Origin: Nevskiaceae bacterium
Lineage (GTDB): Bacteria > Pseudomonadota > Gammaproteobacteria > Nevskiales > Nevskiaceae
DNA length: 64,000 nucleotides
Assembly (NCBI GenBank): GCA_004297005.1
Contig: SCVA01000002.1
Span: 55,938-119,937 of the forward strand
Direction of reading: 5' to 3'
The position numbers were made by a program, and so were the translations under genes. Positions 1 to 64,000 of this stretch are shown piece after piece. Each line of letters begins with the position of its first letter. Positions within the stretch are counted from its first letter, which is position 1. The notes beneath the pieces were generated by a model that made no database searches, was not told the origin of the DNA, and was given only the letters and a program-made list of their open reading frames with translations.

Positions 1-680
1 GGGGCGCTGACCGTCGCTTCGGCGGTGCCCAGTCGCGCCAACTGGCTGGCGTCGGCATGCAGGTCATAGGCGCGACGCACCGCGATCCAGTCGTCGGGAT
101 TGCGCGGCTTGGTCTGCGGCGGCAGGCCGGGGATGAGCCGGGTGCAGGCCGGCGGGCGCACGGTTTCCACACCGTCGGCGCCGACCGCCTGCAGGGCCAG
201 TTGCCCGGCGGCGGTGCAGGCCAGTTGCTCGTTGCCGTCGTGCTGGAAGAAGAACTCACCGCTGGTGAGACTGATGCGGTGACCGCTCATGTAGATGAAC
301 AGCGGCCAACTGGTGGAGATCTGCGGATGCTTCCACACCACCCGCAGATAGCCGCGCGAGAGGCTGAAGATGCTTTTCAGGTCCTTGGCATAGGCGGCGA
401 ACGGCAGACGTTCGACCCCGGCCTCGGTATCGGGACCAATGTCGACGAAGCCATGCCGGGCAAAGCGCAGGGTGAGATGACCACCGGCGCCGGTCTGAAT
501 GAGGTCCTGCTCCTGCAGCGCGTCACCCAGTTGCAGCGGCAGTTGCTTGCCGTCGCGCTGCACAGTCACCGCACCACTGACGGTGTCGACCGTCAGCACC
601 GCGTCCTCGGCGCGCGCGGTAACGGCGACCAGGGACAGCGCGATCAGGGCAAACAGCAGGCGCATGGGGGCAGCGGTCAT
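1..680 (-). CDS. FecR-domain secreted protein, C-terminus beyond the window
   Basis: The gene reads leftward and runs off the window edge, so only the first 226 codons are seen. The protein starts with a signal peptide (MRLLFALIALSLVAVTARA). A FecR-like beta domain follows, recognisable from the segment VSGAVTVQRDGKQLPLQLGD, then an acidic TGAGG loop and a DIGPDTE turn. FecR-type domains of this kind are usually periplasmic or surface proteins; no FecI sigma factor is nearby to suggest signalling. The start is uncertain: the ATG at 680 or the one at 665 gives the same signal peptide, and neither has a clear ribosome-binding site. Function unknown. Confidence 0.6.
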   Translation of the reverse strand, partial: MTAAPMRLLFALIALSLVAVTARAEDAVLTVDTVSGAVTVQRDGKQLPLQLGDALQEQDLIQTGAGGHLTLRFARHGFVDIGPDTEAGVERLPFAAYAKDLKSIFSLSRGYLRVVWKHPQISTSWPLFIYMSGHRISLTSGEFFFQHDGNEQLACTAAGQLALQAVGADGVETVRPPACTRLIPGLPPQTKPRNPDDWIAVRRAYDLHADASQLARLGTAEATVSA

Positions 681-842
681 GGAAAAACGGCGAGGTTTCG
701 GACTTCCGGGGCGACTGACAGCACCAGTCACACTAGAGAAATTTACAGGAATATTCACGGGATAGCGCAATAGTCTCATCCCAACTGCGAAGTTGCTCCC
801 AGACGCCCGCCACGGTTTTCGTCGCCGGCGAGCGGCGGCAAC

Positions 843-1592
843 TCAAACCAGGCCGGGCAGCGCGCGCTCCAGAATCGCCCGCACCTTGGCCATGCCGGCC
901 TCGATGGAGGCATGGATCTCGTCGTGGATGCCGGCGCCGGCCGGCGACAGCCCCGCCGCCCAGTTCACCGATACCGCCAGACAGGCGTAGTCCAGGCCCA
1001 GCTCGCGGGCCAGGGCGGCCTCGGGCATGCCGGTCATGCCGACCATGTCGCAGCCCTCGCGCTGCAAGGCGCGGATCTCCGCCGGAGTTTCCAGACGCGG
1101 CCCCTGGGTCACCGCCATCACGCCCTGCCCGCCGACGCTGACGCCGGCCGCAGCGGCGGCCGTCAGCAGCGCCTCGCGCAACGTCGGGGTGTAGGGATGG
1201 GTGAACTCGACATGCGCCAGCACCGAGCCCGGGCTGCCATCGGAATAGCTGTGCTCGCGGCCCCAGGTGTGGTCGATGAGATCGTCCGGCACCGCCACCT
1301 CGCCGGGCGCGAACCAGGGCGCGATCGCGCCCACCGCGGCGATGGCGATCACCCGCTGCACGCCGGCCTCGGCCAGAGCCTTGAGGTTGGCGCGGTAGTT
1401 GATGGCATGCGGCGGCAGCTTGTGGCCTTCGCCGTGGCGCGCCAGGAAGATCGCCTCCACGCCGTAGACCCGTCCGCGCAGCAGCGGCGCACTGGGCTTG
1501 CCGTAAGCAGTGTCGGCGTCGACGCGCGCCAGCACTTCCAGGCCCGGCCAGGTGTTCATGCCGGTACCGCCGATGACCGCGATCTTGCTCAT
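843..1592 (-). CDS. mtnP: S-methyl-5'-thioinosine / methylthioadenosine phosphorylase family protein
   Basis: A 249-residue member of the PNP/MTAP phosphorylase family. It has the N-terminal phosphate loop VIGGTG (6-11), the RHGEGHKLPPHAINYRAN block near residue 50 and the GMTGMPEAALARE substrate block near 190. In Pseudomonas the equivalent gene beside nagZ makes S-methyl-5'-thioinosine phosphorylase, which releases hypoxanthine and methylthioribose-1-phosphate in methionine salvage. Here hpt lies just upstream, which fits hypoxanthine as the product. The start at 1592 has a purine-rich AGGACAGGG just before it. Specificity for methylthioinosine rather than methylthioadenosine is inferred from context. 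Confidence 0.88.
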   Translation of the reverse strand: MSKIAVIGGTGMNTWPGLEVLARVDADTAYGKPSAPLLRGRVYGVEAIFLARHGEGHKLPPHAINYRANLKALAEAGVQRVIAIAAVGAIAPWFAPGEVAVPDDLIDHTWGREHSYSDGSPGSVLAHVEFTHPYTPTLREALLTAAAAAGVSVGGQGVMAVTQGPRLETPAEIRALQREGCDMVGMTGMPEAALARELGLDYACLAVSVNWAAGLSPAGAGIHDEIHASIEAGMAKVRAILERALPGLV

Positions 1593-1603
1593 ACCCTGTC
1601 CTG

Positions 1604-2152
1604 CTAAAGATTGGCTGCGTAGATGGCAGGCAACTGCCGCCAGTACTCTTTGACATCCATGCCGCAGCCGAACACATAGCGGTCCGGAAGCGACAGGCCG
1701 ATGTACTCGGCATAAGCGTCGGCGGCGCGGCGCTCGTGCAGCTTCTCCGAGAGCACCGCCACCTTCAGCGAGGCGGGATTGAATTCCAGCAGCGCCTTGC
1801 GGATCGCCACCAGGGTGTGGCCCTCGTCGAGAATGTCGTCGATCACCAGCAGATGGCGACCGCCCATGGCGGTATCCGGCTGGCGTTTCCACAGCAGACC
1901 TCCGCCCTGGGTGGCGCCGCGATAGCGGGTGGCGTGCAGGTAGTCCAGCTCGAAGGGGATGCCCAGACGGCGGGTGATCTCGGCGGTGGCGTAGAGCCCG
2001 CCGTTCATCACGCACAGCACCAGCGGCAGGCGGCCTCCATAGTCGGCGGCGATGCGCAGCGCCAGGCGGTCGTAGGCGGCATCGACCTCGGCGGCGCTGA
2101 CCAGCAACTCCGCCTCGCGCAGGATGCGCTGGGCCTCCTCGGCGCGGCTCAC
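1604..2152 (-). CDS. hpt: hypoxanthine-guanine phosphoribosyltransferase
   Basis: This type I phosphoribosyltransferase has 182 residues. The PRPP-binding loop LLVIDDILDEGHT is at about 101-113, and the flexible loop contains MNGGLYATAEI. It converts hypoxanthine and/or guanine plus PRPP to IMP/GMP in the cytosol. The GTG start overlaps the nagZ stop codon (GTGA, 4 bp), so translation is probably coupled. Standing before mtnP, it can recapture the hypoxanthine made by that enzyme. Confidence 0.88.
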   Translation of the reverse strand: MSRAEEAQRILREAELLVSAAEVDAAYDRLALRIAADYGGRLPLVLCVMNGGLYATAEITRRLGIPFELDYLHATRYRGATQGGGLLWKRQPDTAMGGRHLLVIDDILDEGHTLVAIRKALLEFNPASLKVAVLSEKLHERRAADAYAEYIGLSLPDRYVFGCGMDVKEYWRQLPAIYAANL

Positions 2153-3126
2153 GGCGTCGCCACCGGGCGGCGGTACAGACGCTTCAGGCGCGCGCTCGAC
2201 AAGCGGTTGGGCTTGTGGCCGCGCAGGGCTTCCAGCACCCGCAGGGCGCCGTTACGGTCGTTGCAGACCGGGATCATGTCGCAACCGGCCTCCAGCGCCA
2301 GCTTGGCACGCTCTTCCAGCGTGCCGGCGACGGCGGCGCCGCCCATCGACAGGTCGTCGCAGAAGATCGCGCCGTTGTACTTCCACTGCCGGCGGACGAT
2401 GCCGCGTATCCACTTTTCCGACAGCGAGGCCGGCGTGGGATCGACGGCGGTGTAGCGCACGTGGGCCATCATGATCGACTCCAGGCCTTCGTCCATCAGC
2501 GCCTTGAACGGCTGCATGTCGGCTTCCAGCGCCGACAACTGGCGGCGGTCCACCGGCAGCTCGACGTGGGAGTCGGCGGTGACCGCGCCATGCCCTGGGA
2601 AATGCTTGCCGGTGGCCGAGAGGCCGGCAGCGTTGAGGCCCTGCCAGAACGAGCGCGCCAGCTCGGTGAGGGTGGCGGTATCGCTGGCGAAGGCGCGGTC
2701 GCCGATGATCTGGCTGACCTCGCAGTCGCGGTCCAGCACTGGCGCGAATGGCAGGTCGAAGCCGAAGGCGCCCAGCTCCTGGCCGATCAGCTCGCCGCAG
2801 CGGCGCGCCTCCTCGTGGGCCTTGGCCGGCGACTCCTCGTAGAGCTTGCCCAGGGTGCGCATCGCCGGAACGCGCGAGAAGCCGACGCGGAAGCGCTGCA
2901 CCCGCCCGCCCTCGTGGTCCACCGCCAGCAGCGGCCGAGGTTTTTTGATCGCCAGGATGTCGTCGCAGAGCCGCTTGAGCTGCTCGGGATCGCGATAGTT
3001 GCGGGTGAACAGCAGCACCCCACCGACCAGCGGATGGGCGATGACCTCGCGGTCCTCGGCGGTGAGTTCCTGACCGGCGATGTCGAGCATCACCGGACCA
3101 ATCAGATTGCTGCTGGTATTACTCAT
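2149..3126 (-). CDS. nagZ: beta-N-acetylglucosaminidase (glycoside hydrolase 3)
   Basis: A full-length cytosolic NagZ of 325 residues. Family motifs are DHEGGRVQR (70-78), KHFPGHG (174-180, the mobile catalytic loop with its His) and CDDLSM (about 256-261, containing the Asp nucleophile). It removes GlcNAc from anhydromuropeptides during peptidoglycan recycling. It overlaps the upstream L,D-transpeptidase gene by 8 bp and the downstream hpt by 4 bp, so wall turnover and purine salvage genes are in one operon. Confidence 0.95.
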   Translation of the reverse strand: MSNTSSNLIGPVMLDIAGQELTAEDREVIAHPLVGGVLLFTRNYRDPEQLKRLCDDILAIKKPRPLLAVDHEGGRVQRFRVGFSRVPAMRTLGKLYEESPAKAHEEARRCGELIGQELGAFGFDLPFAPVLDRDCEVSQIIGDRAFASDTATLTELARSFWQGLNAAGLSATGKHFPGHGAVTADSHVELPVDRRQLSALEADMQPFKALMDEGLESIMMAHVRYTAVDPTPASLSEKWIRGIVRRQWKYNGAIFCDDLSMGGAAVAGTLEERAKLALEAGCDMIPVCNDRNGALRVLEALRGHKPNRLSSARLKRLYRRPVATP

Positions 3127-3610
3127 GCAGTTCCACTTCCGTCCCTACCGGGATCAGGTCAAAGAGTTCGATCACGTCGGCATCGCGCATGCGGACGCAA
3201 CCATGGGAGGCCGGCCGCCCCAGCGTATCGACATGAGGCGTGCCATGGATGTAGATGTAGCGTCGCATGCTGTCGACACAAGCCAGGCGGTTGCGGCCAG
3301 GCTCCAGGCCGGACAGCCAGAGGATGCGGCTGGTGATCCAGTCCCGCCCTGGAAAACGCGCGGCGGCCTCGGGCGTATACAGCGGCGTCTCGGCGGCCAC
3401 CCGGCGGGCACGGAACACGGTGCCGGCCGGCGCGCCGGCGCCGATCTTGGCGCGGATGCGGTGCCGCCCGCGCGGTGTGCAGCCGGACCCCTCGATCTCG
3501 CCCGGGCCGTTGGCCGCGGTCGATACCGGGTAGTGACGGCTGGCGCGCTCACCGTCCCAGACGGTCAGGCGCTGCGCGGTGAGATCCACGGTCAGGCGGA
3601 GAATCCCCAA
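3119..3610 (-). CDS. L,D-transpeptidase (YkuD domain)
   Basis: A short (163 aa) YkuD-domain protein. The catalytic signature is IHGT (121-124) followed by SHGCVRM (135-141), with Cys138 the predicted nucleophile. Such enzymes form 3-3 or protein-peptidoglycan crosslinks or trim them. No signal peptide is visible, which is odd for a periplasmic enzyme. The only in-frame start is TTG at 3610, unless the true start lies within the upstream gene. It ends inside nagZ, so the two are probably translated together. Confidence 0.82.
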   Translation of the reverse strand: MGILRLTVDLTAQRLTVWDGERASRHYPVSTAANGPGEIEGSGCTPRGRHRIRAKIGAGAPAGTVFRARRVAAETPLYTPEAAARFPGRDWITSRILWLSGLEPGRNRLACVDSMRRYIYIHGTPHVDTLGRPASHGCVRMRDADVIELFDLIPVGTEVELHE

Positions 3611-3614
3611 AACA

Positions 3615-4085
3615 TCATTCCCAGTTCTTGTAGGGGGTCACGGACAGCGCGTGATTGTAATAGCGGCGGTCGTCGCTGACCTCCCTGCCAAGCCATTCAG
3701 GTCGCTCGAAGGCCTCGTCCTCGCTGCAAAGCTCGATCTCCGCCACCACCAGGGGCGCGTTGTCGCCCTCGAAGACATCGATCTCCCAGAGGTGCCCGCC
3801 GTGGTTCACGTAATGCCGGGTCTTCAGGATGATGCCGGTGCAGAGGGTGTTGATCATCTCCTCCGCTTCGGCGGCGGGAATCTCGTACTCGTACTCGGCG
3901 CGGCTGATGCCGACCTTGGCCGCCTTGATGTTGAGCTTGCCGACCGTGCCCTCCACCCGCACCCGCACGCTGGCGGCGGCACCCAACGGCGCCAGATAGC
4001 CGTGGCGCATCGGCACCGAGGCATGCGCGGCGGCGCGCCAGTGGTCGTTGGCAACCAGGAATTTGCGTTCGATTTCGATGGCCAT
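3615..4085 (-). CDS. CYTH-domain phosphohydrolase
   Basis: 156 residues starting with the CYTH signature EIERKF (residues 4-9, ExExK). Alternating charged strands follow (RVRVEG, EYEYEIP, WEIDVFEG, AEIEL), as expected of a triphosphate tunnel. Proteins of this size in bacteria, such as the Nitrosomonas europaea example, are inorganic triphosphatases. Adenylate cyclase or thiamine triphosphatase activity cannot be excluded. It lies 5 bp before the L,D-transpeptidase start. Confidence 0.85.
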   Translation of the reverse strand: MAIEIERKFLVANDHWRAAAHASVPMRHGYLAPLGAAASVRVRVEGTVGKLNIKAAKVGISRAEYEYEIPAAEAEEMINTLCTGIILKTRHYVNHGGHLWEIDVFEGDNAPLVVAEIELCSEDEAFERPEWLGREVSDDRRYYNHALSVTPYKNWE

Positions 4086-4103
4086 GGCAGGTGAGGTCGC
4101 TAC

Positions 4104-4161
4104 GCTGTGAGGGCGCCGCGCGGCGCGCGGCTGTGAGGGCGCGCCTGCGGCGCTGTGAGGG
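4104..4161. repeat. three direct copies of GCTGTGAGGG
   Basis: Three copies of GCTGTGAGGG start at 4104, 4130 and 4152 in the 110-bp gap between rlmD and the CYTH gene. They are separated by GC-rich stretches (gcgccgcgcggcg). Purpose unknown; they could be a regulatory array or slippage debris. Confidence 0.4.
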
Positions 4162-4195
4162 GAAGAAAAGTACTGCTGGTGCGGTGCGCCGGTCC

Positions 4196-5515
4196 TTAGC
4201 GGCCGCGCTCGAACAGCGCCATGCTTTCGACATGCGCGGTGTGCGGGAACATGTCCATTGCCCCGACCTTGACCAGCCGGTATCCGCCCTCGACCAGAAG
4301 GCCGGCGTCGCGCGCCAGGGTGGCGGGATGGCAGGACACATAGACGATGCGACGGGGCTTCTTGGCGATCAGCACCGGCATCATCTCCAAGGCACCGGCG
4401 CGCGGGGGGTCGAGCAGCACCGCGTCGTAACGCTCGCTTAAGTAGGGCGCCTTGGGATCGGGCTTGAACAGGTCCGCGCCCTGCCAGCGCACCTCCGGAA
4501 AGCCATTGGCGGCACAGTTGGCGGCGCCGCGCGCGACCAGACCCTTGTCGCCTTCCACCGCCATCACCTTGGCGCCGGTCTTGGCCAGCGGCAGGGTGAA
4601 ATTGCCCAGACCGGCGAACAGCTCCAGCACCGATTCGCCGGGCTGCGCCGCCAGCCAGTCCAGCGACTGCCGCACCATCGCCTGCGAGAGCGCGCCATTG
4701 ACCTGGATGAAGTCGGCGGGCTCGAACGCGAGTCGTGAGTCGCTGCCGTCCGGCGAGTAGCTGAGCGGCCAGCGCTCGCCCGAGAGCGGCAGGATGCTGT
4801 CCAGCCCTCCCGGTTGCAGAAGAATTTCAAAGCCGTGCTCTTCGCCAAACGCGGCAAGGATGGCGCGGTCCTCGACGCCGGGGTTCTGCAGCACCCGGAA
4901 CACCAGACAGACATGATCGCCGGCGGCCATCTCGATCTGCGGAATCGCCTGGCGGATCGCCAGCCGGTCGATCATCCGCGCGAGCTCCTTGAGCTTGAGG
5001 CCCACCCGCGGGTCGAGCACCACGCAGGACTCCAGGGTGGCGAGAAAGGAGCAGCCGCGTTCGCGAAAGCCAACCAGCGTGCCGCTCTTGCTGAGAACGA
5101 ACTTCACGCCCAGGCGCGCGCGGCGACGATAGCCCTGCGAAGCACCCACCAGCGGCGGCAGCAATTCTTCAGGCTCGACCTTGCCGATGCGGCGCAGGGC
5201 GTTGAGCAACTCGTCCTGCTTCCAGAGAATCTGTTTCTCCGGCGCCAGATGTTGCAGGGCGCAGCCGCCGCAGACACCGAAGTGGGCGCAGGGCGGAGTC
5301 ACCCGGTCCGGACTGGCGACTTTCACCGCCGTCACTTGGCCTTCGTCGTGATCGCGCGAGCAGGCGGTGTAGCGGAACTCCACGGTCTCGCCCGGCAGCG
5401 CATCGGCGATGAAGGTGACCTTGCCGGCCACGCGGGCGACGCCCCGGCCCTCGTGGTCGAGGCCGCTGACTTCGGCGGTATGGATGCCTTGCGGCAATAC
5501 CCGGCGACGCACCAT
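4196..5515 (-). CDS. rlmD: 23S rRNA (uracil-1939-C5)-methyltransferase
   Basis: The protein has 439 residues: an N-terminal TRAM domain (about 1-65), a [4Fe-4S] cluster site CAHFGVCGGC (Cys76, 82, 85, plus Cys164) and a SAM-dependent domain. That domain carries LELFAGLGNFTLPLA, LLDPPRAG and the catalytic VSCHPATLARD near the C-terminus. It makes m5U1939 in 23S rRNA. The gene downstream starts its own reading frame well inside the operon; the degenerate exonuclease gene lies 4 bp upstream. Confidence 0.95.
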   Translation of the reverse strand: MVRRRVLPQGIHTAEVSGLDHEGRGVARVAGKVTFIADALPGETVEFRYTACSRDHDEGQVTAVKVASPDRVTPPCAHFGVCGGCALQHLAPEKQILWKQDELLNALRRIGKVEPEELLPPLVGASQGYRRRARLGVKFVLSKSGTLVGFRERGCSFLATLESCVVLDPRVGLKLKELARMIDRLAIRQAIPQIEMAAGDHVCLVFRVLQNPGVEDRAILAAFGEEHGFEILLQPGGLDSILPLSGERWPLSYSPDGSDSRLAFEPADFIQVNGALSQAMVRQSLDWLAAQPGESVLELFAGLGNFTLPLAKTGAKVMAVEGDKGLVARGAANCAANGFPEVRWQGADLFKPDPKAPYLSERYDAVLLDPPRAGALEMMPVLIAKKPRRIVYVSCHPATLARDAGLLVEGGYRLVKVGAMDMFPHTAHVESMALFERGR

Positions 5516-5519
5516 CGCT

Positions 5520-6224
5520 TCAGGGACTCCAGCGGCTGCGGAAGGCCCGCCAGTGCGGCGCGGTCTGGCGTTCCAGCCAGCCGGCGACGCGGCGGCGCTC
5601 GGCGAGCAGGGATTCCGCCGTGCGCAGGCCGGTGCTGTGCTCCAGCGCCAGGCTCAGCAGATAAGCGATCAACGCGTCGGCGCCGCTGCCGGCCAGCAAC
5701 CGGGCACGATCCCCGGCGGCCAGCGCCTGCTCGCACTCGGCCTCGCGCAGACCGAGGTCGTGGGGCAGATCGTGCACTGCCGCCAGTTCCCAGAGCGACG
5801 CCAGTCCGGGCGCAAAACCGAATTGTTCGACCAGACTGCGCGGCCCGCCCTGCGCCAGGAGCCGCGGCAGCGCCAGATCGCCGGCCAGCGCCCGGGCTAG
5901 CAGGAGGCTGCGGATCTGTGCCTCGGCGTCCCAGCTCCACAGCGGCTCGGCGGCAGCCGCCACCGCCTGCTCCAGCGCGCTCAGCAAAGCCGGCTCGCCA
6001 CCGCTGCTGTTGAACTCGTGCAACTCGAACTGCTCGGGTCCGGCCTGCAACAACACCGCAGCCGCCACCTTGCGTAGCGGTGGCGGCTGCCCGGCGGGCT
6101 GCTGGCGAGCGACCCGCAGCGTGGTCAGCGCCAGCACCGCCTCGGCGTCGGAGAACGGCTCCAGCGCCAGCAGACGCTTGGCCGCCGCCGGATCCGGCAC
6201 GGTCTTCAGGTCGAGGATGAGCAT
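5520..6224 (-). CDS. degenerate PolB-like 3'-5' exonuclease homologue
   Basis: 234 residues that align by eye with the predicted PolB-type 3'-5' exonuclease family (DNA_pol_B_exo2) along most of their length. The family start FDIETVPD appears as LDLKTVPD, the ...VSWNGRGFDLPVL block as LWSWDAEAQIRSLLL, and the ETDVLNTYL block as GADALIAYLLSL. The metal-binding acidic residues of all three Exo motifs are therefore altered or lost (DxE to DxK, the Exo II Asp, and the Exo III ETD to GAD). The frame is intact and lies between cysM and rlmD with tiny gaps, so it is probably expressed but unlikely to be a nuclease. Homology is recalled, not searched. Confidence 0.6.
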   Translation of the reverse strand: MLILDLKTVPDPAAAKRLLALEPFSDAEAVLALTTLRVARQQPAGQPPPLRKVAAAVLLQAGPEQFELHEFNSSGGEPALLSALEQAVAAAAEPLWSWDAEAQIRSLLLARALAGDLALPRLLAQGGPRSLVEQFGFAPGLASLWELAAVHDLPHDLGLREAECEQALAAGDRARLLAGSGADALIAYLLSLALEHSTGLRTAESLLAERRRVAGWLERQTAPHWRAFRSRWSP

Positions 6225-6232
6225 GTCGGGCT

Positions 6233-7123
6233 CTAGGCCGGAAAGACGCCGGTGGAGATGTAGCGGTCGCCGCGATCACAGACGATGCTGACGATCACCG
6301 CGTTCTCGACTTCCTTGCAGAGTTGCAGGGCGCTCCACAGCGCGCCGCCGGAGGAAGGCCCGCAGAACAGGCCTTCCAGCCGCGCCGCCTCGCGCATGGT
6401 GTGCTCGGCGTTGGCAGAGCTCACCTCGATGATGCGGTCCACCCGCGAGCGGTCGAAGATCTTCGGCAGATAGGCCTCCGGCCATTTGCGGATGCCGGGG
6501 ATGCTGCTCTCGCCGTCCGGCTGTACGCCGATGATCTGCACCTTGGGGTTCTGCTCCTTGAGATAACGCGAGCTGCCCATGATGGTGCCGGTGGTGCCCA
6601 TGCTCGATACGAAGTGGGTAATGCTGCCCTCGGTATCGCGCCAGATTTCCGGGCCGGTGGTCTCGTAATGGGCGCGCGGATTGTCTGGATTGGCGAACTG
6701 GTTGAGCACCCGCCCCTGCCCTTTGCGCTCCATTTCGTCGGCGAGATCACGGGCGCCTTCCATGCCCTGCTCCTTGCTGACCAGGATCAGCTCGGCACCG
6801 AAGGCCTTCATCACCGCGCGGCGTTCCACCGACAGGTGCTCGGGCATGATCAGCAGCATGCGGTAGCCGAGGGCTGCCGCCGCCATCGCCAGCGCGATGC
6901 CGGTGTTGCCGCTGGTGGCCTCGATCAGGGTATCGCCGGGCTTGATTTCGCCGCGCTCCTGGGCGCCACGGATCATCAGGTAGGCGGGCCGGTCCTTGAC
7001 CGAACCGGCGGGGTTGTTGCCTTCCAGCTTGGCCAGCAGGATGTTGCTGCCGATGCCGGGCAGCCGACTGAGCCGGACCAGGGGAGCGTTGCCGATGGTC
7101 TCGGCGAGGGTGAGCGCGTGCAT
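6233..7123 (-). CDS. cysM: cysteine synthase B
   Basis: A PLP enzyme of 296 residues. NPAGSVKDRP contains the PLP lysine (Lys43), and TSGNTG (70-75) binds the substrate carboxylate. GTTGTIMG and CGPSSGG complete the phosphate-binding region. It makes cysteine from O-acetylserine and sulfide or thiosulfate. CysM rather than CysK is indicated by length and by the sequence EGNNPAGSVKDRPA. It is the sulfur-assimilation partner of the sulfate/thiosulfate uptake genes 30-40 kb away, though not linked to them. Confidence 0.93.
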   Translation of the reverse strand: MHALTLAETIGNAPLVRLSRLPGIGSNILLAKLEGNNPAGSVKDRPAYLMIRGAQERGEIKPGDTLIEATSGNTGIALAMAAAALGYRMLLIMPEHLSVERRAVMKAFGAELILVSKEQGMEGARDLADEMERKGQGRVLNQFANPDNPRAHYETTGPEIWRDTEGSITHFVSSMGTTGTIMGSSRYLKEQNPKVQIIGVQPDGESSIPGIRKWPEAYLPKIFDRSRVDRIIEVSSANAEHTMREAARLEGLFCGPSSGGALWSALQLCKEVENAVIVSIVCDRGDRYISTGVFPA

Positions 7124-7132
7124 GCCGCTATT

Positions 7133-7516
7133 TTACGGCGCGCGCTCCAGCACCACGAACGCCAGCACCCGGCCATCCTCGTCGCTGAGCGAAACCTGAC
7201 CATTGACGATGCCCAGCGCCGCCAGCCGCGCCTGCATCGCCGCGCTGTAGACCAGACTCGGCCGACCGTTGGCGGCCTGCACGAAACCGGCGTCGTGATG
7301 CGTGATGCCCTCGCGGAAGCCGGTTCCCAGCGCCTTCACGAATGCCTCCTTGACTGCGAAGCGCTTGGCCAGGAAGTTGCCCGGTTTGCGGCCCGCGTCA
7401 AACTGGGCGCGCTCCTCCGGCATCAGGATCTTGTCGAGAAAGTGCTCGCCGTACTTCAGCCACAGCCGTTCGACGCGAGAGATCAGCAACAAGTCGGTGC
7501 CAACACCGTGGATCAT
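7133..7516 (-). CDS. acpS: holo-[acyl-carrier-protein] synthase
   Basis: 127 residues with the two Mg-binding blocks of group I phosphopantetheinyl transferases: GVGTDLLLISR at the start and RFAVKEAFVKALGTG in the middle. It transfers 4'-phosphopantetheine from CoA to ACP. It overlaps the pdxJ stop by 4 bp (7513-7516), the usual pdxJ-acpS arrangement. Confidence 0.95.
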   Translation of the reverse strand: MIHGVGTDLLLISRVERLWLKYGEHFLDKILMPEERAQFDAGRKPGNFLAKRFAVKEAFVKALGTGFREGITHHDAGFVQAANGRPSLVYSAAMQARLAALGIVNGQVSLSDEDGRVLAFVVLERAP

Positions 7517-8262
7517 CGGGCGTGGCGCACTTCGAGCATGCGCCGGCGCATCTCCGCCACCGCCGCCGGCAGACCAACAAACACCGAACGGGCAATCAGG
7601 GAGTGGCCGATGTTTAGTTCGACGATCTCGGGAATGGCGGCGATGGGTCCGACGTTCTCGACCGTCAGACCGTGGCCGGCGTGCACCTCGATACCCGCCC
7701 CCTGCGCCGCCTCGGCGAAATTGCGGATGTAGCTCAACTCCAGCGCCCGCTCGGCATCGGTGCTGGCGTCGGCGTAGCGTCCGGTGTGGATTTCCAGATG
7801 CGGCACCCCGATGCGCATCGCCGCCGCCAACTGCCGCGGGTCGGGGTCTAGAAACAACGCCACCTGGATGCCCGCCTCGCCCATGCGCTGGCAGGCGACC
7901 TTCACCACCGACTCGATCATGCCGGCATCCAGCCCGCCCTCGGTGGTCTTTTCCTCGCGCTTCTCCGGCACCAGGCAGACGTAGCGAGGCTTGATCGCGC
8001 AGGCGAAATCGACCATCTCCTTGGTCACCGCCATCTCCAGATTCACCGGCGCCGGACAGCGGGACACGACCCGCCGCACGTCTTCGTCCTGAATGTGCCG
8101 GCGATCCTCGCGCAGGTGCACGGTGATCGAGTCGGCACCGGCCGCCACCGCGATCAGAGCAGCCTCCACCGGGTCCGGATAGGCGGTGCCGCGCGCCTGG
8201 CGCAGGGTAGCGACGTGATCGACGTTGACGCCGAGACGGATGGAGCTGGGACGGGCAGTCAT
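7513..8262 (-). CDS. pdxJ: pyridoxine 5'-phosphate synthase
   Basis: 249 residues starting at the ATG at 8262 (MTARPSSIRLGVNVDHVATL). GVNVDHVATLRQARG, ITVHLREDRRHIQ and VHAGHGLT are the PdxJ signatures. It condenses 1-deoxyxylulose-5-phosphate with aminoacetone phosphate to form pyridoxine phosphate. The open frame extends upstream to 8421, but that extension has no family resemblance. recO, the usual upstream neighbour, has been separated from it by the giant protease gene. Confidence 0.95.
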   Translation of the reverse strand: MTARPSSIRLGVNVDHVATLRQARGTAYPDPVEAALIAVAAGADSITVHLREDRRHIQDEDVRRVVSRCPAPVNLEMAVTKEMVDFACAIKPRYVCLVPEKREEKTTEGGLDAGMIESVVKVACQRMGEAGIQVALFLDPDPRQLAAAMRIGVPHLEIHTGRYADASTDAERALELSYIRNFAEAAQGAGIEVHAGHGLTVENVGPIAAIPEIVELNIGHSLIARSVFVGLPAAVAEMRRRMLEVRHAR

Positions 8263-8596
8263 GACAGGCTCGTTGAAGATTGCGGCAATCTTAGGGTGTG
8301 TTAACGGCAAATAGGTCGCTGCCTTGCTGACCGAAGACGTGTCAGGCAAGGCACGAGCTGGTGCAACGGCCGACTGCCTCCGCGAAGAGGGCGCGGGAGC
8401 GAGCCCTCCTGGGCCTCCCACACCCCTTGCTATGCCTTCATGCTGTCAACGGAATTCATTCCAGCCGTTGATGTACTTTATTCAGGATTCAAATGAGAGC
8501 CGCTGGCCGACTTCTTGCTTCCAGTAACGGTCTCGTTGGCCCGAAACATGACTTATTAGTCAGGTCTCAGGCACCACCACTTCCGTCGGGCTTTCC
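8263..8596. other. divergent intergenic region with a bulged stem-loop
   Basis: 334 bp between pdxJ (minus) and the giant protease (plus), with no credible gene. The arms TGCCTTGCTGAC (8320-8331) and GTCAGGCAAGGCA (8341-8353) pair with a single bulged base around a 9-nt loop. A small palindrome TGACT-TATT-AGTCA lies at 8549-8562, about 35 bp before the protease start, and could be an operator. No convincing -35/-10 pair was found. Confidence 0.45.
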
Positions 8597-14905
<6,309 letters not shown>

Positions 14906-14928
14906 ACCCCGGCTGCGCCACACCGGCC

Positions 14929-14945
14929 CCGGCTGTTTCAGCCGG
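14929..14945. terminator. possible bidirectional terminator hairpin
   Basis: CCGGCTG-TTT-CAGCCGG forms a perfect 7-bp stem between the convergent ends of the giant protease and recO, overlapping the recO stop codon. There is no T-tract, so intrinsic termination is uncertain. Confidence 0.4.
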
Positions 14946-15645
14946 TGCCGACGGTGGCCAGCCCACGCAGTTCACGCAACAGCCGCGCGGTCTCCAGTGG
15001 CTTGCCGCCCAACTGGCGGCGCAGCGCCAGGCGCAGCAGGCGGCGTGCATCCTGGCGCTGGCCGGCCTCGGTCAGGCGATCCTCGCGCAGTGCGATCAGA
15101 CTGTCGCCGGCGAACACTTCCTCACCGTCATCGCCGACCGGCAGCGGGCCGCGTTCCCAGTCGTAGCGGTAGCGCTGTCCGGGGTCGAGATCGGCCGGCA
15201 GCCGCAGGCCATAGCCGAGCTCTTCCAGCAGCCGGCACTCGAAGGCGCGCAGGGCGGGCTCGCTGTCGTCAGCCAGCCGCAGCAGCAAGCTGACGTAGGC
15301 CGCGAACAGGATGGGATGTGGATCTTCCCGGGCGCAGAGCCGCATCAACAGCTCATTGGCATACCAGGCGCAAAACATCGCCTCGCCCACCAGCGGCACC
15401 GGCTGCCCCTGCGCCTCGACGCCCGTCACGGTGCCCAGCTCCCCACGCGCCGACCAGGACAGCAGCAGCGGTTGCAGCGGCTGCAGATAGGCACGGGTTC
15501 TGGAACGCGGACCGCGCGCACCCTTGGCGATCAGCCCGACCCGTCCGTGCTCGGGCGTGAACGCCTCGATCAGCAGGCTGGTGTCACCGTAACTGCGGGT
15601 GTGCAGCAGATAGGCCGGTTGCAGCTCGACGCGCCGGCTATGCAT
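14938..15645 (-). CDS. recO: DNA repair protein RecO
   Basis: 235 residues with an N-terminal OB fold (LLHTRSYGDTSLLIEAFTPE, then GRVGLIAKGARGPRS) and the RecO helical part (CAWYANELLMRLCARED, FECRLLEELGYG). It helps load RecA onto SSB-coated single strands with RecR. The Zn-binding cysteines of some RecO proteins are absent, as in many gammaproteobacteria. It is last in the lepA-to-recO run, 12 bp after era. Confidence 0.92.
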   Translation of the reverse strand: MHSRRVELQPAYLLHTRSYGDTSLLIEAFTPEHGRVGLIAKGARGPRSRTRAYLQPLQPLLLSWSARGELGTVTGVEAQGQPVPLVGEAMFCAWYANELLMRLCAREDPHPILFAAYVSLLLRLADDSEPALRAFECRLLEELGYGLRLPADLDPGQRYRYDWERGPLPVGDDGEEVFAGDSLIALREDRLTEAGQRQDARRLLRLALRRQLGGKPLETARLLRELRGLATVGTG

Positions 15646-15657
15646 GGCTAGCGAAGG

Positions 15658-16545
15658 CTATTCGCCGCCCGAGTATCCGAACTTGCTGAGCGCTTTGGGA
15701 TCGTCGCTCCAGTTCTCCTTGACCCGGCACCAGAGCTTCAAGAACACCTTGCGTCCCAGGGCACGCTCAAGGTCGCGGCGGGCGTTGGAGCCGATCAGCT
15801 TGAGCGTTTCGCCATCCTTGCCGATGACGATCTTCTTCTGGCCATCGCGTTCCACCCAGATCACTGCGGAAATCTTGTCGAGCTGACCTTCGCGCTCGTA
15901 CTTCTCGATTTCCACCGTGGTCGCGTAGGGCAGCTCCTGATGCAGGTTGCGAATAAGTTTTTCGCGGATGGTCTCGGCGGCGGCGAAGGCCACGTCATGC
16001 CCCACTACCATGTCCTCGGGGTACATCGGCTCGCCTTCGGGAAGACGTGCGAACAACTCCTCGGCCAGTCCGCTGAGGCCGTCCTTCTTGAGTGCCGACA
16101 GTGGCACCACGAACGCCCACTCACGTAGTTTGGCGAGCTTCTCCAGCTCTGGGAGCAGGCGCTCCTTCTCCTCCAGTCTGTCGATCTTGTTGATGACCAG
16201 GCCAACCGGTGTTTCCAGGCCCTCGAGGCGCTCGAGCACGGCGGCGTCCTCGTCGGTCCAGCGACCGGACTCGACCACGAACAAGATCAGATCGACATCG
16301 TGGATGGCGCCGGCAGCGGCCTGGTTCATCACCTTGTTGAGCGCGCGCTCCGCCTTGCGGTGCAGGCCCGGGGTGTCTACGAACACCACCTGACCGCGCT
16401 CGTCGTGCAGCACGCCCTGAATGCGGTGACGCGTGGTCTGCGGCTTGTGGCTGACGATGCTCACCTTGCGCCCAACCAAGGCGTTCAGCAGCGAGGACTT
16501 ACCGACGTTGGGGCGCCCAAGTATGGTCACCATTCCACTACGCAT
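15658..16545 (-). CDS. era: GTPase Era
   Basis: 295 residues: GTPase motifs GRPNVGKSSLLNALVG (G1), DTPG (G3) and NKID (G4), then a C-terminal KH domain (IVIGKDGETLKLIGSNAR). It binds the 3' end of 16S rRNA in 30S maturation. It overlaps rnc by 8 bp. The start may be the ATG at 16545 or the internal Met four codons later (MVTILGRPN). Confidence 0.95.
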   Translation of the reverse strand: MRSGMVTILGRPNVGKSSLLNALVGRKVSIVSHKPQTTRHRIQGVLHDERGQVVFVDTPGLHRKAERALNKVMNQAAAGAIHDVDLILFVVESGRWTDEDAAVLERLEGLETPVGLVINKIDRLEEKERLLPELEKLAKLREWAFVVPLSALKKDGLSGLAEELFARLPEGEPMYPEDMVVGHDVAFAAAETIREKLIRNLHQELPYATTVEIEKYEREGQLDKISAVIWVERDGQKKIVIGKDGETLKLIGSNARRDLERALGRKVFLKLWCRVKENWSDDPKALSKFGYSGGE

Positions 16546-17227
16546 GTGCGTTTTCCTTCAATTTTTCAATCATCAGGCGAGCGGCATCCTGCTCGGCCTG
16601 TTTGCGACTGGTACCACCAGACTGGGTTTCCTTGCCAGTGTCCGGCAAGCGGCAGCGAACCTGGAACACCCGCCGGTGAGGCGGGCCCTGCTCGGAAAGC
16701 ACTGCGTATTCGGGCAGTGGGCGCGACGCCGCCTGCAGCGCTTCCTGTAAGCGGGTCTTGGAGTCCTTGAGCGAATCGGGCTCGGGCGGCTGGCTCAGCA
16801 GCGGCTCGAACTGACGCAGGATCACCGCTCGTGCCGGTTCGAAACCGCCGTCCAGGTAAACCGCCCCGAACAGCGCCTCGAGAGCATCGGCGAGGATGGA
16901 TTCACGCCGGTAACCTCCACTTTTCAGCTCACCACTGCCCATGCGCAGTTGGTCGCCGAGATTCAGTCGCTTTCCAAGATTGGCGAGGGTGTCCTCGCAG
17001 ACCAGACTGGAGCGCCAGCGCGAAAGATCACCCTCGTCGGCCTTGGGCCAGACCGCGTAGGCGGCCTCGCCGATCACGAAATTGAGCAAGGCATCGCCGA
17101 GAAATTCCAGGCGCTCGTAATGGGCGCCGCCGGCGCTGCGATGGGTGAGTGCCCGCTCCAGCAAGGAGCCGTCGTTGAACTGGTAGCCGAGACTCCGCTG
17201 CAGTGCGGCCGCCAGATCCTGACTCAC
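16538..17227 (-). CDS. rnc: ribonuclease III
   Basis: The 229-residue protein carries the signature ERLEFLGDALLNFVIGE (RNase III Mg site), a second acidic site ADALEALFGAVYLDGG, and a C-terminal double-stranded RNA-binding domain (KTRLQEALQA ... GGTSRKQAEQDAA). It processes rRNA and structured mRNA. The GTG start overlaps the DUF4845 stop (4 bp), and the end overlaps era. Confidence 0.96.
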   Translation of the reverse strand: MSQDLAAALQRSLGYQFNDGSLLERALTHRSAGGAHYERLEFLGDALLNFVIGEAAYAVWPKADEGDLSRWRSSLVCEDTLANLGKRLNLGDQLRMGSGELKSGGYRRESILADALEALFGAVYLDGGFEPARAVILRQFEPLLSQPPEPDSLKDSKTRLQEALQAASRPLPEYAVLSEQGPPHRRVFQVRCRLPDTGKETQSGGTSRKQAEQDAARLMIEKLKENAHA

Positions 17228-17595
17228 TCGGCGCCGTCGATCGGTTCGCGACCCTGGAAGCTCAGCACCAGATCGGCGTTGTAGAACAGGTGTACGCGCG
17301 CCTCGTAGGCGTAGGTGAGATCGACCTTGCCGCGCTCGCTGCGCTCGATCTTGACCTGACGGTAGTCGAGGAAAGTGATGTCCTCGATATCCCAGCGCCG
17401 CTCCAGGCCTTTCTGCACAATGAACGGGTCGACATGACCTTCACTGGCCGCGCTTTTCACCGCCTTGGCCACCTTGAGCTGATTGGAGTAAAGCGGAAAA
17501 GTCTTGATGCCAATGGTCGCGACCAGGGCGATCGAGCCAAACACGAACAGCATCTTGAACAGCCCCATGCCCCGCTGGCGGCTACGCATCTGCAT
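17224..17595 (-). CDS. DUF4845 single-pass membrane protein
   Basis: 123 residues: a basic start (MQMRSRQRG), one membrane segment at about 11-30 (GLFKMLFVFGSIALVATIGI), and a periplasmic part with the pattern TFPLYSNQLKVAKAVKSA. It is the conserved protein found between lepB and rnc in many beta- and gammaproteobacteria. Its function is not known. Confidence 0.85.
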   Translation of the reverse strand: MQMRSRQRGMGLFKMLFVFGSIALVATIGIKTFPLYSNQLKVAKAVKSAASEGHVDPFIVQKGLERRWDIEDITFLDYRQVKIERSERGKVDLTYAYEARVHLFYNADLVLSFQGREPIDGAE

Positions 17596-17639
17596 ATCAG
17601 GACTCCGTTGTGTTGGACTTTGGCGAAGATGTCGCGATC

Positions 17640-18434
17640 TTAGCGGATGACGCCGCCGATGCGGGACAGCGCCGGGCGACTGGCCTCGGCATCCCAGCTC
17701 ATCCAGATCAGGAAGGCGCGACCCTTCAGATACGCCTCCGGCACGGTTCCCCAGTAGCGTGAGTCACTGGAGCCGTCGCGGTTGTCGCCCATCATGAAGT
17801 ACTGGCCTTCCGGCACCGTAAACTCGAAGTCCTGCGGCGGCCGGTCCGGGTTCTGCAGAATCTCGTGGACCACACCCTGGTAGTCCTCGCGATAGCGCAG
17901 CACCGGGCTGCCCTCGAACTCGCCCAGCGGCTCCTGGCTGACGAGCTGACCATTCACCGTCAACTGCTTGCCGACATAGCGCACCGTATCTCCGGGCAAA
18001 CCGATGACGCGCTTGATGAAGTCCATCCTCGGATCCACCGGGTAGCGGAACACCACCACGTCGCCGCGCTTGGGCTCGCCGAGCGCAAGTAGCTTGCAGT
18101 CGCCCACCGGGCAGCGCAGGCCGTAGGCAAAGCGGTTGACCAGGATGAAGTCCCCGACCCTCAAGGTCGGGATCATCGAGCCGGAAGGTATGCGGAAGGG
18201 CTCGACCACGAAGGAGCGCAGCAGGAAAACGGCGGCGATCACCGGAAAGAACTGGCGCCCGAAATCGACCAGCCAGTTGGCCTTGGCCGGCTCGGTGCCA
18301 GCTGCTGCGGCGGCCGCCTTGCGCGCCGGCTCCAGGCGGAAGCGGTCGAGCACCCAGAGCACGCCCGTGACGATGGTCAGGACGAACAGGATCGACGCGA
18401 AGTCGGTGCCGATGTGGGTGAAAAAGCCGCTCAT
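17640..18434 (-). CDS. lepB: signal peptidase I
   Basis: 264 residues with two membrane segments (about 13-30 and 62-77). The catalytic serine is in PSGSMIPTL (Ser86), and the general-base lysine is in DFIKRVIGLPGD (Lys141). The C-terminal GDNRDGSSDSRYWG box is typical. It cleaves signal peptides at the inner membrane and sits in the conserved lepA-lepB order. Confidence 0.95.
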   Translation of the reverse strand: MSGFFTHIGTDFASILFVLTIVTGVLWVLDRFRLEPARKAAAAAAGTEPAKANWLVDFGRQFFPVIAAVFLLRSFVVEPFRIPSGSMIPTLRVGDFILVNRFAYGLRCPVGDCKLLALGEPKRGDVVVFRYPVDPRMDFIKRVIGLPGDTVRYVGKQLTVNGQLVSQEPLGEFEGSPVLRYREDYQGVVHEILQNPDRPPQDFEFTVPEGQYFMMGDNRDGSSDSRYWGTVPEAYLKGRAFLIWMSWDAEASRPALSRIGGVIR

Positions 18435-18442
18435 CTAGTGCC

Positions 18443-20245
18443 TCACTTCTTCTTGTCCATGCCCAGCACCGCCAGGAAGGCTTCCTGCGGGATCTCCACC
18501 GAACCGACCTGCTTCATGCGCTTCTTGCCCTCTTTCTGCTTTTCGAGGAGCTTCTTCTTGCGGCTGGCGTCGCCGCCGTAGCACTTGGCGGTGACGTCCT
18601 TGCGCAACGCCTTGACCGTGGTGCGGGCGATGATCTTGGCGCCGATCGCGGCCTGGATGGCGACGTCGAACATCTGCCGGTGGATGACCTCCTGCATGCG
18701 CTCGCAGAGGTCGCGGCCGCGGTTGTAGGCGGCGTCGCGGTGGACGATGGTGGCCAGGGCATCGACCTTGTCGCCATTGACCAGCACGTCGAGCTTGACC
18801 ACGTCGGCGGCCTGGAAGCGGTCGAACTCGTACTCGAAGCTGGCAAAGCCGCGACTGACGCTCTTCAGGCGGTCGAAGAAGTCCAGCACCACTTCGGCGA
18901 GCGGCATCTCCACTTCCATCTGCACCTGGTTGCCGACGTAGCGCAGGTTCTTCTGCACGCCGCGCTTGTCCATGCACAGGGTCATCACCGCGCCGACGTA
19001 TTCGTTGGGCATCAGCACGCGGGCGGTGATGATCGGCTCGCGGACCTCCTCCAGGCTGCCGGGCTCGGGCAGGTCGGAGGGGTTGTCGATGCGCACCACC
19101 TCGCCATCGGTCTTCACCACCTCGTAGATCACGCTCGGCGCGGTGGTGATGAGGTTGAGGTTGTACTCGCGCTCCAGGCGCTCCTGCACGATCTCCATGT
19201 GCAGCATGCCGAGAAAGCCGATGCGGAAGCCAAAACCCAGGGCTCCGGAGTTTTCCGGCTCGAACTGCAAGGCCGAATCGTTCAGGCGCAGCTTCTGCAG
19301 CGATTCGCGGAAGTCCTCGAAGTCGTCGGCGTCGACCGGGAACATGCCGGCGAACACCCGCGGCTGCACCCGGGTGAAGCCGGGCAGCGCTTCCAGGCAG
19401 GGGTTGCTGGCGAGGGTGATGGTGTCGCCCACCGGCGCGCCGAAGATGTCCTTGATGTTGGCGACGATCATGCCGACTTCGCCGCACTCCAGCTGGTCCT
19501 TGAACGTGCGCTTGGGCGTGTTGACCGCGATCGAGCTGATCTCGTAGTCCTTGCCGGTGGACATCACCCGGATCTTCTGGCCCTTCTTCACCGAGCCGTG
19601 CATGACCCGCACCAGCGAGACCACACCCAGATAGTTGTCAAACCAGCTGTCGGCGATCAGGGCCTGCAGCTTGCCTTCGGGATTACCACGCGGCGGCGGC
19701 AGGCGCTTGGTGACTTCTTCCAGCACGTCGAGCACATTGAGGCCGGTCTTGGCGGAGATGCGGATCGCATCCTCGGCCGGCACGCCGATGATCTCCTCGA
19801 TCTCCTTCACCACCCGGTCCGGCTCGGCGTTCTGGAGGTCGATCTTGTTAAGCACCGTCATCACTTCGAGGTTGAGCTCGATGGCGGTGTAGCAGTTGGC
19901 GACACTCTGCGCCTCCACACCCTGGGAGGCGTCCACCACCAGCAGCGCGCCCTCGCAGGCGGCCAGCGAGCGGCTGACTTCGTAGCTGAAGTCGACGTGT
20001 CCGGGGGTGTCGATCAGGTTGAACTGGTAGAGCTCGCCATTGCGCGCCTTGTAGTGCAACTGCACCGCCTGCGCCTTGATGGTGATGCCGCGCTCGCGCT
20101 CGATGGGATTGTTGTCGAGAATCTGCTCGGTCATCTCGCGCTGTTCCAGCCCGCCGGTGAGCTGGATGAAGCGATCGGCCAGGGTCGATTTGCCGTGGTC
20201 GATGTGGGCGATGATGCAGAAATTGCGGATGTGGGACTGCTGCAT
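18443..20245 (-). CDS. lepA: elongation factor 4
   Basis: This 600-residue translational GTPase has G1 AHIDHGKST (13-21), [16 protein letters not shown] and NKIDL. The LepA C-terminal domain ends in [24 protein letters not shown]. It back-translocates stalled ribosomes or aids 30S assembly. The 5' leader contains a CCGACC...GGTCGG hairpin (20255-20273) just before the start, which could affect expression. Confidence 0.97.
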
Positions 20246-20306
20246 GAGCTCAAGCCGACCGACGCAAGGTCGGAGCGGTTAAAAAATGGTCGCGGAGTAT
20301 AGCGGT

Positions 20307-20546
20307 TCAGGCCCTGGCCAAGGCGGCTTCCACCGCCGCCAGGTCCGGACGCACCGCGCAGACGAAGCTACCGTCGGGCGCCAGCAGCACCGGGATACTC
20401 AGGTCATAGGCCGCCAGCCAGGCGGGGTCGGAATCGACGTGAGCGCTCTCCACCTCCAGCCGCCCCTCGAACTCGGCCATCAGCTCGGCCTCGAAATCCT
20501 CGCAGAGATGGCAGCCGGGGCGGGTGAGCAGGGTGAAGCGGCGCAC
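20307..20546 (-). CDS. glutaredoxin-like family protein
   Basis: 79 residues with a thioredoxin-like fold and a CHLC active-site pair (LLTRPGCHLCEDFEAEL), then the cis-Pro segment SIPVLLAPDG. It belongs to the short glutaredoxin-like family (DUF836) often found next to mucD or lepA. The GTG start at 20546 lies 1 bp after the mucD stop; longer upstream extensions read into mucD and look like shadow. Confidence 0.8.
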   Translation of the reverse strand: MRRFTLLTRPGCHLCEDFEAELMAEFEGRLEVESAHVDSDPAWLAAYDLSIPVLLAPDGSFVCAVRPDLAAVEAALARA

Positions 20547-20547
20547 C

Positions 20548-22011
20548 CTATTTCTTCCTTTCGACCGGGGCTTCCGGCACCGCCAGCGCCAGGAACAGCG
20601 GCGCGCCATCACGCTGGATCAGCATCGGCACGCTGGACCCCGGCGCCAGGCGATCGACGACTTCCTTGAGGCGCTCGGCGCTATCGATGGACTGCCCTGA
20701 GAGAGTCAGCAGCACATCGCCCTCGCGCACGCCAGCGTCGAGCGCCGGACCGGCTTCGACCACCAGTACCCGCACGCCACCGGCCGGCACCCGGGTTTCG
20801 GCGCGGTCCTGCGCACTGAGCTTGTCCACGCCCAGACCCAGCGGCAGCCGCGAGCTCGCCGGGGTCTCACCGCCATTGGCGATCTCTTCCGGCAACTCAC
20901 CGATCTCCACCTTGATGGTGATCTGCTTGCCCTCGCGCAGCACTTTCAGGGGAACGTCGGCACCTGGATCAACGACCCCCACGAGGGGCGGCAGCTCGCT
21001 GGAAACGCCCAGAACTTGCCCGTCGAAGGCCAGAATCACGTCGCCGGGCTGGATGCCGGCCTTTTCCGCCGGCGAGCCGGGGATCACCTTGGCCACCAGC
21101 GCACCCTCGGCCCTAGCCATGCCGAAGCTCTGGGCCAGGGCACGGGTGACTTCCTGCACCACCACGCCCAGCCAGCCGCGGGTGACATGGCCCTTGTCCT
21201 TGAGTTGCTGAGCGACGCGCAGGGCGACGTCGATGGGGATCGCGAAGGCGATGCCGGAGTTGCCGCCGGTCTGGGAGTAGATCTGCGAATTGACGCCGAC
21301 CACCTCGCCCTTGAGGTTGAACAGCGGGCCGCCGGAATTGCCGGGATTGATCGCCGCGTCGGTCTGGATGAAGGGCACGTACTGCTCGGTGAACAGGCTG
21401 CGCCCCTTGGCTGAGACGATGCCGGCGGTCACCGAGTAGTCGAAGCCAAACGGCGAGCCGATCGCCATCACCCATTGCCCGACCCGCAGTTTGCCAACCT
21501 CGGCGACCTTCACCGCCGGCAGTTTGTCGGCATCGATCTTGAGCAGCGCGATATCGCTGGGCTCGTCCATGCCGACCACGGTGGCGGTCAGCTCCCGACG
21601 ATCGGACAGGCGCACCAGCACTTCCCTGGCATCCTTGACGACATGGGTGTTGGTGATGATGTAGCCGTCTTTCCAGAGCACGAAGCCGGAGCCCAGGGAC
21701 TGCTGCTCCTCGGGCGCCTCGTCACCCTCCTCGGCCGGCGGCACACCGTTCGGCGCATGCTGCTCGAGGAAACGCTTCATCCACTCCGGAAGGTTGTCCG
21801 GAACGGTCGCCCCGCCCTCCGTCGGTCCCGGCTCGGCTTCGGCGGCGGTTTCAACGGGGATGGTGCTGATGTTCACTACCGAGGGGCTGACTTCCTCCAC
21901 CAGGTCGGCGAAGTCTGGCAAGCGCACCTCGGCAGGAGTCCTGGAACAGGCCACCGAGAGCAGCGCGGCAACACACAGCGAGGCGACGCGCGGCCAGACG
22001 GCAAACGGCAT
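20548..22011 (-). CDS. mucD: periplasmic serine protease, Do/MucD type
   Basis: 487 residues from ATG 22011 (the frame is open further upstream, but that part has no family resemblance). There is a signal peptide or anchor at 1-22. The HtrA protease domain has catalytic His123 (TNTHVV), Asp153 (SDIALL) and Ser226 (NPGNSGGPL), followed by two PDZ domains. It degrades misfolded periplasmic proteins. In the rpoE-rseA-rseB-mucD order of Pseudomonas it restrains sigma-E signalling. An acidic, proline-rich insert at 55-105 precedes the protease core. Confidence 0.93.
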   Translation of the reverse strand: MPFAVWPRVASLCVAALLSVACSRTPAEVRLPDFADLVEEVSPSVVNISTIPVETAAEAEPGPTEGGATVPDNLPEWMKRFLEQHAPNGVPPAEEGDEAPEEQQSLGSGFVLWKDGYIITNTHVVKDAREVLVRLSDRRELTATVVGMDEPSDIALLKIDADKLPAVKVAEVGKLRVGQWVMAIGSPFGFDYSVTAGIVSAKGRSLFTEQYVPFIQTDAAINPGNSGGPLFNLKGEVVGVNSQIYSQTGGNSGIAFAIPIDVALRVAQQLKDKGHVTRGWLGVVVQEVTRALAQSFGMARAEGALVAKVIPGSPAEKAGIQPGDVILAFDGQVLGVSSELPPLVGVVDPGADVPLKVLREGKQITIKVEIGELPEEIANGGETPASSRLPLGLGVDKLSAQDRAETRVPAGGVRVLVVEAGPALDAGVREGDVLLTLSGQSIDSAERLKEVVDRLAPGSSVPMLIQRDGAPLFLALAVPEAPVERKK

Positions 22012-22063
22012 GGGCAGAGACTCCGAAACGGGGACAACAATTATTTTAGGCCGTGGGGCGGCC

Positions 22064-23047
22064 TCAGGGCTTGGCCGCGTCGGCGGCTTCCTTGAGCACG
22101 AGATGTTCGCCGATGTAGCGCACTGCGGCCGAGGGGGTTTCGCCGACCACGGTGACATGGAAGCTGCCATACATGCGGCCATAGGCATGCACCGCGCCCA
22201 TGCTGCTGAGGCCGCTGAAGGCCTTTTCCGGCGGCACATCCCGGGCGGCGAATAGCGAAACCGCCGACAGCCCGTCGGAAATCAGCACGTGTTCAACGGC
22301 GCCACGGCCGTCCTTGCCCGGGCGGCGATCACGCAGCGTCACCTTGAAGCCCGCGGGCAACTGCTCCAGGCGCAGGGGAAAGTCACTGAGATCGGCGTTG
22401 TCGGAGGGCGTCGGCTCCTGCCGCACCACGGTACGGAACTGGCGGGCATCGAGATCGGGCTCGAAGGCCTGAGCCGGCAGGCTTTCCGGGAAATCCACCT
22501 CGGTGAACATCACCTCTTCGAGAACCCGCCGATCACGGCTGACCAGACGCACCTTCAAGGGCACGCCGGACCCTTCGTCGGCCCAGATCTCGAAGCCATA
22601 GCGGTAGTCGTCCTTGGGCGCTAGTTCGACTCCCTTGCAACTGCGGCCGGCGATCCGGGCGCTGCCCAGCTCTCGCAACTCATACCAGGCTGCCAGGGCC
22701 GCCAGGGTTTCCGGTGAAACCTGGGTGAGAAGGCCCTTCAGTGCCGGACGCTTGAGGTCGAGCTTGCGTTCCTTGGGCAGCAGACAGGTGATCTTGTTGT
22801 CCTGACGAATGATCTCGCGCGGTTCGCCGGTCAGGGCGGTGAGGCGCTCGCGCTCCACCCCATCCGCATACCCGTGTACCAGGCGCAAGGACTCCATGGA
22901 ATTGCCGGCGCGGTAGATCACCACGCCCCGGTAGTTGACTGTACGGGAGGCGTCGGCGGCTTTGAGCAGAATTTGTTCGGGGTCGGCGTGAGCGCCGCCT
23001 GCGGCGACCAGGCCCAGTACACAGGCAGCAAGACAGCGGCGCAGCAT
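22064..23047 (-). CDS. rseB: sigma-E factor regulatory protein
   Basis: 327 residues with a signal peptide (cut about residue 22, AHA-DPE), an N-terminal LolA-like MucB/RseB domain (NYRGVVIYRAGN...SLRLVHGY) and a C-terminal domain. It binds RseA in the periplasm and protects it from DegS. It lies 2 bp after rseA. Confidence 0.93.
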   Translation of the reverse strand: MLRRCLAACVLGLVAAGGAHADPEQILLKAADASRTVNYRGVVIYRAGNSMESLRLVHGYADGVERERLTALTGEPREIIRQDNKITCLLPKERKLDLKRPALKGLLTQVSPETLAALAAWYELRELGSARIAGRSCKGVELAPKDDYRYGFEIWADEGSGVPLKVRLVSRDRRVLEEVMFTEVDFPESLPAQAFEPDLDARQFRTVVRQEPTPSDNADLSDFPLRLEQLPAGFKVTLRDRRPGKDGRGAVEHVLISDGLSAVSLFAARDVPPEKAFSGLSSMGAVHAYGRMYGSFHVTVVGETPSAAVRYIGEHLVLKEAADAAKP

Positions 23048-23049
23048 GC

Positions 23050-23670
23050 TTATTCGCCGTCCGCGGAATACCCCGTCGTGTTCACGACGAAGCGAGCGTT
23101 GGAAATGGCGCCGCCCATGCTGCGCTCGGCAAGCGTGTTGCTGTGTTCCATCAGATAGCCGTTCAGCACCTCGGCGGACGCGGCATTGAGCGGCTGACTG
23201 GCATCGCCATTGCGCTCCGGCGCGCTCCAGCGCACCTCGGCGCCATTACTGGCCTGAATTGCAGGCGCCACTGCGGCCACCGCCTGTGGCTCGGCCTGGC
23301 GACTCAGCGGCTGGCCAAAGAACAGCACCGCCGCGGCGATGCCGGCGGCGGCCGACAGCGGCACCAAGCTGCGCCAGCGCGGACGCGCGACCGGCGGCTG
23401 GCTGACCGGCTGGCGCCGGCTGTCCAATAGCACCACTTTGGGGTGCTCGAAGGCTTCCTGTTGCTCCTGCTGCAGGGCCGCCATCACGCCAGAACAGAAG
23501 TCCCCGCCGGATCGGCGCACCGTCACGCCTTCGCGGGCATCGCGCGCCTCCCAGACACGACTCCACTCAACCTTCAGAGCCGGGTCACGGTCCATCGCCT
23601 CCAGCAGGCCGTCCCATTCGGCGGCGGTGGCGGCGTTGTCAACAGCGGCGGAAAGCACTTCTCTGGACAT
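23050..23670 (-). CDS. rseA: anti-sigma-E factor
   Basis: 206 residues. The N-terminal cytoplasmic anti-sigma part (MSREVLSAAVDNAATAAEWDG...RDPALKVEWSRV) matches RseA/MucA. One membrane segment lies near residue 105-120 (LSAAAGIAAAVLFFG), followed by a Gln/Ala-rich periplasmic tail that rseB would bind. It holds RpoE inactive until cleaved. Confidence 0.88.
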   Translation of the reverse strand: MSREVLSAAVDNAATAAEWDGLLEAMDRDPALKVEWSRVWEARDAREGVTVRRSGGDFCSGVMAALQQEQQEAFEHPKVVLLDSRRQPVSQPPVARPRWRSLVPLSAAAGIAAAVLFFGQPLSRQAEPQAVAAVAPAIQASNGAEVRWSAPERNGDASQPLNAASAEVLNGYLMEHSNTLAERSMGGAISNARFVVNTTGYSADGE

Positions 23671-23721
23671 GCGGGACTTCCTGCTAAGAAACGTGCCGGC
23701 CAGACGGCCGCACGCAGACCA

Positions 23722-23749
23722 ATGAACCGTTCAGCAACGATAAAGTTCC
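23722..23749 (-). promoter_or_regulatory. candidate sigma-E promoter in front of rseA
   Basis: On the minus strand, GGAACTT (23749-23743) is a perfect match to the sigma-E -35 box. A weak -10-like TTCAT or TCATT lies 16-17 bp downstream (consensus TCTGA). It would start transcription inside the operon ahead of rseA-rseB-mucD. The weaker CAAACTT upstream of rpoE is less convincing. Confidence 0.35.
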
Positions 23750-23778
23750 GTGCGACCACGATGGAAGGTTGTCCATGG

Positions 23779-24351
23779 CTAGTCCAGCAGCGGTGCCAGC
23801 ACCGCGTCGATAGCCTCGCGGGCGCGGAAGATGCGGGAGCGGACGGTGCCGATCGGGCAGTCCATCGCCTCGGCGATCTCTTCGTAGGACAGCCCTTCCA
23901 GCTCGCGCAGGGTGATGGCCGTGCGCAGATCGGGGGGCAGCTTGGCGATGGCTTCCGCCACCTTCTCTTTGATCTCCTCGGACAGTGCCGTCGCTTCCGG
24001 CGTATCGCCATCGCTTAGTTGCTCGGTATGCCCGTAGAGTTCCGCGTCGGCAATGTCGATGTCGCGGTCGGCCGGCCGGCGCGAGCGTGACACCAGGTGG
24101 TTTTTCGCGGTATTGATGCCGATGCGGTACAGCCAGGTGTAGAAGGCGCTGTTGCCCTGAAAACCCTTGAGCGCGCGCCAGGCGCGGATGAAGGTTTCCT
24201 GCGCGACATCGGGGGCGTCACCATCGCCAACCAGACGGCTGACCAGTTGCACGATCTTGTGCTGGTACTTGCGCACCAGGAGCTCGAAGGCGCGCATATC
24301 GCCCGCCTGGGCCCTGGCCACCAGCTGCTCGTCTACGCCTTCCTCGCTCAT
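23779..24351 (-). CDS. rpoE: RNA polymerase sigma factor RpoE
   Basis: 190 residues of a group 4 (ECF) sigma factor. Region 2 is DMRAFELLVRKYQHKIVQLV...DVAQETFIRAWRALKGF, and region 4 is LEGLSYEEIAEAMDCPIGTVRSRIFRARE. The ATG at 24351 (MSEEGVDEQLVARA) gives the normal length; the open upstream extension looks unrelated. It controls the envelope-stress response and is the first gene of the rpoE-rseA-rseB-mucD operon. Confidence 0.96.
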   Translation of the reverse strand: MSEEGVDEQLVARAQAGDMRAFELLVRKYQHKIVQLVSRLVGDGDAPDVAQETFIRAWRALKGFQGNSAFYTWLYRIGINTAKNHLVSRSRRPADRDIDIADAELYGHTEQLSDGDTPEATALSEEIKEKVAEAIAKLPPDLRTAITLRELEGLSYEEIAEAMDCPIGTVRSRIFRAREAIDAVLAPLLD

Positions 24352-24465
24352 GCCTGGACCCGGCGGCGGTCTGAAATCGACCGGCTCTGCCGCGCTAAAC
24401 TCCCAAAATTCGCCGACGCACAGATCGCGCGTCCTCAATGAGCTTGAAGTCTAGCAAGTTTGAAC

Positions 24466-26067
24466 ATGCCCCCCGCACCGACCAGCTCCGCAACCCCCTA
24501 TGACGTGTTGGTGCTCGGCAGCGGCGCCGCCGGCCTGTCCCTGGCCTTGCGGCTGGCGCAAAAGGGCCGCTCGGTGATGCTGGTATCCAAGGGCAAATTG
24601 GAATCCGGCTCCACGCTCTGGGCTCAGGGCGGCATCTCGGCGGTGCTGGACGAGAACGACTCGCTGGAAAACCATGTGCGCGACACCCTGGTCGCCGGCG
24701 GTGGCCTTTGCGACGAGGAGGCGGTGCGTTTCACGGTCGAGCGCGGACCGGGCTGCATCCGCTGGCTGTTGGCGCAGGGGGTGCAGTTCACCCGCGACGA
24801 GGAGGGCAAGCAGCGGCCTTTGCACCTGACCCGCGAGGGCGGCCACAGCCATCGGCGCGTCGTGCACGCCGCCGACGCCACCGGCCGTGCGGTGGAAACC
24901 ACCCTCGCCTCGCTGGCGGCGCACCACCCCAACATCACCGTGCGCGAGCGCGCGGTGGTGGTGGAGCTGATCGTCGACCGTGCCGCCAAGCGCGCCCACG
25001 GCGCCTATCTGTTCGACCGCGACAGCGGCGAGGTCGAGGCCATCGGCGCCAAGACCGTGGCGCTGTGCACCGGTGGCGCCAACCAGGTCTACCTGTATTC
25101 GAGCAATCCTTTTGGCGCCTCCGGCGACGGCATCGCCATGGCCTGGCGCGCCGGCTGCCGGGTGGCAAACATGGAGTTCATGCAGTTCCACCCGACCTGC
25201 CTGTACCACAAGGACTCGCGCAGCTTCCTGCTCACCGAGGCCTTGCGTGGCGAAGGCGGTTACCTGCGCATCCCCACCACCGGCGAGCGCTTCATGCCGC
25301 GCTTCGACTCGCGCGCCGAGCTGGCGCCGCGCGATGTCGTCGCCCGCGCCATCGACCACGAGATGAAGCGCCTGGGCCTGCGCCATGTGAATCTCGATGT
25401 CACCCACCTGCCCGCCGCCTTCATCAAGGAGCACTTCCCGACCATCTACGCACACTGCCTGGAGTTGGGTCTGAACATCACCCGGGAACCGATACCGGTG
25501 GTGCCCTCGGCGCATTTCACCTGCGGCGGCGTGATGACCGATCTCAAGGCACGCACCGAGGTCGACGGCCTCTACGCCATCGGCGAAGTCGCCTGCACCG
25601 GCCTGCACGGCGCCAATCGCCTGGCCTCTAACTCGCTGCTGGAATGTCTGGCCTTCGCCGAAGCGGCCGCCGAGGACATCGAGCAGACGCTATCCAAGCG
25701 CCCGGCGCCGCCGGCCTTGCGGCAGTGGGACGCCAGCCGGGTCACCGACTCCGACGAGGACGTGGTGGTCAGCCACAACTGGCTGGAATTGCGCACCTTC
25801 ATGTGGGACTACGTCGGCATCGTCCGCACCACCAAACGGCTGGAGCGGGCGATGAACCGGATCGAGGTGCTCAAGCGCGAGATTCAGGACTACTACGGCA
25901 ACTACAAGATCACCGCGCACCTGGTGGAGCTACGCAATCTAGTGGTCTGCGCCGAACTGATCGTGCGCTCGGCGATGCTGCGCAAGGAGTCGCGCGGTCT
26001 GCACTACACGCTCGACTATCCGCGGACCCTGCCCGAAGCGCGGCCGACCATCCTCAGCCCGCTCTGA
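24466..26067 (+). CDS. nadB: L-aspartate oxidase
   Basis: 533 residues with an N-terminal FAD Rossmann motif [18 protein letters not shown], the HTQ-like loop in [13 protein letters not shown], and the FAD-linked segments [24 protein letters not shown] and [17 protein letters not shown]. It oxidises aspartate to iminoaspartate in NAD synthesis. nadB is divergent from rpoE, as in Pseudomonas and relatives. ATG 24466 is chosen; a TTG two codons upstream is also possible. Confidence 0.96.
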
Positions 26068-26091
26068 ACACCGCCCCTGGCGACAAGGCCC

Positions 26092-26571
26092 TCAGGGCAG
26101 GCGCTCGATGCGGCAGGCGAAACAGCCGTAGGTGGGAAAGCGCGCTTGCAGATAGGCAGTGTCCGGCCGGGACAGAATCGACTCCACAGCCGCCTGCGCG
26201 GCGTCGGCCTCGACGAGGTCCGCCGCGACGATCCGCTGCTCCGCCGAGTAGGCGCGCAGCACGAAGCGCGGACCGAAGTAGGTCGTCTCGCCCCCTGGAG
26301 GCAGCGGCAGCCGATCACGCCGGACCTCTTCGGCACTCGCCTCGGCCAGCAGATATACCGGCCCGAATTCCCGGAACGGCCCGGGCTGCATGAAGGGCGT
26401 ATGGCTCGCGAGAATCAGCGCTTCCCCAGGCCGGGCCCGGCGCAACACATCACGGCAGGGCTCTCCGCCTTCGGCAATCAGGCGCTCGACCGGCTGGCCG
26501 AGATCATCCAGGCCTTCCTCACGCGTCCGGCGCAGGAATTTTCCGGGCAGACTCGCGATCCAGATCTTCAT
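26092..26571 (-). CDS. DUF1203 family protein
   Basis: 159 residues from ATG 26571 (MKIWIASLPGKFLRRTREEG). The pattern CRDVLRRARPGEALILASHTPF, then GPFREFGPVYL and YFGPRFVLRAY, ending in HxxYGCFACRIERL-like sequence, is that of the DUF1203 family. No known function. It ends 24 bp before the nadB end (convergent) and follows ogt. Confidence 0.75.
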   Translation of the reverse strand: MKIWIASLPGKFLRRTREEGLDDLGQPVERLIAEGGEPCRDVLRRARPGEALILASHTPFMQPGPFREFGPVYLLAEASAEEVRRDRLPLPPGGETTYFGPRFVLRAYSAEQRIVAADLVEADAAQAAVESILSRPDTAYLQARFPTYGCFACRIERLP

Positions 26572-26579
26572 GGCCAGGC

Positions 26580-27077
26580 TCAGTCGAACAGCGTCTTGCT
26601 GCGGAAGCGCGCTTCGTGCGCGAGCAGCCACTTCTTGCGCTCGATGCCGCCGCCGAAGCCGGTCATGGAGCCGTCGGCGCCAATCACCCGGTGACAGGGC
26701 ACGATGACCGGAATTGGGTTTCTGCCATTGGCGAGACCCACCGCACGCACCGCCTTGTAGTCACCGATCAGCCGCGCCTGCTCGCCGTAGCTGCGGGTCT
26801 CGCCGAACGGGATTTCCAGCAACGCCGCCCAGACCCTTTGCTGAAACTCGGTCCCCTTGGGACTTATCGGCAGATCGAAGTCGGTGCGCGTGCCCGCGAA
26901 GTACTCCTCCAACTGGCGACGTGCCATCAGCAGCGCCGTATCGGCGTCGTCGCGACGCCAACCCTCGCGGTCTGGCGGGTAGCGATTGTCCTCGAACAGC
27001 ACCCCGGTCAGGCGTCCGCCGACGGCGGACAGCGTCAGCTCTCCGACCGGGCTGGTGATGGTTGTGTAAATGGTCAT
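26580..27077 (-). CDS. ogt: methylated-DNA--protein-cysteine methyltransferase
   Basis: 165 residues. The alkyl-accepting cysteine is in IPVIVPCHRVIG. The RAVGLANGRN and GFGGGIERKKWLLAHE segments complete the O6-methylguanine-binding and Arg-finger region. It repairs O6-alkylguanine in one suicidal transfer. It is paired with the upstream Ada/AlkA fusion, which itself lacks this domain. Confidence 0.94.
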   Translation of the reverse strand: MTIYTTITSPVGELTLSAVGGRLTGVLFEDNRYPPDREGWRRDDADTALLMARRQLEEYFAGTRTDFDLPISPKGTEFQQRVWAALLEIPFGETRSYGEQARLIGDYKAVRAVGLANGRNPIPVIVPCHRVIGADGSMTGFGGGIERKKWLLAHEARFRSKTLFD

Positions 27078-27098
27078 TGCAACTCCTGTTTAACTACC

Positions 27099-27198
27099 CC
27101 CTCCCCCGCTCGCGGGGGAGGGTTGGGACGGGGGCGTTCTGACTCGCACACTCCGGCGAGCAAAGCCCCCATCCCGGCCTTTCCCCGCCAGCGGGGAA
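27099..27198. repeat. REP/MITE-like double hairpin between ogt and the alkA fusion
   Basis: Two perfect stems, CTCCCCCGC/GCGGGGGAG (about 27099-27122) and TTCCCCGC/GCGGGGAA (27181-27198), flank an outer inverted pair GGGACGGGGGC (27125-27135) and GCCCCCATCCC (27165-27175) with one mismatch. This is the shape of dispersed palindromic elements in proteobacterial intergenic spaces. It lies between two co-directional repair genes and may act as a partial terminator or mRNA stabiliser. Confidence 0.6.
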
Positions 27199-27209
27199 GG
27201 AGAAAAACT

Positions 27210-28673
27210 TCAGCCTCCCTGCGCCAGCGAACGCCAAAAATGAATGGCCGCGTAGGCACGCCAGGGCCGCCAGGCTTCGGCGGCTACACGCAGGGCGCGG
27301 GCATTGGGCGCGGCCACCGCCTTGAGCAGACCGAGGTCGCCGTCCGGAAAGGCATCGGGCCAGCCGAGCGCCCGCATCGCCACGTAATGCGCGGTCCAGG
27401 GACCGATGCCGGGCAGCTCCTGCATCGCCGCCAGTGTCACCTCGGGATCGACGCCCGGTTCCAGACGCAGTTGGCCCCCGGCCATCGCCTGCGCCAGCCG
27501 CTGCACGGTCTCCGCGCGCCGGCTGGTCAGGCCCAGTTCGATCAGCGCCTGCCTTGGCGCTTCGGCGACGCGCTCGGCAGTCGGCGCGTGGTAGCGCAGC
27601 TCGGCGAACGGCGTCTGCGCCGGCTCGCCGTAGCGCGCGGCGAAACGGCCGAACAGCGTGGTCGCCGCCTTCACCGTCACCTGCTGGCCGAGCACCGCGC
27701 GCAGCGCCAGTTCAAAGCCATCGAAGGCACCGGGCACGCGCAGCCCCGGCGTCGCCTGCAACAGCGGCGCCAGGCGCGTGTCGCGCCCCAGTTGCGCGGC
27801 GATCACCTCGGGATTGGCGTCGAGATCGAACAGCCGGCGCAGGCGCTGCAAGGTGGTGCCGAGCACCGGCAGCAGACTGGCGCTGAGCTGCACCCGCAGT
27901 TGCGGTCGCGCCGCCTCGGCATCCGGCCGCACCGCGAGCCAGCCACGCTGGCCGTCGACGCAGGCGGTACGCAGATAGCGCTCGCCGACTGCCGCCTCGA
28001 CCCCGGCGGCACCCCGGCCGGTCAGGAAGTCCAGCAGCGCCGGCCAGGCCAGTGGCGGCCGGTAGGCGAGGCGCAGCTCGATGCTGTCCGGCACGGTTTC
28101 CGTAGCCCGTTCCGGCGCGGCCTTGCGCAAGCCTCCGGGCGCGAGGCCGTAGCGCGACTGGAACAACTGGTTGAAGCGGCGCAGGCTGCCAAAGCCGGCC
28201 GTCTGCGCGACCACCGTCATCGGCAGCGCGGTATCGGTCAAGAGCTGCTTGGCGAGCAGCAGGCGCCGGGTCTGCGCGAGATCCACCGGCGAGGCGCCGG
28301 TCGCCTCCTCGACAACGCGGCGCAGATGGCGCTCGCTGACCCCCAGCTCGGCGGCGAGCGCCGTCAGACTCACGGCATCCAGGGCCCCGGCCTCGATGCG
28401 CGCGCAGGCCTGCCGCGCGAGCCGGTCCGGCGCGTCCATCGGCGCCAGCCCGGGCGCGAGTTCCGGCCGGCAGCGCAGGCAGGGCCGGTAGCCGGCGCGT
28501 TCGGCGGCGGCGGCGTGGGGGAAGAAGTCGCAATTGGCGGCGCGCGGCGTGCGCGCCGGGCACACCGGCCGGCAGTAAATGCCGGTGCTGCTGACGCCGA
28601 CGTAGAAGCGGCCGTCGAAGCGCGCGTCGCGCGCCTGCAAGGCTTGGTGGCAACTGGCGAGATCGAGTTTCAT
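27210..28673 (-). CDS. alkA: Ada-type regulator fused to AlkA 3-methyladenine DNA glycosylase
   Basis: 487 residues from ATG 28673. Domain order: Ada methylphosphotriester-binding N-domain with the metal cysteines in CRPVCPARTP and CLRC (about 30-75); AraC-type helix-turn-helix (about 90-175, ending FGSLRRFNQLFQSRYG); AlkA N-domain; HhH-GPD glycosylase (about 300-480) with the hairpin LPGIGPWTAHYVAMRALGWPDAFPDGDLGL containing the catalytic Asp. The protein would sense methyl damage, activate repair genes and excise 3-methyladenine. The ogt gene follows. The usual Ada methyltransferase domain is missing, so ogt supplies it in trans. Confidence 0.92.
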   Translation of the reverse strand: MKLDLASCHQALQARDARFDGRFYVGVSSTGIYCRPVCPARTPRAANCDFFPHAAAAERAGYRPCLRCRPELAPGLAPMDAPDRLARQACARIEAGALDAVSLTALAAELGVSERHLRRVVEEATGASPVDLAQTRRLLLAKQLLTDTALPMTVVAQTAGFGSLRRFNQLFQSRYGLAPGGLRKAAPERATETVPDSIELRLAYRPPLAWPALLDFLTGRGAAGVEAAVGERYLRTACVDGQRGWLAVRPDAEAARPQLRVQLSASLLPVLGTTLQRLRRLFDLDANPEVIAAQLGRDTRLAPLLQATPGLRVPGAFDGFELALRAVLGQQVTVKAATTLFGRFAARYGEPAQTPFAELRYHAPTAERVAEAPRQALIELGLTSRRAETVQRLAQAMAGGQLRLEPGVDPEVTLAAMQELPGIGPWTAHYVAMRALGWPDAFPDGDLGLLKAVAAPNARALRVAAEAWRPWRAYAAIHFWRSLAQGG

Positions 28674-28740
28674 CGCCGCCAGTGTAGGCGGGACCGCGAT
28701 CCGCATTCGCCGTTTTCGGACACGTGAGTGGGGCTGTCGT

Positions 28741-28797
28741 GGATTGCCTTGAATGGCAATCCAGGCCACGAACGCCGCGCCGGCTTGCCCGGCGCGG
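28741..28797. terminator. two stem-loops after ygfX
   Basis: GGATTGCC-TTGAAT-GGCAATCC (28741-28762) and CCGCGCCGG-loop-CCGGCGCGG (28775-28797) are perfect stems. On the minus strand they lie immediately after the ygfX stop and before the alkA fusion gene, a sensible place for a terminator of the sdh operon. No T-tract follows. Confidence 0.45.
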
Positions 28798-28802
28798 AAC
28801 GC

Positions 28803-29231
28803 TCAATCCGCCGTACTCAGACGCGCGCGCAATCGCCTCAACAGCTCCGGATCGGCCTCGTCGCCACCGATCAGGCGCGTACGGTGACCGCCGCCTTCAA
28901 GCCGGAAACGCAGCAGCAGCAATCGCGGATAGCGCAAGCTTCCGGCCTCCAATTCGGCCGACAGCGGCCGGTCGGCGGCCTCGTACACGCTCCAGCGGCC
29001 GTCGGCCTGCCAGACCAGCCGCCGCAGCGCCCGCCGGCCGAAGCCGAACACGGCATGGCGGCGCAGGGAGAACCAGCTCAGCGCCAGCGCCGCGATCAGC
29101 AGCGCCATGGGCAGGCCCGGCTGCATGGCGAAGGGTATCAGCGCCAATGGCAACACATGCAGCGTCGACAGCCACTTCAGCAGTTTCAGCGAAGGCCGCA
29201 GCGAAACGTCAACGGTAGTTTCGAAACTCAA
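28803..29231 (-). CDS. ygfX: YgfX/CptA-family membrane protein
   Basis: 142 residues: two close membrane segments (about 17-60, STLHVLPLALIPFAM and ALLIAALALSWFSL) followed by a cytoplasmic beta-rich part (WQADGRWSVYEAADRPLSAEL). This is the pattern of YgfX (CptA), the partner of SdhE in E. coli. It overlaps the sdhE end by 23 bp. A role as a toxin acting on cytoskeletal proteins has been proposed for E. coli YgfX; whether it holds here is unknown. Confidence 0.8.
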   Translation of the reverse strand: MSFETTVDVSLRPSLKLLKWLSTLHVLPLALIPFAMQPGLPMALLIAALALSWFSLRRHAVFGFGRRALRRLVWQADGRWSVYEAADRPLSAELEAGSLRYPRLLLLRFRLEGGGHRTRLIGGDEADPELLRRLRARLSTAD

Positions 29232-29445
29232 GGATGACCTCGGCGAATTCGGCGGGCGGCTCCTCGAAGCCCATCGCCCAGGCGTAGATATCCGGCTCCT
29301 GTGGCCCGTCGAGCAGCGCCAAAAACGCCGCGCGCTCGGCCGCCGGCGCGACCGGATAACGGTGCTGGTAGTAGCGGCCGAACATGACGTCCAGCTCCTT
29401 CATGCCCCGGCGTAGCAGCCAGGCGATACGGCGCTCGTCGGTCAT
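29209..29445 (-). CDS. sdhE: FAD assembly factor SdhE
   Basis: 78 residues from ATG 29445. The conserved LLRRGMKELDVMFGRYY block (RGMKELD) and the end EPDIYAWAMGFEEPP identify SdhE. It promotes covalent FAD attachment to SdhA, whose gene is 1.5 kb upstream in the same direction. The frame is open further upstream, but that is shadow of the YcgR-like gene. Confidence 0.93.
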   Translation of the reverse strand: MTDERRIAWLLRRGMKELDVMFGRYYQHRYPVAPAAERAAFLALLDGPQEPDIYAWAMGFEEPPAEFAEVILEFRNYR

Positions 29446-30116
29446 GACGCGCCGTCCTGATGCGCCGATGGCAGGCCGGCCAGATAGCCGCCGAGATACG
29501 CCCGCAAGGCCAGCGCCGCGAGCGTCGGCACTGCCTGGAACTCCAGGCCGTAGCGACGGCGCGTGGTGCCCGGCTCGGGATGGTCGGCATTGCGGATCAC
29601 CGCCGTCAGCTCCAATGTCTGCGCGTCGAGGTCGGGAAAATCCAGCACGAAGCACAGGCGCAGGGTCTGCCCCGGACGAAGCGCTTCGCCCTCAATCTCC
29701 ACCATGGCTCCTCGGGACCCGAGGTCACCCAGTGCTCCCTGCAATTCACCACCACCGGTGGGGAACAGGCGCACCGGCAGCCGCAGAGCCAGGCGCGGCG
29801 CGCCGCGCACCTGCACGTTCTGCACCTCGGTGGGATAGGTCAGATGCAGGTAGCGATACGGCTGCGTCGCGTACTTGAGCAGCGAGGTCTTGAAGCCAAC
29901 GGCATTGGTGCCGACAAAGGTCCGGGCGACCAGCGGTTCGTCCTGCATGAACGCCACCGGACGGCCTTCCTGCTCGGGCGCGGTGACCAGCAGACTGCGC
30001 CCGGGACAGAGCCCGATCAGCCGCACCTGGTAGCGCGTCGGGCCACCGACCGCGGATTGCAGTTGCAGAGCCGACCCGATCGCCAGGTCCAGCTCGACCG
30101 CGGCCGGCTTGCTCAA
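29442..30116 (-). CDS. YcgR-like PilZ-domain c-di-GMP protein
   Basis: 224 residues: an N-terminal YcgR-type beta domain (about 10-100, with FVGTNAVGFKTSLLKYA) and a C-terminal PilZ domain starting at RGAPRLALRLPV (the RxxxR motif). The second PilZ motif D/NxSxxG reads DLGSRG, with Gly for Ser at position 3. It probably binds c-di-GMP and slows motility or adjusts the envelope, but no flagellar gene is in the window. The start is TTG 30116, 4 bp after the sdhB stop, and it overlaps sdhE by 4 bp. It is a stranger within the succinate dehydrogenase operon. Confidence 0.72.
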   Translation of the reverse strand: MSKPAAVELDLAIGSALQLQSAVGGPTRYQVRLIGLCPGRSLLVTAPEQEGRPVAFMQDEPLVARTFVGTNAVGFKTSLLKYATQPYRYLHLTYPTEVQNVQVRGAPRLALRLPVRLFPTGGGELQGALGDLGSRGAMVEIEGEALRPGQTLRLCFVLDFPDLDAQTLELTAVIRNADHPEPGTTRRRYGLEFQAVPTLAALALRAYLGGYLAGLPSAHQDGAS

Positions 30117-30120
30117 GCGC

Positions 30121-30903
30121 TTAGACCGTGCGCTCGACCATCATCTTCTTGGTCTCGGCGATCGCCTTCGCCGGGTTCAGACCCTTGGGGCAGGTCTTGG
30201 TGCAATTCATGATGGTGTGGCAGCGGTACAGCTTGAACGGATCTTCCAGCGCGTCGAGACGCTCGCCGGTGGCCTCGTCGCGGCTGTCGATCAGCCAGCG
30301 GTAGGCCTGTAGCAGGATCGCGGGGCCGAGGTAGCGGTCGCTGTTCCACCAGTAGCTCGGGCAACTGGTCGAGCAGCAGGCGCAGAGGATGCACTCGTAC
30401 AGGCCGTCGATCTTGGCGCGGTCCTCTTCCGACTGCAGCCGCTCGCGGGTCGGCGCCGGGCTGTCGGTCTTCAGCCAGGGCTCGATGGAGGCGAGCTGGG
30501 CGTAGAAGTGGGTCATGTCCGGCACCAGATCCTTGATCACCGGCATGTGCGGCAGCGGGTAGATCTTGACCTCGCCCTTCACCTCGTCGCAGCCCTTGAT
30601 GCAGGCCAGCGTGTTGGTGCCATCGATGTTCATCGCGCAGCTGCCGCAGATGCCTTCGCGGCAGGAGCGGCGGAAGGTCAGGGTCGGGTCGACCTCGTTC
30701 TTGATCTTGATCAGCGCGTCGAGAACCATCGGGCCGCAGGCCGCCATGTCCACCTCGTAGGTGTCCACGCGCGGGTTGGCGCCGCTGTCCGGGTCGTAGC
30801 GGTAGATGCTGAACTTGCGCGGCTTCTTGGCGCCGGGCGCCGCGAAGGTCTTGCCGGCCTTCTTGTCGATGGTGGAATTCTTGGGCAGCGTGAACTGGGC
30901 CAT
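30121..30903 (-). CDS. sdhB: succinate dehydrogenase iron-sulfur subunit
   Basis: 260 residues with the [2Fe-2S] site [12 protein letters not shown] plus C101 (Cys81, 86, 89, 101), then [17 protein letters not shown] and [17 protein letters not shown] for the [4Fe-4S] and [3Fe-4S] clusters. It passes electrons from SdhA FAD to ubiquinone in complex II. It follows sdhA by 27 bp. Confidence 0.97.
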
Positions 30904-30930
30904 GGGTCTGTTCGTCCTGTGTGCCGTTGA

Positions 30931-32763
30931 TTAGTAGACGCGCTTCTGGGGCTCGACATAGTGCATCTCGTCGTCGAGCGTGTAGGTGTGCACCGGGCGG
31001 GTGTCGAGCTTCACCTCGGTGTCGCTGGTGCGCCAGGCCAGGCTGTGCTTCATCCAGTTGACGTCATCGCGCTCGGGGATGTCATCGAGCGCGTGGGCGC
31101 CGCGTGATTCCTTGCGCGCCGCGCCGCTGGCGATGGTCAGCAGGGCATTGGCCAGCAGGTTGTCCAGCTCCAGGGTCTCGACCAGATCGCTGTTCCAGAT
31201 CATCGAGCGGTCGGAAACCTTCACGTCGTTGAACGAGTTGCAGGTCTTCTGCAGCTTGGCCAAACCCTCTTCCATCGAGGGGATGGTGCGGAACACGGCC
31301 GCGTGGGTCTGCATGATCTTCTGCATCTCCAGGCGCACGTCGGCGGTCGAGCGGCTGCCGTTGGCGTGGCGCAGCTTGTCGAAGCGGGCCAGCGAGGCCT
31401 CCTCGCTCTTGCCGCCGCGGCTGCCGTTGAGCAGCTTGTGCGGGGCGCCCTTGGGGGTGATCTTGGCGGCCTGGATGGCGGCGGCACGACCGAACACGAC
31501 GAGGTCGAGCAGGCTGTTGGAACCGAGGCGGTTGGCGCCGTGCACCGACACGCAAGCGGCTTCGCCGACCGCCATCAGGCCGGGCACCACGGTGTCCGGA
31601 TTGCCGCTCTTCAGCGTCACCACTTCACCGGTGTACAGGGTCGGGATGCCACCCATGTTGTAGTGCACGGTGGGGATGACCGGGATCGGCTCCTTGGTCA
31701 CATCGACGCCGGCAAAAATCTTCGCGGACTCGGAGATGCCCGGCAGCTTGGCGTGCAGCATCTCGGGCGGCAGGTGCTCCAGATGCAGATGGATGTGGTC
31801 GGCTTCGGCGCCGATGCCGCGTCCTTCGCGGATTTCCATCGTCATCGAGCGCGACACCACGTCACGCGAGGCGAGATCCTTGCGGTTGGGCGCGTAGCGC
31901 TCCATGAAGCGCTCGCCCTTGGAGTTGGTGAGGTAACCGCCCTCGCCGCGCGCGCCTTCGGTGATGAGGCAGCCGGAGCCGTAGATGCCGGTCGGGTGGA
32001 ACTGCACGAACTCCATATCCTGCAGCGGCAGGCCGGCGCGCGCGACCATGGCATTGCCGTCGCCGGTGCAGGTGTGCGCCGAGGTGGCGGAGAAGTAGGC
32101 GCGGCCGTAGCCGCCGGTGGCGAGAATCACCTGATGCGCGCGGAAGCGGTGCAACTGCCCCGTGCTCATGTCCCAGGCCAGCACGCCCTTGCAGGAGCCA
32201 TCGTCGTCCATGATCAGGTCGATGGCGAAATACTCGATGTAGAACTGCGCCTTGCACTTGAGCGACTGCTGATACAGCGTGTGCAGGATGGCATGACCGG
32301 TGCGGTCGGCGGCGGCGCAGGTGCGCTGCGCGGTGCCCTTGCCCCAGTGCGTGGTCATGCCGCCGAAGGGGCGCTGGTAGATCTTGCCTTCCGGGGTGCG
32401 CGAGAACGGCACGCCGTAGTGCTCCAGCTCGATGATCGCGGGGATCGCCTCGCGGCACATGTACTGGATGGCGTCCTGGTCGCCCAGCCAGTCCGAACCC
32501 TTGACGGTGTCGTACATATGCCACTGCCAGGAGTCATCGCCCATGTTGCCGAGCGCGGCGGAGATGCCGCCCTGCGCCGCAACGGTGTGCGAACGGGTCG
32601 GAAAGACCTTGGTGATGTTGGCGGTCTTCAGACCAGCTTCGGCGAGGCCGAGCGTGGCGCGCAGGCCGGCGCCGCCGGCGCCAACCACCACCACGTCGTA
32701 CTCGTGGTGGACGATGTCATAGGCCGGACCAGTCTTGGTCGGGGTGGAGGAAGCGTCTGCCAT
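30931..32763 (-). CDS. sdhA: succinate dehydrogenase flavoprotein subunit
   Basis: 610 residues with the FAD fold [19 protein letters not shown], the covalent-FAD histidine in [11 protein letters not shown] (His59), and active-site segments [21 protein letters not shown] and [16 protein letters not shown]. It oxidises succinate to fumarate. It sits in the sdhC-sdhD-sdhA-sdhB order. Confidence 0.97.
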
Positions 32764-32788
32764 GGGAGTTCTCGGATTCTGGTAAGGA

Positions 32789-33166
32789 TCAGGCCAGCGC
32801 GATCTTCAGCACCGCGAAGATGCCGGCGACCGCGGCGATGGCATGCACGAACTTGGACAGCAGCAGCGCGACGATCTTGGTGCCGTCGGCGGCGATGTAG
32901 TCCTCGATCACCACCTGCACACCGAGCACGGAGTGGTACAGCGCACAGGCGATGAACAGCACCAGGGTGACGGCCACGGAAGGCGCATGCACCCACCAGC
33001 GCACGACTTCGTAGCTGCCGGAGGGAAGCTGCGCGAGCGAATAGACGAACCAGAGCACCAGCGGGATGAGCGCGACGGCGGTGACGCGCTGCACCCAGAA
33101 ATGGTGGGTGCCTTCCTTGGCGGAGCCGAGGCCGCGGGCGCGGCCGAGTGGGGAACGGTAGGACAT
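32789..33166 (-). CDS. sdhD: succinate dehydrogenase membrane anchor
   Basis: 125 residues with three hydrophobic helices (about 32-50, 60-78, 97-115). [16 protein letters not shown] resembles the SdhD heme/quinone side, and the haem-ligand histidine would be in [19 protein letters not shown]. It lies 13 bp after sdhC. Confidence 0.9.
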
Positions 33167-33179
33167 GGTCGGGCTCCGC

Positions 33180-33590
33180 TTAAACCAGGGTGAGTACGAA
33201 CACGCCGGCGGTGAGGCCGAGCGAGGCGAAGATCACGGCGTAGCCGGTCTTCTCGGCGGTGGGCATGTCCAGGCCCTTGCCCAGATCCCACATCAGGTGA
33301 CGGATGCCGTTGCAGAAGTGATAGAGCAGCGACCAGGTAAAGGCGAAGATCAACAGCTTGCCGTACCAGGCGGCGAGATGCGGCGCGATCAGCGCGTAGC
33401 ACTCGGGGCCCGAGGCCAGGCAGCTCAACCAGACCACCAGCAGCAGCGCGCCGAAGCTCAGACCCAGGCCGGTGAGGCGGTGGGTGATCGACAGCATCGA
33501 GGTCATCTGCGGCTTGTAGTACGGCCCGATCATGAACGGCGACAGCGGCCGTGCGGCATTCGCGGGTTTGGAGCTTGCTGGAGTGCTCAT
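33180..33590 (-). CDS. sdhC: succinate dehydrogenase cytochrome b556 subunit
   Basis: 136 residues with three membrane helices. PYYKPQMTSMLSITHRLTGLGL carries the SxxHR-like quinone region, and LLYHFCNGIRHLMWDLG carries the haem histidine. It begins the sdhCDAB operon. Confidence 0.92.
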   Translation of the reverse strand: MSTPASSKPANAARPLSPFMIGPYYKPQMTSMLSITHRLTGLGLSFGALLLVVWLSCLASGPECYALIAPHLAAWYGKLLIFAFTWSLLYHFCNGIRHLMWDLGKGLDMPTAEKTGYAVIFASLGLTAGVFVLTLV

Positions 33591-33626
33591 GGGCTCTCTT
33601 GCTGGTGGTGTTGGGGAGTGATGCGG

Positions 33627-33854
33627 CTAGAAGTCGATGCAGCGACCGTTCTTTTCCCAGTCGCCGTAGCGGGTCGGGTCCGGGCCGTCGCGGCGCCCGC
33701 CGATCTCGACCAGGCGCTCGTGCGGGCTGACGACGGGTTGTTCGGCGACTTTCTCGGCAGCCAGCAGATCTTCGAGGCGGATCACCGCGCCGGCGTCTTC
33801 AGGATCGACCGGGAGGATCTCGGGAGGCTTGACGCGGATGGGGCTGGCAGACAC
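33627..33854 (-). CDS. SDHAF4-like DUF1674 protein
   Basis: 75 residues ending in RYGDWEKNGRCIDF, the hallmark of the DUF1674/SDHAF4 family. In eukaryotes SDHAF4 binds the flavinated SDHA subunit before complex II assembly. Its place directly upstream of sdhC supports the same role. The N-terminal half is proline- and acid-rich and probably unstructured. A bacterial role is inferred. Confidence 0.85.
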   Translation of the reverse strand: MSASPIRVKPPEILPVDPEDAGAVIRLEDLLAAEKVAEQPVVSPHERLVEIGGRRDGPDPTRYGDWEKNGRCIDF

Positions 33855-33960
33855 GTCGTGACCGTGGTTCTGGCGGGCTGAAAAAGCGAGCTAGTGTGAC
33901 AAAATCGGGACCCTTGGCGCAATGCAGCAATTTCGCGAGCGCAGTCCAAGTCCGGGTTTC

Positions 33961-34944
33961 ATGACCTCTACGACTTTTCCGCTGTTCCCGGATTCGGCCA
34001 TAGATGTTTTCGATGGTCTGCCGGCGCTCGCCTGGCGCAGGATCGACGACCTGGGTCTGATCCAGGCGCGCGGACCGGAAGCGCGGCAATTCCTGCAATC
34101 CCAGCTGAGCAACGACGCCCAGCTGGTGACCGCCGAGCAGGCCCAGCTCAGCGGCTATTGCAGCCCCAAGGGCCGCCTGCTGGCGGTGTTCACCCTCGGG
34201 CCGCTGGAGGCCGGGGACAGCTTCGGCCTGGAGCTGCCGCGGGAGCTGCTGCCGCCGACCCTCAAGCGCCTGCGGATGTTCGTGCTGCGCAGCCGGCTGC
34301 AGCTCGACGATGCCAGCGACGAGTGGCCGGCCCTGGCGGTTGCCGGCCGCGATGCCGAGGACGGACTCCGCCGCCTGCAGCTGCCGGTGCCGGCGACAGC
34401 GCTGGCAGTCGCCAGCCAGGCCGGTGTGCAGGTGCAGCGCCGCCCAGGCCGCTGGCCGCATTTCCGCCTGCGTGCCGCCCCCGAGCGCCTGGCGGCGCTG
34501 GAGTCGGCGCTGAGCCCCTGGCCCGTTCTCGAGACCGGCCAGCTGCGGCTGGCCGAGCTGCTGGCCGGCGTCCCGGTGGTGCGCGGCGGCAGCGTCGAGG
34601 AGTTCGTGCCGCAGACCGCCGACCTCGACCTAGCCGGCGGCATTAGCTTCAGCAAGGGCTGCTATCCGGGCCAGGAGATCGTCGCCCGCGTGCACTACCT
34701 CGGTCGCCTCAAGCAGCGGCTGCATCTGGCGGTCTGCGCGCAGCCGGGCCTGCCGGGTCAGCCGGTGGTGCGCGTCGGAGCCGAGTCCGGCACCGCAGGC
34801 ACGGTCATGGACAGCGCCCCCTTGCCGGGCGGCGATCACCTGCTCGGCCTGGTGCTGCCGATCGAGCAGCCCGCCGGCGTCGAGTGGCGACTGGGCGACG
34901 CCGACGGCCCCAGCCTTCGGCAATTGCACCCCGCCCGGCACTGA
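33961..34944 (+). CDS. ygfZ: folate-binding Fe-S maintenance protein YgfZ
   Basis: 327 residues from ATG 33961. The signature KGCYPGQEIVAR (Lys232 onward, Cys234) is diagnostic. The protein has a GcvT-like tetrahydrofolate-binding fold and supports repair or assembly of iron-sulfur enzymes such as MiaB. It is divergent from the sdh operon, whose SdhB is an Fe-S client. An in-frame ATG at 33922 is possible but gives an unusual extension. Confidence 0.9.
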   Translation: MTSTTFPLFPDSAIDVFDGLPALAWRRIDDLGLIQARGPEARQFLQSQLSNDAQLVTAEQAQLSGYCSPKGRLLAVFTLGPLEAGDSFGLELPRELLPPTLKRLRMFVLRSRLQLDDASDEWPALAVAGRDAEDGLRRLQLPVPATALAVASQAGVQVQRRPGRWPHFRLRAAPERLAALESALSPWPVLETGQLRLAELLAGVPVVRGGSVEEFVPQTADLDLAGGISFSKGCYPGQEIVARVHYLGRLKQRLHLAVCAQPGLPGQPVVRVGAESGTAGTVMDSAPLPGGDHLLGLVLPIEQPAGVEWRLGDADGPSLRQLHPARH

Positions 34945-34997
34945 CGACGCGCCAGCCGGTGCCGGGACCGCCGCGGGCGGTCAACGATTGACGTCCC

Positions 34998-35020
34998 CGT
35001 CACGTTACGATAGCGTGACG
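34998..35020. promoter_or_regulatory. inverted repeat upstream of the CocE-like lipoprotein
   Basis: CGTCACG-9 nt-CGTGACG is a perfect 7-bp inverted repeat about 49 bp upstream of the ATG at 35069. It resembles an operator for a dimeric regulator, and a TTGACG lies 4 bp before it (34988-34993). It could also be the end of the ygfZ transcript. Confidence 0.4.
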
Positions 35021-35068
35021 TCACCTATCGCCCGGCAGCAGACCGGGTTCACGCCGAGGAGATTCCCC

Positions 35069-36649
35069 ATGCCCCCCGTCCCTGCCGGCCGCCCGGCCGG
35101 TCGTCTGGCTGTCGCCATGCTGGTCCTGAGCCTCGCTGCCTGCGGCGGCGGCAGCCAGAGTGCCAGCGATCTGCCGGCCGGCGACCCGGCCACCGCCGTC
35201 GATGGCAAGACCAGCGATGTGTTGCTGGACTCGGCCCTCGACGGCGTGACCATCGCCATCACCGTGCACGAACCGAGTCGTCTGGCGACCGGCGGCCGCT
35301 ACCCCTTGATCCTGCACAGCCACGGCTATGGCGGCACCCGGCAGTCGGCACGGCCGACCGGGGGCCTGCTGAAAAGCCTGCTCGACCAGGGCTACGGCGT
35401 GCTGTCCATCGACCAGCGCGGCCACGGCGAGAGCGGCGGCACCATCCGCATCCTCGATCCCGAGAAGGAAGGCGTGGACCTGCTGCAGGTGCTCGACTGG
35501 GCCGAGGCCAACCTGCCCTGGCTGGCCTACCGCGAGGGCAATCTGGTGCTCGGCGCGGTCGGCGGCAGCTACGGTGGCGGCTTCCAGCATCTGATCTACG
35601 CCATCGATCCCAAGCGCCGGCTCGACGCCATCGCGCCCGAAATCACCTGGCACGACCTGCGCTACTCCCTGGCCAGCGGCCAGGACGACAACGTATTCAA
35701 GAGCTACTGGGGCACCCTGCTGTCGGTCGGCGGCAACGTGCTGGCCGGCCCGGGCAGCCAGGATGCGGAGGTCAACGAGGGACTGGTGCAGGGCCTGGCC
35801 ACCGGCACCCTGCCGGACGACAAGCTGGCCCTGCTCTACCGGCACAGCCTCGCCTCCTACTGCAACAACGAGAATCCGCTGGGGCGGCTGAGCCGCATCG
35901 ATGCGCTCTACTGGCAGTCCTCGCGCGACACCCTGTTCAATCTCAACGACGCCTGGAACAACGTGCAATGCGTCGCTGCTCAGGGCGGTGACGTGCGCCT
36001 GCTGGTGAAGGCGCCCGGCCACGACGGCGGCGGCAGCGAGCAGTGCGGCCAGCTCGACAAGGACCGCAGCATCCTGGCCTGGTACGACGAGAAGCTGAAG
36101 GGCATCTCCGGCGCCGCCGACTACATCCCGGACTACTGCTTCCACCTCGGCGACGACGGCGAGGATGGCGTGGTCAGCAATCGCTTTCCGGTCGGCGGTA
36201 CTCGCTTCGAGGTTCCGGCGCAGACCCTGCTGGCGCAGACCGGCAGCCCGCAGACCGCGAGCATCCTGCTGACCACCATCGGCAGCGGCGGCGCGGTGCT
36301 CGCCGGCATACCGACCGCGACGGTGACCGTCGAGGACCCGACCGGCCTCGGGGCACTCGATCCGGTGATCTTCCTGGCCCTGGCCAAGCGCTCGCCGGGC
36401 GACAACCAGGACAGCCTGCTGATGGGCAACCAGGTGCGGCCGGTCCGCGGCTACGGGGTCCAGCCGCTGGACCTGGTCGGGGTCAGCGCCCGGCTCGCCG
36501 AGGGCGACGAACTGCGGCTGGTGATCCAGGCCAGCAACAGCACGCGCTACCCCCTGATGGGCGCCCGGGTCGGAGCGCCGGTCGCGGTCAGCGCCAGCCT
36601 CGGCGTGCCGCTGCTGGCCGGCAACCTGCCGGCGCCACCGGCGCGCTGA
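35069..36649 (+). CDS. CocE/S15-like alpha/beta-hydrolase lipoprotein
   Basis: 526 residues from ATG 35069, preceded by AGGAGA. The lipobox is LSLAAC. The alpha/beta-hydrolase core has the oxyanion HSHGYGG, the IDQRGHGESGG loop and nucleophile GGSYGG (Ser170), followed by a helical cap and a C-terminal jelly roll (about 390-520). This is the layout of CocE/NonD and X-Pro dipeptidyl peptidase proteins (acyl or peptide hydrolases). The substrate is unknown. Confidence 0.78.
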   Translation: MPPVPAGRPAGRLAVAMLVLSLAACGGGSQSASDLPAGDPATAVDGKTSDVLLDSALDGVTIAITVHEPSRLATGGRYPLILHSHGYGGTRQSARPTGGLLKSLLDQGYGVLSIDQRGHGESGGTIRILDPEKEGVDLLQVLDWAEANLPWLAYREGNLVLGAVGGSYGGGFQHLIYAIDPKRRLDAIAPEITWHDLRYSLASGQDDNVFKSYWGTLLSVGGNVLAGPGSQDAEVNEGLVQGLATGTLPDDKLALLYRHSLASYCNNENPLGRLSRIDALYWQSSRDTLFNLNDAWNNVQCVAAQGGDVRLLVKAPGHDGGGSEQCGQLDKDRSILAWYDEKLKGISGAADYIPDYCFHLGDDGEDGVVSNRFPVGGTRFEVPAQTLLAQTGSPQTASILLTTIGSGGAVLAGIPTATVTVEDPTGLGALDPVIFLALAKRSPGDNQDSLLMGNQVRPVRGYGVQPLDLVGVSARLAEGDELRLVIQASNSTRYPLMGARVGAPVAVSASLGVPLLAGNLPAPPAR

Positions 36650-36705
36650 GCGCCCGATCAGCCGTCCCCGGGTCGGCCCGGGTGGCGGCCGTTTCCGGGC
36701 GGGCA

Positions 36706-36745
36706 TTGATATTCTCTTCAATGAATATCAACCGACCAATATAGT
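36706..36745 (+). promoter_or_regulatory. operator-like palindrome and promoter of the sulfur island
   Basis: TTGATATTC (36706-36714), 8 nt, GAATATCAA (36723-36731) is a perfect 9-bp inverted repeat. A good -10 box TATAGT (36740-36745) follows, with a weak -35 (TTCAAT, 36717-36722) inside the palindrome and 17 bp away. A weak -35 buried in a dyad is typical of activator-dependent promoters. It precedes the first gene of the sulfate-uptake cluster, so a CysB-like or other sulfur regulator is a candidate binder (inference). Confidence 0.5.
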
Positions 36746-36810
36746 CTTTTACAGGCAGAAGGGGCCTGGGCATCCTGCGTCGCACTCAACGCCACCCAGG
36801 AGCTTCGCCG

Positions 36811-38247
36811 ATGTCCCCTTCTGCCCTCGTCCGCCGCCAGCCCAGGAAAACCGTCCTGGGCCTGCTGGCCCTGTCCAGCTTCGTCCTTGCCCTGCCCACG
36901 GCCGAGGCCGCCAGCGATGCCGAGCGGGTCGGCGAGCTGGAACAGCGGCTGCTGGTGCTCGAACGCAAGCTGGAAATCCAGCAGGAGGAAGCCGCCGCCA
37001 AGGCCAAGGAAGCACCGAGCGTGACCGCCGGTGACAAGGGCTTCTCGATCAAGAACGCGAAAGGCGATGCCGAGATCCGGTTCAACGCGGTCGGTCAGGT
37101 GGATGGCCGCTACTTCCTGGACGACGACGGCGCCTTCCGCGACGGCTTCGTCACCCGCCGCCTGCGCCCGACCATCCAGGGCAGCGTCGGCAAGCTGGTT
37201 GGCTTCCGCTTCACCCCCGAGTTCGCGGGCAGCACCGGCACCGGCGATTCGGCCAGCATCGTCGACGCCTACTTCGACCTGCGGTTCGACAAGGCAGCCT
37301 CGCTGCGAGTCGGCAAGCAGAAGGGCCCGATCGGCCTGGAGCGGCTCCAGTCCGGTGGCGCGATCAGCTTCATCGAGCGCAGCTTCCCCACCGAACTCGC
37401 ACCCAACCGCGACCTCGGCGTGGCGCTGTTCGGCGAACTGGCCAACAGCACCGTCAGCTACACCCTGGGCATCTACAACGGCACGGCCGATGGCCGCGAC
37501 GTGTCGACCGCCGACGACGGTCTGAAGGAAGTCGCCGGCCGGCTGTTCTTCGAGCCGTTCAAGAACGACTACAGCGCCTTCAAGGGCCTGGGCTTCGGCA
37601 TTGCCGGCAGCACCGGCGCCAAGGACGGGGGCGGCAACAACAACCTGCCGCGCTACCGCACCTCGGGTCAGAACCAGTTCTTCGCCTACGACGGCGGGGC
37701 CGCCGCGACCGCGACCGCGCCAGCCACCCCGGCGGTGATCGCCGACGGGCGCCACAGCCGCTACTCGCCGCAGGGTTACTTCTACTACAACAACCTGGGC
37801 CTGCTCGCCGAATACATCGTCTCGGACCAGAAGCTGGCGCGCGGCGGCCTGAGCCAGAACCTGAAGAACGACGCCTACCAGTTCACCGTCAGCTACGTCC
37901 TGACCGGTGAGGACGCGAGCTACCGCGGCGTCAAACCCTCGGCTCCCTATGCCATCGGGGCCGAAGGCTGGGGCGCGCTGGAGCTGGTCGCCCGGGCCAG
38001 CAGCCTGAGCATCGATGACGACGCCTTCCTCGGCACCACGACCGGCGCCACGGCAAGCCGTCTCGCCAACCCGAACAGCAATGCCCGCCAGGCCGACAGC
38101 TACGGAATCGGCCTGAACTGGTACCTCAACAGCAACGCCAAGCTGACCGCCGACTACAACGAAACCCGCTTCGAGGGTGGCGCCGCCGCCGGCGCCGACC
38201 GCGCCGACGAAAAGGCGCTGTTCACCCGCCTGACGATCCAGTACTGA
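36811..38247 (+). CDS. OprO/OprP-family outer-membrane porin
   Basis: 478 residues: signal peptide cut near ALPTAEAA-SDAE (33), a short coiled coil (about 36-62, ERVGELEQRLLVLERKLEIQ) as in trimeric phosphate-selective porins, and a beta-barrel rich in alternating aromatic and polar strands, ending in LTIQY. Members conduct phosphate or pyrophosphate. Being first in a sulfate island suggests it takes up sulfate or sulfonates (inference). An AGGAG lies just upstream. Confidence 0.82.
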   Translation: MSPSALVRRQPRKTVLGLLALSSFVLALPTAEAASDAERVGELEQRLLVLERKLEIQQEEAAAKAKEAPSVTAGDKGFSIKNAKGDAEIRFNAVGQVDGRYFLDDDGAFRDGFVTRRLRPTIQGSVGKLVGFRFTPEFAGSTGTGDSASIVDAYFDLRFDKAASLRVGKQKGPIGLERLQSGGAISFIERSFPTELAPNRDLGVALFGELANSTVSYTLGIYNGTADGRDVSTADDGLKEVAGRLFFEPFKNDYSAFKGLGFGIAGSTGAKDGGGNNNLPRYRTSGQNQFFAYDGGAAATATAPATPAVIADGRHSRYSPQGYFYYNNLGLLAEYIVSDQKLARGGLSQNLKNDAYQFTVSYVLTGEDASYRGVKPSAPYAIGAEGWGALELVARASSLSIDDDAFLGTTTGATASRLANPNSNARQADSYGIGLNWYLNSNAKLTADYNETRFEGGAAAGADRADEKALFTRLTIQY

Positions 38248-38280
38248 GCCCCCGACGACCAAACCACCAGAAGCAAACCC

Positions 38281-39297
38281 ATGAAGACCCCGATCCGCCG
38301 CACACTGACCGCCCTGGCCGCCGCCAGCGCCCTGCTGGCCGCCACCGCCGCCAGCGCCAAGGACTTCCTCAACGTCAGCTACGACCCGACCCGCGAGTTC
38401 TACAAGGACGTCAACACCGCCTTTGCCGCCGACTGGAAGGCCAAGACCGGCGAGAGCCTCAACATCAAGACCAGCCACGGCGGCTCCGGCAAGCAGGCCC
38501 GGGCGGTGATCGACGGCCTGTCCGCCGACGTCGTCACCCTGGCCCTGGCCTATGACATCGACAGCATCGCCGAACGCGGCGGCCTGTTCCCCAGGGACTG
38601 GCAGAAGCGCCTGCCCGACAACAGCTCACCGTACACCTCGACCATCGTATTCCTGGTGCGCAAGGGCAACCCCAAGGGCATCAAGGACTGGGGCGACCTG
38701 GTCAAGCCGGGCGTGAAGGTGATCACCCCCAACCCGAAGACCTCGGGCGGCGCGCGCTGGAACTACCTGGCGGCCTGGGGCTGGGCCCTGAAGCAGCCCG
38801 GCGGCAGTGAGGCCAGCGCGAAGGACTACGTGACCAAGCTGTTCCAGAACGTGCCGGTGCTGGATACCGGCGCCCGCGGCGCCACCACCACCTTCGTGCA
38901 GCGCGGCATCGGCGATGTGTTCCTGTCTTGGGAGAACGAGGCCTTCCTCGCCGTCAACGAACTGGGGCCGGACAAGTTCGAGATCATCGTCCCCAGCGTC
39001 TCGATCCTGGCCGAACCGCCGGTGACCCTGGTCGACAAGAACGTCGACAAGCACGGCACCCGCAAGGCCGCCGAGGCCTATCTGCAGTTCCTCTACAGCC
39101 CCGCCGGCCAGAAGCTCGCCGCCAAGCACTACTACCGGCCGCGCAAGCCCGAGCTCGCCGACCCGGCCGACGTGGCGCGCTTCCCCAAACTGCCGCTATT
39201 CACCCTGGACAGCGTGTTCGGCAACTGGGCCAAGGCGCAGAGCACCCACTTCGGTGACGGTGGCGTATTCGACCAGATCACCGGCGCCGCCAGATAG
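38281..39297 (+). CDS. sbp: sulfate-binding protein (first copy)
   Basis: 338 residues with a signal peptide (cut after ATAASA, about 27) and the Sbp/CysP pattern [40 protein letters not shown], then [18 protein letters not shown]. It is the periplasmic receptor for a CysTWA-type transporter. A paralogue follows at 40464. It ends before a strong terminator. Confidence 0.93.
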
Positions 39298-39386
39298 CCA
39301 ACTTGCCCTCCCCTAAGCCGTCCCTGGCGCCACCCGCTCGCAGGGAACCCACCCCGGCCCAGCCATCCATGGCTGAGCGTTCGGTG

Positions 39387-39407
39387 GAGCCAAGCAGTGC
39401 TTGGCTC
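39387..39407. terminator. stem-loop downstream of sbp
   Basis: GAGCCAAGCA-G-TGCTTGGCTC is a 21-bp near-perfect palindrome, followed by TTC only. It is likely a weak terminator or RNA-end hairpin that precedes the stronger one at 39450. Confidence 0.4.
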
Positions 39408-39449
39408 TTCACCTCACCCTCCACCCCGCTTTTTTTGGGGGTTGCACTT

Positions 39450-39476
39450 GGGGGCGGCAACGCCCCCACTTTTTTT
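39450..39476 (+). terminator. intrinsic terminator between sbp and the Mop gene
   Basis: GGGGGC-GGCAAC-GCCCCC then AC and seven T residues form a textbook rho-independent terminator. The Mop start codon lies only 10 nt after the T-run, so either this hairpin is a regulated attenuator or the downstream genes have a promoter inside it. Confidence 0.85.
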
Positions 39477-39486
39477 GAGAACCGTG

Positions 39487-39708
39487 ATGAGCCTCACCCG
39501 CGTCAACACCCGCAACCAGTTCAAGGGCACCGTCATCAGCATCCTGCGTGGCGACGTCATGAGCGAAGTGGAGATCGAAACCAGCTCCGGCGTCATCGGC
39601 GCGGTGATCACCACCAGCTCGGTCAAGCGCCTGGGCCTGCAAGTGGGCGACTCGGCGCTGGCGCTGTTCAAGGCCGCCGACGTGCTGGTCGCCAAGCTCG
39701 ACGAATAG
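39487..39708 (+). CDS. Mop/TOBE-domain protein
   Basis: 73 residues starting at ATG 39487 (MSLTRVNTRNQFKGTV). The repeated ILRGDVMSEVEIETSSGVIGAVITTSSVKRLGL pattern is a single TOBE (molybdenum-pterin-binding) domain; Mop proteins form oxyanion-storing hexamers. Here it is inside a sulfate cluster, and sulfate and molybdate are similar oxyanions. A role in oxyanion storage or in CysA regulation is possible. Confidence 0.85.
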   Translation: MSLTRVNTRNQFKGTVISILRGDVMSEVEIETSSGVIGAVITTSSVKRLGLQVGDSALALFKAADVLVAKLDE

Positions 39709-39729
39709 GCCACACCAGGAGCGCTATCC

Positions 39730-40353
39730 ATGTGCGTGATCGTCCACAAGCCGCGCGATGCCCGCATCCCGGCCGACCTGCTGGAAGCCTCGCTGCGCCT
39801 CAACGCCGATGGCTGGGGCCTGATGGGCTTCGACGCCAATGGCGAGCTGGTCATCGAGCGCCATGCCGAAACCGATGCCGCCGCCATCCGGTCGGCCCTG
39901 GCCGCGCATCCGGAGGGCGATCTGGTGCTGCACCTGCGCCAGCGCACCCGCGGCAGCAATGATCGCGTCAATGTGCATCCGTTCAAGATCGCCGACGGCC
40001 TGTACCTGATGCACAACGGCACCCTGCCCTTGGGCGGCCGGGTGGCCGGCCGCTCCGACACCTGGCATCTGGTCAACGACCTGCTGCGCCCGCTGCACGG
40101 CCGCTATCCCGGCCTGCTCGCCGACGCAGCCTTCCTGCAACTGCTGGAGCTGGGCCTCAAGCCCGAGAACAAGGTGGTGCTGCTGGACGCCAAGAACAGC
40201 GGCCTGGCGATACTCAACCGCGCCCACGGCGCCGAGTTCGACGGCCTCTGGCTCTCCAACACCCGCTGGATCGACCGCAGCCGCCTGCCACTGGCCGACC
40301 CGCCGCAGCCGCAGCAGCGCAGCTATCCGGCGGACCGGCTCAATTTCGGCTGA
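39730..40353 (+). CDS. class II glutamine amidotransferase-like protein
   Basis: 207 residues with N-terminal Cys2 (MCVIVHKP), the catalytic Cys of Ntn hydrolases once Met1 is removed. LRLNADGWGLMGF, LRQRTRGSNDRVNVHPF and MHNGTLPLGG match the glutaminase fold. No synthase domain is attached. Its AGGAGC ribosome-binding site is 9 bp upstream. Why it sits in a sulfate cluster is unknown. Confidence 0.8.
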   Translation: MCVIVHKPRDARIPADLLEASLRLNADGWGLMGFDANGELVIERHAETDAAAIRSALAAHPEGDLVLHLRQRTRGSNDRVNVHPFKIADGLYLMHNGTLPLGGRVAGRSDTWHLVNDLLRPLHGRYPGLLADAAFLQLLELGLKPENKVVLLDAKNSGLAILNRAHGAEFDGLWLSNTRWIDRSRLPLADPPQPQQRSYPADRLNFG

Positions 40354-40463
40354 GCCAAACCCTACCGGCATATCGATAGAACTTTGTCCCATTTCCAGCC
40401 CTCCCGATCCGCCGGCCGCCGCATGATGCATGCCCGCCGGACTCCTGCTCTCCGGACCACCCC

Positions 40464-41474
40464 ATGCGCTCTCTCAAGACCCTGCTGAAACCGCTGCTGA
40501 TCGTCACCGCCGGTCTGAGCTTAGGCCAGGCCCTGGCGGCCGAGCCCCTGCTCAACGTCTCCTACGACGTCGCTCGCGGTGTCTACAAGGACTTCAATCC
40601 GGCCTTCGCCGCCGACTGGAAGGCCAAGACCGGCCAGGAGATCAAGATCGAGCAGTCGCACGGCGGCTCCTCCAAGCAGGCGCGCGCGGTGATCGATGGC
40701 TTGCAGGCCGACGTGGTGACCATGAACAACCCGCTGGACATCGACGCCATCGCCGAGCGCGCCGGCCTGTTGCCCAGGGACTGGCGGAAGAAGCTAGCGA
40801 GCGACTCGGCGCCGTCCTGGAGCGCGATCCTGTTCGTGGTGCGCCGGGGCAACCCCAAGGGCATCAAGGACTGGAACGACCTGGTCAAGCCGGGTGTGAA
40901 GCTGGTGATCCCCAACCCCAAGACCTCCGGCAACGGCCGCTACAGCTACCTGGCCGCCTGGGAATACGCCCAGCGCCAGCCGGGCGCCAGCGAGGCCAGC
41001 GCCAAGGACTTCCTCACCCGCCTGTTCGCCAACGTGCCGGTGCTCGACACCGGCGGCCGCGGTGCGACCACCACCTTCGCCCAGCGCGGCATCGGCGATG
41101 TGCTGCTCACCTTCGAGAACGAGGTGCGGCTGATCAAGGACGAACTCGGCCCGGACAAGTTCGAGGTGGTCGTGCCCTCGCTCACCGTGCGCGCCGACAA
41201 CCCGGTGGCCGTGGTCGAGAAGAACGCCGCGCGCAAGGGCAATGCCGCCGCCGCCCGCGCCTATCTCGAATTCCACTACAGCGACGTCGGCCAGGAAATC
41301 TTCGCCAGGAACGACCTGCGCCCCAGCAACGAGGCGATCCTGAAGAAATATGCGGCCAACCTGCCGCCGCTGAACCTGTTCACCGTCGAGCAGGCCTTCG
41401 GCAGTTGGAGCAACGCCCAGAAGGTCCACTTCGCCGACGGCGGCGTGTTCGACCAGATCATCACCGGCAAGTAA
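40464..41474 (+). CDS. sbp: sulfate-binding protein (second copy)
   Basis: 336 residues with a signal peptide (cut after ALAA, about 25). The mature start LLNVSYDVARGVYKDFN and the block [22 protein letters not shown] are nearly parallel to the first copy, with clear divergence elsewhere. Two binding proteins for one permease would widen specificity, for example sulfate versus thiosulfate. Confidence 0.92.
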   Translation: MRSLKTLLKPLLIVTAGLSLGQALAAEPLLNVSYDVARGVYKDFNPAFAADWKAKTGQEIKIEQSHGGSSKQARAVIDGLQADVVTMNNPLDIDAIAERAGLLPRDWRKKLASDSAPSWSAILFVVRRGNPKGIKDWNDLVKPGVKLVIPNPKTSGNGRYSYLAAWEYAQRQPGASEASAKDFLTRLFANVPVLDTGGRGATTTFAQRGIGDVLLTFENEVRLIKDELGPDKFEVVVPSLTVRADNPVAVVEKNAARKGNAAAARAYLEFHYSDVGQEIFARNDLRPSNEAILKKYAANLPPLNLFTVEQAFGSWSNAQKVHFADGGVFDQIITGK

Positions 41475-41514
41475 GCCGCGAGTTCGCCTCAACGACCGAT
41501 CAGGACGATCCGGC

Positions 41515-43959
41515 ATGGCTAAGCCCCCCATCTTCGGCCCGCGGCGCAGAGCAGGCCTTGGCCTCGCCCTGCTGGGCCTCTGGACGCCGCTGCTGCCGGC
41601 GCAGGAACCCACGCCAGCGGAGGCCGCCGAACTGGTCGCAGACAGCATCCCGGTCCAGGCGCTGCCGGAAGCCGCGGCACCCGAGACCCGGGAGACCCGT
41701 CCGGCGGTGCTCGACACCGTGGTGGTCACCGCCCAGAAGCGCGAGCAGAACGCCCAGGACGTGCCGCTCTCGGTGCAGGCCTTCAACCAGAAGGCGCTGG
41801 ACAACCTCAACATCAGCAACCAGGCCGGCCTGCAGCAGGCGGTGCCGGGGCTGGATGTCAATTCCATCGCGCAGTTCTCGACGTTCTACCTGCGTGGCGT
41901 CGGCACCGACGCCTTCCTGATGGGCGATCCCAGCGTGGCGTCCTACGTGGACGGCATCTATTTCCCTTTCGCGCAAAGCCTGGACCAGGACTTCGGCGCG
42001 GTGGACCGCGTCGAGGTTCTGAAGGGCCCGCAGGGCACCTTGTTCGGCCGCAACGCGGTGGGTGGCGCGATCAGCGTCTATACCCGCAATCCCGATTTCG
42101 ACGAGGCCGACACCTCTCTGGAACTGGTCTACGGCAACCGCGACACCCGCCGCCTGCGCCTGCACCAGAACATTCCGCTCAGCCATCGCCTGGCGCTGAG
42201 CTTCTCCGGCTACGACAACCGCGCCGACAACTACTACCGGGGCACCGCCAATGGCGAGCCGCTGCCACAAGAGTTCTCGCGCGGCGGTCGCCTCAAGCTA
42301 CGCGTGAAGCCAATCGAGAATCTCGACATCAATCTGGCGATCCTGAAACTGATCCAGCGCGGCACCGGCTCGGTGTTCCAGCTCAACACCGATCCCTCGC
42401 AACTGTTCGAATGCCCGCTCGGCATCCAAACGCCGATCTGCATCAAGCCGCAGAGCGGCTACGAAGGCGCGCTCAGCGAGCCCTCGCGACTGCGCTTCAA
42501 CAGCGAGGTCGGCTACGGCCAGGCCAGCTACCGGGCGCCCTGGTTCGACCTCAAGTTGCTCGGCAGCCACCAGCGCGCGGAGTCGAAGTTCGCCTACGAC
42601 TTCGACGGCTCGCCGCAGTCGATCGCCGCCTTCGACCAGAAACGCAACTATGCCCGGGTGCAGTCCGCGGAACTGCAGTTGGTCAACAACGACGGCAGTT
42701 GGCTGTCGGATCGCCTGCAGTGGATCGTCGGTGGCTACTACTTCAAGAGTGAGCAGGGTTTCGACCCCGCCGCCCTGCAACTGGCCGGCCTCGACCTCGG
42801 CGATACCCGCCCTGGCGGCATCTCCCTGCCCCGCGGCCTGCTCGATCTGCTGGATGCGATCAACTTAAGCATCCCCAATGGCGACGTCGCCTTCCACGCC
42901 CTGATCGGCACCGAGTCCAGCGCCGGCTTCTTCCAAGGCAGCTTCCATTTCACCGACTGGCTGGCGCTCACCGTTGGCGGCCGCTACCAGCACGAGGACC
43001 GCAGCCTGCAGAAGTCGGACTCCGGCCTCTATCTTTCGGACGGCGGCTTCCAGACCCTGTTCGACTGGACCCAGATCGGCCCGCGCGACGCCGATGGCAA
43101 CCGGGTGCCCAACCGCAGCACCACCGATAGCTTCAAGCCGAAGGCGACGCTGGAACTGCGCCCCTTCCACGACACCCTGCTCTATCTGAGCTACCAGGAA
43201 GCGATCAAGTCAGCCACCTACAACGCGGTCGCGCTCTACCTGCCGCCCGCCTACGTGTTGCCTGAGGAACTCAAGGCCTACGAGGCCGGCGTCAAGACCA
43301 CGCTGTTCGACGGCGCGCTGCAGTTCAATCTCGCCGCCTTCCATTACGACATCAAGAACCTGCAGGTGCAGTTCATCTCCCTGTTCCAGGGTGGTGCGGT
43401 GTCGTTCGAGAACGCCAAGGCGGCCAGCGTGCGCGGCCTGGACGCCGACCTGCGCCTGAAGATCCTGCCCTCGCATATCGACCGGCTGGTGCTCAGCCTG
43501 GGCGCCGCCCTGCTCGACGGTCGCTACGATGACTACCGCAACGCCTCCGGCTTCGACCCGGAAGACAGCAATCCCCTGACCCTGACCGGCGCCTTCTCCT
43601 CCAACAACGACTACACCGGCAAGCGCACGGTGCGCACGCCGCGCTTCACCGGCACTGCCAGCCTGTCGAAGAGCTGGAGCGTGCCCGGCGGCCGCCTGGA
43701 AGCTGGCGGCGACGTCTACCGCAACAGCGGCTTCTACTACGCCGCCTCCAACGATCCGCGCTTCGAGCAGCCCGGCTACACGCTCTACGGCGCGCGTCTG
43801 AGCTATCTCTACCAGCCCTGGCAACTGCGGCTCACCGCCTTCGGCCGCAACCTCGGCGACAGCCAGTACACCCAGGGCCTGATCGCCACCGACTTCGGCC
43901 CCAACTACAGCCTGGCGCCGCCGCTCACCTACGGGCTGCGCCTGAACTGGGACTTCTAG
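41515..43959 (+). CDS. TonB-dependent receptor
   Basis: 814 residues: signal peptide (cut near LLPAQ, about 30), TonB box DTVVVTA (about 67), plug domain with YLRGVGTDAF and VEVLKGPQGTLFGRNAVGGAI, and a 22-strand barrel ending LRLNWDF. The ligand is unknown. Its location among sulfate genes suggests import of a sulfur compound such as a sulfonate or sulfate ester (inference). Confidence 0.92.
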   Translation: MAKPPIFGPRRRAGLGLALLGLWTPLLPAQEPTPAEAAELVADSIPVQALPEAAAPETRETRPAVLDTVVVTAQKREQNAQDVPLSVQAFNQKALDNLNISNQAGLQQAVPGLDVNSIAQFSTFYLRGVGTDAFLMGDPSVASYVDGIYFPFAQSLDQDFGAVDRVEVLKGPQGTLFGRNAVGGAISVYTRNPDFDEADTSLELVYGNRDTRRLRLHQNIPLSHRLALSFSGYDNRADNYYRGTANGEPLPQEFSRGGRLKLRVKPIENLDINLAILKLIQRGTGSVFQLNTDPSQLFECPLGIQTPICIKPQSGYEGALSEPSRLRFNSEVGYGQASYRAPWFDLKLLGSHQRAESKFAYDFDGSPQSIAAFDQKRNYARVQSAELQLVNNDGSWLSDRLQWIVGGYYFKSEQGFDPAALQLAGLDLGDTRPGGISLPRGLLDLLDAINLSIPNGDVAFHALIGTESSAGFFQGSFHFTDWLALTVGGRYQHEDRSLQKSDSGLYLSDGGFQTLFDWTQIGPRDADGNRVPNRSTTDSFKPKATLELRPFHDTLLYLSYQEAIKSATYNAVALYLPPAYVLPEELKAYEAGVKTTLFDGALQFNLAAFHYDIKNLQVQFISLFQGGAVSFENAKAASVRGLDADLRLKILPSHIDRLVLSLGAALLDGRYDDYRNASGFDPEDSNPLTLTGAFSSNNDYTGKRTVRTPRFTGTASLSKSWSVPGGRLEAGGDVYRNSGFYYAASNDPRFEQPGYTLYGARLSYLYQPWQLRLTAFGRNLGDSQYTQGLIATDFGPNYSLAPPLTYGLRLNWDF

Positions 43960-43961
43960 CC

Positions 43962-44387
43962 ATGTCCGCCAACCTGCAAGCCCTGCTGCCCGCCGTTGCC
44001 GGCGGGTTGCTGATCGGCTTGGCCAGCGCACTGATGCTGCTCGGAGCCGGCCGCATCGCCGGGGTCAGCGGCATCTTCTACAGCACGCTGGCCGGCCCGC
44101 GTGCCGCGCCCAGGGTCTGGTTCCTGATCGGGCTGCTGGCGAGCGGAACCCTCGCCGCGTTGAGCGGCCATTTCCCGGCCGCCAGCCTGATCGTGGAGCC
44201 GCACTGGCCCAAGCTGCTGCTCGCCGGGCTGCTGGTCGGCGCCGGCACCCAGCTGGGTCGTGGCTGCACCAGCGGCCACGGCCTCTGCGGCATCGCCAAT
44301 GGCTCCGGGCGCAGCACCCTGGCGACGCTGACCTTCATGGCCGTGGCGGCGCTGGTCGTCGGCTTCGGCTGGGGCGGCCTGTGGTGA
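43962..44387 (+). CDS. YeeE/YedE transporter, N-half
   Basis: 141 residues with about four membrane helices and the motif GRGCTSGHGLCG, whose cysteines carry thiosulfate in the TsuA (YeeE) family. It begins 2 bp after the receptor stop. With the next gene it makes a split version of the transporter. Confidence 0.88.
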   Translation: MSANLQALLPAVAGGLLIGLASALMLLGAGRIAGVSGIFYSTLAGPRAAPRVWFLIGLLASGTLAALSGHFPAASLIVEPHWPKLLLAGLLVGAGTQLGRGCTSGHGLCGIANGSGRSTLATLTFMAVAALVVGFGWGGLW

Positions 44388-44881
44388 ACGCCCTGGCGTT
44401 GCTGGCCGGTCTGATCTTCGGTGGCGGTCTGCTGCTGTCGGGCATGACCGACCCCGGAAACGTGCTCGCCTTCCTGGACTTCACCGGCGCCTGGGACCCG
44501 CGTCTGGCCCTGGTCATGGGCAGCGCCATAGTGGTTGCCGCCCCGGCCTTCTGGTGGGCGCGCCGCCGTGGCCAGACGCTAGCCGGCACGCCGCTTCGCC
44601 TGCCGGCGCGCTGGCCGCCAGACCCGCGCCTGCTGAGCGGCGCTGCGCTGTTCGGCCTGGGCTGGGGCTTATCCGGCCTATGCCCCGGCCCCGCCTTGGT
44701 CGGCGCTGCCGGTGGCAGCCTGGCAATCGCCGTGTTCGTGCTCGCCATGGCCGCCGGCATGAGTCTGACGGCGGCGCTGATCCGGCATATGGATAGACAA
44801 AAAGCGTCGCAAACCTTGTCCGGCCGCGGTCTGCCCGGACAATGCCCATCCACCCTGGCACAGCCCGAATCCATTCCGTGA
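44381..44881 (+). CDS. YeeE/YedE transporter, C-half
   Basis: 166 residues with about four helices, the SGMTDPGNVLAFLDF loop and GWGLSGLCPGPAL (second cysteine motif). The GTG start (44381 or 44384) overlaps the first half, and the end overlaps cysT. The two halves probably form one transporter for thiosulfate or a similar sulfur species. Confidence 0.87.
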   Translation: MVNALALLAGLIFGGGLLLSGMTDPGNVLAFLDFTGAWDPRLALVMGSAIVVAAPAFWWARRRGQTLAGTPLRLPARWPPDPRLLSGAALFGLGWGLSGLCPGPALVGAAGGSLAIAVFVLAMAAGMSLTAALIRHMDRQKASQTLSGRGLPGQCPSTLAQPESIP

Positions 44882-45708
44882 GTCTCCGCACCGCGCAGCA
44901 GCGCCGCGCCATCCCCGGCTTCGGCCTCACCCTGGGCATCACGCTCAGCTATCTGTCGCTGATCGTGCTGATCCCCTTGGCCGGCGTTTACTTCAAGGCC
45001 GCCGGCCTGGGCTGGGATGGCCTCTTGCACACCCTGAGCTCGGCACGGGTGCTGGCCTCGCTCAAGCTCAGCTTCGGCGCGGCGCTGATCGCGGCGATCT
45101 TCAACGCCGTGTTCGGCCTCCTGGTGGCCTGGGTGTTCGTGCGCTACCGGTTTCCCGGCAAGCGCCTGTTCGACGCCTTCATCGATCTGCCCTTCGCCCT
45201 GCCCACCGCGGTGGCCGGTATCGCGCTCACCGCGCTCTACGCCGGCAATGGCTGGATCGGCCGGTACCTGGAGCCGCTGGGCATCCAGATCGCCTACCAC
45301 CCACTGGGCGTGGTGGTGGCAATGACCTTCATCGGCCTGCCCTTCGTGGTGCGCACCGTCGAGCCGGTGCTGGCGGAGGCCGAGAAGGAGCTGGAGGAGG
45401 CCGCCGCCACCCTCGGCGCCGGCCGCTGGATCACCATCACCCGGGTGATCCTGCCCAGCGTCTGGCCGGCGCTGCTGACCGGCTTCGCGCTCGCCTTCGC
45501 GCGCGCGGTCGGCGAATACGGCTCGATCATCTTCATCGCCGGCAACATCCCGATGGTCTCGGAGATCACGCCGCTGCTGATCATCATCAAGCTGGAGGAA
45601 TTCGACTACGCCGGCGCCACCGCCATCGCCGCGGCGATGCTGACGCTGTCCTTCCTGCTGCTGCTGGCAATCAACCTGTTCCAGGCCTGGGTGAGGCGAA
45701 AAAGATGA
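44878..45708 (+). CDS. cysT: sulfate/thiosulfate ABC transporter permease CysT
   Basis: 276 residues from GTG 44878, overlapping the previous stop (GTGA); this length equals that of E. coli CysT. Six membrane helices are visible, plus the ABC contact loop EEAAATLGAGRWITITRVILP. An upstream ATG at 44842 gives a tail within the previous gene and is rejected. Confidence 0.94.
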   Translation: MSLRTAQQRRAIPGFGLTLGITLSYLSLIVLIPLAGVYFKAAGLGWDGLLHTLSSARVLASLKLSFGAALIAAIFNAVFGLLVAWVFVRYRFPGKRLFDAFIDLPFALPTAVAGIALTALYAGNGWIGRYLEPLGIQIAYHPLGVVVAMTFIGLPFVVRTVEPVLAEAEKELEEAAATLGAGRWITITRVILPSVWPALLTGFALAFARAVGEYGSIIFIAGNIPMVSEITPLLIIIKLEEFDYAGATAIAAAMLTLSFLLLLAINLFQAWVRRKR

Positions 45709-45760
45709 ACAGCGTTGAATCGCTGTTCATCCGCCGACCGCCCGGCCACGGATGGCCGGG
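45704..45760. promoter_or_regulatory. two strong hairpins between cysT and cysW
   Basis: GATGAACAGCG-TTGAAT-CGCTGTTCATC (45704-45731), an 11-bp perfect stem that includes the cysT stop, is followed by CCCGGCCA-CGGA-TGGCCGGG (45741-45760). Neither has a T-tract. They may set the cysT to cysW mRNA ratio by stabilising or cutting the message. Confidence 0.6.
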
Positions 45761-45826
45761 CCGGGGGTGGGCAAACGCAGGCCGCCGCGCCACCGACGGC
45801 AACCACCAGCTTCAACCCAGAAAATC

Positions 45827-46744
45827 ATGAGCGAGAACCTCGACCATTCCCTGCAAGACCCGCCCCAGCTGCCCTCGGAGTTCGGCACCGGCCCGCTGGT
45901 CCGCAAGAACTCCGCGATCACCGAGCCGGCCTGGGTGCGCTGGCTGCTGATCGCGCTGGCGCTGGCCTTTCTCAGCCTGTTCCTGCTGCTGCCGCTGCTG
46001 TCGGTGTTCACCGAGGCGCTGCGCGACGGCTGGGGCACCTACCTGAGCGCGCTCCGCGAGCCAGACGCGATGGCGGCAATCCGGCTGACGCTGATCGCCG
46101 CGCTCATCGCGGTGCCGCTCAATCTGGTGTTCGGCGTCGCCGCCGCCTGGTGCATCGCCAAGTTCGAGTTCCGCGGCAAGCAGTTGTTGATCTCGCTGAT
46201 CGACCTGCCGTTCTCGGTCTCACCGGTGGTCGCCGGCCTGGTCTATGTGCTGATCTTCGGCGCCCAGGGCTGGGCCGGCCCCTGGTTCGCCGCGCACGAC
46301 ATCAAGGTGATCTTCGCGGTGCCCGGCATCGCGCTGGCGACAGTCTTCGTGACCTTTCCCTTCATCGCCCGTGAGTTGATTCCGCTGATGCAGGAACAGG
46401 GCACCGACGACGAGCAGGCGGCACTGACCCTGGGCGCCGGCGGCTTCCGCACCTTCTGGAGCGTGACCCTGCCCAACATCAAATGGGGCCTGCTCTACGG
46501 CGTGCTGCTGTGCAATGCCCGCGCCTTCGGCGAATTCGGCGCGGTCTCGGTGGTCTCCGGCCACATCCGCGGCCAGACCAACACCCTGCCGCTGCACATC
46601 GAGATTCTCTACAACGAGTACGCCTTCGCCGCCGCCTTCGCGGTTGCCTCGCTGCTCGCCGGCCTGGCGCTGGTGACGCTCGCCCTCAAGACCTTCCTCG
46701 AGTGGCGCTACGCCGATCAGCTTGCCGCTGCGCACCGCCGCTGA
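45827..46744 (+). CDS. cysW: sulfate/thiosulfate ABC transporter permease CysW
   Basis: 305 residues from ATG 45827 (MSENLDHSL), with an unusually long cytoplasmic N-terminus (about 45 residues) before six membrane helices. The ABC contact loop is [21 protein letters not shown]. The open frame upstream to 45752 lies over the hairpins and is not chosen. It pairs with CysT in the membrane. Confidence 0.93.
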
Positions 46745-46750
46745 TCCTTT

Positions 46751-46792
46751 CGCAATCCGCAATCCGCAATCCGCAATCCGCAATCCGCAATC
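46751..46792 (+). repeat. heptanucleotide tandem repeat before cysA
   Basis: Six perfect copies of CGCAATC fill the space between the cysW stop and the cysA start codon (46794). No Shine-Dalgarno sequence is present in its place. Such short tandem repeats change copy number by polymerase slippage, which here would move cysW translation relative to cysA. Confidence 0.85.
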
Positions 46793-46793
46793 A

Positions 46794-47918
46794 ATGGAAA
46801 TCTCGATCCGCAACGTCCGCAAAACCTTCGCCGCCTTTCCGGCTCTGGCGGGCGTCGATCTCGACATCGCCAGCGGCGAGCTGATCGCCCTGCTCGGCCC
46901 TTCCGGCTCCGGCAAGACCACCCTGCTGCGCGCGCTCGCCGGCCTGGAGCCGATCGACGCCGGCCAGATCAGGTTCGGCGCCAGTGACGCCACCCACCTC
47001 TCGGTGCAAGAGCGCCGCGTCGGCTTCGTGTTTCAGCACTACGCGCTGTTCAAGCACATGACCGTCGAGGACAACATCGGCTTCGGCCTGTCGGTGCGCA
47101 AGGGCCAGGACAAGCCGGACAAGGCGGCAATCCGCCGGCGCGCGCAGGAGCTGCTCGACCTCGTGCAGCTCTCCGGCCTGGGCAAGCGCTACCCGGCCCA
47201 GCTCTCCGGCGGCCAGAAGCAGCGTGTCGCCTTGGCGCGCGCGCTCGCCATCGAGCCGCGCGTGCTGCTGCTCGACGAACCCTTCGGCGCGCTCGACGCC
47301 AAGGTGCGCAAGGATCTGCGCCGCTGGCTGCGCGAGCTGCACGACAAGACCGGCGTCACCACCGTGTTCGTCACCCACGACCAGGAAGAGGCACTGGAAC
47401 TCGCCGACCGGGTGGTGGTGATGAATCGCGGCCGCATCGAGCAGGTCGGCTCCACGGCCGAGGTGTACGAGCAGCCGGCCACACCCTTCGTGTTCGACTT
47501 TCTCGGCAGCGTCAACCGCTTCCGCGGCGAGGTGCAGGGCGGCAAGCTGAAGATCAACGGCCTGAGCTTAGGGACCAACAGCCCGCTCGCCGGCGCGGTC
47601 GATGTCTACGTGCGTCCGCACGACCTGCGCCTGGTGGAGGACAGCAGCCCGGGCCTGGAAGCTCGCGTGCTCCAGGTCCAGCGTACTGGCCCCATCGTGC
47701 GTGCCGGCGCCACGCTGGCGCACGACGGCGCGCGCGTCGATGTCGAGCTTTCGCACCTGGACCCGCTCACCGCCACGCTCGTACCGGGCGCGCGGGTTCG
47801 ATTGCTGCCTGCCATCTACGGACTGTTCCCCCCCGAAGGCGACGCGCCGCTCAAGACCCTGCCGGACGTGGTGCCCAACGCGGTGCCGGAACAGCGGGGT
47901 TCACGGGCGCGAGCCTAA
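46794..47918 (+). CDS. cysA: sulfate/thiosulfate ABC transporter ATP-binding protein
   Basis: The 374-residue ATPase has Walker [10 protein letters not shown] (35-43), signature LSGGQ (137-141), Walker B LLLDEP (160-163), and H-loop FVTHDQEEA. The C-terminal TOBE-like domain (about 240-350) is found in CysA regulators. It energises the CysTW permease with the Sbp proteins. The ATG is directly next to the heptamer tract. Confidence 0.95.
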
Positions 47919-48019
47919 GGATCGCAGCGCCATCAGCGCCGCCGCCCGTCAGCGATTCAGACGATCTTCGTGCCCGACCGCAGAAACGCCGATGGGCGCT
48001 GCCAGGATCGTTGGCGGCT

Positions 48020-49366
48020 TTAGAAGCCGCGCTCGACAAGCTCGGCGACGATGTCGCGGTAGAGGTCTTCGCGACTGAAGCGGTAAAGGCTGTTGTCCTC
48101 GCCATTGCAGCTCATCCGGCCGTCGTCCATGCCCGGCACCTTGAGATCGGAATAGGCCATGTGCTCCAGGCCGGGGTGCGGATGTCCGGGATCGAGCGCA
48201 ATGCCGTCGACCCAGCGGGCCACCACCGGCGTCGCCGGGCCGGCGCTACCCCAGCCATAGGTGGTGAACTTCTGCGAATCGACCGAGATGTTGCCGTCGT
48301 TCGGACCTTCGTAGTCCATCACCAATTGCCAGTTGGTCTTCTTGCTCGAATAGCAGGGGTGGTTGATATCGAAAATCTGCGAGCTGAAGGTCTGGTAATA
48401 GACCGGCGACGAGCGATCTTCGGGCAAGGGATAGAGCGCGTTGAAGCTCGGCGCGCAGTCCACGCCCTGCCCGGGATCGCAATCCATGTCGGTGGTCAGC
48501 AGCAGGTACTTGCGCGACAAGGCCACCGCCGACTCGCCACCGTTGAGAACCAGCGCCTGGTTCTGCCGCAGCGAGTCGGCCGCCAGCGCGGCATCGAACA
48601 GCGGTGACTTGCAGCCCGGGAACGCGCAGGCGCCGGACAAGGCCAGATAGACGTCAGACTGCGCGGTGCCCTTGTTGGCGCCGGCCATCGCCGTCCAGCT
48701 GACGATGTGCTTGTACATCAACTCGCCGCTGAATTCGTTGCGGACCGCCGCCAGAAGGTAGCGAGAGTCCAGGCAGCCCTGCGAATGGCATATCAGGTTG
48801 AACTTCAGGCCTCGACGGCAACTGCCTTCATCGGCAAAGCCATTGCGCGCACGCCGCACCGGCTGACCACAGTAGTCGAGGATGGCGGCGTGAACGCCGT
48901 CCACCACTTGGGGATTGCTGCCCTTGCACAAGAGCTCGTCCAGCGTGGTGCCGGCGCACTTCTTGTAAAGCAGTTGCCCGCGCGTTTCGTTTGAGCCGTA
49001 GGCGATCTTGTCGGGCTGGTAGACGATGGCACCCGCCGTCTCCAGCAAGGTCTTGACTCCGTAGGCCTCACCACCGCCACTGGCGGTGTTATCGCCTGTG
49101 AAAGCCTGTTGGGCAGTGACCGAAAAAGCGTGCGAGAAAACGATGGGCCAGTACGTCGCCAACGGCTTGCCCGTCCCGTCGGACGGCGGTGCATAGAAGC
49201 TGCCGTCGGGCCCGTAGCCAGTCGGCAGCGGTGGCGCCGGCCGACGGGCCGAGGCGAGCGGGCCGGCGCCAGCCACCGTCTCTGATTCTGGCGTCGGCGT
49301 CTCGCAGCCGATGAGCGACGCAACAAGCAAGACCGCGAAGAGCCGCGCGGCCGTCCGGCGTTTCAC
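48020..49366 (-). CDS. secreted lipase-like lipoprotein
   Basis: 448 residues from a GTG start at 49366 that overlaps the M28 stop. Lipobox LIGC. The alpha/beta-hydrolase parts are PIVFSHAFS (oxyanion), CHSQGC (nucleophile serine) and a late GLEHMAYSDL segment that could carry the His. This resembles family I lipases. Many cysteines suggest disulfides. It is translated with the M28-like protein and divergent from an AraC-type regulator. Confidence 0.75.
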   Translation of the reverse strand: MKRRTAARLFAVLLVASLIGCETPTPESETVAGAGPLASARRPAPPLPTGYGPDGSFYAPPSDGTGKPLATYWPIVFSHAFSVTAQQAFTGDNTASGGGEAYGVKTLLETAGAIVYQPDKIAYGSNETRGQLLYKKCAGTTLDELLCKGSNPQVVDGVHAAILDYCGQPVRRARNGFADEGSCRRGLKFNLICHSQGCLDSRYLLAAVRNEFSGELMYKHIVSWTAMAGANKGTAQSDVYLALSGACAFPGCKSPLFDAALAADSLRQNQALVLNGGESAVALSRKYLLLTTDMDCDPGQGVDCAPSFNALYPLPEDRSSPVYYQTFSSQIFDINHPCYSSKKTNWQLVMDYEGPNDGNISVDSQKFTTYGWGSAGPATPVVARWVDGIALDPGHPHPGLEHMAYSDLKVPGMDDGRMSCNGEDNSLYRFSREDLYRDIVAELVERGF

Positions 49367-50973
49367 CGGGGAACCTCGACGGTGTTGGCGGCGGGCGAGG
49401 CCACGCCGACCCCAATCAGGGCCGCCGGCAGGGTGTCCATCGTCTCAACCAGTTCGGCGAAGAAGTTGAAAACCGGAACCAGCTGGTCCTTGGCGACCTT
49501 GTCGAGCGTGTCGGCCTCGTCGTAGAGGTAGTAGGGACCGGAGATCAGGCTGGCGGTCGGAATTCCGGAGAAGCAGGAGAAGGCGTCGGTGGGAATGCCT
49601 ACGGTCGGACACAGCGGCGTAGCGTCGAGCAGCGCGGTGCGGCGGAGGTCGTGCTTGATCAGGCCTTGGATCATGGCGGCCTTCAGCGTCGGCCCCAGGT
49701 TCTCGAAGATGCCGCGATACTCGGGACGGTCCAGCACCTGCAACTTGCCGTCCGCGCCCTTCACCGCCTGCTTGCCGATGTGCTCGATACTCACGTCGCC
49801 CACGACCTTGTAAGGCGAGTTCGGATCGAAGATGTACTTGCGTGCGAATGCACCATGCACTTCGTAGCCGGTCCAGTGGCTGTCCATGGTGGTGAACAGC
49901 AGAGTCTTCTCACGCGAATCCGCCGGCTTGGAGGCAAAGTACTGCGCCTGGGCAAGGACGCTGGCGGCGCCGCTGGCATCCTCCACCGCCCCGTTCCAGG
50001 CCGAGTCGTGGTGCGAGGTGATCAGGATCGTCTCGTTGCTCTTGCCCGGCAGTACACCAACCACGGCAGTGCCCACGGCCTCGCCACTGCTGCGACCTTC
50101 CATGACGATGTTGGCACTGCCCTTGCCCGCCGCCATCAGCTCGCGGATTTTGGCGCCGTCCTTGGGCGCGACCCACAGGCCGGGAATCGGCAGCTGAAGA
50201 TGGTAGGACTCGTTGTAATAGCGGTTGGAGTCAAAGTAGTCGGCCAACACGCCGACAAAGCCCACCGCGCCCGCATCGACGACCGTCTTGATGATGGACG
50301 AGTACTGCGTCTGGAAGGGATTTGCCGTGATGATTGAGGGATCGACAATGCTCAGGTCCGGATCCCAGAGGAATTCCATGGCCGGGGCCAAGGCGACCAG
50401 CGGCACCAGAAACTTGAGATCGAAGACGGCGATCTTGCCCTTGACCCCCTTCGCGTATACCTCGGCCGGCGTACCCAGACCAATGTCGACCAGCTCGGCG
50501 TTCAAGCCGCCGGATGGCGTCGAGAAGCGGGCGGGCACGGTGCCAGCGATCATGGAGAACGGAACCGGCGAGCTGTCGACAACCTGCCCTCCGACGCGCA
50601 AAGAGGATCCGGTGGCTTCCCAGCTAAAGGTGGTCGCGGTGATGTAGTGGACGTTCTGCAGGCCCAGGGCCTCGAACTGACACTTCATGTACGCGGCGGC
50701 CTTGTAGCCACCCACATGCCCGGTGCGCCGGTTACCGAAGCTGACCAAATCCTCGATGAAACTAAAAATCCGATCCTCGCTCGGCGCACCAGTGGCGACT
50801 GGGCGAGTGTCGCGAGCGCAGGGCGCGGCGGACAGCAGCTCGTTCGCCGTCGCCGCGTCCGGAATACCGCCCGACGACGGGGTGCTGCCAGACTGGCAGC
50901 CAACAGCAGTCACAATCAGCGCGGCAGTCAGCGCGCACAAGAACGGCTTCAACACGGTACGTCTCCTCAGCAT
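49363..50973 (-). CDS. M28-like peptidase lipoprotein, altered catalytic site
   Basis: 536 residues with lipobox AVGC, an N-terminal M28 part, an inserted PA-like domain (about 150-300) and the metal segment SHHDSAWNGAVEDASG (His321, Asp323, Asp332). The FxxxGEE block of active M28 enzymes reads FTTMDSHW (so E,E become D,S), and the late HTxxDTLDK histidine block reads YLYDEADTLDKV. Metal binding is partly kept, but the catalytic Glu and one His ligand seem lost. It may be a binding protein or use a variant mechanism. Alignment is by eye. Confidence 0.68.
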   Translation of the reverse strand: MLRRRTVLKPFLCALTAALIVTAVGCQSGSTPSSGGIPDAATANELLSAAPCARDTRPVATGAPSEDRIFSFIEDLVSFGNRRTGHVGGYKAAAYMKCQFEALGLQNVHYITATTFSWEATGSSLRVGGQVVDSSPVPFSMIAGTVPARFSTPSGGLNAELVDIGLGTPAEVYAKGVKGKIAVFDLKFLVPLVALAPAMEFLWDPDLSIVDPSIITANPFQTQYSSIIKTVVDAGAVGFVGVLADYFDSNRYYNESYHLQLPIPGLWVAPKDGAKIRELMAAGKGSANIVMEGRSSGEAVGTAVVGVLPGKSNETILITSHHDSAWNGAVEDASGAASVLAQAQYFASKPADSREKTLLFTTMDSHWTGYEVHGAFARKYIFDPNSPYKVVGDVSIEHIGKQAVKGADGKLQVLDRPEYRGIFENLGPTLKAAMIQGLIKHDLRRTALLDATPLCPTVGIPTDAFSCFSGIPTASLISGPYYLYDEADTLDKVAKDQLVPVFNFFAELVETMDTLPAALIGVGVASPAANTVEVPR

Positions 50974-51072
50974 GTGGGCAACAGCCTTTCTATCGAGGCT
51001 GTGGCGTCATCCTGGACCCGACTGGGCTAAGCTGGCTTGTACTAGACGCCGATTCGGAGGAAAGGCGCGTTC

Positions 51073-51900
51073 ATGGCCGCTCAACAACGAGCTAACGGTC
51101 GCGAGGATCCGGCCCGCCTGGTTCGCCAGGGCGCGACGATCTATTACTGGCGGCGCGGCATTCTGCTGCTTGCACCCTCGCTGGTGCTGGATCGCGCGAC
51201 CAGCCCTTTGACCGCCACCCTGCGAATCGCCTGCGAGGCGCCGTATCTGATTGAAGTAGAAGGCCAGACCCTGACCACACGAGCCAGTCTGGTGGCACCT
51301 CGCGCCGAGCGCCGACGGGTGGTCGCGGTCAACAGTTACATCGCGCTGTTCTACTTTCCATTGGAAATGTCCGAATACGCGGGCATCAAGGAAGTGCTGG
51401 CCGGCCAGGCCATCATCGAGCTGCCGTTCGAGCCATTCGAGCCCCTGCTGCCCGACTTGCGACTGGCGATGACCGGCGATCTGCCGGTCAACCGCGCCCG
51501 AGCTCTCATCGATGCCGCTGTGGAGGCCATCACCGGCCGCCGGATGCCGACTTATCCGCAACGTGATCCTCGCATCGACACCGCCTGCGCGCTCATCGAC
51601 CAATTGCCACTCGACGAAGTTCGCCTCGACACGCTGGCGCGCCGAGTAAACCTGTCAGAGTCCCGGCTGCGCGAGCTGTTCAAACTGCAAGTGGGCTGCA
51701 CCATCGGCGAGTACGCCCGCTGGCGTTCGATCTGGCACATGACCAGCCACTGGCAGGAAGGGCGCACCTTTACCGAGCTGGCGGTCGACGCCGGCTTTCA
51801 CGACCTGGCGCACGCCGACCGGGTGTTTCTGGAGACCTTCGGGATCAGCCCGTCCAGCGTCATCGACTCCCGCTACTTCAAGCTGGTGCCTTGCGAGTAG
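51073..51900 (+). CDS. AraC-family transcriptional regulator
   Basis: 275 residues: an N-terminal sensing region and a C-terminal double HTH (about 170-265; LDTLARRVNLSESRLRELFKLQVGCTIGEY then FTELAVDAGFHDLAHADRVFLETFGISPS). It is divergent from the M28/lipase pair with a 99-bp gap, so it is the likely regulator of these exported hydrolases. Confidence 0.88.
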   Translation: MAAQQRANGREDPARLVRQGATIYYWRRGILLLAPSLVLDRATSPLTATLRIACEAPYLIEVEGQTLTTRASLVAPRAERRRVVAVNSYIALFYFPLEMSEYAGIKEVLAGQAIIELPFEPFEPLLPDLRLAMTGDLPVNRARALIDAAVEAITGRRMPTYPQRDPRIDTACALIDQLPLDEVRLDTLARRVNLSESRLRELFKLQVGCTIGEYARWRSIWHMTSHWQEGRTFTELAVDAGFHDLAHADRVFLETFGISPSSVIDSRYFKLVPCE

Positions 51901-52202
51901 CACGATTGCTTCTGCGAGCGATCATGTCTGCAACAGCGCCCCAGCGTCGGCCATCCCCTGCCGATGAGCGGTCCCACCGGACCTCAACGGCCATCAGCGC
52001 AGCGCTGGCGCCTCGAAGCACCCGCCAAGGATTTAAGACCGCTGCGGTGGCAGCTGCACCGACTGCGAGCCGAGGCTCCGCCCGCGTCGGCTGGCCAAGG
52101 GAACGCGACTCGCGGGCAAGCATGGCGCGGTGGCGCCGCCAGAGACGGCTGCCCAAGACCGTGCCCGTGCCTGAGCGCCATCGCAACCGATAAACTGCGC
52201 GG
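51901..52202. other. intergenic stretch with no gene recognised
   Basis: 302 bp after the AraC regulator. Open frames on both strands have no family resemblance and the sequence is GC-rich without repeats. Nothing else was seen. Confidence 0.5.
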
Positions 52203-52400
52203 GTGAATCCGCCTGCCCTGCCGCCCAAGCCCCAGCCGCCCCAGAACTACGACTGCTGCGGCGGCGGTTGCGCCGACTGCGAGCTGCGCCTCTACGGCCG
52301 CGCGCTGAGCGAGTGGAAGAAGCTGGCCGCCGCGCACGAGGCGGCAATTAGCGGCCGGTCTGAATCGGCTGCGCCAGAATCCACAGCCCCGCCGCGGTGA
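52203..52400 (+). CDS. oxidoreductase-like domain protein
   Basis: 65 residues from GTG 52203. A proline-rich start (PPALPPKPQPPQNYDCCGGG) and the CxxC arrangement of NYDCCGGGCADCELRLYG match the oxidoreductase-like (OXLD1) family. The function is unknown; conserved cysteines suggest metal or Fe-S binding. Its 3' end overlaps the opposite-strand membrane gene by about 50 bp. Confidence 0.7.
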   Translation: MNPPALPPKPQPPQNYDCCGGGCADCELRLYGRALSEWKKLAAAHEAAISGRSESAAPESTAPPR

Positions 52401-53799
52401 ACAGCACCATCAGCAGCAGCATCGGCAACTGACTGAGCAGCGCCTGGCGCCGCCCCGGGAAGACCCGCAGCGCCTCCACATGAGCGATCACCACGCTGAC
52501 GATATGGCCGAACACGATCAGGCCCACCTGCGTGTGCCAGACCTTGCCCATGTCGGGGATTACCGCCGAGCGTAACCACCCAGCGGTGCCGAACAGGTTC
52601 CAGCGCCAGCCGAAGGGATCGGACAGCATGGGCACGATCTTCACGCCCTGGGTCATCAGCAGCGTGTAGTAGTGCGTGAGGTGATAGACCAGCGCGATGG
52701 GTAGCAGCGAGTACGCGAAGCGCAGGGCCAGTTCGCTCAACGGCAGCCGGCTGCCGGCCAGCACTCGCGACAGCCATAGGCAGCCCAGGTACAGGGCCAG
52801 ATACAGAAACGGCGAAAGCAGCAGCGCCAGGGTCTGCCAGACCCGGTAGATCTCGCTTAGGCGCGGGTAGGCCAGCGCCGGCTGCGCGCCCACCCAGGGT
52901 TTCACCAGCGCGTGGAAATCGGTCCAGAAGAGACGCACCCAGGGCACTGTTTCGCGCAGGCCGTCGAACGCCGTCGAGGACAGCATGAACAGGATGAAGA
53001 CCACCAGGCTGCCGTGCTCGGCGCGCTCCTGCAGCAGCCCTGCGAACGGCCAGCGCAGGTAGATGCGGGTGCGGCCGTCCCGACGGCGGAGGTCGAGCGG
53101 CGCCATCAGCGCGATCAAGCGCAGGAAGACCGCGAACAGCTCGCCGTAGCGGAACCAGGCCCGCAGGCCCCAGAGCCAGACACCCAGAAGGTTGATCGCC
53201 GAGTAGGTGATCAGCGCCCAGGCCAGGGAGGGCGGCTTGCTGTGCCCAAACAACTCCAGCCAGATGAAGCCCATGTAGAGCGCCAACGCCGGCCAGTAGC
53301 CGTAACGCTCCGGATACCGCAGGCGGCCACGGCCGTAGTCCGGCCAGAGTCGCGTCAGCCCCTGGGCCAGGCTTTGCCAGGGATTGATCCACGAATAGAC
53401 ATCGCCGATCAGCGCGCTCAGATAAGCAAAGCCCAGTACGAACCAGACCCAGAACAGGGTCATGTTGATGTTGGTGTACGGATTGCGGCTGCCGACCAGC
53501 CCGGTCAGCACGCAAAGCCCAAGCGCCGCCAGAGCGCCAAGCCGGAGCAGCAACGGCAGTCGCAGCCGGCGCAGGCCGCGCAGGGCGGCGCCATTGCTCA
53601 GCTCCCGCGTGGACGTCGTACCCGGCCCGGCCCCGGCATGCAGGAAGTAGGCGGCGACCAGGAAGGACAGCAGCAAGGCCGCCGCCGCACCGTAGGCATA
53701 CAGCCAGAACGGCACCGGCAGGTTGTAAAGGCGTCCGAAAGAGTGGGCGCCGGCGCTGCCGGACAACAGCAGCAGAGCCAGCGCGGCCGGCCACCTCAC
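52348..53799 (-). CDS. polytopic membrane protein, fenitrothion-hydrolase-like family
   Basis: 483 residues: signal or first helix to residue 18, HSFGRLYNLPVPFWLYAYGA, then about ten membrane helices. Proteins with this layout in many bacteria carry the label fenitrothion hydrolase, a name of uncertain value. It is paired by overlap (4 bp) with the cupredoxin-like gene upstream on the minus strand. The pairing suggests a copper or redox function in the envelope (inference). Confidence 0.55.
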   Translation of the reverse strand: MRWPAALALLLLSGSAGAHSFGRLYNLPVPFWLYAYGAAAALLLSFLVAAYFLHAGAGPGTTSTRELSNGAALRGLRRLRLPLLLRLGALAALGLCVLTGLVGSRNPYTNINMTLFWVWFVLGFAYLSALIGDVYSWINPWQSLAQGLTRLWPDYGRGRLRYPERYGYWPALALYMGFIWLELFGHSKPPSLAWALITYSAINLLGVWLWGLRAWFRYGELFAVFLRLIALMAPLDLRRRDGRTRIYLRWPFAGLLQERAEHGSLVVFILFMLSSTAFDGLRETVPWVRLFWTDFHALVKPWVGAQPALAYPRLSEIYRVWQTLALLLSPFLYLALYLGCLWLSRVLAGSRLPLSELALRFAYSLLPIALVYHLTHYYTLLMTQGVKIVPMLSDPFGWRWNLFGTAGWLRSAVIPDMGKVWHTQVGLIVFGHIVSVVIAHVEALRVFPGRRQALLSQLPMLLLMVLFTAAGLWILAQPIQTGR

Positions 53800-54251
53800 C
53801 GGGGCTGGACCTCCAGCGCGCCCAGCTCCACATGCCCCGCCTTGCTGTGCAGCTCCATCTCGAACCGGCCGGCATGATCTGCGCGGAAGCGCAGCAGCGC
53901 CGGCAGATCGGCCTGCACCTTCGCTTCCAGGTCGTAGCCGTGCAGATGCAGCTCGCCGGCACGATCACTGAGCAGTTGCACCTCAACCTCCTCGCCCTGG
54001 CTGAGGGAGTGGCTGCTCGCCTCCCCCGACAGCCTGCCTTCGGCGATTCGCAGCTCTACCCGCCGTGGCGTGGGCTCGACCGCCGCTTCGGGCTCGGGCG
54101 CCGACGTGGGCGTTGGCGCCGCAACCGCCGCAGGCATCGCTGCGGATGTGGCGTCCTCGGCCGGCGTGGACGCGCTGTCGGGCTTGAGCAGCCAGAACAG
54201 GCCCACCAGCAACAGCAGGCCAACAGCAACGGTCAGTACGGCATTGCGCAT
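53796..54251 (-). CDS. membrane-anchored cupredoxin-like protein
   Basis: 151 residues: an N-terminal helix (LTVAVGLLLLVGLFWLL), an Ala/Pro/Glu-rich linker (about 28-65), then a beta domain with LHLHGYDLEAKVQADLPALL and FRADHAGRFEMELHSKAGHVELGALEV. The HxHGY and GHVELG segments resemble cupredoxin-type folds. It is likely periplasmic. Confidence 0.6.
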   Translation of the reverse strand: MRNAVLTVAVGLLLLVGLFWLLKPDSASTPAEDATSAAMPAAVAAPTPTSAPEPEAAVEPTPRRVELRIAEGRLSGEASSHSLSQGEEVEVQLLSDRAGELHLHGYDLEAKVQADLPALLRFRADHAGRFEMELHSKAGHVELGALEVQPR

Positions 54252-54398
54252 GGCTCTAGGAACTCTCTTGGGGGTTGAGCGAAGGCGCTTTTTACCATAG
54301 GTGCCGAAGCCAACATGTCACTAGCATGACGGCCACTAAAAAGCCGGCCCCCCACGCGGGCGGCCGGTCGAAAACGCCATTGATTCAGGAGAGTCGGA

Positions 54399-56534
54399 AT
54401 GCGCCCTTGGTCCCTTGTGCTCGTCACCCTGCTGTCCAGCGCCCTGCTGCTGGGCTGCGGCAGTTCGGAACATCCAGAGGGAGGTGACGGCCCCAGCCCG
54501 GTGCCGGAGGTGCCGACCGCCAAGACCCGCTACGACCTCGCCAATGGTTGCTGGGCCCTGAAGTCGCGCGCCACCGATGGCTGGTGTGCTCGCAATGGCA
54601 GCGGCTACGCGATGAGCGCCGCCACCGCCAAGGCCGCCGAGCCGTTCTTCCTCAAGCCGACCGCGCTCGGCAAGTACATGGTCTACGGCAAGGACCGCTC
54701 CTTCCTGACTGGCAACGGCAGCGCGGTGACCACCAGCACCGCCCTGGCGGAGCCCATCGACTGGACCATCGACGGCGATCTTGCTCAGGGGTACACGCTG
54801 TACTCCGCCTCCGAAGCCGGCTACCTGAGCACCGGCACCGACGGCAGCCTGAGCCTGGCCACCAGCGCCGGTGATGCCGCCAAGTTCGACTTCGAGTGGG
54901 TGGAAGCTTGCAGCGAGTTCCCCGAGGTCACGACCAACACCCAAGGCGAGACCTTCAAGGGCAATGGCGAGGACCAGCCAGTGCTCGGCTTCGCCGACGT
55001 GCACGTGCACATCTCCGCCACTGATTTCCTCGGCGGCGCCCACTACGGCTACCCCTACTCGCGCTTCGGCGTCGAGGACGCGGTCGGCAGTTGCCAGGCC
55101 AAGCACGGCCCCAACGGCCGCCTGGACCTGGTCGGCAACCTCTACGCCGGCACCCCGGAGGCCACTCACGACAACATCGGCTGGCCCAGCTTCATCGACT
55201 GGCCGGCCGCGCATTCGCTGACCCACGAGGCGATGTACTACAAGTGGGTGGAACGCGCCTGGAAGGCCGGCCTGCGGCTGATGGTCAACAATCTGGTGGA
55301 GAACGAGGTGCTCTGCTTCCTCGCCAGCACCAGCCAGTTGCAGCCCCTGAAGAACTGCAACGAGATGGACAGCGCGGTCTCGCAGGCCGGCTTCATGTAC
55401 CGCTTGCAGGACTACATCGACGCCCAGGAAGGCGGCCCCGGCAAGGGCTGGTATCGCATCGTCACCAGCCCGCAGGAAGCCCGCAAGGTGATCAACGAGG
55501 GCAAGATGGCGGTGGTGCTGGGCATCGAGATTTCGCACCTGTTCAACTGCAACGTCCGTTACCTGGCCAACCTCACCGAGGTCAGTGGCTGCACCGAGGC
55601 CGACATCGATGAGCAAATGGACCGGCTCTACGATCTGGGCGTGCGGCAGATGTTCCCGATCCACGAGTTCGACAACGCCTTCGGCGGCAACGGCATCTTC
55701 GACGGCGCCATCCTCAACGTCGGCAACTTCGTCGACACCGGCAAGTTCTGGGGCACCTACGACTGCCCTGAAGACGACTACCTCTACGGCGCCGGCGCGA
55801 TCATGACTACGGTGCCAGGCCTGGGCAACGATCCGCTCACCGCCCTGCTGCTGCCCATCCTCAATGGCGCGGTGCCGCTCTACAACTCCAGCAAGCTGCA
55901 ATGCAATTCGCGGAGCATGACCAATCTCGGCGAGTACGCGTTCAAGAAGATGATGGAAAAGAAGATGATCATCGAGGTCGATCATCTGGAACTGAAGATA
56001 AAGACCCAGTTGCTCGACCTCGCCGAGGCGCAGACACCGGTGTATCCGCTGGTCTCCACCCACGGCGGCCACGGCGGCATCAGCATGGCGCAGGCGCAGC
56101 GCATCCTCGCTGGCGGCGGCCTGATCTACCCCTACAAGGGCAATGGCAAGCAGCACGTCGACATGCTCAACCGCCTCAAGCCGATCAAGAGCGACAAGTA
56201 CCTGTTCGCGCTCGGCTACGGCGCCGACACCAATGGCATGGGTTCACAGGCCAATCCGCGCGGCAGCGAGGCGGTGCCGGTGAGCTACCCCTTCACCCTG
56301 TTCCAGGGCAGCGACTGGGGCTCGCAGTTCGCCAAGGTTGCGCCGGTGACCTTCGATGAGCAGGTCAGCGGCGAGCGCGCCTTCGACATCAATGCCGAGG
56401 GCATGGCCCACTACGGCCTGGTGGCCGACTTCGTGGAAGAGGTGCGCCTGGAGGGCGGCAAGGAAGCGCTGGACGCGCTCTACAACTCCGCCGAAGGCTA
56501 TCTGCAGATGTGGGAGCGCACGCTCAACCGTTAG
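54399..56534 (+). CDS. M19/amidohydrolase-like lipoprotein
   Basis: 711 residues with lipobox LLGC. A beta-trefoil-like part (about 40-180, repeated YMVYGKDRSFLTG, TLYSASEAGYLS) precedes a metal-dependent TIM barrel: FADVHVHIS (HxH), GIEISHLFN, PIHEFDNAFGGNG, EVDHLELKIK and STHGGHGG. The barrel resembles membrane dipeptidase (M19). A ribosome-binding site GGAGAG is upstream. The substrate is unknown; dipeptides or D-amino-acid peptides are possible. Confidence 0.68.
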   Translation: MRPWSLVLVTLLSSALLLGCGSSEHPEGGDGPSPVPEVPTAKTRYDLANGCWALKSRATDGWCARNGSGYAMSAATAKAAEPFFLKPTALGKYMVYGKDRSFLTGNGSAVTTSTALAEPIDWTIDGDLAQGYTLYSASEAGYLSTGTDGSLSLATSAGDAAKFDFEWVEACSEFPEVTTNTQGETFKGNGEDQPVLGFADVHVHISATDFLGGAHYGYPYSRFGVEDAVGSCQAKHGPNGRLDLVGNLYAGTPEATHDNIGWPSFIDWPAAHSLTHEAMYYKWVERAWKAGLRLMVNNLVENEVLCFLASTSQLQPLKNCNEMDSAVSQAGFMYRLQDYIDAQEGGPGKGWYRIVTSPQEARKVINEGKMAVVLGIEISHLFNCNVRYLANLTEVSGCTEADIDEQMDRLYDLGVRQMFPIHEFDNAFGGNGIFDGAILNVGNFVDTGKFWGTYDCPEDDYLYGAGAIMTTVPGLGNDPLTALLLPILNGAVPLYNSSKLQCNSRSMTNLGEYAFKKMMEKKMIIEVDHLELKIKTQLLDLAEAQTPVYPLVSTHGGHGGISMAQAQRILAGGGLIYPYKGNGKQHVDMLNRLKPIKSDKYLFALGYGADTNGMGSQANPRGSEAVPVSYPFTLFQGSDWGSQFAKVAPVTFDEQVSGERAFDINAEGMAHYGLVADFVEEVRLEGGKEALDALYNSAEGYLQMWERTLNR

Positions 56535-56625
56535 GACGCCGCGGTCTCCTCCTGGCTGGGGGAGACCTTGGGTGCGGCGGGGCTGGTAGGCTTGCGGTCG
56601 AGGAGCCAACCACTAGAACCCCGCC

Positions 56626-57534
56626 ATGACCGAACTCATCCAGCGTCGCGATCTCGACTTCCTGCTGCACGAATGGCTGCAGATCGAGACGCTCAACCGT
56701 CACCACCGCTATAGCGGCCAGGATCGCGCCACCTACGACGGCGTGATCGACGCCGCTACCGTGCTGGCCGAAGAGCAGTTCCTGCCCCACGCCGCCAAGC
56801 TCGACGCCAACGAGCCGCACTTCGACGGCGAGCGCGTGCACCTCATTCCCGAGGTGAAAGCGGCACTGGATGCCTACATTGAGGGCGGCTTCCTGGGCAC
56901 CGCTTTCGACACCGAATACGGCGGACTGCAACTGCCCTACACCATCTTCCAGGCGGTGAGCGCGCTGTTCACCGCCGCCAACATCGGCACCAGCGGCTAT
57001 CTCTTTCTCACCGGCGCCGCCGCCAACCTCTTGCGCGCGCACGGCACGTCGGCGCAGCGCAAGACCTACATGGAGCCGATGCTGGCCGGCCGCTGGTTCG
57101 GCACCATGTGCCTGTCGGAGCCGCAGGCCGGCTCCAGCCTGGGCGACATCAAGACCCGCGCCACGCCGCTGCCGGATGGTGGCTATGCGATCAGCGGCAA
57201 CAAGATGTGGATCTCCGGCGGCGAGCACGATCTGAGCGAGAACATCGTCCACCACGTCTTGGCGCGCATCGACGGCGCGCCGGCGGGCGTTAAGGGCATC
57301 TCGCTGTTCATCGTGCCCAAGTACCGCGTCAACGCCGACGGCAGCCTGGGCGCGAAGAACGGCGTGCGGCTGATGGGCCTCAACCACAAGATGGGTTACC
57401 GCGGCACCACCAACACCGCGCTCAGCTTCGGCGAGCAGGGCGACTGCGTGGGCGAACTGGTGGGAGCGCCCGGCCAGGGCCTGGCCTGCATGTTCCACAT
57501 GATTACCACTGACGGAAGTGTTACATTGCAGTAG
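56626..57534 (+). pseudogene. acyl-CoA dehydrogenase, 5' part, interrupted by a GInt-like element
   Basis: The frame is normal through residue 291 (...GLACMFH), then reads 11 element-derived residues to a stop. FAD/substrate segments such as LSEPQAGSSLGDIKTRATPL and SGNKMWISGG are present. The C-terminal half is at 62640-63572. Joining 57503 to 62645 gives 1806 nt, exactly 602 codons, coding for a 601-residue acyl-CoA dehydrogenase of the long type with a C-terminal extra domain. As it stands the gene cannot make the intact enzyme. Confidence 0.92.
57496..57503. repeat. left core repeat CACATGAT of the inserted element
   Basis: CACATGAT in the acyl-CoA dehydrogenase frame (H291, M292, first bases of M293). 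An identical copy stands at 62637-62644. Recombination between them removes the element precisely and restores the reading frame. It is likely the attachment core used by the recombinases. Confidence 0.82.
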
Positions 57535-57537
57535 TAT
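57509..57537 (+). promoter_or_regulatory. candidate leaderless promoter of ginA
   Basis: CTGACG (57509-57514), 17 bp, TAGTAT (57532-57537) forms a sigma-70-like promoter inside the element. The ginA ATG (57544) begins 6 bp after the -10 box, where transcription would normally start. Thus the mRNA may have no leader or Shine-Dalgarno sequence. Confidence 0.5.
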
Positions 57538-57543
57538 AGGTGC

Positions 57544-58698
57544 ATGCAGCTATTCCTGAGCACCGATGACTTCCGCCTCCACGGCCACACCTACCCCAAC
57601 TTTCCGATCCTGGTCTCCCAAGCAGGGGAGATCGAGAACGAGGTCTTGCAGTTCTGCGTCAAGCACCTGATCAAGCGCGGCCGCGTCCAGTCCATCAGGA
57701 GCTGGGAGAAGTACGGCAAAGACCTCTTGGACTTCTTCGACTGGTGCGAGGTCAACCAGATCGATTGGCGGGACATTGGCAATGACCGGGAGTCGACGAT
57801 CCTGGCTGAGTACCGGGACTGGGCGCTGGGTGAAGAGGTAGGCAACTCTCCCAGGACAGTGAATGGCCGGCTCAGGCTGTTGATGTCGTTCTACAGGTTC
57901 GCCTACAACCGAGGGTCCGTGTCCAGCGTGCCCTACGAGATGGAGACGATCTCGGTGAGGCAGCCGGTGGGCTTCCTGGCCCACGCAGATGCTACCGCCG
58001 GGCAGCGGCTGTCTCCGGATGTCCTGTTGCGCACGGCCAAGCCGGTGATCCGGGTGCTAAGCCGTGACCAGGCACGTTCGCTGGTCGCCGTGATCAGCAA
58101 CCCCACCCACAAGTTGGCGGTAAGGCTTGCGCTGACGACGGGGATGCGCCGCGAAGAGATTGCCACCTTCCCCGCCAAGTACGTGATCGACCCGCGCACG
58201 TACACCAAGTTTCGCTCGTTTATACGGGTGGTGCTGGATCCGCGCGATATGAGCACGAAAGGCAATCGAGCCCGAGGGATCGATGTGCCCAGGACAGTGA
58301 TGGAGGACATGTGGCAGTACCGGATCGACACGCGCCACCAGCTTGAGCAGCAGTCCGGCGTACAGTCGTCGGCCCTTTTCTTGAGTGAGGATGGGCTGCC
58401 GTTTCAGAACCATGGAGCAGCCTTACTCGGTGTGGTGAAGACCGCCGGCGCAGCAGCGGGCATCCCGTACATCAACGTCCATGTGTTGCGGCACACGTAT
58501 GCCACGCACACGCTCTATTCCATGATGAAGCGGAAGTCCGAAACCAACGCCCTGCTGTATGTGCGAGATAGATTGGGGCACGCCTCGGTGACGACGACTG
58601 AGGCATACCTCCATTGCCTGTCGGAGGTGGAGGACGGGGTGATGAACGATTACCAGGCAGACATCGACGCCATCACTCGGGAGGCGTCTGATGCCTAA
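57544..58698 (+). CDS. ginA: tyrosine recombinase GinA-like
   Basis: 384 residues: N-terminal SAM-like core-binding part (about 20-130) and catalytic domain with Arg202 (TGMRREE), HVLR (His313, Arg316), His346 (LGHASV) and Tyr355 (TEAYLH). The active-site set looks complete. It lies at the left end of the element. By analogy to GInts it acts with GinB, GinC and GinD for integration and excision. Confidence 0.85.
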   Translation: MQLFLSTDDFRLHGHTYPNFPILVSQAGEIENEVLQFCVKHLIKRGRVQSIRSWEKYGKDLLDFFDWCEVNQIDWRDIGNDRESTILAEYRDWALGEEVGNSPRTVNGRLRLLMSFYRFAYNRGSVSSVPYEMETISVRQPVGFLAHADATAGQRLSPDVLLRTAKPVIRVLSRDQARSLVAVISNPTHKLAVRLALTTGMRREEIATFPAKYVIDPRTYTKFRSFIRVVLDPRDMSTKGNRARGIDVPRTVMEDMWQYRIDTRHQLEQQSGVQSSALFLSEDGLPFQNHGAALLGVVKTAGAAAGIPYINVHVLRHTYATHTLYSMMKRKSETNALLYVRDRLGHASVTTTEAYLHCLSEVEDGVMNDYQADIDAITREASDA

Positions 58699-60310
58699 GA
58701 AGAACCGCCGTTCGACCAAGCCTCGCGGTGAGTTGTCGGCGAAGCTGCAACCGGCGCAACCAGCCGGCGAAGAGTCGTTCCCTCCGACAAAGACAATCGT
58801 GGAGCTTCCTGAGTCTTCCGATGGGCGACGACGTTGTGACTTCAAGCTCTACTATGGCAAGGGGTGCGATCGCATCGTGTATGCCTGCCAAACGGCGCTC
58901 GAACAGATGGCTGAACGGTCTCGGTCTTCGAGAGGGCAGTCCATCAGCGCGAGGTCCGTACATGCGTTCTACTCCAACGGGCTTCGCTCCTTTCTGCCCT
59001 ACTGCGCAATCATGGCGACCGCCCTGGACCGCGAACTCACTTTAGAGGACGTGGACCGCGGATTGATCGAGCGCTTCATTGCCCACATCACTGCTGGAGG
59101 TGGGAAGGCAACCGCCAAGAGGGCCAAGTACGGCCATGCGAAGTCAGTGTTGGTGCATCTAGTCCGACAGGGCCTCATTGCCAGGGATATCTTCCCCCGA
59201 AATCCCTTTCCGCGCGCAAACCATTCTGCTGTCGGGGAGTCGGCGCTCAGCGCGGGCGAAATGAAGGCGGTAACCAAGGCCCTGAAGCGGGATATGCAGC
59301 TGATCATGTCCGGCCAGGGTGAGTTGACGTCCGACGAGTTGGCGGTCTGTCTCCTGTCTATAGCGGCGCGAACGGGCCTAAACCCAGGCCCGCTTGTGCA
59401 GTTACATGTGGACTGCATTCAACCGCACCCGATCAAGGCTGACCGTTACGTGCTCGTGAGCTTCAAAAAGCGCGGCAACGCCACCCACATCCAGAGCATG
59501 CGGTACTCGAAGGATGTGGAGTTGATCGTCACTGCACTGCCTGACGTAGCCAGGATCGTCCGCATGGTGATCGAACGAAACGCCAGCGCGCGGGCGGCCA
59601 GCGCGTATCCGACCTCGCTCTTCGTATATGCCCGGCGCGACTTCGCTGTGTCCGGCATAGCCCGAATGTCGGCCCACGCATTGCAGGTTCATGCTCGGAA
59701 TTTCGTCGGTCAGCATGGGATCACGAACGCGGATGGCGCACCGCTGGCTTTGAACACCATGAGGTTGCGGAAGACCTTCGCAAACAGGGTGTTCGAGCTC
59801 TCCGGCCAGGATCCGTTCGTCACGGCCCGTCTCGGCGGACACACGCTGAAGGTGAGTAATGATGCGTACCTCGAAGCGCCGGTGGAGGCCGAAAAGAACT
59901 GGCGTCTCATGGGTGAGGTGCGGACCAACGACCGTATGAGCTTCGTGCCCGATGGGCACATTGAGATCACTCCGGTCGCGGGGTGTAAAGACACCAAGCG
60001 AGGTGAAATGGCCCCGAAGAATGGCACCGACCATTGCCAGAAGTTTCTAGCGTGCTTCCGGTGCAAGAGCTTCGTCGTCACCGCCGACGACCTGCACAGA
60101 GTCTTCAGCCTGTATTGGATGCTCATCCGTGAGCGCAAGCGGGTGGGCGTAAATGCGTGGTCCAAGCAGTACCGCCACATCATCCGGATCATCGACCGGG
60201 ATGTGGCCCCCAAGTTTGCACCCGACCTGGTCAGCAGGGTCCGCAACCACGCGGAGACAGTTCCCCATCCCTTCTGGGCTGACCCTGGGACGCTGGAGGG
60301 CGCGTTGTGA
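58691..60310 (+). CDS. ginB: tyrosine recombinase GinB-like, active site incomplete
   Basis: 539 residues, overlapping ginA by 8 bp. The catalytic domain has GLNPGPLVQL (Asn231 where the first Arg is expected), MRLR (Met357 for the His, Arg360 kept), His384 (GGHTLKV) and Tyr393 (AYLE). A C-terminal Cys-rich block HCQKFLACFRC (about 450-460) may bind zinc. The missing Arg and His suggest an impaired or helper role, though GinB-like proteins are reported essential. Confidence 0.78.
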   Translation: MPKKNRRSTKPRGELSAKLQPAQPAGEESFPPTKTIVELPESSDGRRRCDFKLYYGKGCDRIVYACQTALEQMAERSRSSRGQSISARSVHAFYSNGLRSFLPYCAIMATALDRELTLEDVDRGLIERFIAHITAGGGKATAKRAKYGHAKSVLVHLVRQGLIARDIFPRNPFPRANHSAVGESALSAGEMKAVTKALKRDMQLIMSGQGELTSDELAVCLLSIAARTGLNPGPLVQLHVDCIQPHPIKADRYVLVSFKKRGNATHIQSMRYSKDVELIVTALPDVARIVRMVIERNASARAASAYPTSLFVYARRDFAVSGIARMSAHALQVHARNFVGQHGITNADGAPLALNTMRLRKTFANRVFELSGQDPFVTARLGGHTLKVSNDAYLEAPVEAEKNWRLMGEVRTNDRMSFVPDGHIEITPVAGCKDTKRGEMAPKNGTDHCQKFLACFRCKSFVVTADDLHRVFSLYWMLIRERKRVGVNAWSKQYRHIIRIIDRDVAPKFAPDLVSRVRNHAETVPHPFWADPGTLEGAL

Positions 60311-62154
60311 GTGCAGTGCAGGTCGAATTTCGGGCAGGCCAGCTGAAGGCCCTCGAGGCCGCTCAGATGGGCTTGGAGGCGCCGGCGCTGCCTGTGACAG
60401 GGGTAATGCTTCCAGACGGCTCCTATCACGTCCTGAGCTGCCTGGGTGATGATGAATGGGTCCTCCCAGATGCATTGTTCCCGGCGAACGCGCAACCGAG
60501 CGCTAAGGTCCTGCGGTTCAGCTTGGCGCCGGCGTGCTTCAGGAGCGTGCTAAAGGCATGCACTCTTCGGTACTACCTCGTTGGCTTGGAGGGGAGCGTA
60601 CGGCCGAGGGGCGCGACGATCTTCGGGACATTCAGTCGGTTCGTCTCGTACCTGCGCTACCTGGACTCGCACGGCGTGTCGAGCCTCCGCGATGCAACCC
60701 CGTTCCACGGGGCCCAGTACGTGCAGCACTGCAGGGCGCTCAAGAGCCAGAAGGGCGAGTCGATCGGTAGCAGCAGCATCAAGCAACGGCTACAGGCGCT
60801 GGAGTACCTGCATGCTCTGAGCCAACACACAGCCACTCCGATGGCTCATCCATGGCCGGAAAGCTCTTCCGCCTTCCTAGCGGGAGCTACCGGTGATGGC
60901 CACTACCTGAGGCTCGGAGCTCGGACCAAGATCATCCCGGACGAGGTGATGGCCCCGTTCTTTCAGCACTGCGTTGCCCAGCTCGATAAGGCCGCCGACC
61001 TCATCGCCCTGCAAAGCAGCGTGCTTGGCTGGAGGCGACAGGGCCTGACTTCCGACACGATCACGGCGCGGCTGCGGAAGCAGGGCTGGGATCAGCGGCG
61101 GCTGGCCGATGAACTCGATCGCACCGTCGATGCATGCGCTGTCATCATCTTCGACACCAGCGGGGTGCGCGTGAGTGAGCTCGCCTCCTTGAATGCCGAT
61201 TGTGCCTACACCAAGGTGAAGGACGGCGAGCGGTATTACTGGATGAAAGGCGTCTCAGAAAAGCTCGGTCACGGTGCGGTTGAATGGCTGGTGGCGGAAA
61301 TTACCCATCGTGCGATCGCTGTTGCTGTCGAGATCTCAGCCCCGTTGAGAGAGCAGCTTCGACTCAACATCAGCCGGTCTCGTTCTCCTCAGGAGATTGC
61401 CAGCATGAAAGCTCATGCTGATGCCGTCTTTCTGGTTCGGCATGGGGGCCGCGCCGCCAGGCTGTCCAATGCCACGATACAAGACCGGATCAACATCCTG
61501 GCCGAGCGGTGCGGGATTGATTGGCGCTTCGCCAACCACCAGTTCCGTCGGACCTTCGCGGTGTACGCCGCTCATAGCGCGCTGGGAGACCTTCGGTACT
61601 TGAGGGAGCACTTCAAGCACTGGTCGTTGGATATGACCGCGCTCTATGCCATGAACCGCCAGCAGGACGCAGAGTTGTACGACGACATCGGGCACGCCTT
61701 CCTAGAGACCAAGATCGGCCTTCTCGAGAACTGGCTCGAGGAGGACGCCATTTTGACCGGCGGTGGCGCCGAGCCCATCAAAACCTTCAGGGCCGGCAAT
61801 CAGGCTCTCGTGACGAAAGCAGACCGACGCGAGATGGCGGAGACGATCAGTCCGCTCGTGCATATCCGCGCCACTGGCGTCGCTTGGTGCTTGGCAGACG
61901 CGGCAGGGTGCGCAGGGGGCACCGCTGCAGAGCGCACCAGGTGCGGAGACTGCTCTAACGCCGTTATCGACAAGGGACGGCAACCGATCTGGAGTGGCAT
62001 TTACAGGCAGCAATTGGAGTTACGAGATCTGCGTGATATCGGTGAGGGAGGACGGCAACGCGTCGAGCGCGACCTCGAGCGGGCTAGGCGTGTCCTGGTG
62101 GAGCTTGGCGCAAATGAAGAGGAGCTAGTGGATGAAACCAGCGGCGAAGAGTGA
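60307..62154 (+). CDS. ginC: tyrosine recombinase GinC-like
   Basis: 615 residues from GTG 60307, overlapping ginB (GTGA). Arg288 (SGVRVSEL), HQFR (His411, Arg414), His438-Trp439 and Tyr447 form a full catalytic set. The C-terminal part has Cys-rich CLADAAGC ... RCGDCSN (about 525-555), a likely zinc site, and a basic helix. It is the largest recombinase of the trio. Confidence 0.83.
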   Translation: MSAVQVEFRAGQLKALEAAQMGLEAPALPVTGVMLPDGSYHVLSCLGDDEWVLPDALFPANAQPSAKVLRFSLAPACFRSVLKACTLRYYLVGLEGSVRPRGATIFGTFSRFVSYLRYLDSHGVSSLRDATPFHGAQYVQHCRALKSQKGESIGSSSIKQRLQALEYLHALSQHTATPMAHPWPESSSAFLAGATGDGHYLRLGARTKIIPDEVMAPFFQHCVAQLDKAADLIALQSSVLGWRRQGLTSDTITARLRKQGWDQRRLADELDRTVDACAVIIFDTSGVRVSELASLNADCAYTKVKDGERYYWMKGVSEKLGHGAVEWLVAEITHRAIAVAVEISAPLREQLRLNISRSRSPQEIASMKAHADAVFLVRHGGRAARLSNATIQDRINILAERCGIDWRFANHQFRRTFAVYAAHSALGDLRYLREHFKHWSLDMTALYAMNRQQDAELYDDIGHAFLETKIGLLENWLEEDAILTGGGAEPIKTFRAGNQALVTKADRREMAETISPLVHIRATGVAWCLADAAGCAGGTAAERTRCGDCSNAVIDKGRQPIWSGIYRQQLELRDLRDIGEGGRQRVERDLERARRVLVELGANEEELVDETSGEE

Positions 62155-62560
62155 CGCCGAGAAGACGCGTGGCGAGACGACGCGCTCGGAGATCAATGCG
62201 GCCATCACTCGCATTAAAGCGGGGCGGCCGCGGCGTGTTCAGCCAGGTCGGAAGCTCTCCGTCGCGTCGGTTGCAGAGGAGGCGGGTATCAGTAGGGCGC
62301 TCATCCACAATAGCCATCCCGATCTAGCCGAGAAGATTCGCGCCGACGGAGGTACGAGTGTCCGGACGCAGCGCGATGCCAAGACCGAGGAGGCGAAGGA
62401 GGCTCGGGCGAAGAATCGAGTGCTGCGGCAAGAGCTTTCCGAGCAGCGCGAGTTGAATCGAGCTCTGGTGTCTCGAATGGCCACCTTGACCTTGGAGTTA
62501 GAGCGTTACAAACAGAATGCTAACAGTCCAAAAGTAACGGAAATATCACATAAAAGATGA
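62132..62560 (+). CDS. ginD: GinD-like small HTH/coiled-coil protein
   Basis: 142 residues overlapping ginC by 23 bp. A basic N-terminus, a helix-turn-helix (LSVASVAEEAGISRALIHN, about 42-60) and a coiled coil (about 85-128) are seen. It is the fourth gene of the gin operon and probably directs the recombinases to the ends. It lies next to the AT-rich right end. Confidence 0.8.
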   Translation: MKPAAKSDAEKTRGETTRSEINAAITRIKAGRPRRVQPGRKLSVASVAEEAGISRALIHNSHPDLAEKIRADGGTSVRTQRDAKTEEAKEARAKNRVLRQELSEQRELNRALVSRMATLTLELERYKQNANSPKVTEISHKR

Positions 62561-62644
62561 GGTAACTGTTACAAACATGAAAAGCGTTCTTATTCAAATG
62601 GTTGTACAATAGTTACATGTTACATACGAACGTAATCACATGAT
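62561..62644. repeat. AT-rich right end and core repeat of the element
   Basis: 84 bp, clearly AT-rich within a GC-rich genome, with GTTACA at 62568, 62612 and 62619 (further copies at 62505 within ginD and at 57520 by the left end) and ending in GTAATCACATGAT. GTTACAAACA occurs twice (62505, 62568). These look like recombinase or GinD binding sites, but that is inference. Confidence 0.7.
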
Positions 62645-63572
62645 GAACGAGGCGCGCATCGGCGTTGGCCTGAGCGCGGTCGCCCTCGCCTCCGCCGGCT
62701 ACCGCTACAGCCTGGACTACGCCAAGACCCGGCTACAGGGCCGCCCGGCCAGCAACAAGAACCCGGAGGCCAAGCCGGTCGCGATCATCGAGCACAGCGA
62801 TGTGCGCCGCATGCTGTTGCAGCAGAAAGCTTACGTTGAAGGTGGCCTGGCGCTGTGCCTGTACTGCGCGCGGCTGGTGGACGAGGAGCTGGCCAACTCC
62901 GACGCGCAGACGCGCGCCGACGCCCACCTGCTGCTGGACATCCTCACCCCCATCGCCAAGGCCTGGCCCAGCGAGTTCTGCCTGGAGGCCAACAAGCTCG
63001 CCATCCAGGTGCTGGGCGGCTACGGCTACACCCGCGACTACCCGGTCGAGCGCCTCTACCGCGACAACCGCCTCAACCCCATCCACGAGGGCACCAACGG
63101 CATCCAGGGCCTGGACCTCCTGGGCCGCAAGGTGATGATGCAGAACGGCGCCGCCCTCAAGCTGCTGCTCGGCCGCATCCAGGCCAGCATCGCCAGCGCC
63201 AAGGCCAGCGGCGACGCCGCACTGAACGAATACGCCGAGGCACTGGCCAAGGCCGTCGACGCCGCCACCCGCACCACCATGACCCTGGGCGCCACCGCCG
63301 CGCAGGGCAAGCTCGATCTCTTCCTCGCCAACGCCCATCTGTATCTGGAGATGATGGGCCACACCGTAATCGCCTGGCTGTGGCTGCAACAAGCGGAGCT
63401 GGCGACCCAGGCGCTACCCGGCGCCAGCGCCGCCGATCAGGACTACTACCAAGGCAAGCGCTGGGCCTGCCGCTACTTCATCCGCCACGAACTGCCGAAA
63501 GCGCTGCGGCAGTCTGAGTTGCTGATGAGCCTGGACGACACCGCGCTGAATCTGCCGATTGCGGCGCTGTAA
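62640..63572 (+). pseudogene. acyl-CoA dehydrogenase, 3' part
   Basis: Continues the 56626 gene from MNEARIGVG onward; with an ATG ATG at the junction it is open for 310 codons. It holds the catalytic Glu region RLNPIHEGTNGIQGLDLLG and a C-terminal extra domain as in long acyl-CoA dehydrogenases. Translation alone would give an incomplete protein without the FAD/substrate N-domain. Confidence 0.9.
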
Positions 63573-63905
63573 CGGCTGGCTAGCAGGACAAGGTAGAGCG
63601 GAGAGGAAGCGGTGCGGTGGACGCGGGAATCCACCGCCCGTAGGCTGACGATCAAGCTGCGGCCGCGGGACCGCGGCGAATCCAATAAACAGAATAGGGG
63701 CTGCGCGGATGACGCATTTGCCGCTGACGCATAACTCGGGGCCTTGGGCGGCCTTCTGGCCACATTCTTCATTACCTTCAGGCAGTTGCCAGCCTTCCTG
63801 CGTCGAGTTATGCGTCAGCTTTTATCGAATTAGCCGTCAAAGCCGTCGGATTAGGCGTCACGGCGTGCAACCTAATCAGCGTTATGTGATTGAGCAAAGA
63901 AGCTA
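63573..63905. other. intergenic region with a long inverted repeat
   Basis: 333 bp with no clear gene. GCGGTGGA/TCCACCGC (63614-63621 and 63630-63637) is a hairpin that may end the acyl-CoA dehydrogenase message. A 16-bp perfect inverted repeat GCTGACGCATAACTCG (63723-63738) and CGAGTTATGCGTCAGC (63804-63819) spans a 65-bp loop, and GATTAGG/CCTAATC (63849-63877) lies just before GCGTTATGTG. The GCATAAC/GTTATGC ends resemble an integron attC site, but this is unproven. Confidence 0.5.
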
Positions 63906-64000
63906 ATGCCCGCCTCTCATAAAGCTGCTCGGCTTATCGCCGGCGTCATGGCTCTAACATCGCTGGCCGCCTGCATGCTCGGTCCCATGCTGATTGTCAG
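63906..64000 (+). CDS. lipoprotein, partial
   Basis: Starts at ATG 63906 (MPASHKAARLIAGVMAL) with lipobox LAAC at about residues 20-23 and runs off the window. It follows the attC-like structure closely. No function can be assigned. Confidence 0.55.
   Translation, partial: MPASHKAARLIAGVMALTSLAACMLGPMLIV

What the first reader, a model, noticed from the sequence alone, without database searches (positions are those of the whole stretch)
57496..62644. Cargo-less GInt: a minimal ginABCD mobile element
GInts are described (to my memory) as islands with ginABCD, a cargo of at least about 2.5 kb and an AT-rich 3' end. Here three tyrosine recombinases, a small HTH/coiled-coil protein and an AT-rich end form the whole 5.1 kb, with no cargo. 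This may be the simplest autonomous form, or one that lost or never gained cargo, and would help define what the system needs.
Basis: partly seen in the sequence, partly recalled or inferred. Interest (0 to 1): 0.85.

Follow-up and report, generated by a model that had tools for sequence, protein, structure and literature searches.

The report
Cargo-free four-gene copy-out mobile element
A 5.1-kb mobile element holding only four recombination genes sits inside a predicted acyl-CoA dehydrogenase gene, and four cargo-free relatives of nearly the same size in other bacteria suggest a long-lived minimal element that likely moves by copying itself out as a circle.

Summary
The element is 57502-62636 (5135 bp), with the 6-bp core CACATG on both sides, inside an acyl-CoA dehydrogenase gene that is uninterrupted in related genomes. 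It has four overlapping genes, a 76-bp AT-rich end and no cargo.

The name GInt does not hold. [quoted passage not shown] the first integrase also matches a Tn554-type TnpA. The one GInt compared (E. coli, at ssb) matches none of the four proteins.

It is not a lone deletion. Four relatives at 49-67% protein identity are 5140-5152 bp, cargo-free, with the same ends, the same 42-bp leader and NNNATG cores. Two further clade members lack a recognisable right end. Three relatives with both flanks known sit on start codons. Where the two cores differ (2 cases), the left one looks native, as in SE and Tn554 insertions.

A cargo-free SE (SE-AmaTe101, 6353 bp) is already in print, so the news is a stereotyped cargo-free lineage and its start-codon targets. 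Movement is inferred, not tested.

The parts
56626..57501 (+). 5' part of the interrupted acyl-CoA dehydrogenase gene (its frame runs on to a stop at 57532-57534 inside the element)
   Evidence: Pfam Acyl-CoA_dh_N and Acyl-CoA_dh_M; uninterrupted homologues in relatives
57496..57501 (.). left 6-bp core CACATG
57502..57528 (+). left terminal motif, begins ATTACC
   Evidence: leave-one-out profile of six relatives finds it as the best site in the 64-kb window, 20.8 bits against 10.1 for the next
57532..57537 (+). promoter -10-like hexamer TAGTAT, 6 nt before the orfA start codon (predicted)
   Evidence: TANNNT at this place in 6 of 7 clade members, 2 of 416 control ATGs; the general promoter scan found no site
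57544..58698 (+). orfA, IntA/TnpA-like tyrosine recombinase, 384 aa, full catalytic set
58691..60310 (+). orfB, Tfp-like protein, 539 aa, lacks the first catalytic Arg
60307..62154 (+). orfC, IntB-like large tyrosine recombinase, 615 aa, full catalytic set
62132..62560 (+). orfD, Srap-like small protein, 142 aa
62561..62636 (+). AT-rich right end (G+C 0.32); terminal motif 62611-62636 ends CGTAAT
   Evidence: leave-one-out profile of four relatives finds it as the best site in the window, 26.2 bits against 8.4
62637..62642 (.). right 6-bp core CACATG
62640..63572 (+). 3' part of the acyl-CoA dehydrogenase gene, open from the ATG of the right core

Best explanation
The 5135-bp segment is a four-gene, cargo-free element with conserved ends, nearest to the SEs and tied to Tn554, and is predicted to move by copying itself out as a circle that recombines into NNNATG sites. 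Shown by sequence: exact ends, empty sites in relatives, four open genes, two complete catalytic sets, and four relatives of nearly the same length with the same ends. Inferred from SE work: integrases A and C, with the degenerate B and the small protein D as partners, would cut 6 bp apart at both ends and exchange one strand, giving a circle with the joint GTAAT-CACATG-ATTAC while the donor copy stays. The circle would then enter a new NNNATG site, leaving the host hexamer on the left and the hexamer of the previous site on the right. Where the target ATG is a start codon, the downstream gene would keep an ATG but be cut off from its ribosome site. The operon is likely expressed from a promoter inside the left end.
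For: Exact ends and empty sites. Catalytic sets in A and C. Genes A, B and C in this order on one strand in 84 loci, D also found in 79 of them (five of the 80 loci were dropped as broken or reversed). Collinear similarity to SE proteins and of A to TnpA. Five complete elements of 5135-5152 bp with exactly 42 bp from left end to orfA. Six-bp spacer between GTAAT and ATTAC at the predicted circle joint; a 6-bp spacer between inverted repeats is a criterion for SE ends in PMC10214605. Native-looking left core in L019, where the upstream frame's stop reaches into it, and in L155, where AAGGG lies 7 nt before its ATG.
Against: No circle, movement or strand bias was tested. Local identity to SE proteins is only 22-34%, and some comparisons fail: B against the Citrobacter set gives E 8.1, and SE-PaeBT2436 gives E 1.0 for A and no hit for B. 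Beyond five bases the terminal inverted repeats are weak. The search for the empty site of L155 was inconclusive. The genome has a single copy, so recent activity is not evident. Two of seven clade members have no recognisable right end.
Confidence: 0.78

Rival explanations
1. It is a GInt that lost or never gained cargo.
For: Four genes, AT-rich 3' end and direct repeats at the ends; GInts also leave hybrid repeats after 6-nt staggered cuts (PMC5385486). Weak links exist elsewhere in the family: GinC to the Methylophaga C protein (E 5e-5) and GinA to a Vibrio A protein (E 0.002).
Against: Gene order differs; the E. coli reference matches none of the four window proteins by blastp (best E 0.74), and by profile no more than 20%.
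Confidence: 0.06
2. It is a Tn554-family transposon that gained an extra gene.
For: A matches TnpA (E 3e-13); in the tree the TnpA row falls among the A proteins of this family while the SE IntA rows fall outside; 6-bp import to one side is also reported for Tn554 (PMC10214605).
Against: Tn554 has three genes and no Tfp counterpart (PMC10214605); B is kept through the family. The tree joins involve long branches that the tool marks as unsure.
Confidence: 0.1
3. It is a dead relic or a deletion derivative of a cargo-bearing island, moved and expressed no more.
For: Single copy; no movement tested; members of sister clades have cargo-like genes after D.
Against: All four genes open, catalytic residues kept, both ends matched in profile, and four relatives with nearly the same length.
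Confidence: 0.06

Closest known systems
Strand-biased circularizing integrative elements (SE-Pda04Ya311 on pAQU1, SE-PaeBT2436 on pBT2436; SE-6283 and SE-6945 from the papers)
   Same: Order intA-tfp-intB-srap, Arg-His-Arg-Tyr in the first and third products, 6-bp core, collinear weak similarity, right-hand hexamer that looks imported
   Different: 22-34% local identity; A of 384 aa against 429-545 aa in the two SEs fetched; no cargo; NNNATG core instead of the T-rich core of SE-6945 targets; weaker terminal repeats
SE-AmaTe101 (PMC10214605; not fetched)
   Same: Printed as an SE without cargo
   Different: 6353 bp and a single case in print; its sequence was not compared here
Tn554-type transposons (L165; name Tn558 recalled)
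   Same: A matches TnpA (E 3e-13); small fourth-type protein; 6-bp footprint described for Tn554
   Different: No B counterpart; cargo present
GInts (E. coli ssb element, L162)
   Same: Four-gene operon, AT-rich 3' end, site-specific insertion
   Different: Degenerate gene is third, no significant match to the four window proteins, cargo present (avs4)

Membership tests
GInt | ginABCD order with the degenerate GinC third, next to ginD | tested here: not met
   Degenerate protein is second, third is fully catalytic; definition from PMC5385486 and PMC10214605
GInt | GinABCD sequence similarity | tested here: not met
   Best blastp E 0.74, profiles 20% or less; one E. coli reference only, GInt by my reading of its site and layout
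GInt | cargo of 2.5 to at least 70 kb | tested here: not met
   76 bp between orfD and right end
GInt | direct imperfect repeats of 10-17 nt at the ends | tested here: inconclusive
   8 identical bases CACATGAT, 6 of them the core
SE | order intA-tfp-intB-srap with catalytic first and third products and a second one lacking the motif | tested here: met
   B keeps one Arg and the Tyr
SE | sequence similarity of Tfp and Srap | tested here: met
   B 97.8% against a Tfp profile and 62% against one Tfp, D 95% against Srap; the papers' own PSI-BLAST sets were not available, and they filtered Tfp under 550 aa
SE | split attB kept at both ends and a 6-bp spacer in the circle joint | tested here: met
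SE | 13-19 bp imperfect terminal inverted repeats | tested here: inconclusive
   GTAAT/ATTAC exact, the rest weak
SE | strand-biased circle formation without an empty donor site | not testable with these tools
   Needs PCR and sequencing of joints
Tn554 | three genes tnpABC, no Tfp counterpart | tested here: not met
   orfB present and kept in relatives
RIT | three recombinases of 315-410 aa, all with the catalytic Tyr, 34-bp inverted repeats | tested here: not met
   384, 539 and 615 aa plus orfD; definition from PMC10214605; RIT sequences were not compared

The most novel reading that the evidence does not exclude
An undescribed, IS-like lineage of copy-out elements: held at about 5.14 kb, stripped to two integrases, a degenerate third one and one helper, with a leaderless promoter built into the left end. 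It jumps onto gene start codons, takes the target away from its ribosome site and hands it an ATG carried over from its previous address.
Probability: 0.5. Interest if true: 0.65.

Novelty: new variant of a known kind. Interest (0 to 1): 0.47.

Why it matters
SE- and Tn554-type elements carry resistance genes, but what they need to move is unclear and most described ones are larger. A natural lineage that keeps only four genes and two short ends, within 17 bp of the same length while proteins differ by a third to a half, would define the working unit and give a small test bed for the copy-out question. The start-codon targets and the imported hexamer would let past moves be read from sequence alone.

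Tried and rejected
GInt, RIT and plain Tn554 were considered and rejected as above. A scan of viral contigs with the orfB alignment found no relative (69 stretches matched a pattern, none encoded one). In a sample of 369 class genomes 2 had orfB at E 1e-20, our own included; among 85 order genomes only our own and G060 had full-length orfC. The right end alone gave one clear hit in 58 family genomes, our own; two others at E 0.26 and 0.34 look like chance. The empty-site test for L155 failed because G061 and G062 are too diverged. A search for purD in relatives of L019 reached one genome, its own. A sigma-70 scan of 57400-62800 found no promoter-like site. The orfB model has mean pLDDT 71 and pTM 0.44, residues 365-461 mostly under 50, so the fold search (XerH, Cre; best E 4e-5, TM-score by query 0.3-0.4) supports only the general fold; by sequence the orfB profile had no real match in solved structures. 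Tree joins of the GInt, SE and Tn558 rows are unsure, as the tool warns; the 39 rows were a chosen subset. Possible right ends of sister elements (L003, L020, L021) score 10-13 bits, no more than background sites elsewhere.

Full report
Observation. ORFs of 384, 539, 615 and 142 aa run on one strand from 57544 to 62560, each overlapping the next. They lie between two parts of an acyl-CoA dehydrogenase gene. The left part ends TTC-CACATG, the right part begins CACATG-ATGAAC, and the element between the two hexamers is 57502-62636, 5135 bp. Relatives carry TTC-CACATG-ATGAAC uninterrupted: a strict pattern matched 24 of 29 other loci, three of them in the same genus, and the open frame is 597-869 codons in those 29 against 305 here. 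There is no cargo: 76 bp with G+C 0.32 separate orfD from the right end.

Proteins. A and C carry the Arg, Lys, His, Arg, His, Tyr set of tyrosine recombinases, invariant in alignments of 18 and 17 family members (roles assigned from recalled motifs, for C also from the alignment to an archaeal Xer). B has GxN where the first Arg is expected and keeps Arg360 and Tyr393 in all 28 aligned. A model of B (mean pLDDT 71) resembles XerH and Cre, best E 4e-5. D has weak HTH hits; a coiled coil in its second half is my reading, no predictor was run.

Which family. Two papers give the yardsticks. PMC5385486 (abstract, Results, Discussion and figure legends seen): GInts have ginABCD, GinC lacks the first Arg, cargo from 2.5 to at least 70 kb. 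PMC10214605 (abstract, first part of Background, Results, Discussion, one methods section and passages seen): SEs have intA-tfp-intB-srap, Tfp lacks the catalytic motif. References used: the SE of pAQU1; SE-PaeBT2436 in pBT2436, recognised by the two protein accessions printed in the paper; an SE-like set in Citrobacter (SE by my reading); two E. coli records with an element at the 3' end of ssb in the GInt layout, one used (GInt by my reading); and a Tn554-type element (the name Tn558 is recalled).

By blastp the window proteins match the pAQU1 and Citrobacter sets in order: A E 1e-7 and 1e-17, B 8e-4 and 8.1, C 2e-15 and 1e-17, D 4e-5 and 2e-5. SE-PaeBT2436 is weaker: A 1.0, B none, C 0.003, D 3e-4. 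GInt proteins give E 0.74 or worse. Profile comparison gives 98% for C with IntB, 95% for D with Srap, 62% for B with one Tfp and 97.8% with a Tfp profile, against 0.5-20% for GInt proteins. Against a sharp border, other family members show weak links to GInts (GinC to the Methylophaga C protein, E 5e-5; GinA to a Vibrio A protein, 0.002), and TnpA matches GinA (E 1.5e-8), so all these systems may be remotely related. In SE-PaeBT2436 the second product has a weak Phage_integrase hit and the third none, so Pfam alone does not separate the types. On balance the element works like an SE and by order and sequence stands nearest to SEs, with a tie to Tn554 through A (E 3e-13). It is not a GInt by the features tested.

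Relatives. An alignment of B found 80 loci in the genome collection (best 80 of 86). Genes A, B and C were found in this order on one strand in 84 loci, 75 of them, eight from plasmid records and one the window's own; D was also found in 79. Five of the seven have both ends: 5135, 5152, 5147, 5140 and 5143 bp. The left end lies exactly 42 bp before orfA in these five and in the two Vreelandella. Leave-one-out profiles find each of five right ends and seven left ends as the best site of its own sequence. Both Vreelandella copies lack a recognisable right end: L018 also lacks D; L017 shows none in the 7.7 kb held and is damaged or carries cargo. In other clades, arsenic genes, an integron with beta-lactamase genes and mercury genes follow D; I did not delimit those elements. 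Whether the cargo-free state is ancestral or one old loss cannot be told.

Target and footprint. All seven left cores (L016 shows only its ATG) and all five right cores end in ATG. In L015, L019 and L155 that ATG opens the downstream reading frame; by my reading of the translations these are a lipoprotein-like gene, purD and a large peptidase. In the window it is an internal Met-Met pair. In L019 the cores are GATATG and GGGATG; the upstream frame, purH by my reading, ends MRHFRH with its TGA reaching into the left core, so the left core looks native. In L155 (GTCATG and ACCATG) AAGGG lies 7 nt before the left ATG. These two cases agree with the rule described for SEs and Tn554, host hexamer left and imported hexamer right (PMC10214605); no empty site of L019 or L155 was found to prove it. 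In the window and L015 the cores are identical and say nothing.

Expression. A hexamer TANNNT ends 6 nt before the orfA start in 6 of 7 clade members, against 2 of 416 control ATGs in the window. This would give a leaderless transcript; it is a prediction, and the general scan found no promoter.

Mechanism. Inferred from SE work: one-strand exchange between the ends by A and C with B and D as partners, a circle with joint GTAAT-CACATG-ATTAC, retention of the donor copy, integration at another NNNATG site. None of these steps was tested.

Novelty. A cargo-free SE is in print (SE-AmaTe101, 6353 bp; PMC10214605), and a synthetic minimal GInt was built (PMC5385486). Searches of the held library (with 8 papers, 117 with 4) listed no title or abstract start that describes a cargo-free lineage or start-codon targets; apart from the sections named and passages of PMC9345347 and PMC8138268, bodies were not read. 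I therefore rate it a new variant of a known kind.

Noticed in passing
L166 and L170 (plasmid pBT2436): One Pseudomonas plasmid carries two different four-gene systems: SE-PaeBT2436 with tmexCD-toprJ genes, and a member of the present family followed by mercury genes.
   Followed up: partly
L005, L007, L011: Relatives on plasmids lie next to umuC/umuD-type DNA polymerase V genes, which suggests a second preferred target.
   Followed up: no
L162, L163 (E. coli ssb): Elements of GInt layout at the end of ssb carry the antiphage gene avs4. About 430 of 5375 E. coli genomes with a match have no place covering 80% of ssb-yjcB, which may in part reflect such insertions.
   Followed up: no
L016 (Marinobacter goseongensis contig54, 5160 bp): The contig begins and ends at the element's own ends, as collapsed repeats do, so this copy may be multicopy.
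   Followed up: no
L012 and L013: A more distant four-gene set in Pseudomonas plasmids, 27-29% identical to orfA-C, whose second product is annotated as a recombinase.
   Followed up: partly
L170:11117-14883: In SE-PaeBT2436 the second product has a weak Phage_integrase hit and the third has none, the reverse of what the SE description leads one to expect.
   Followed up: no
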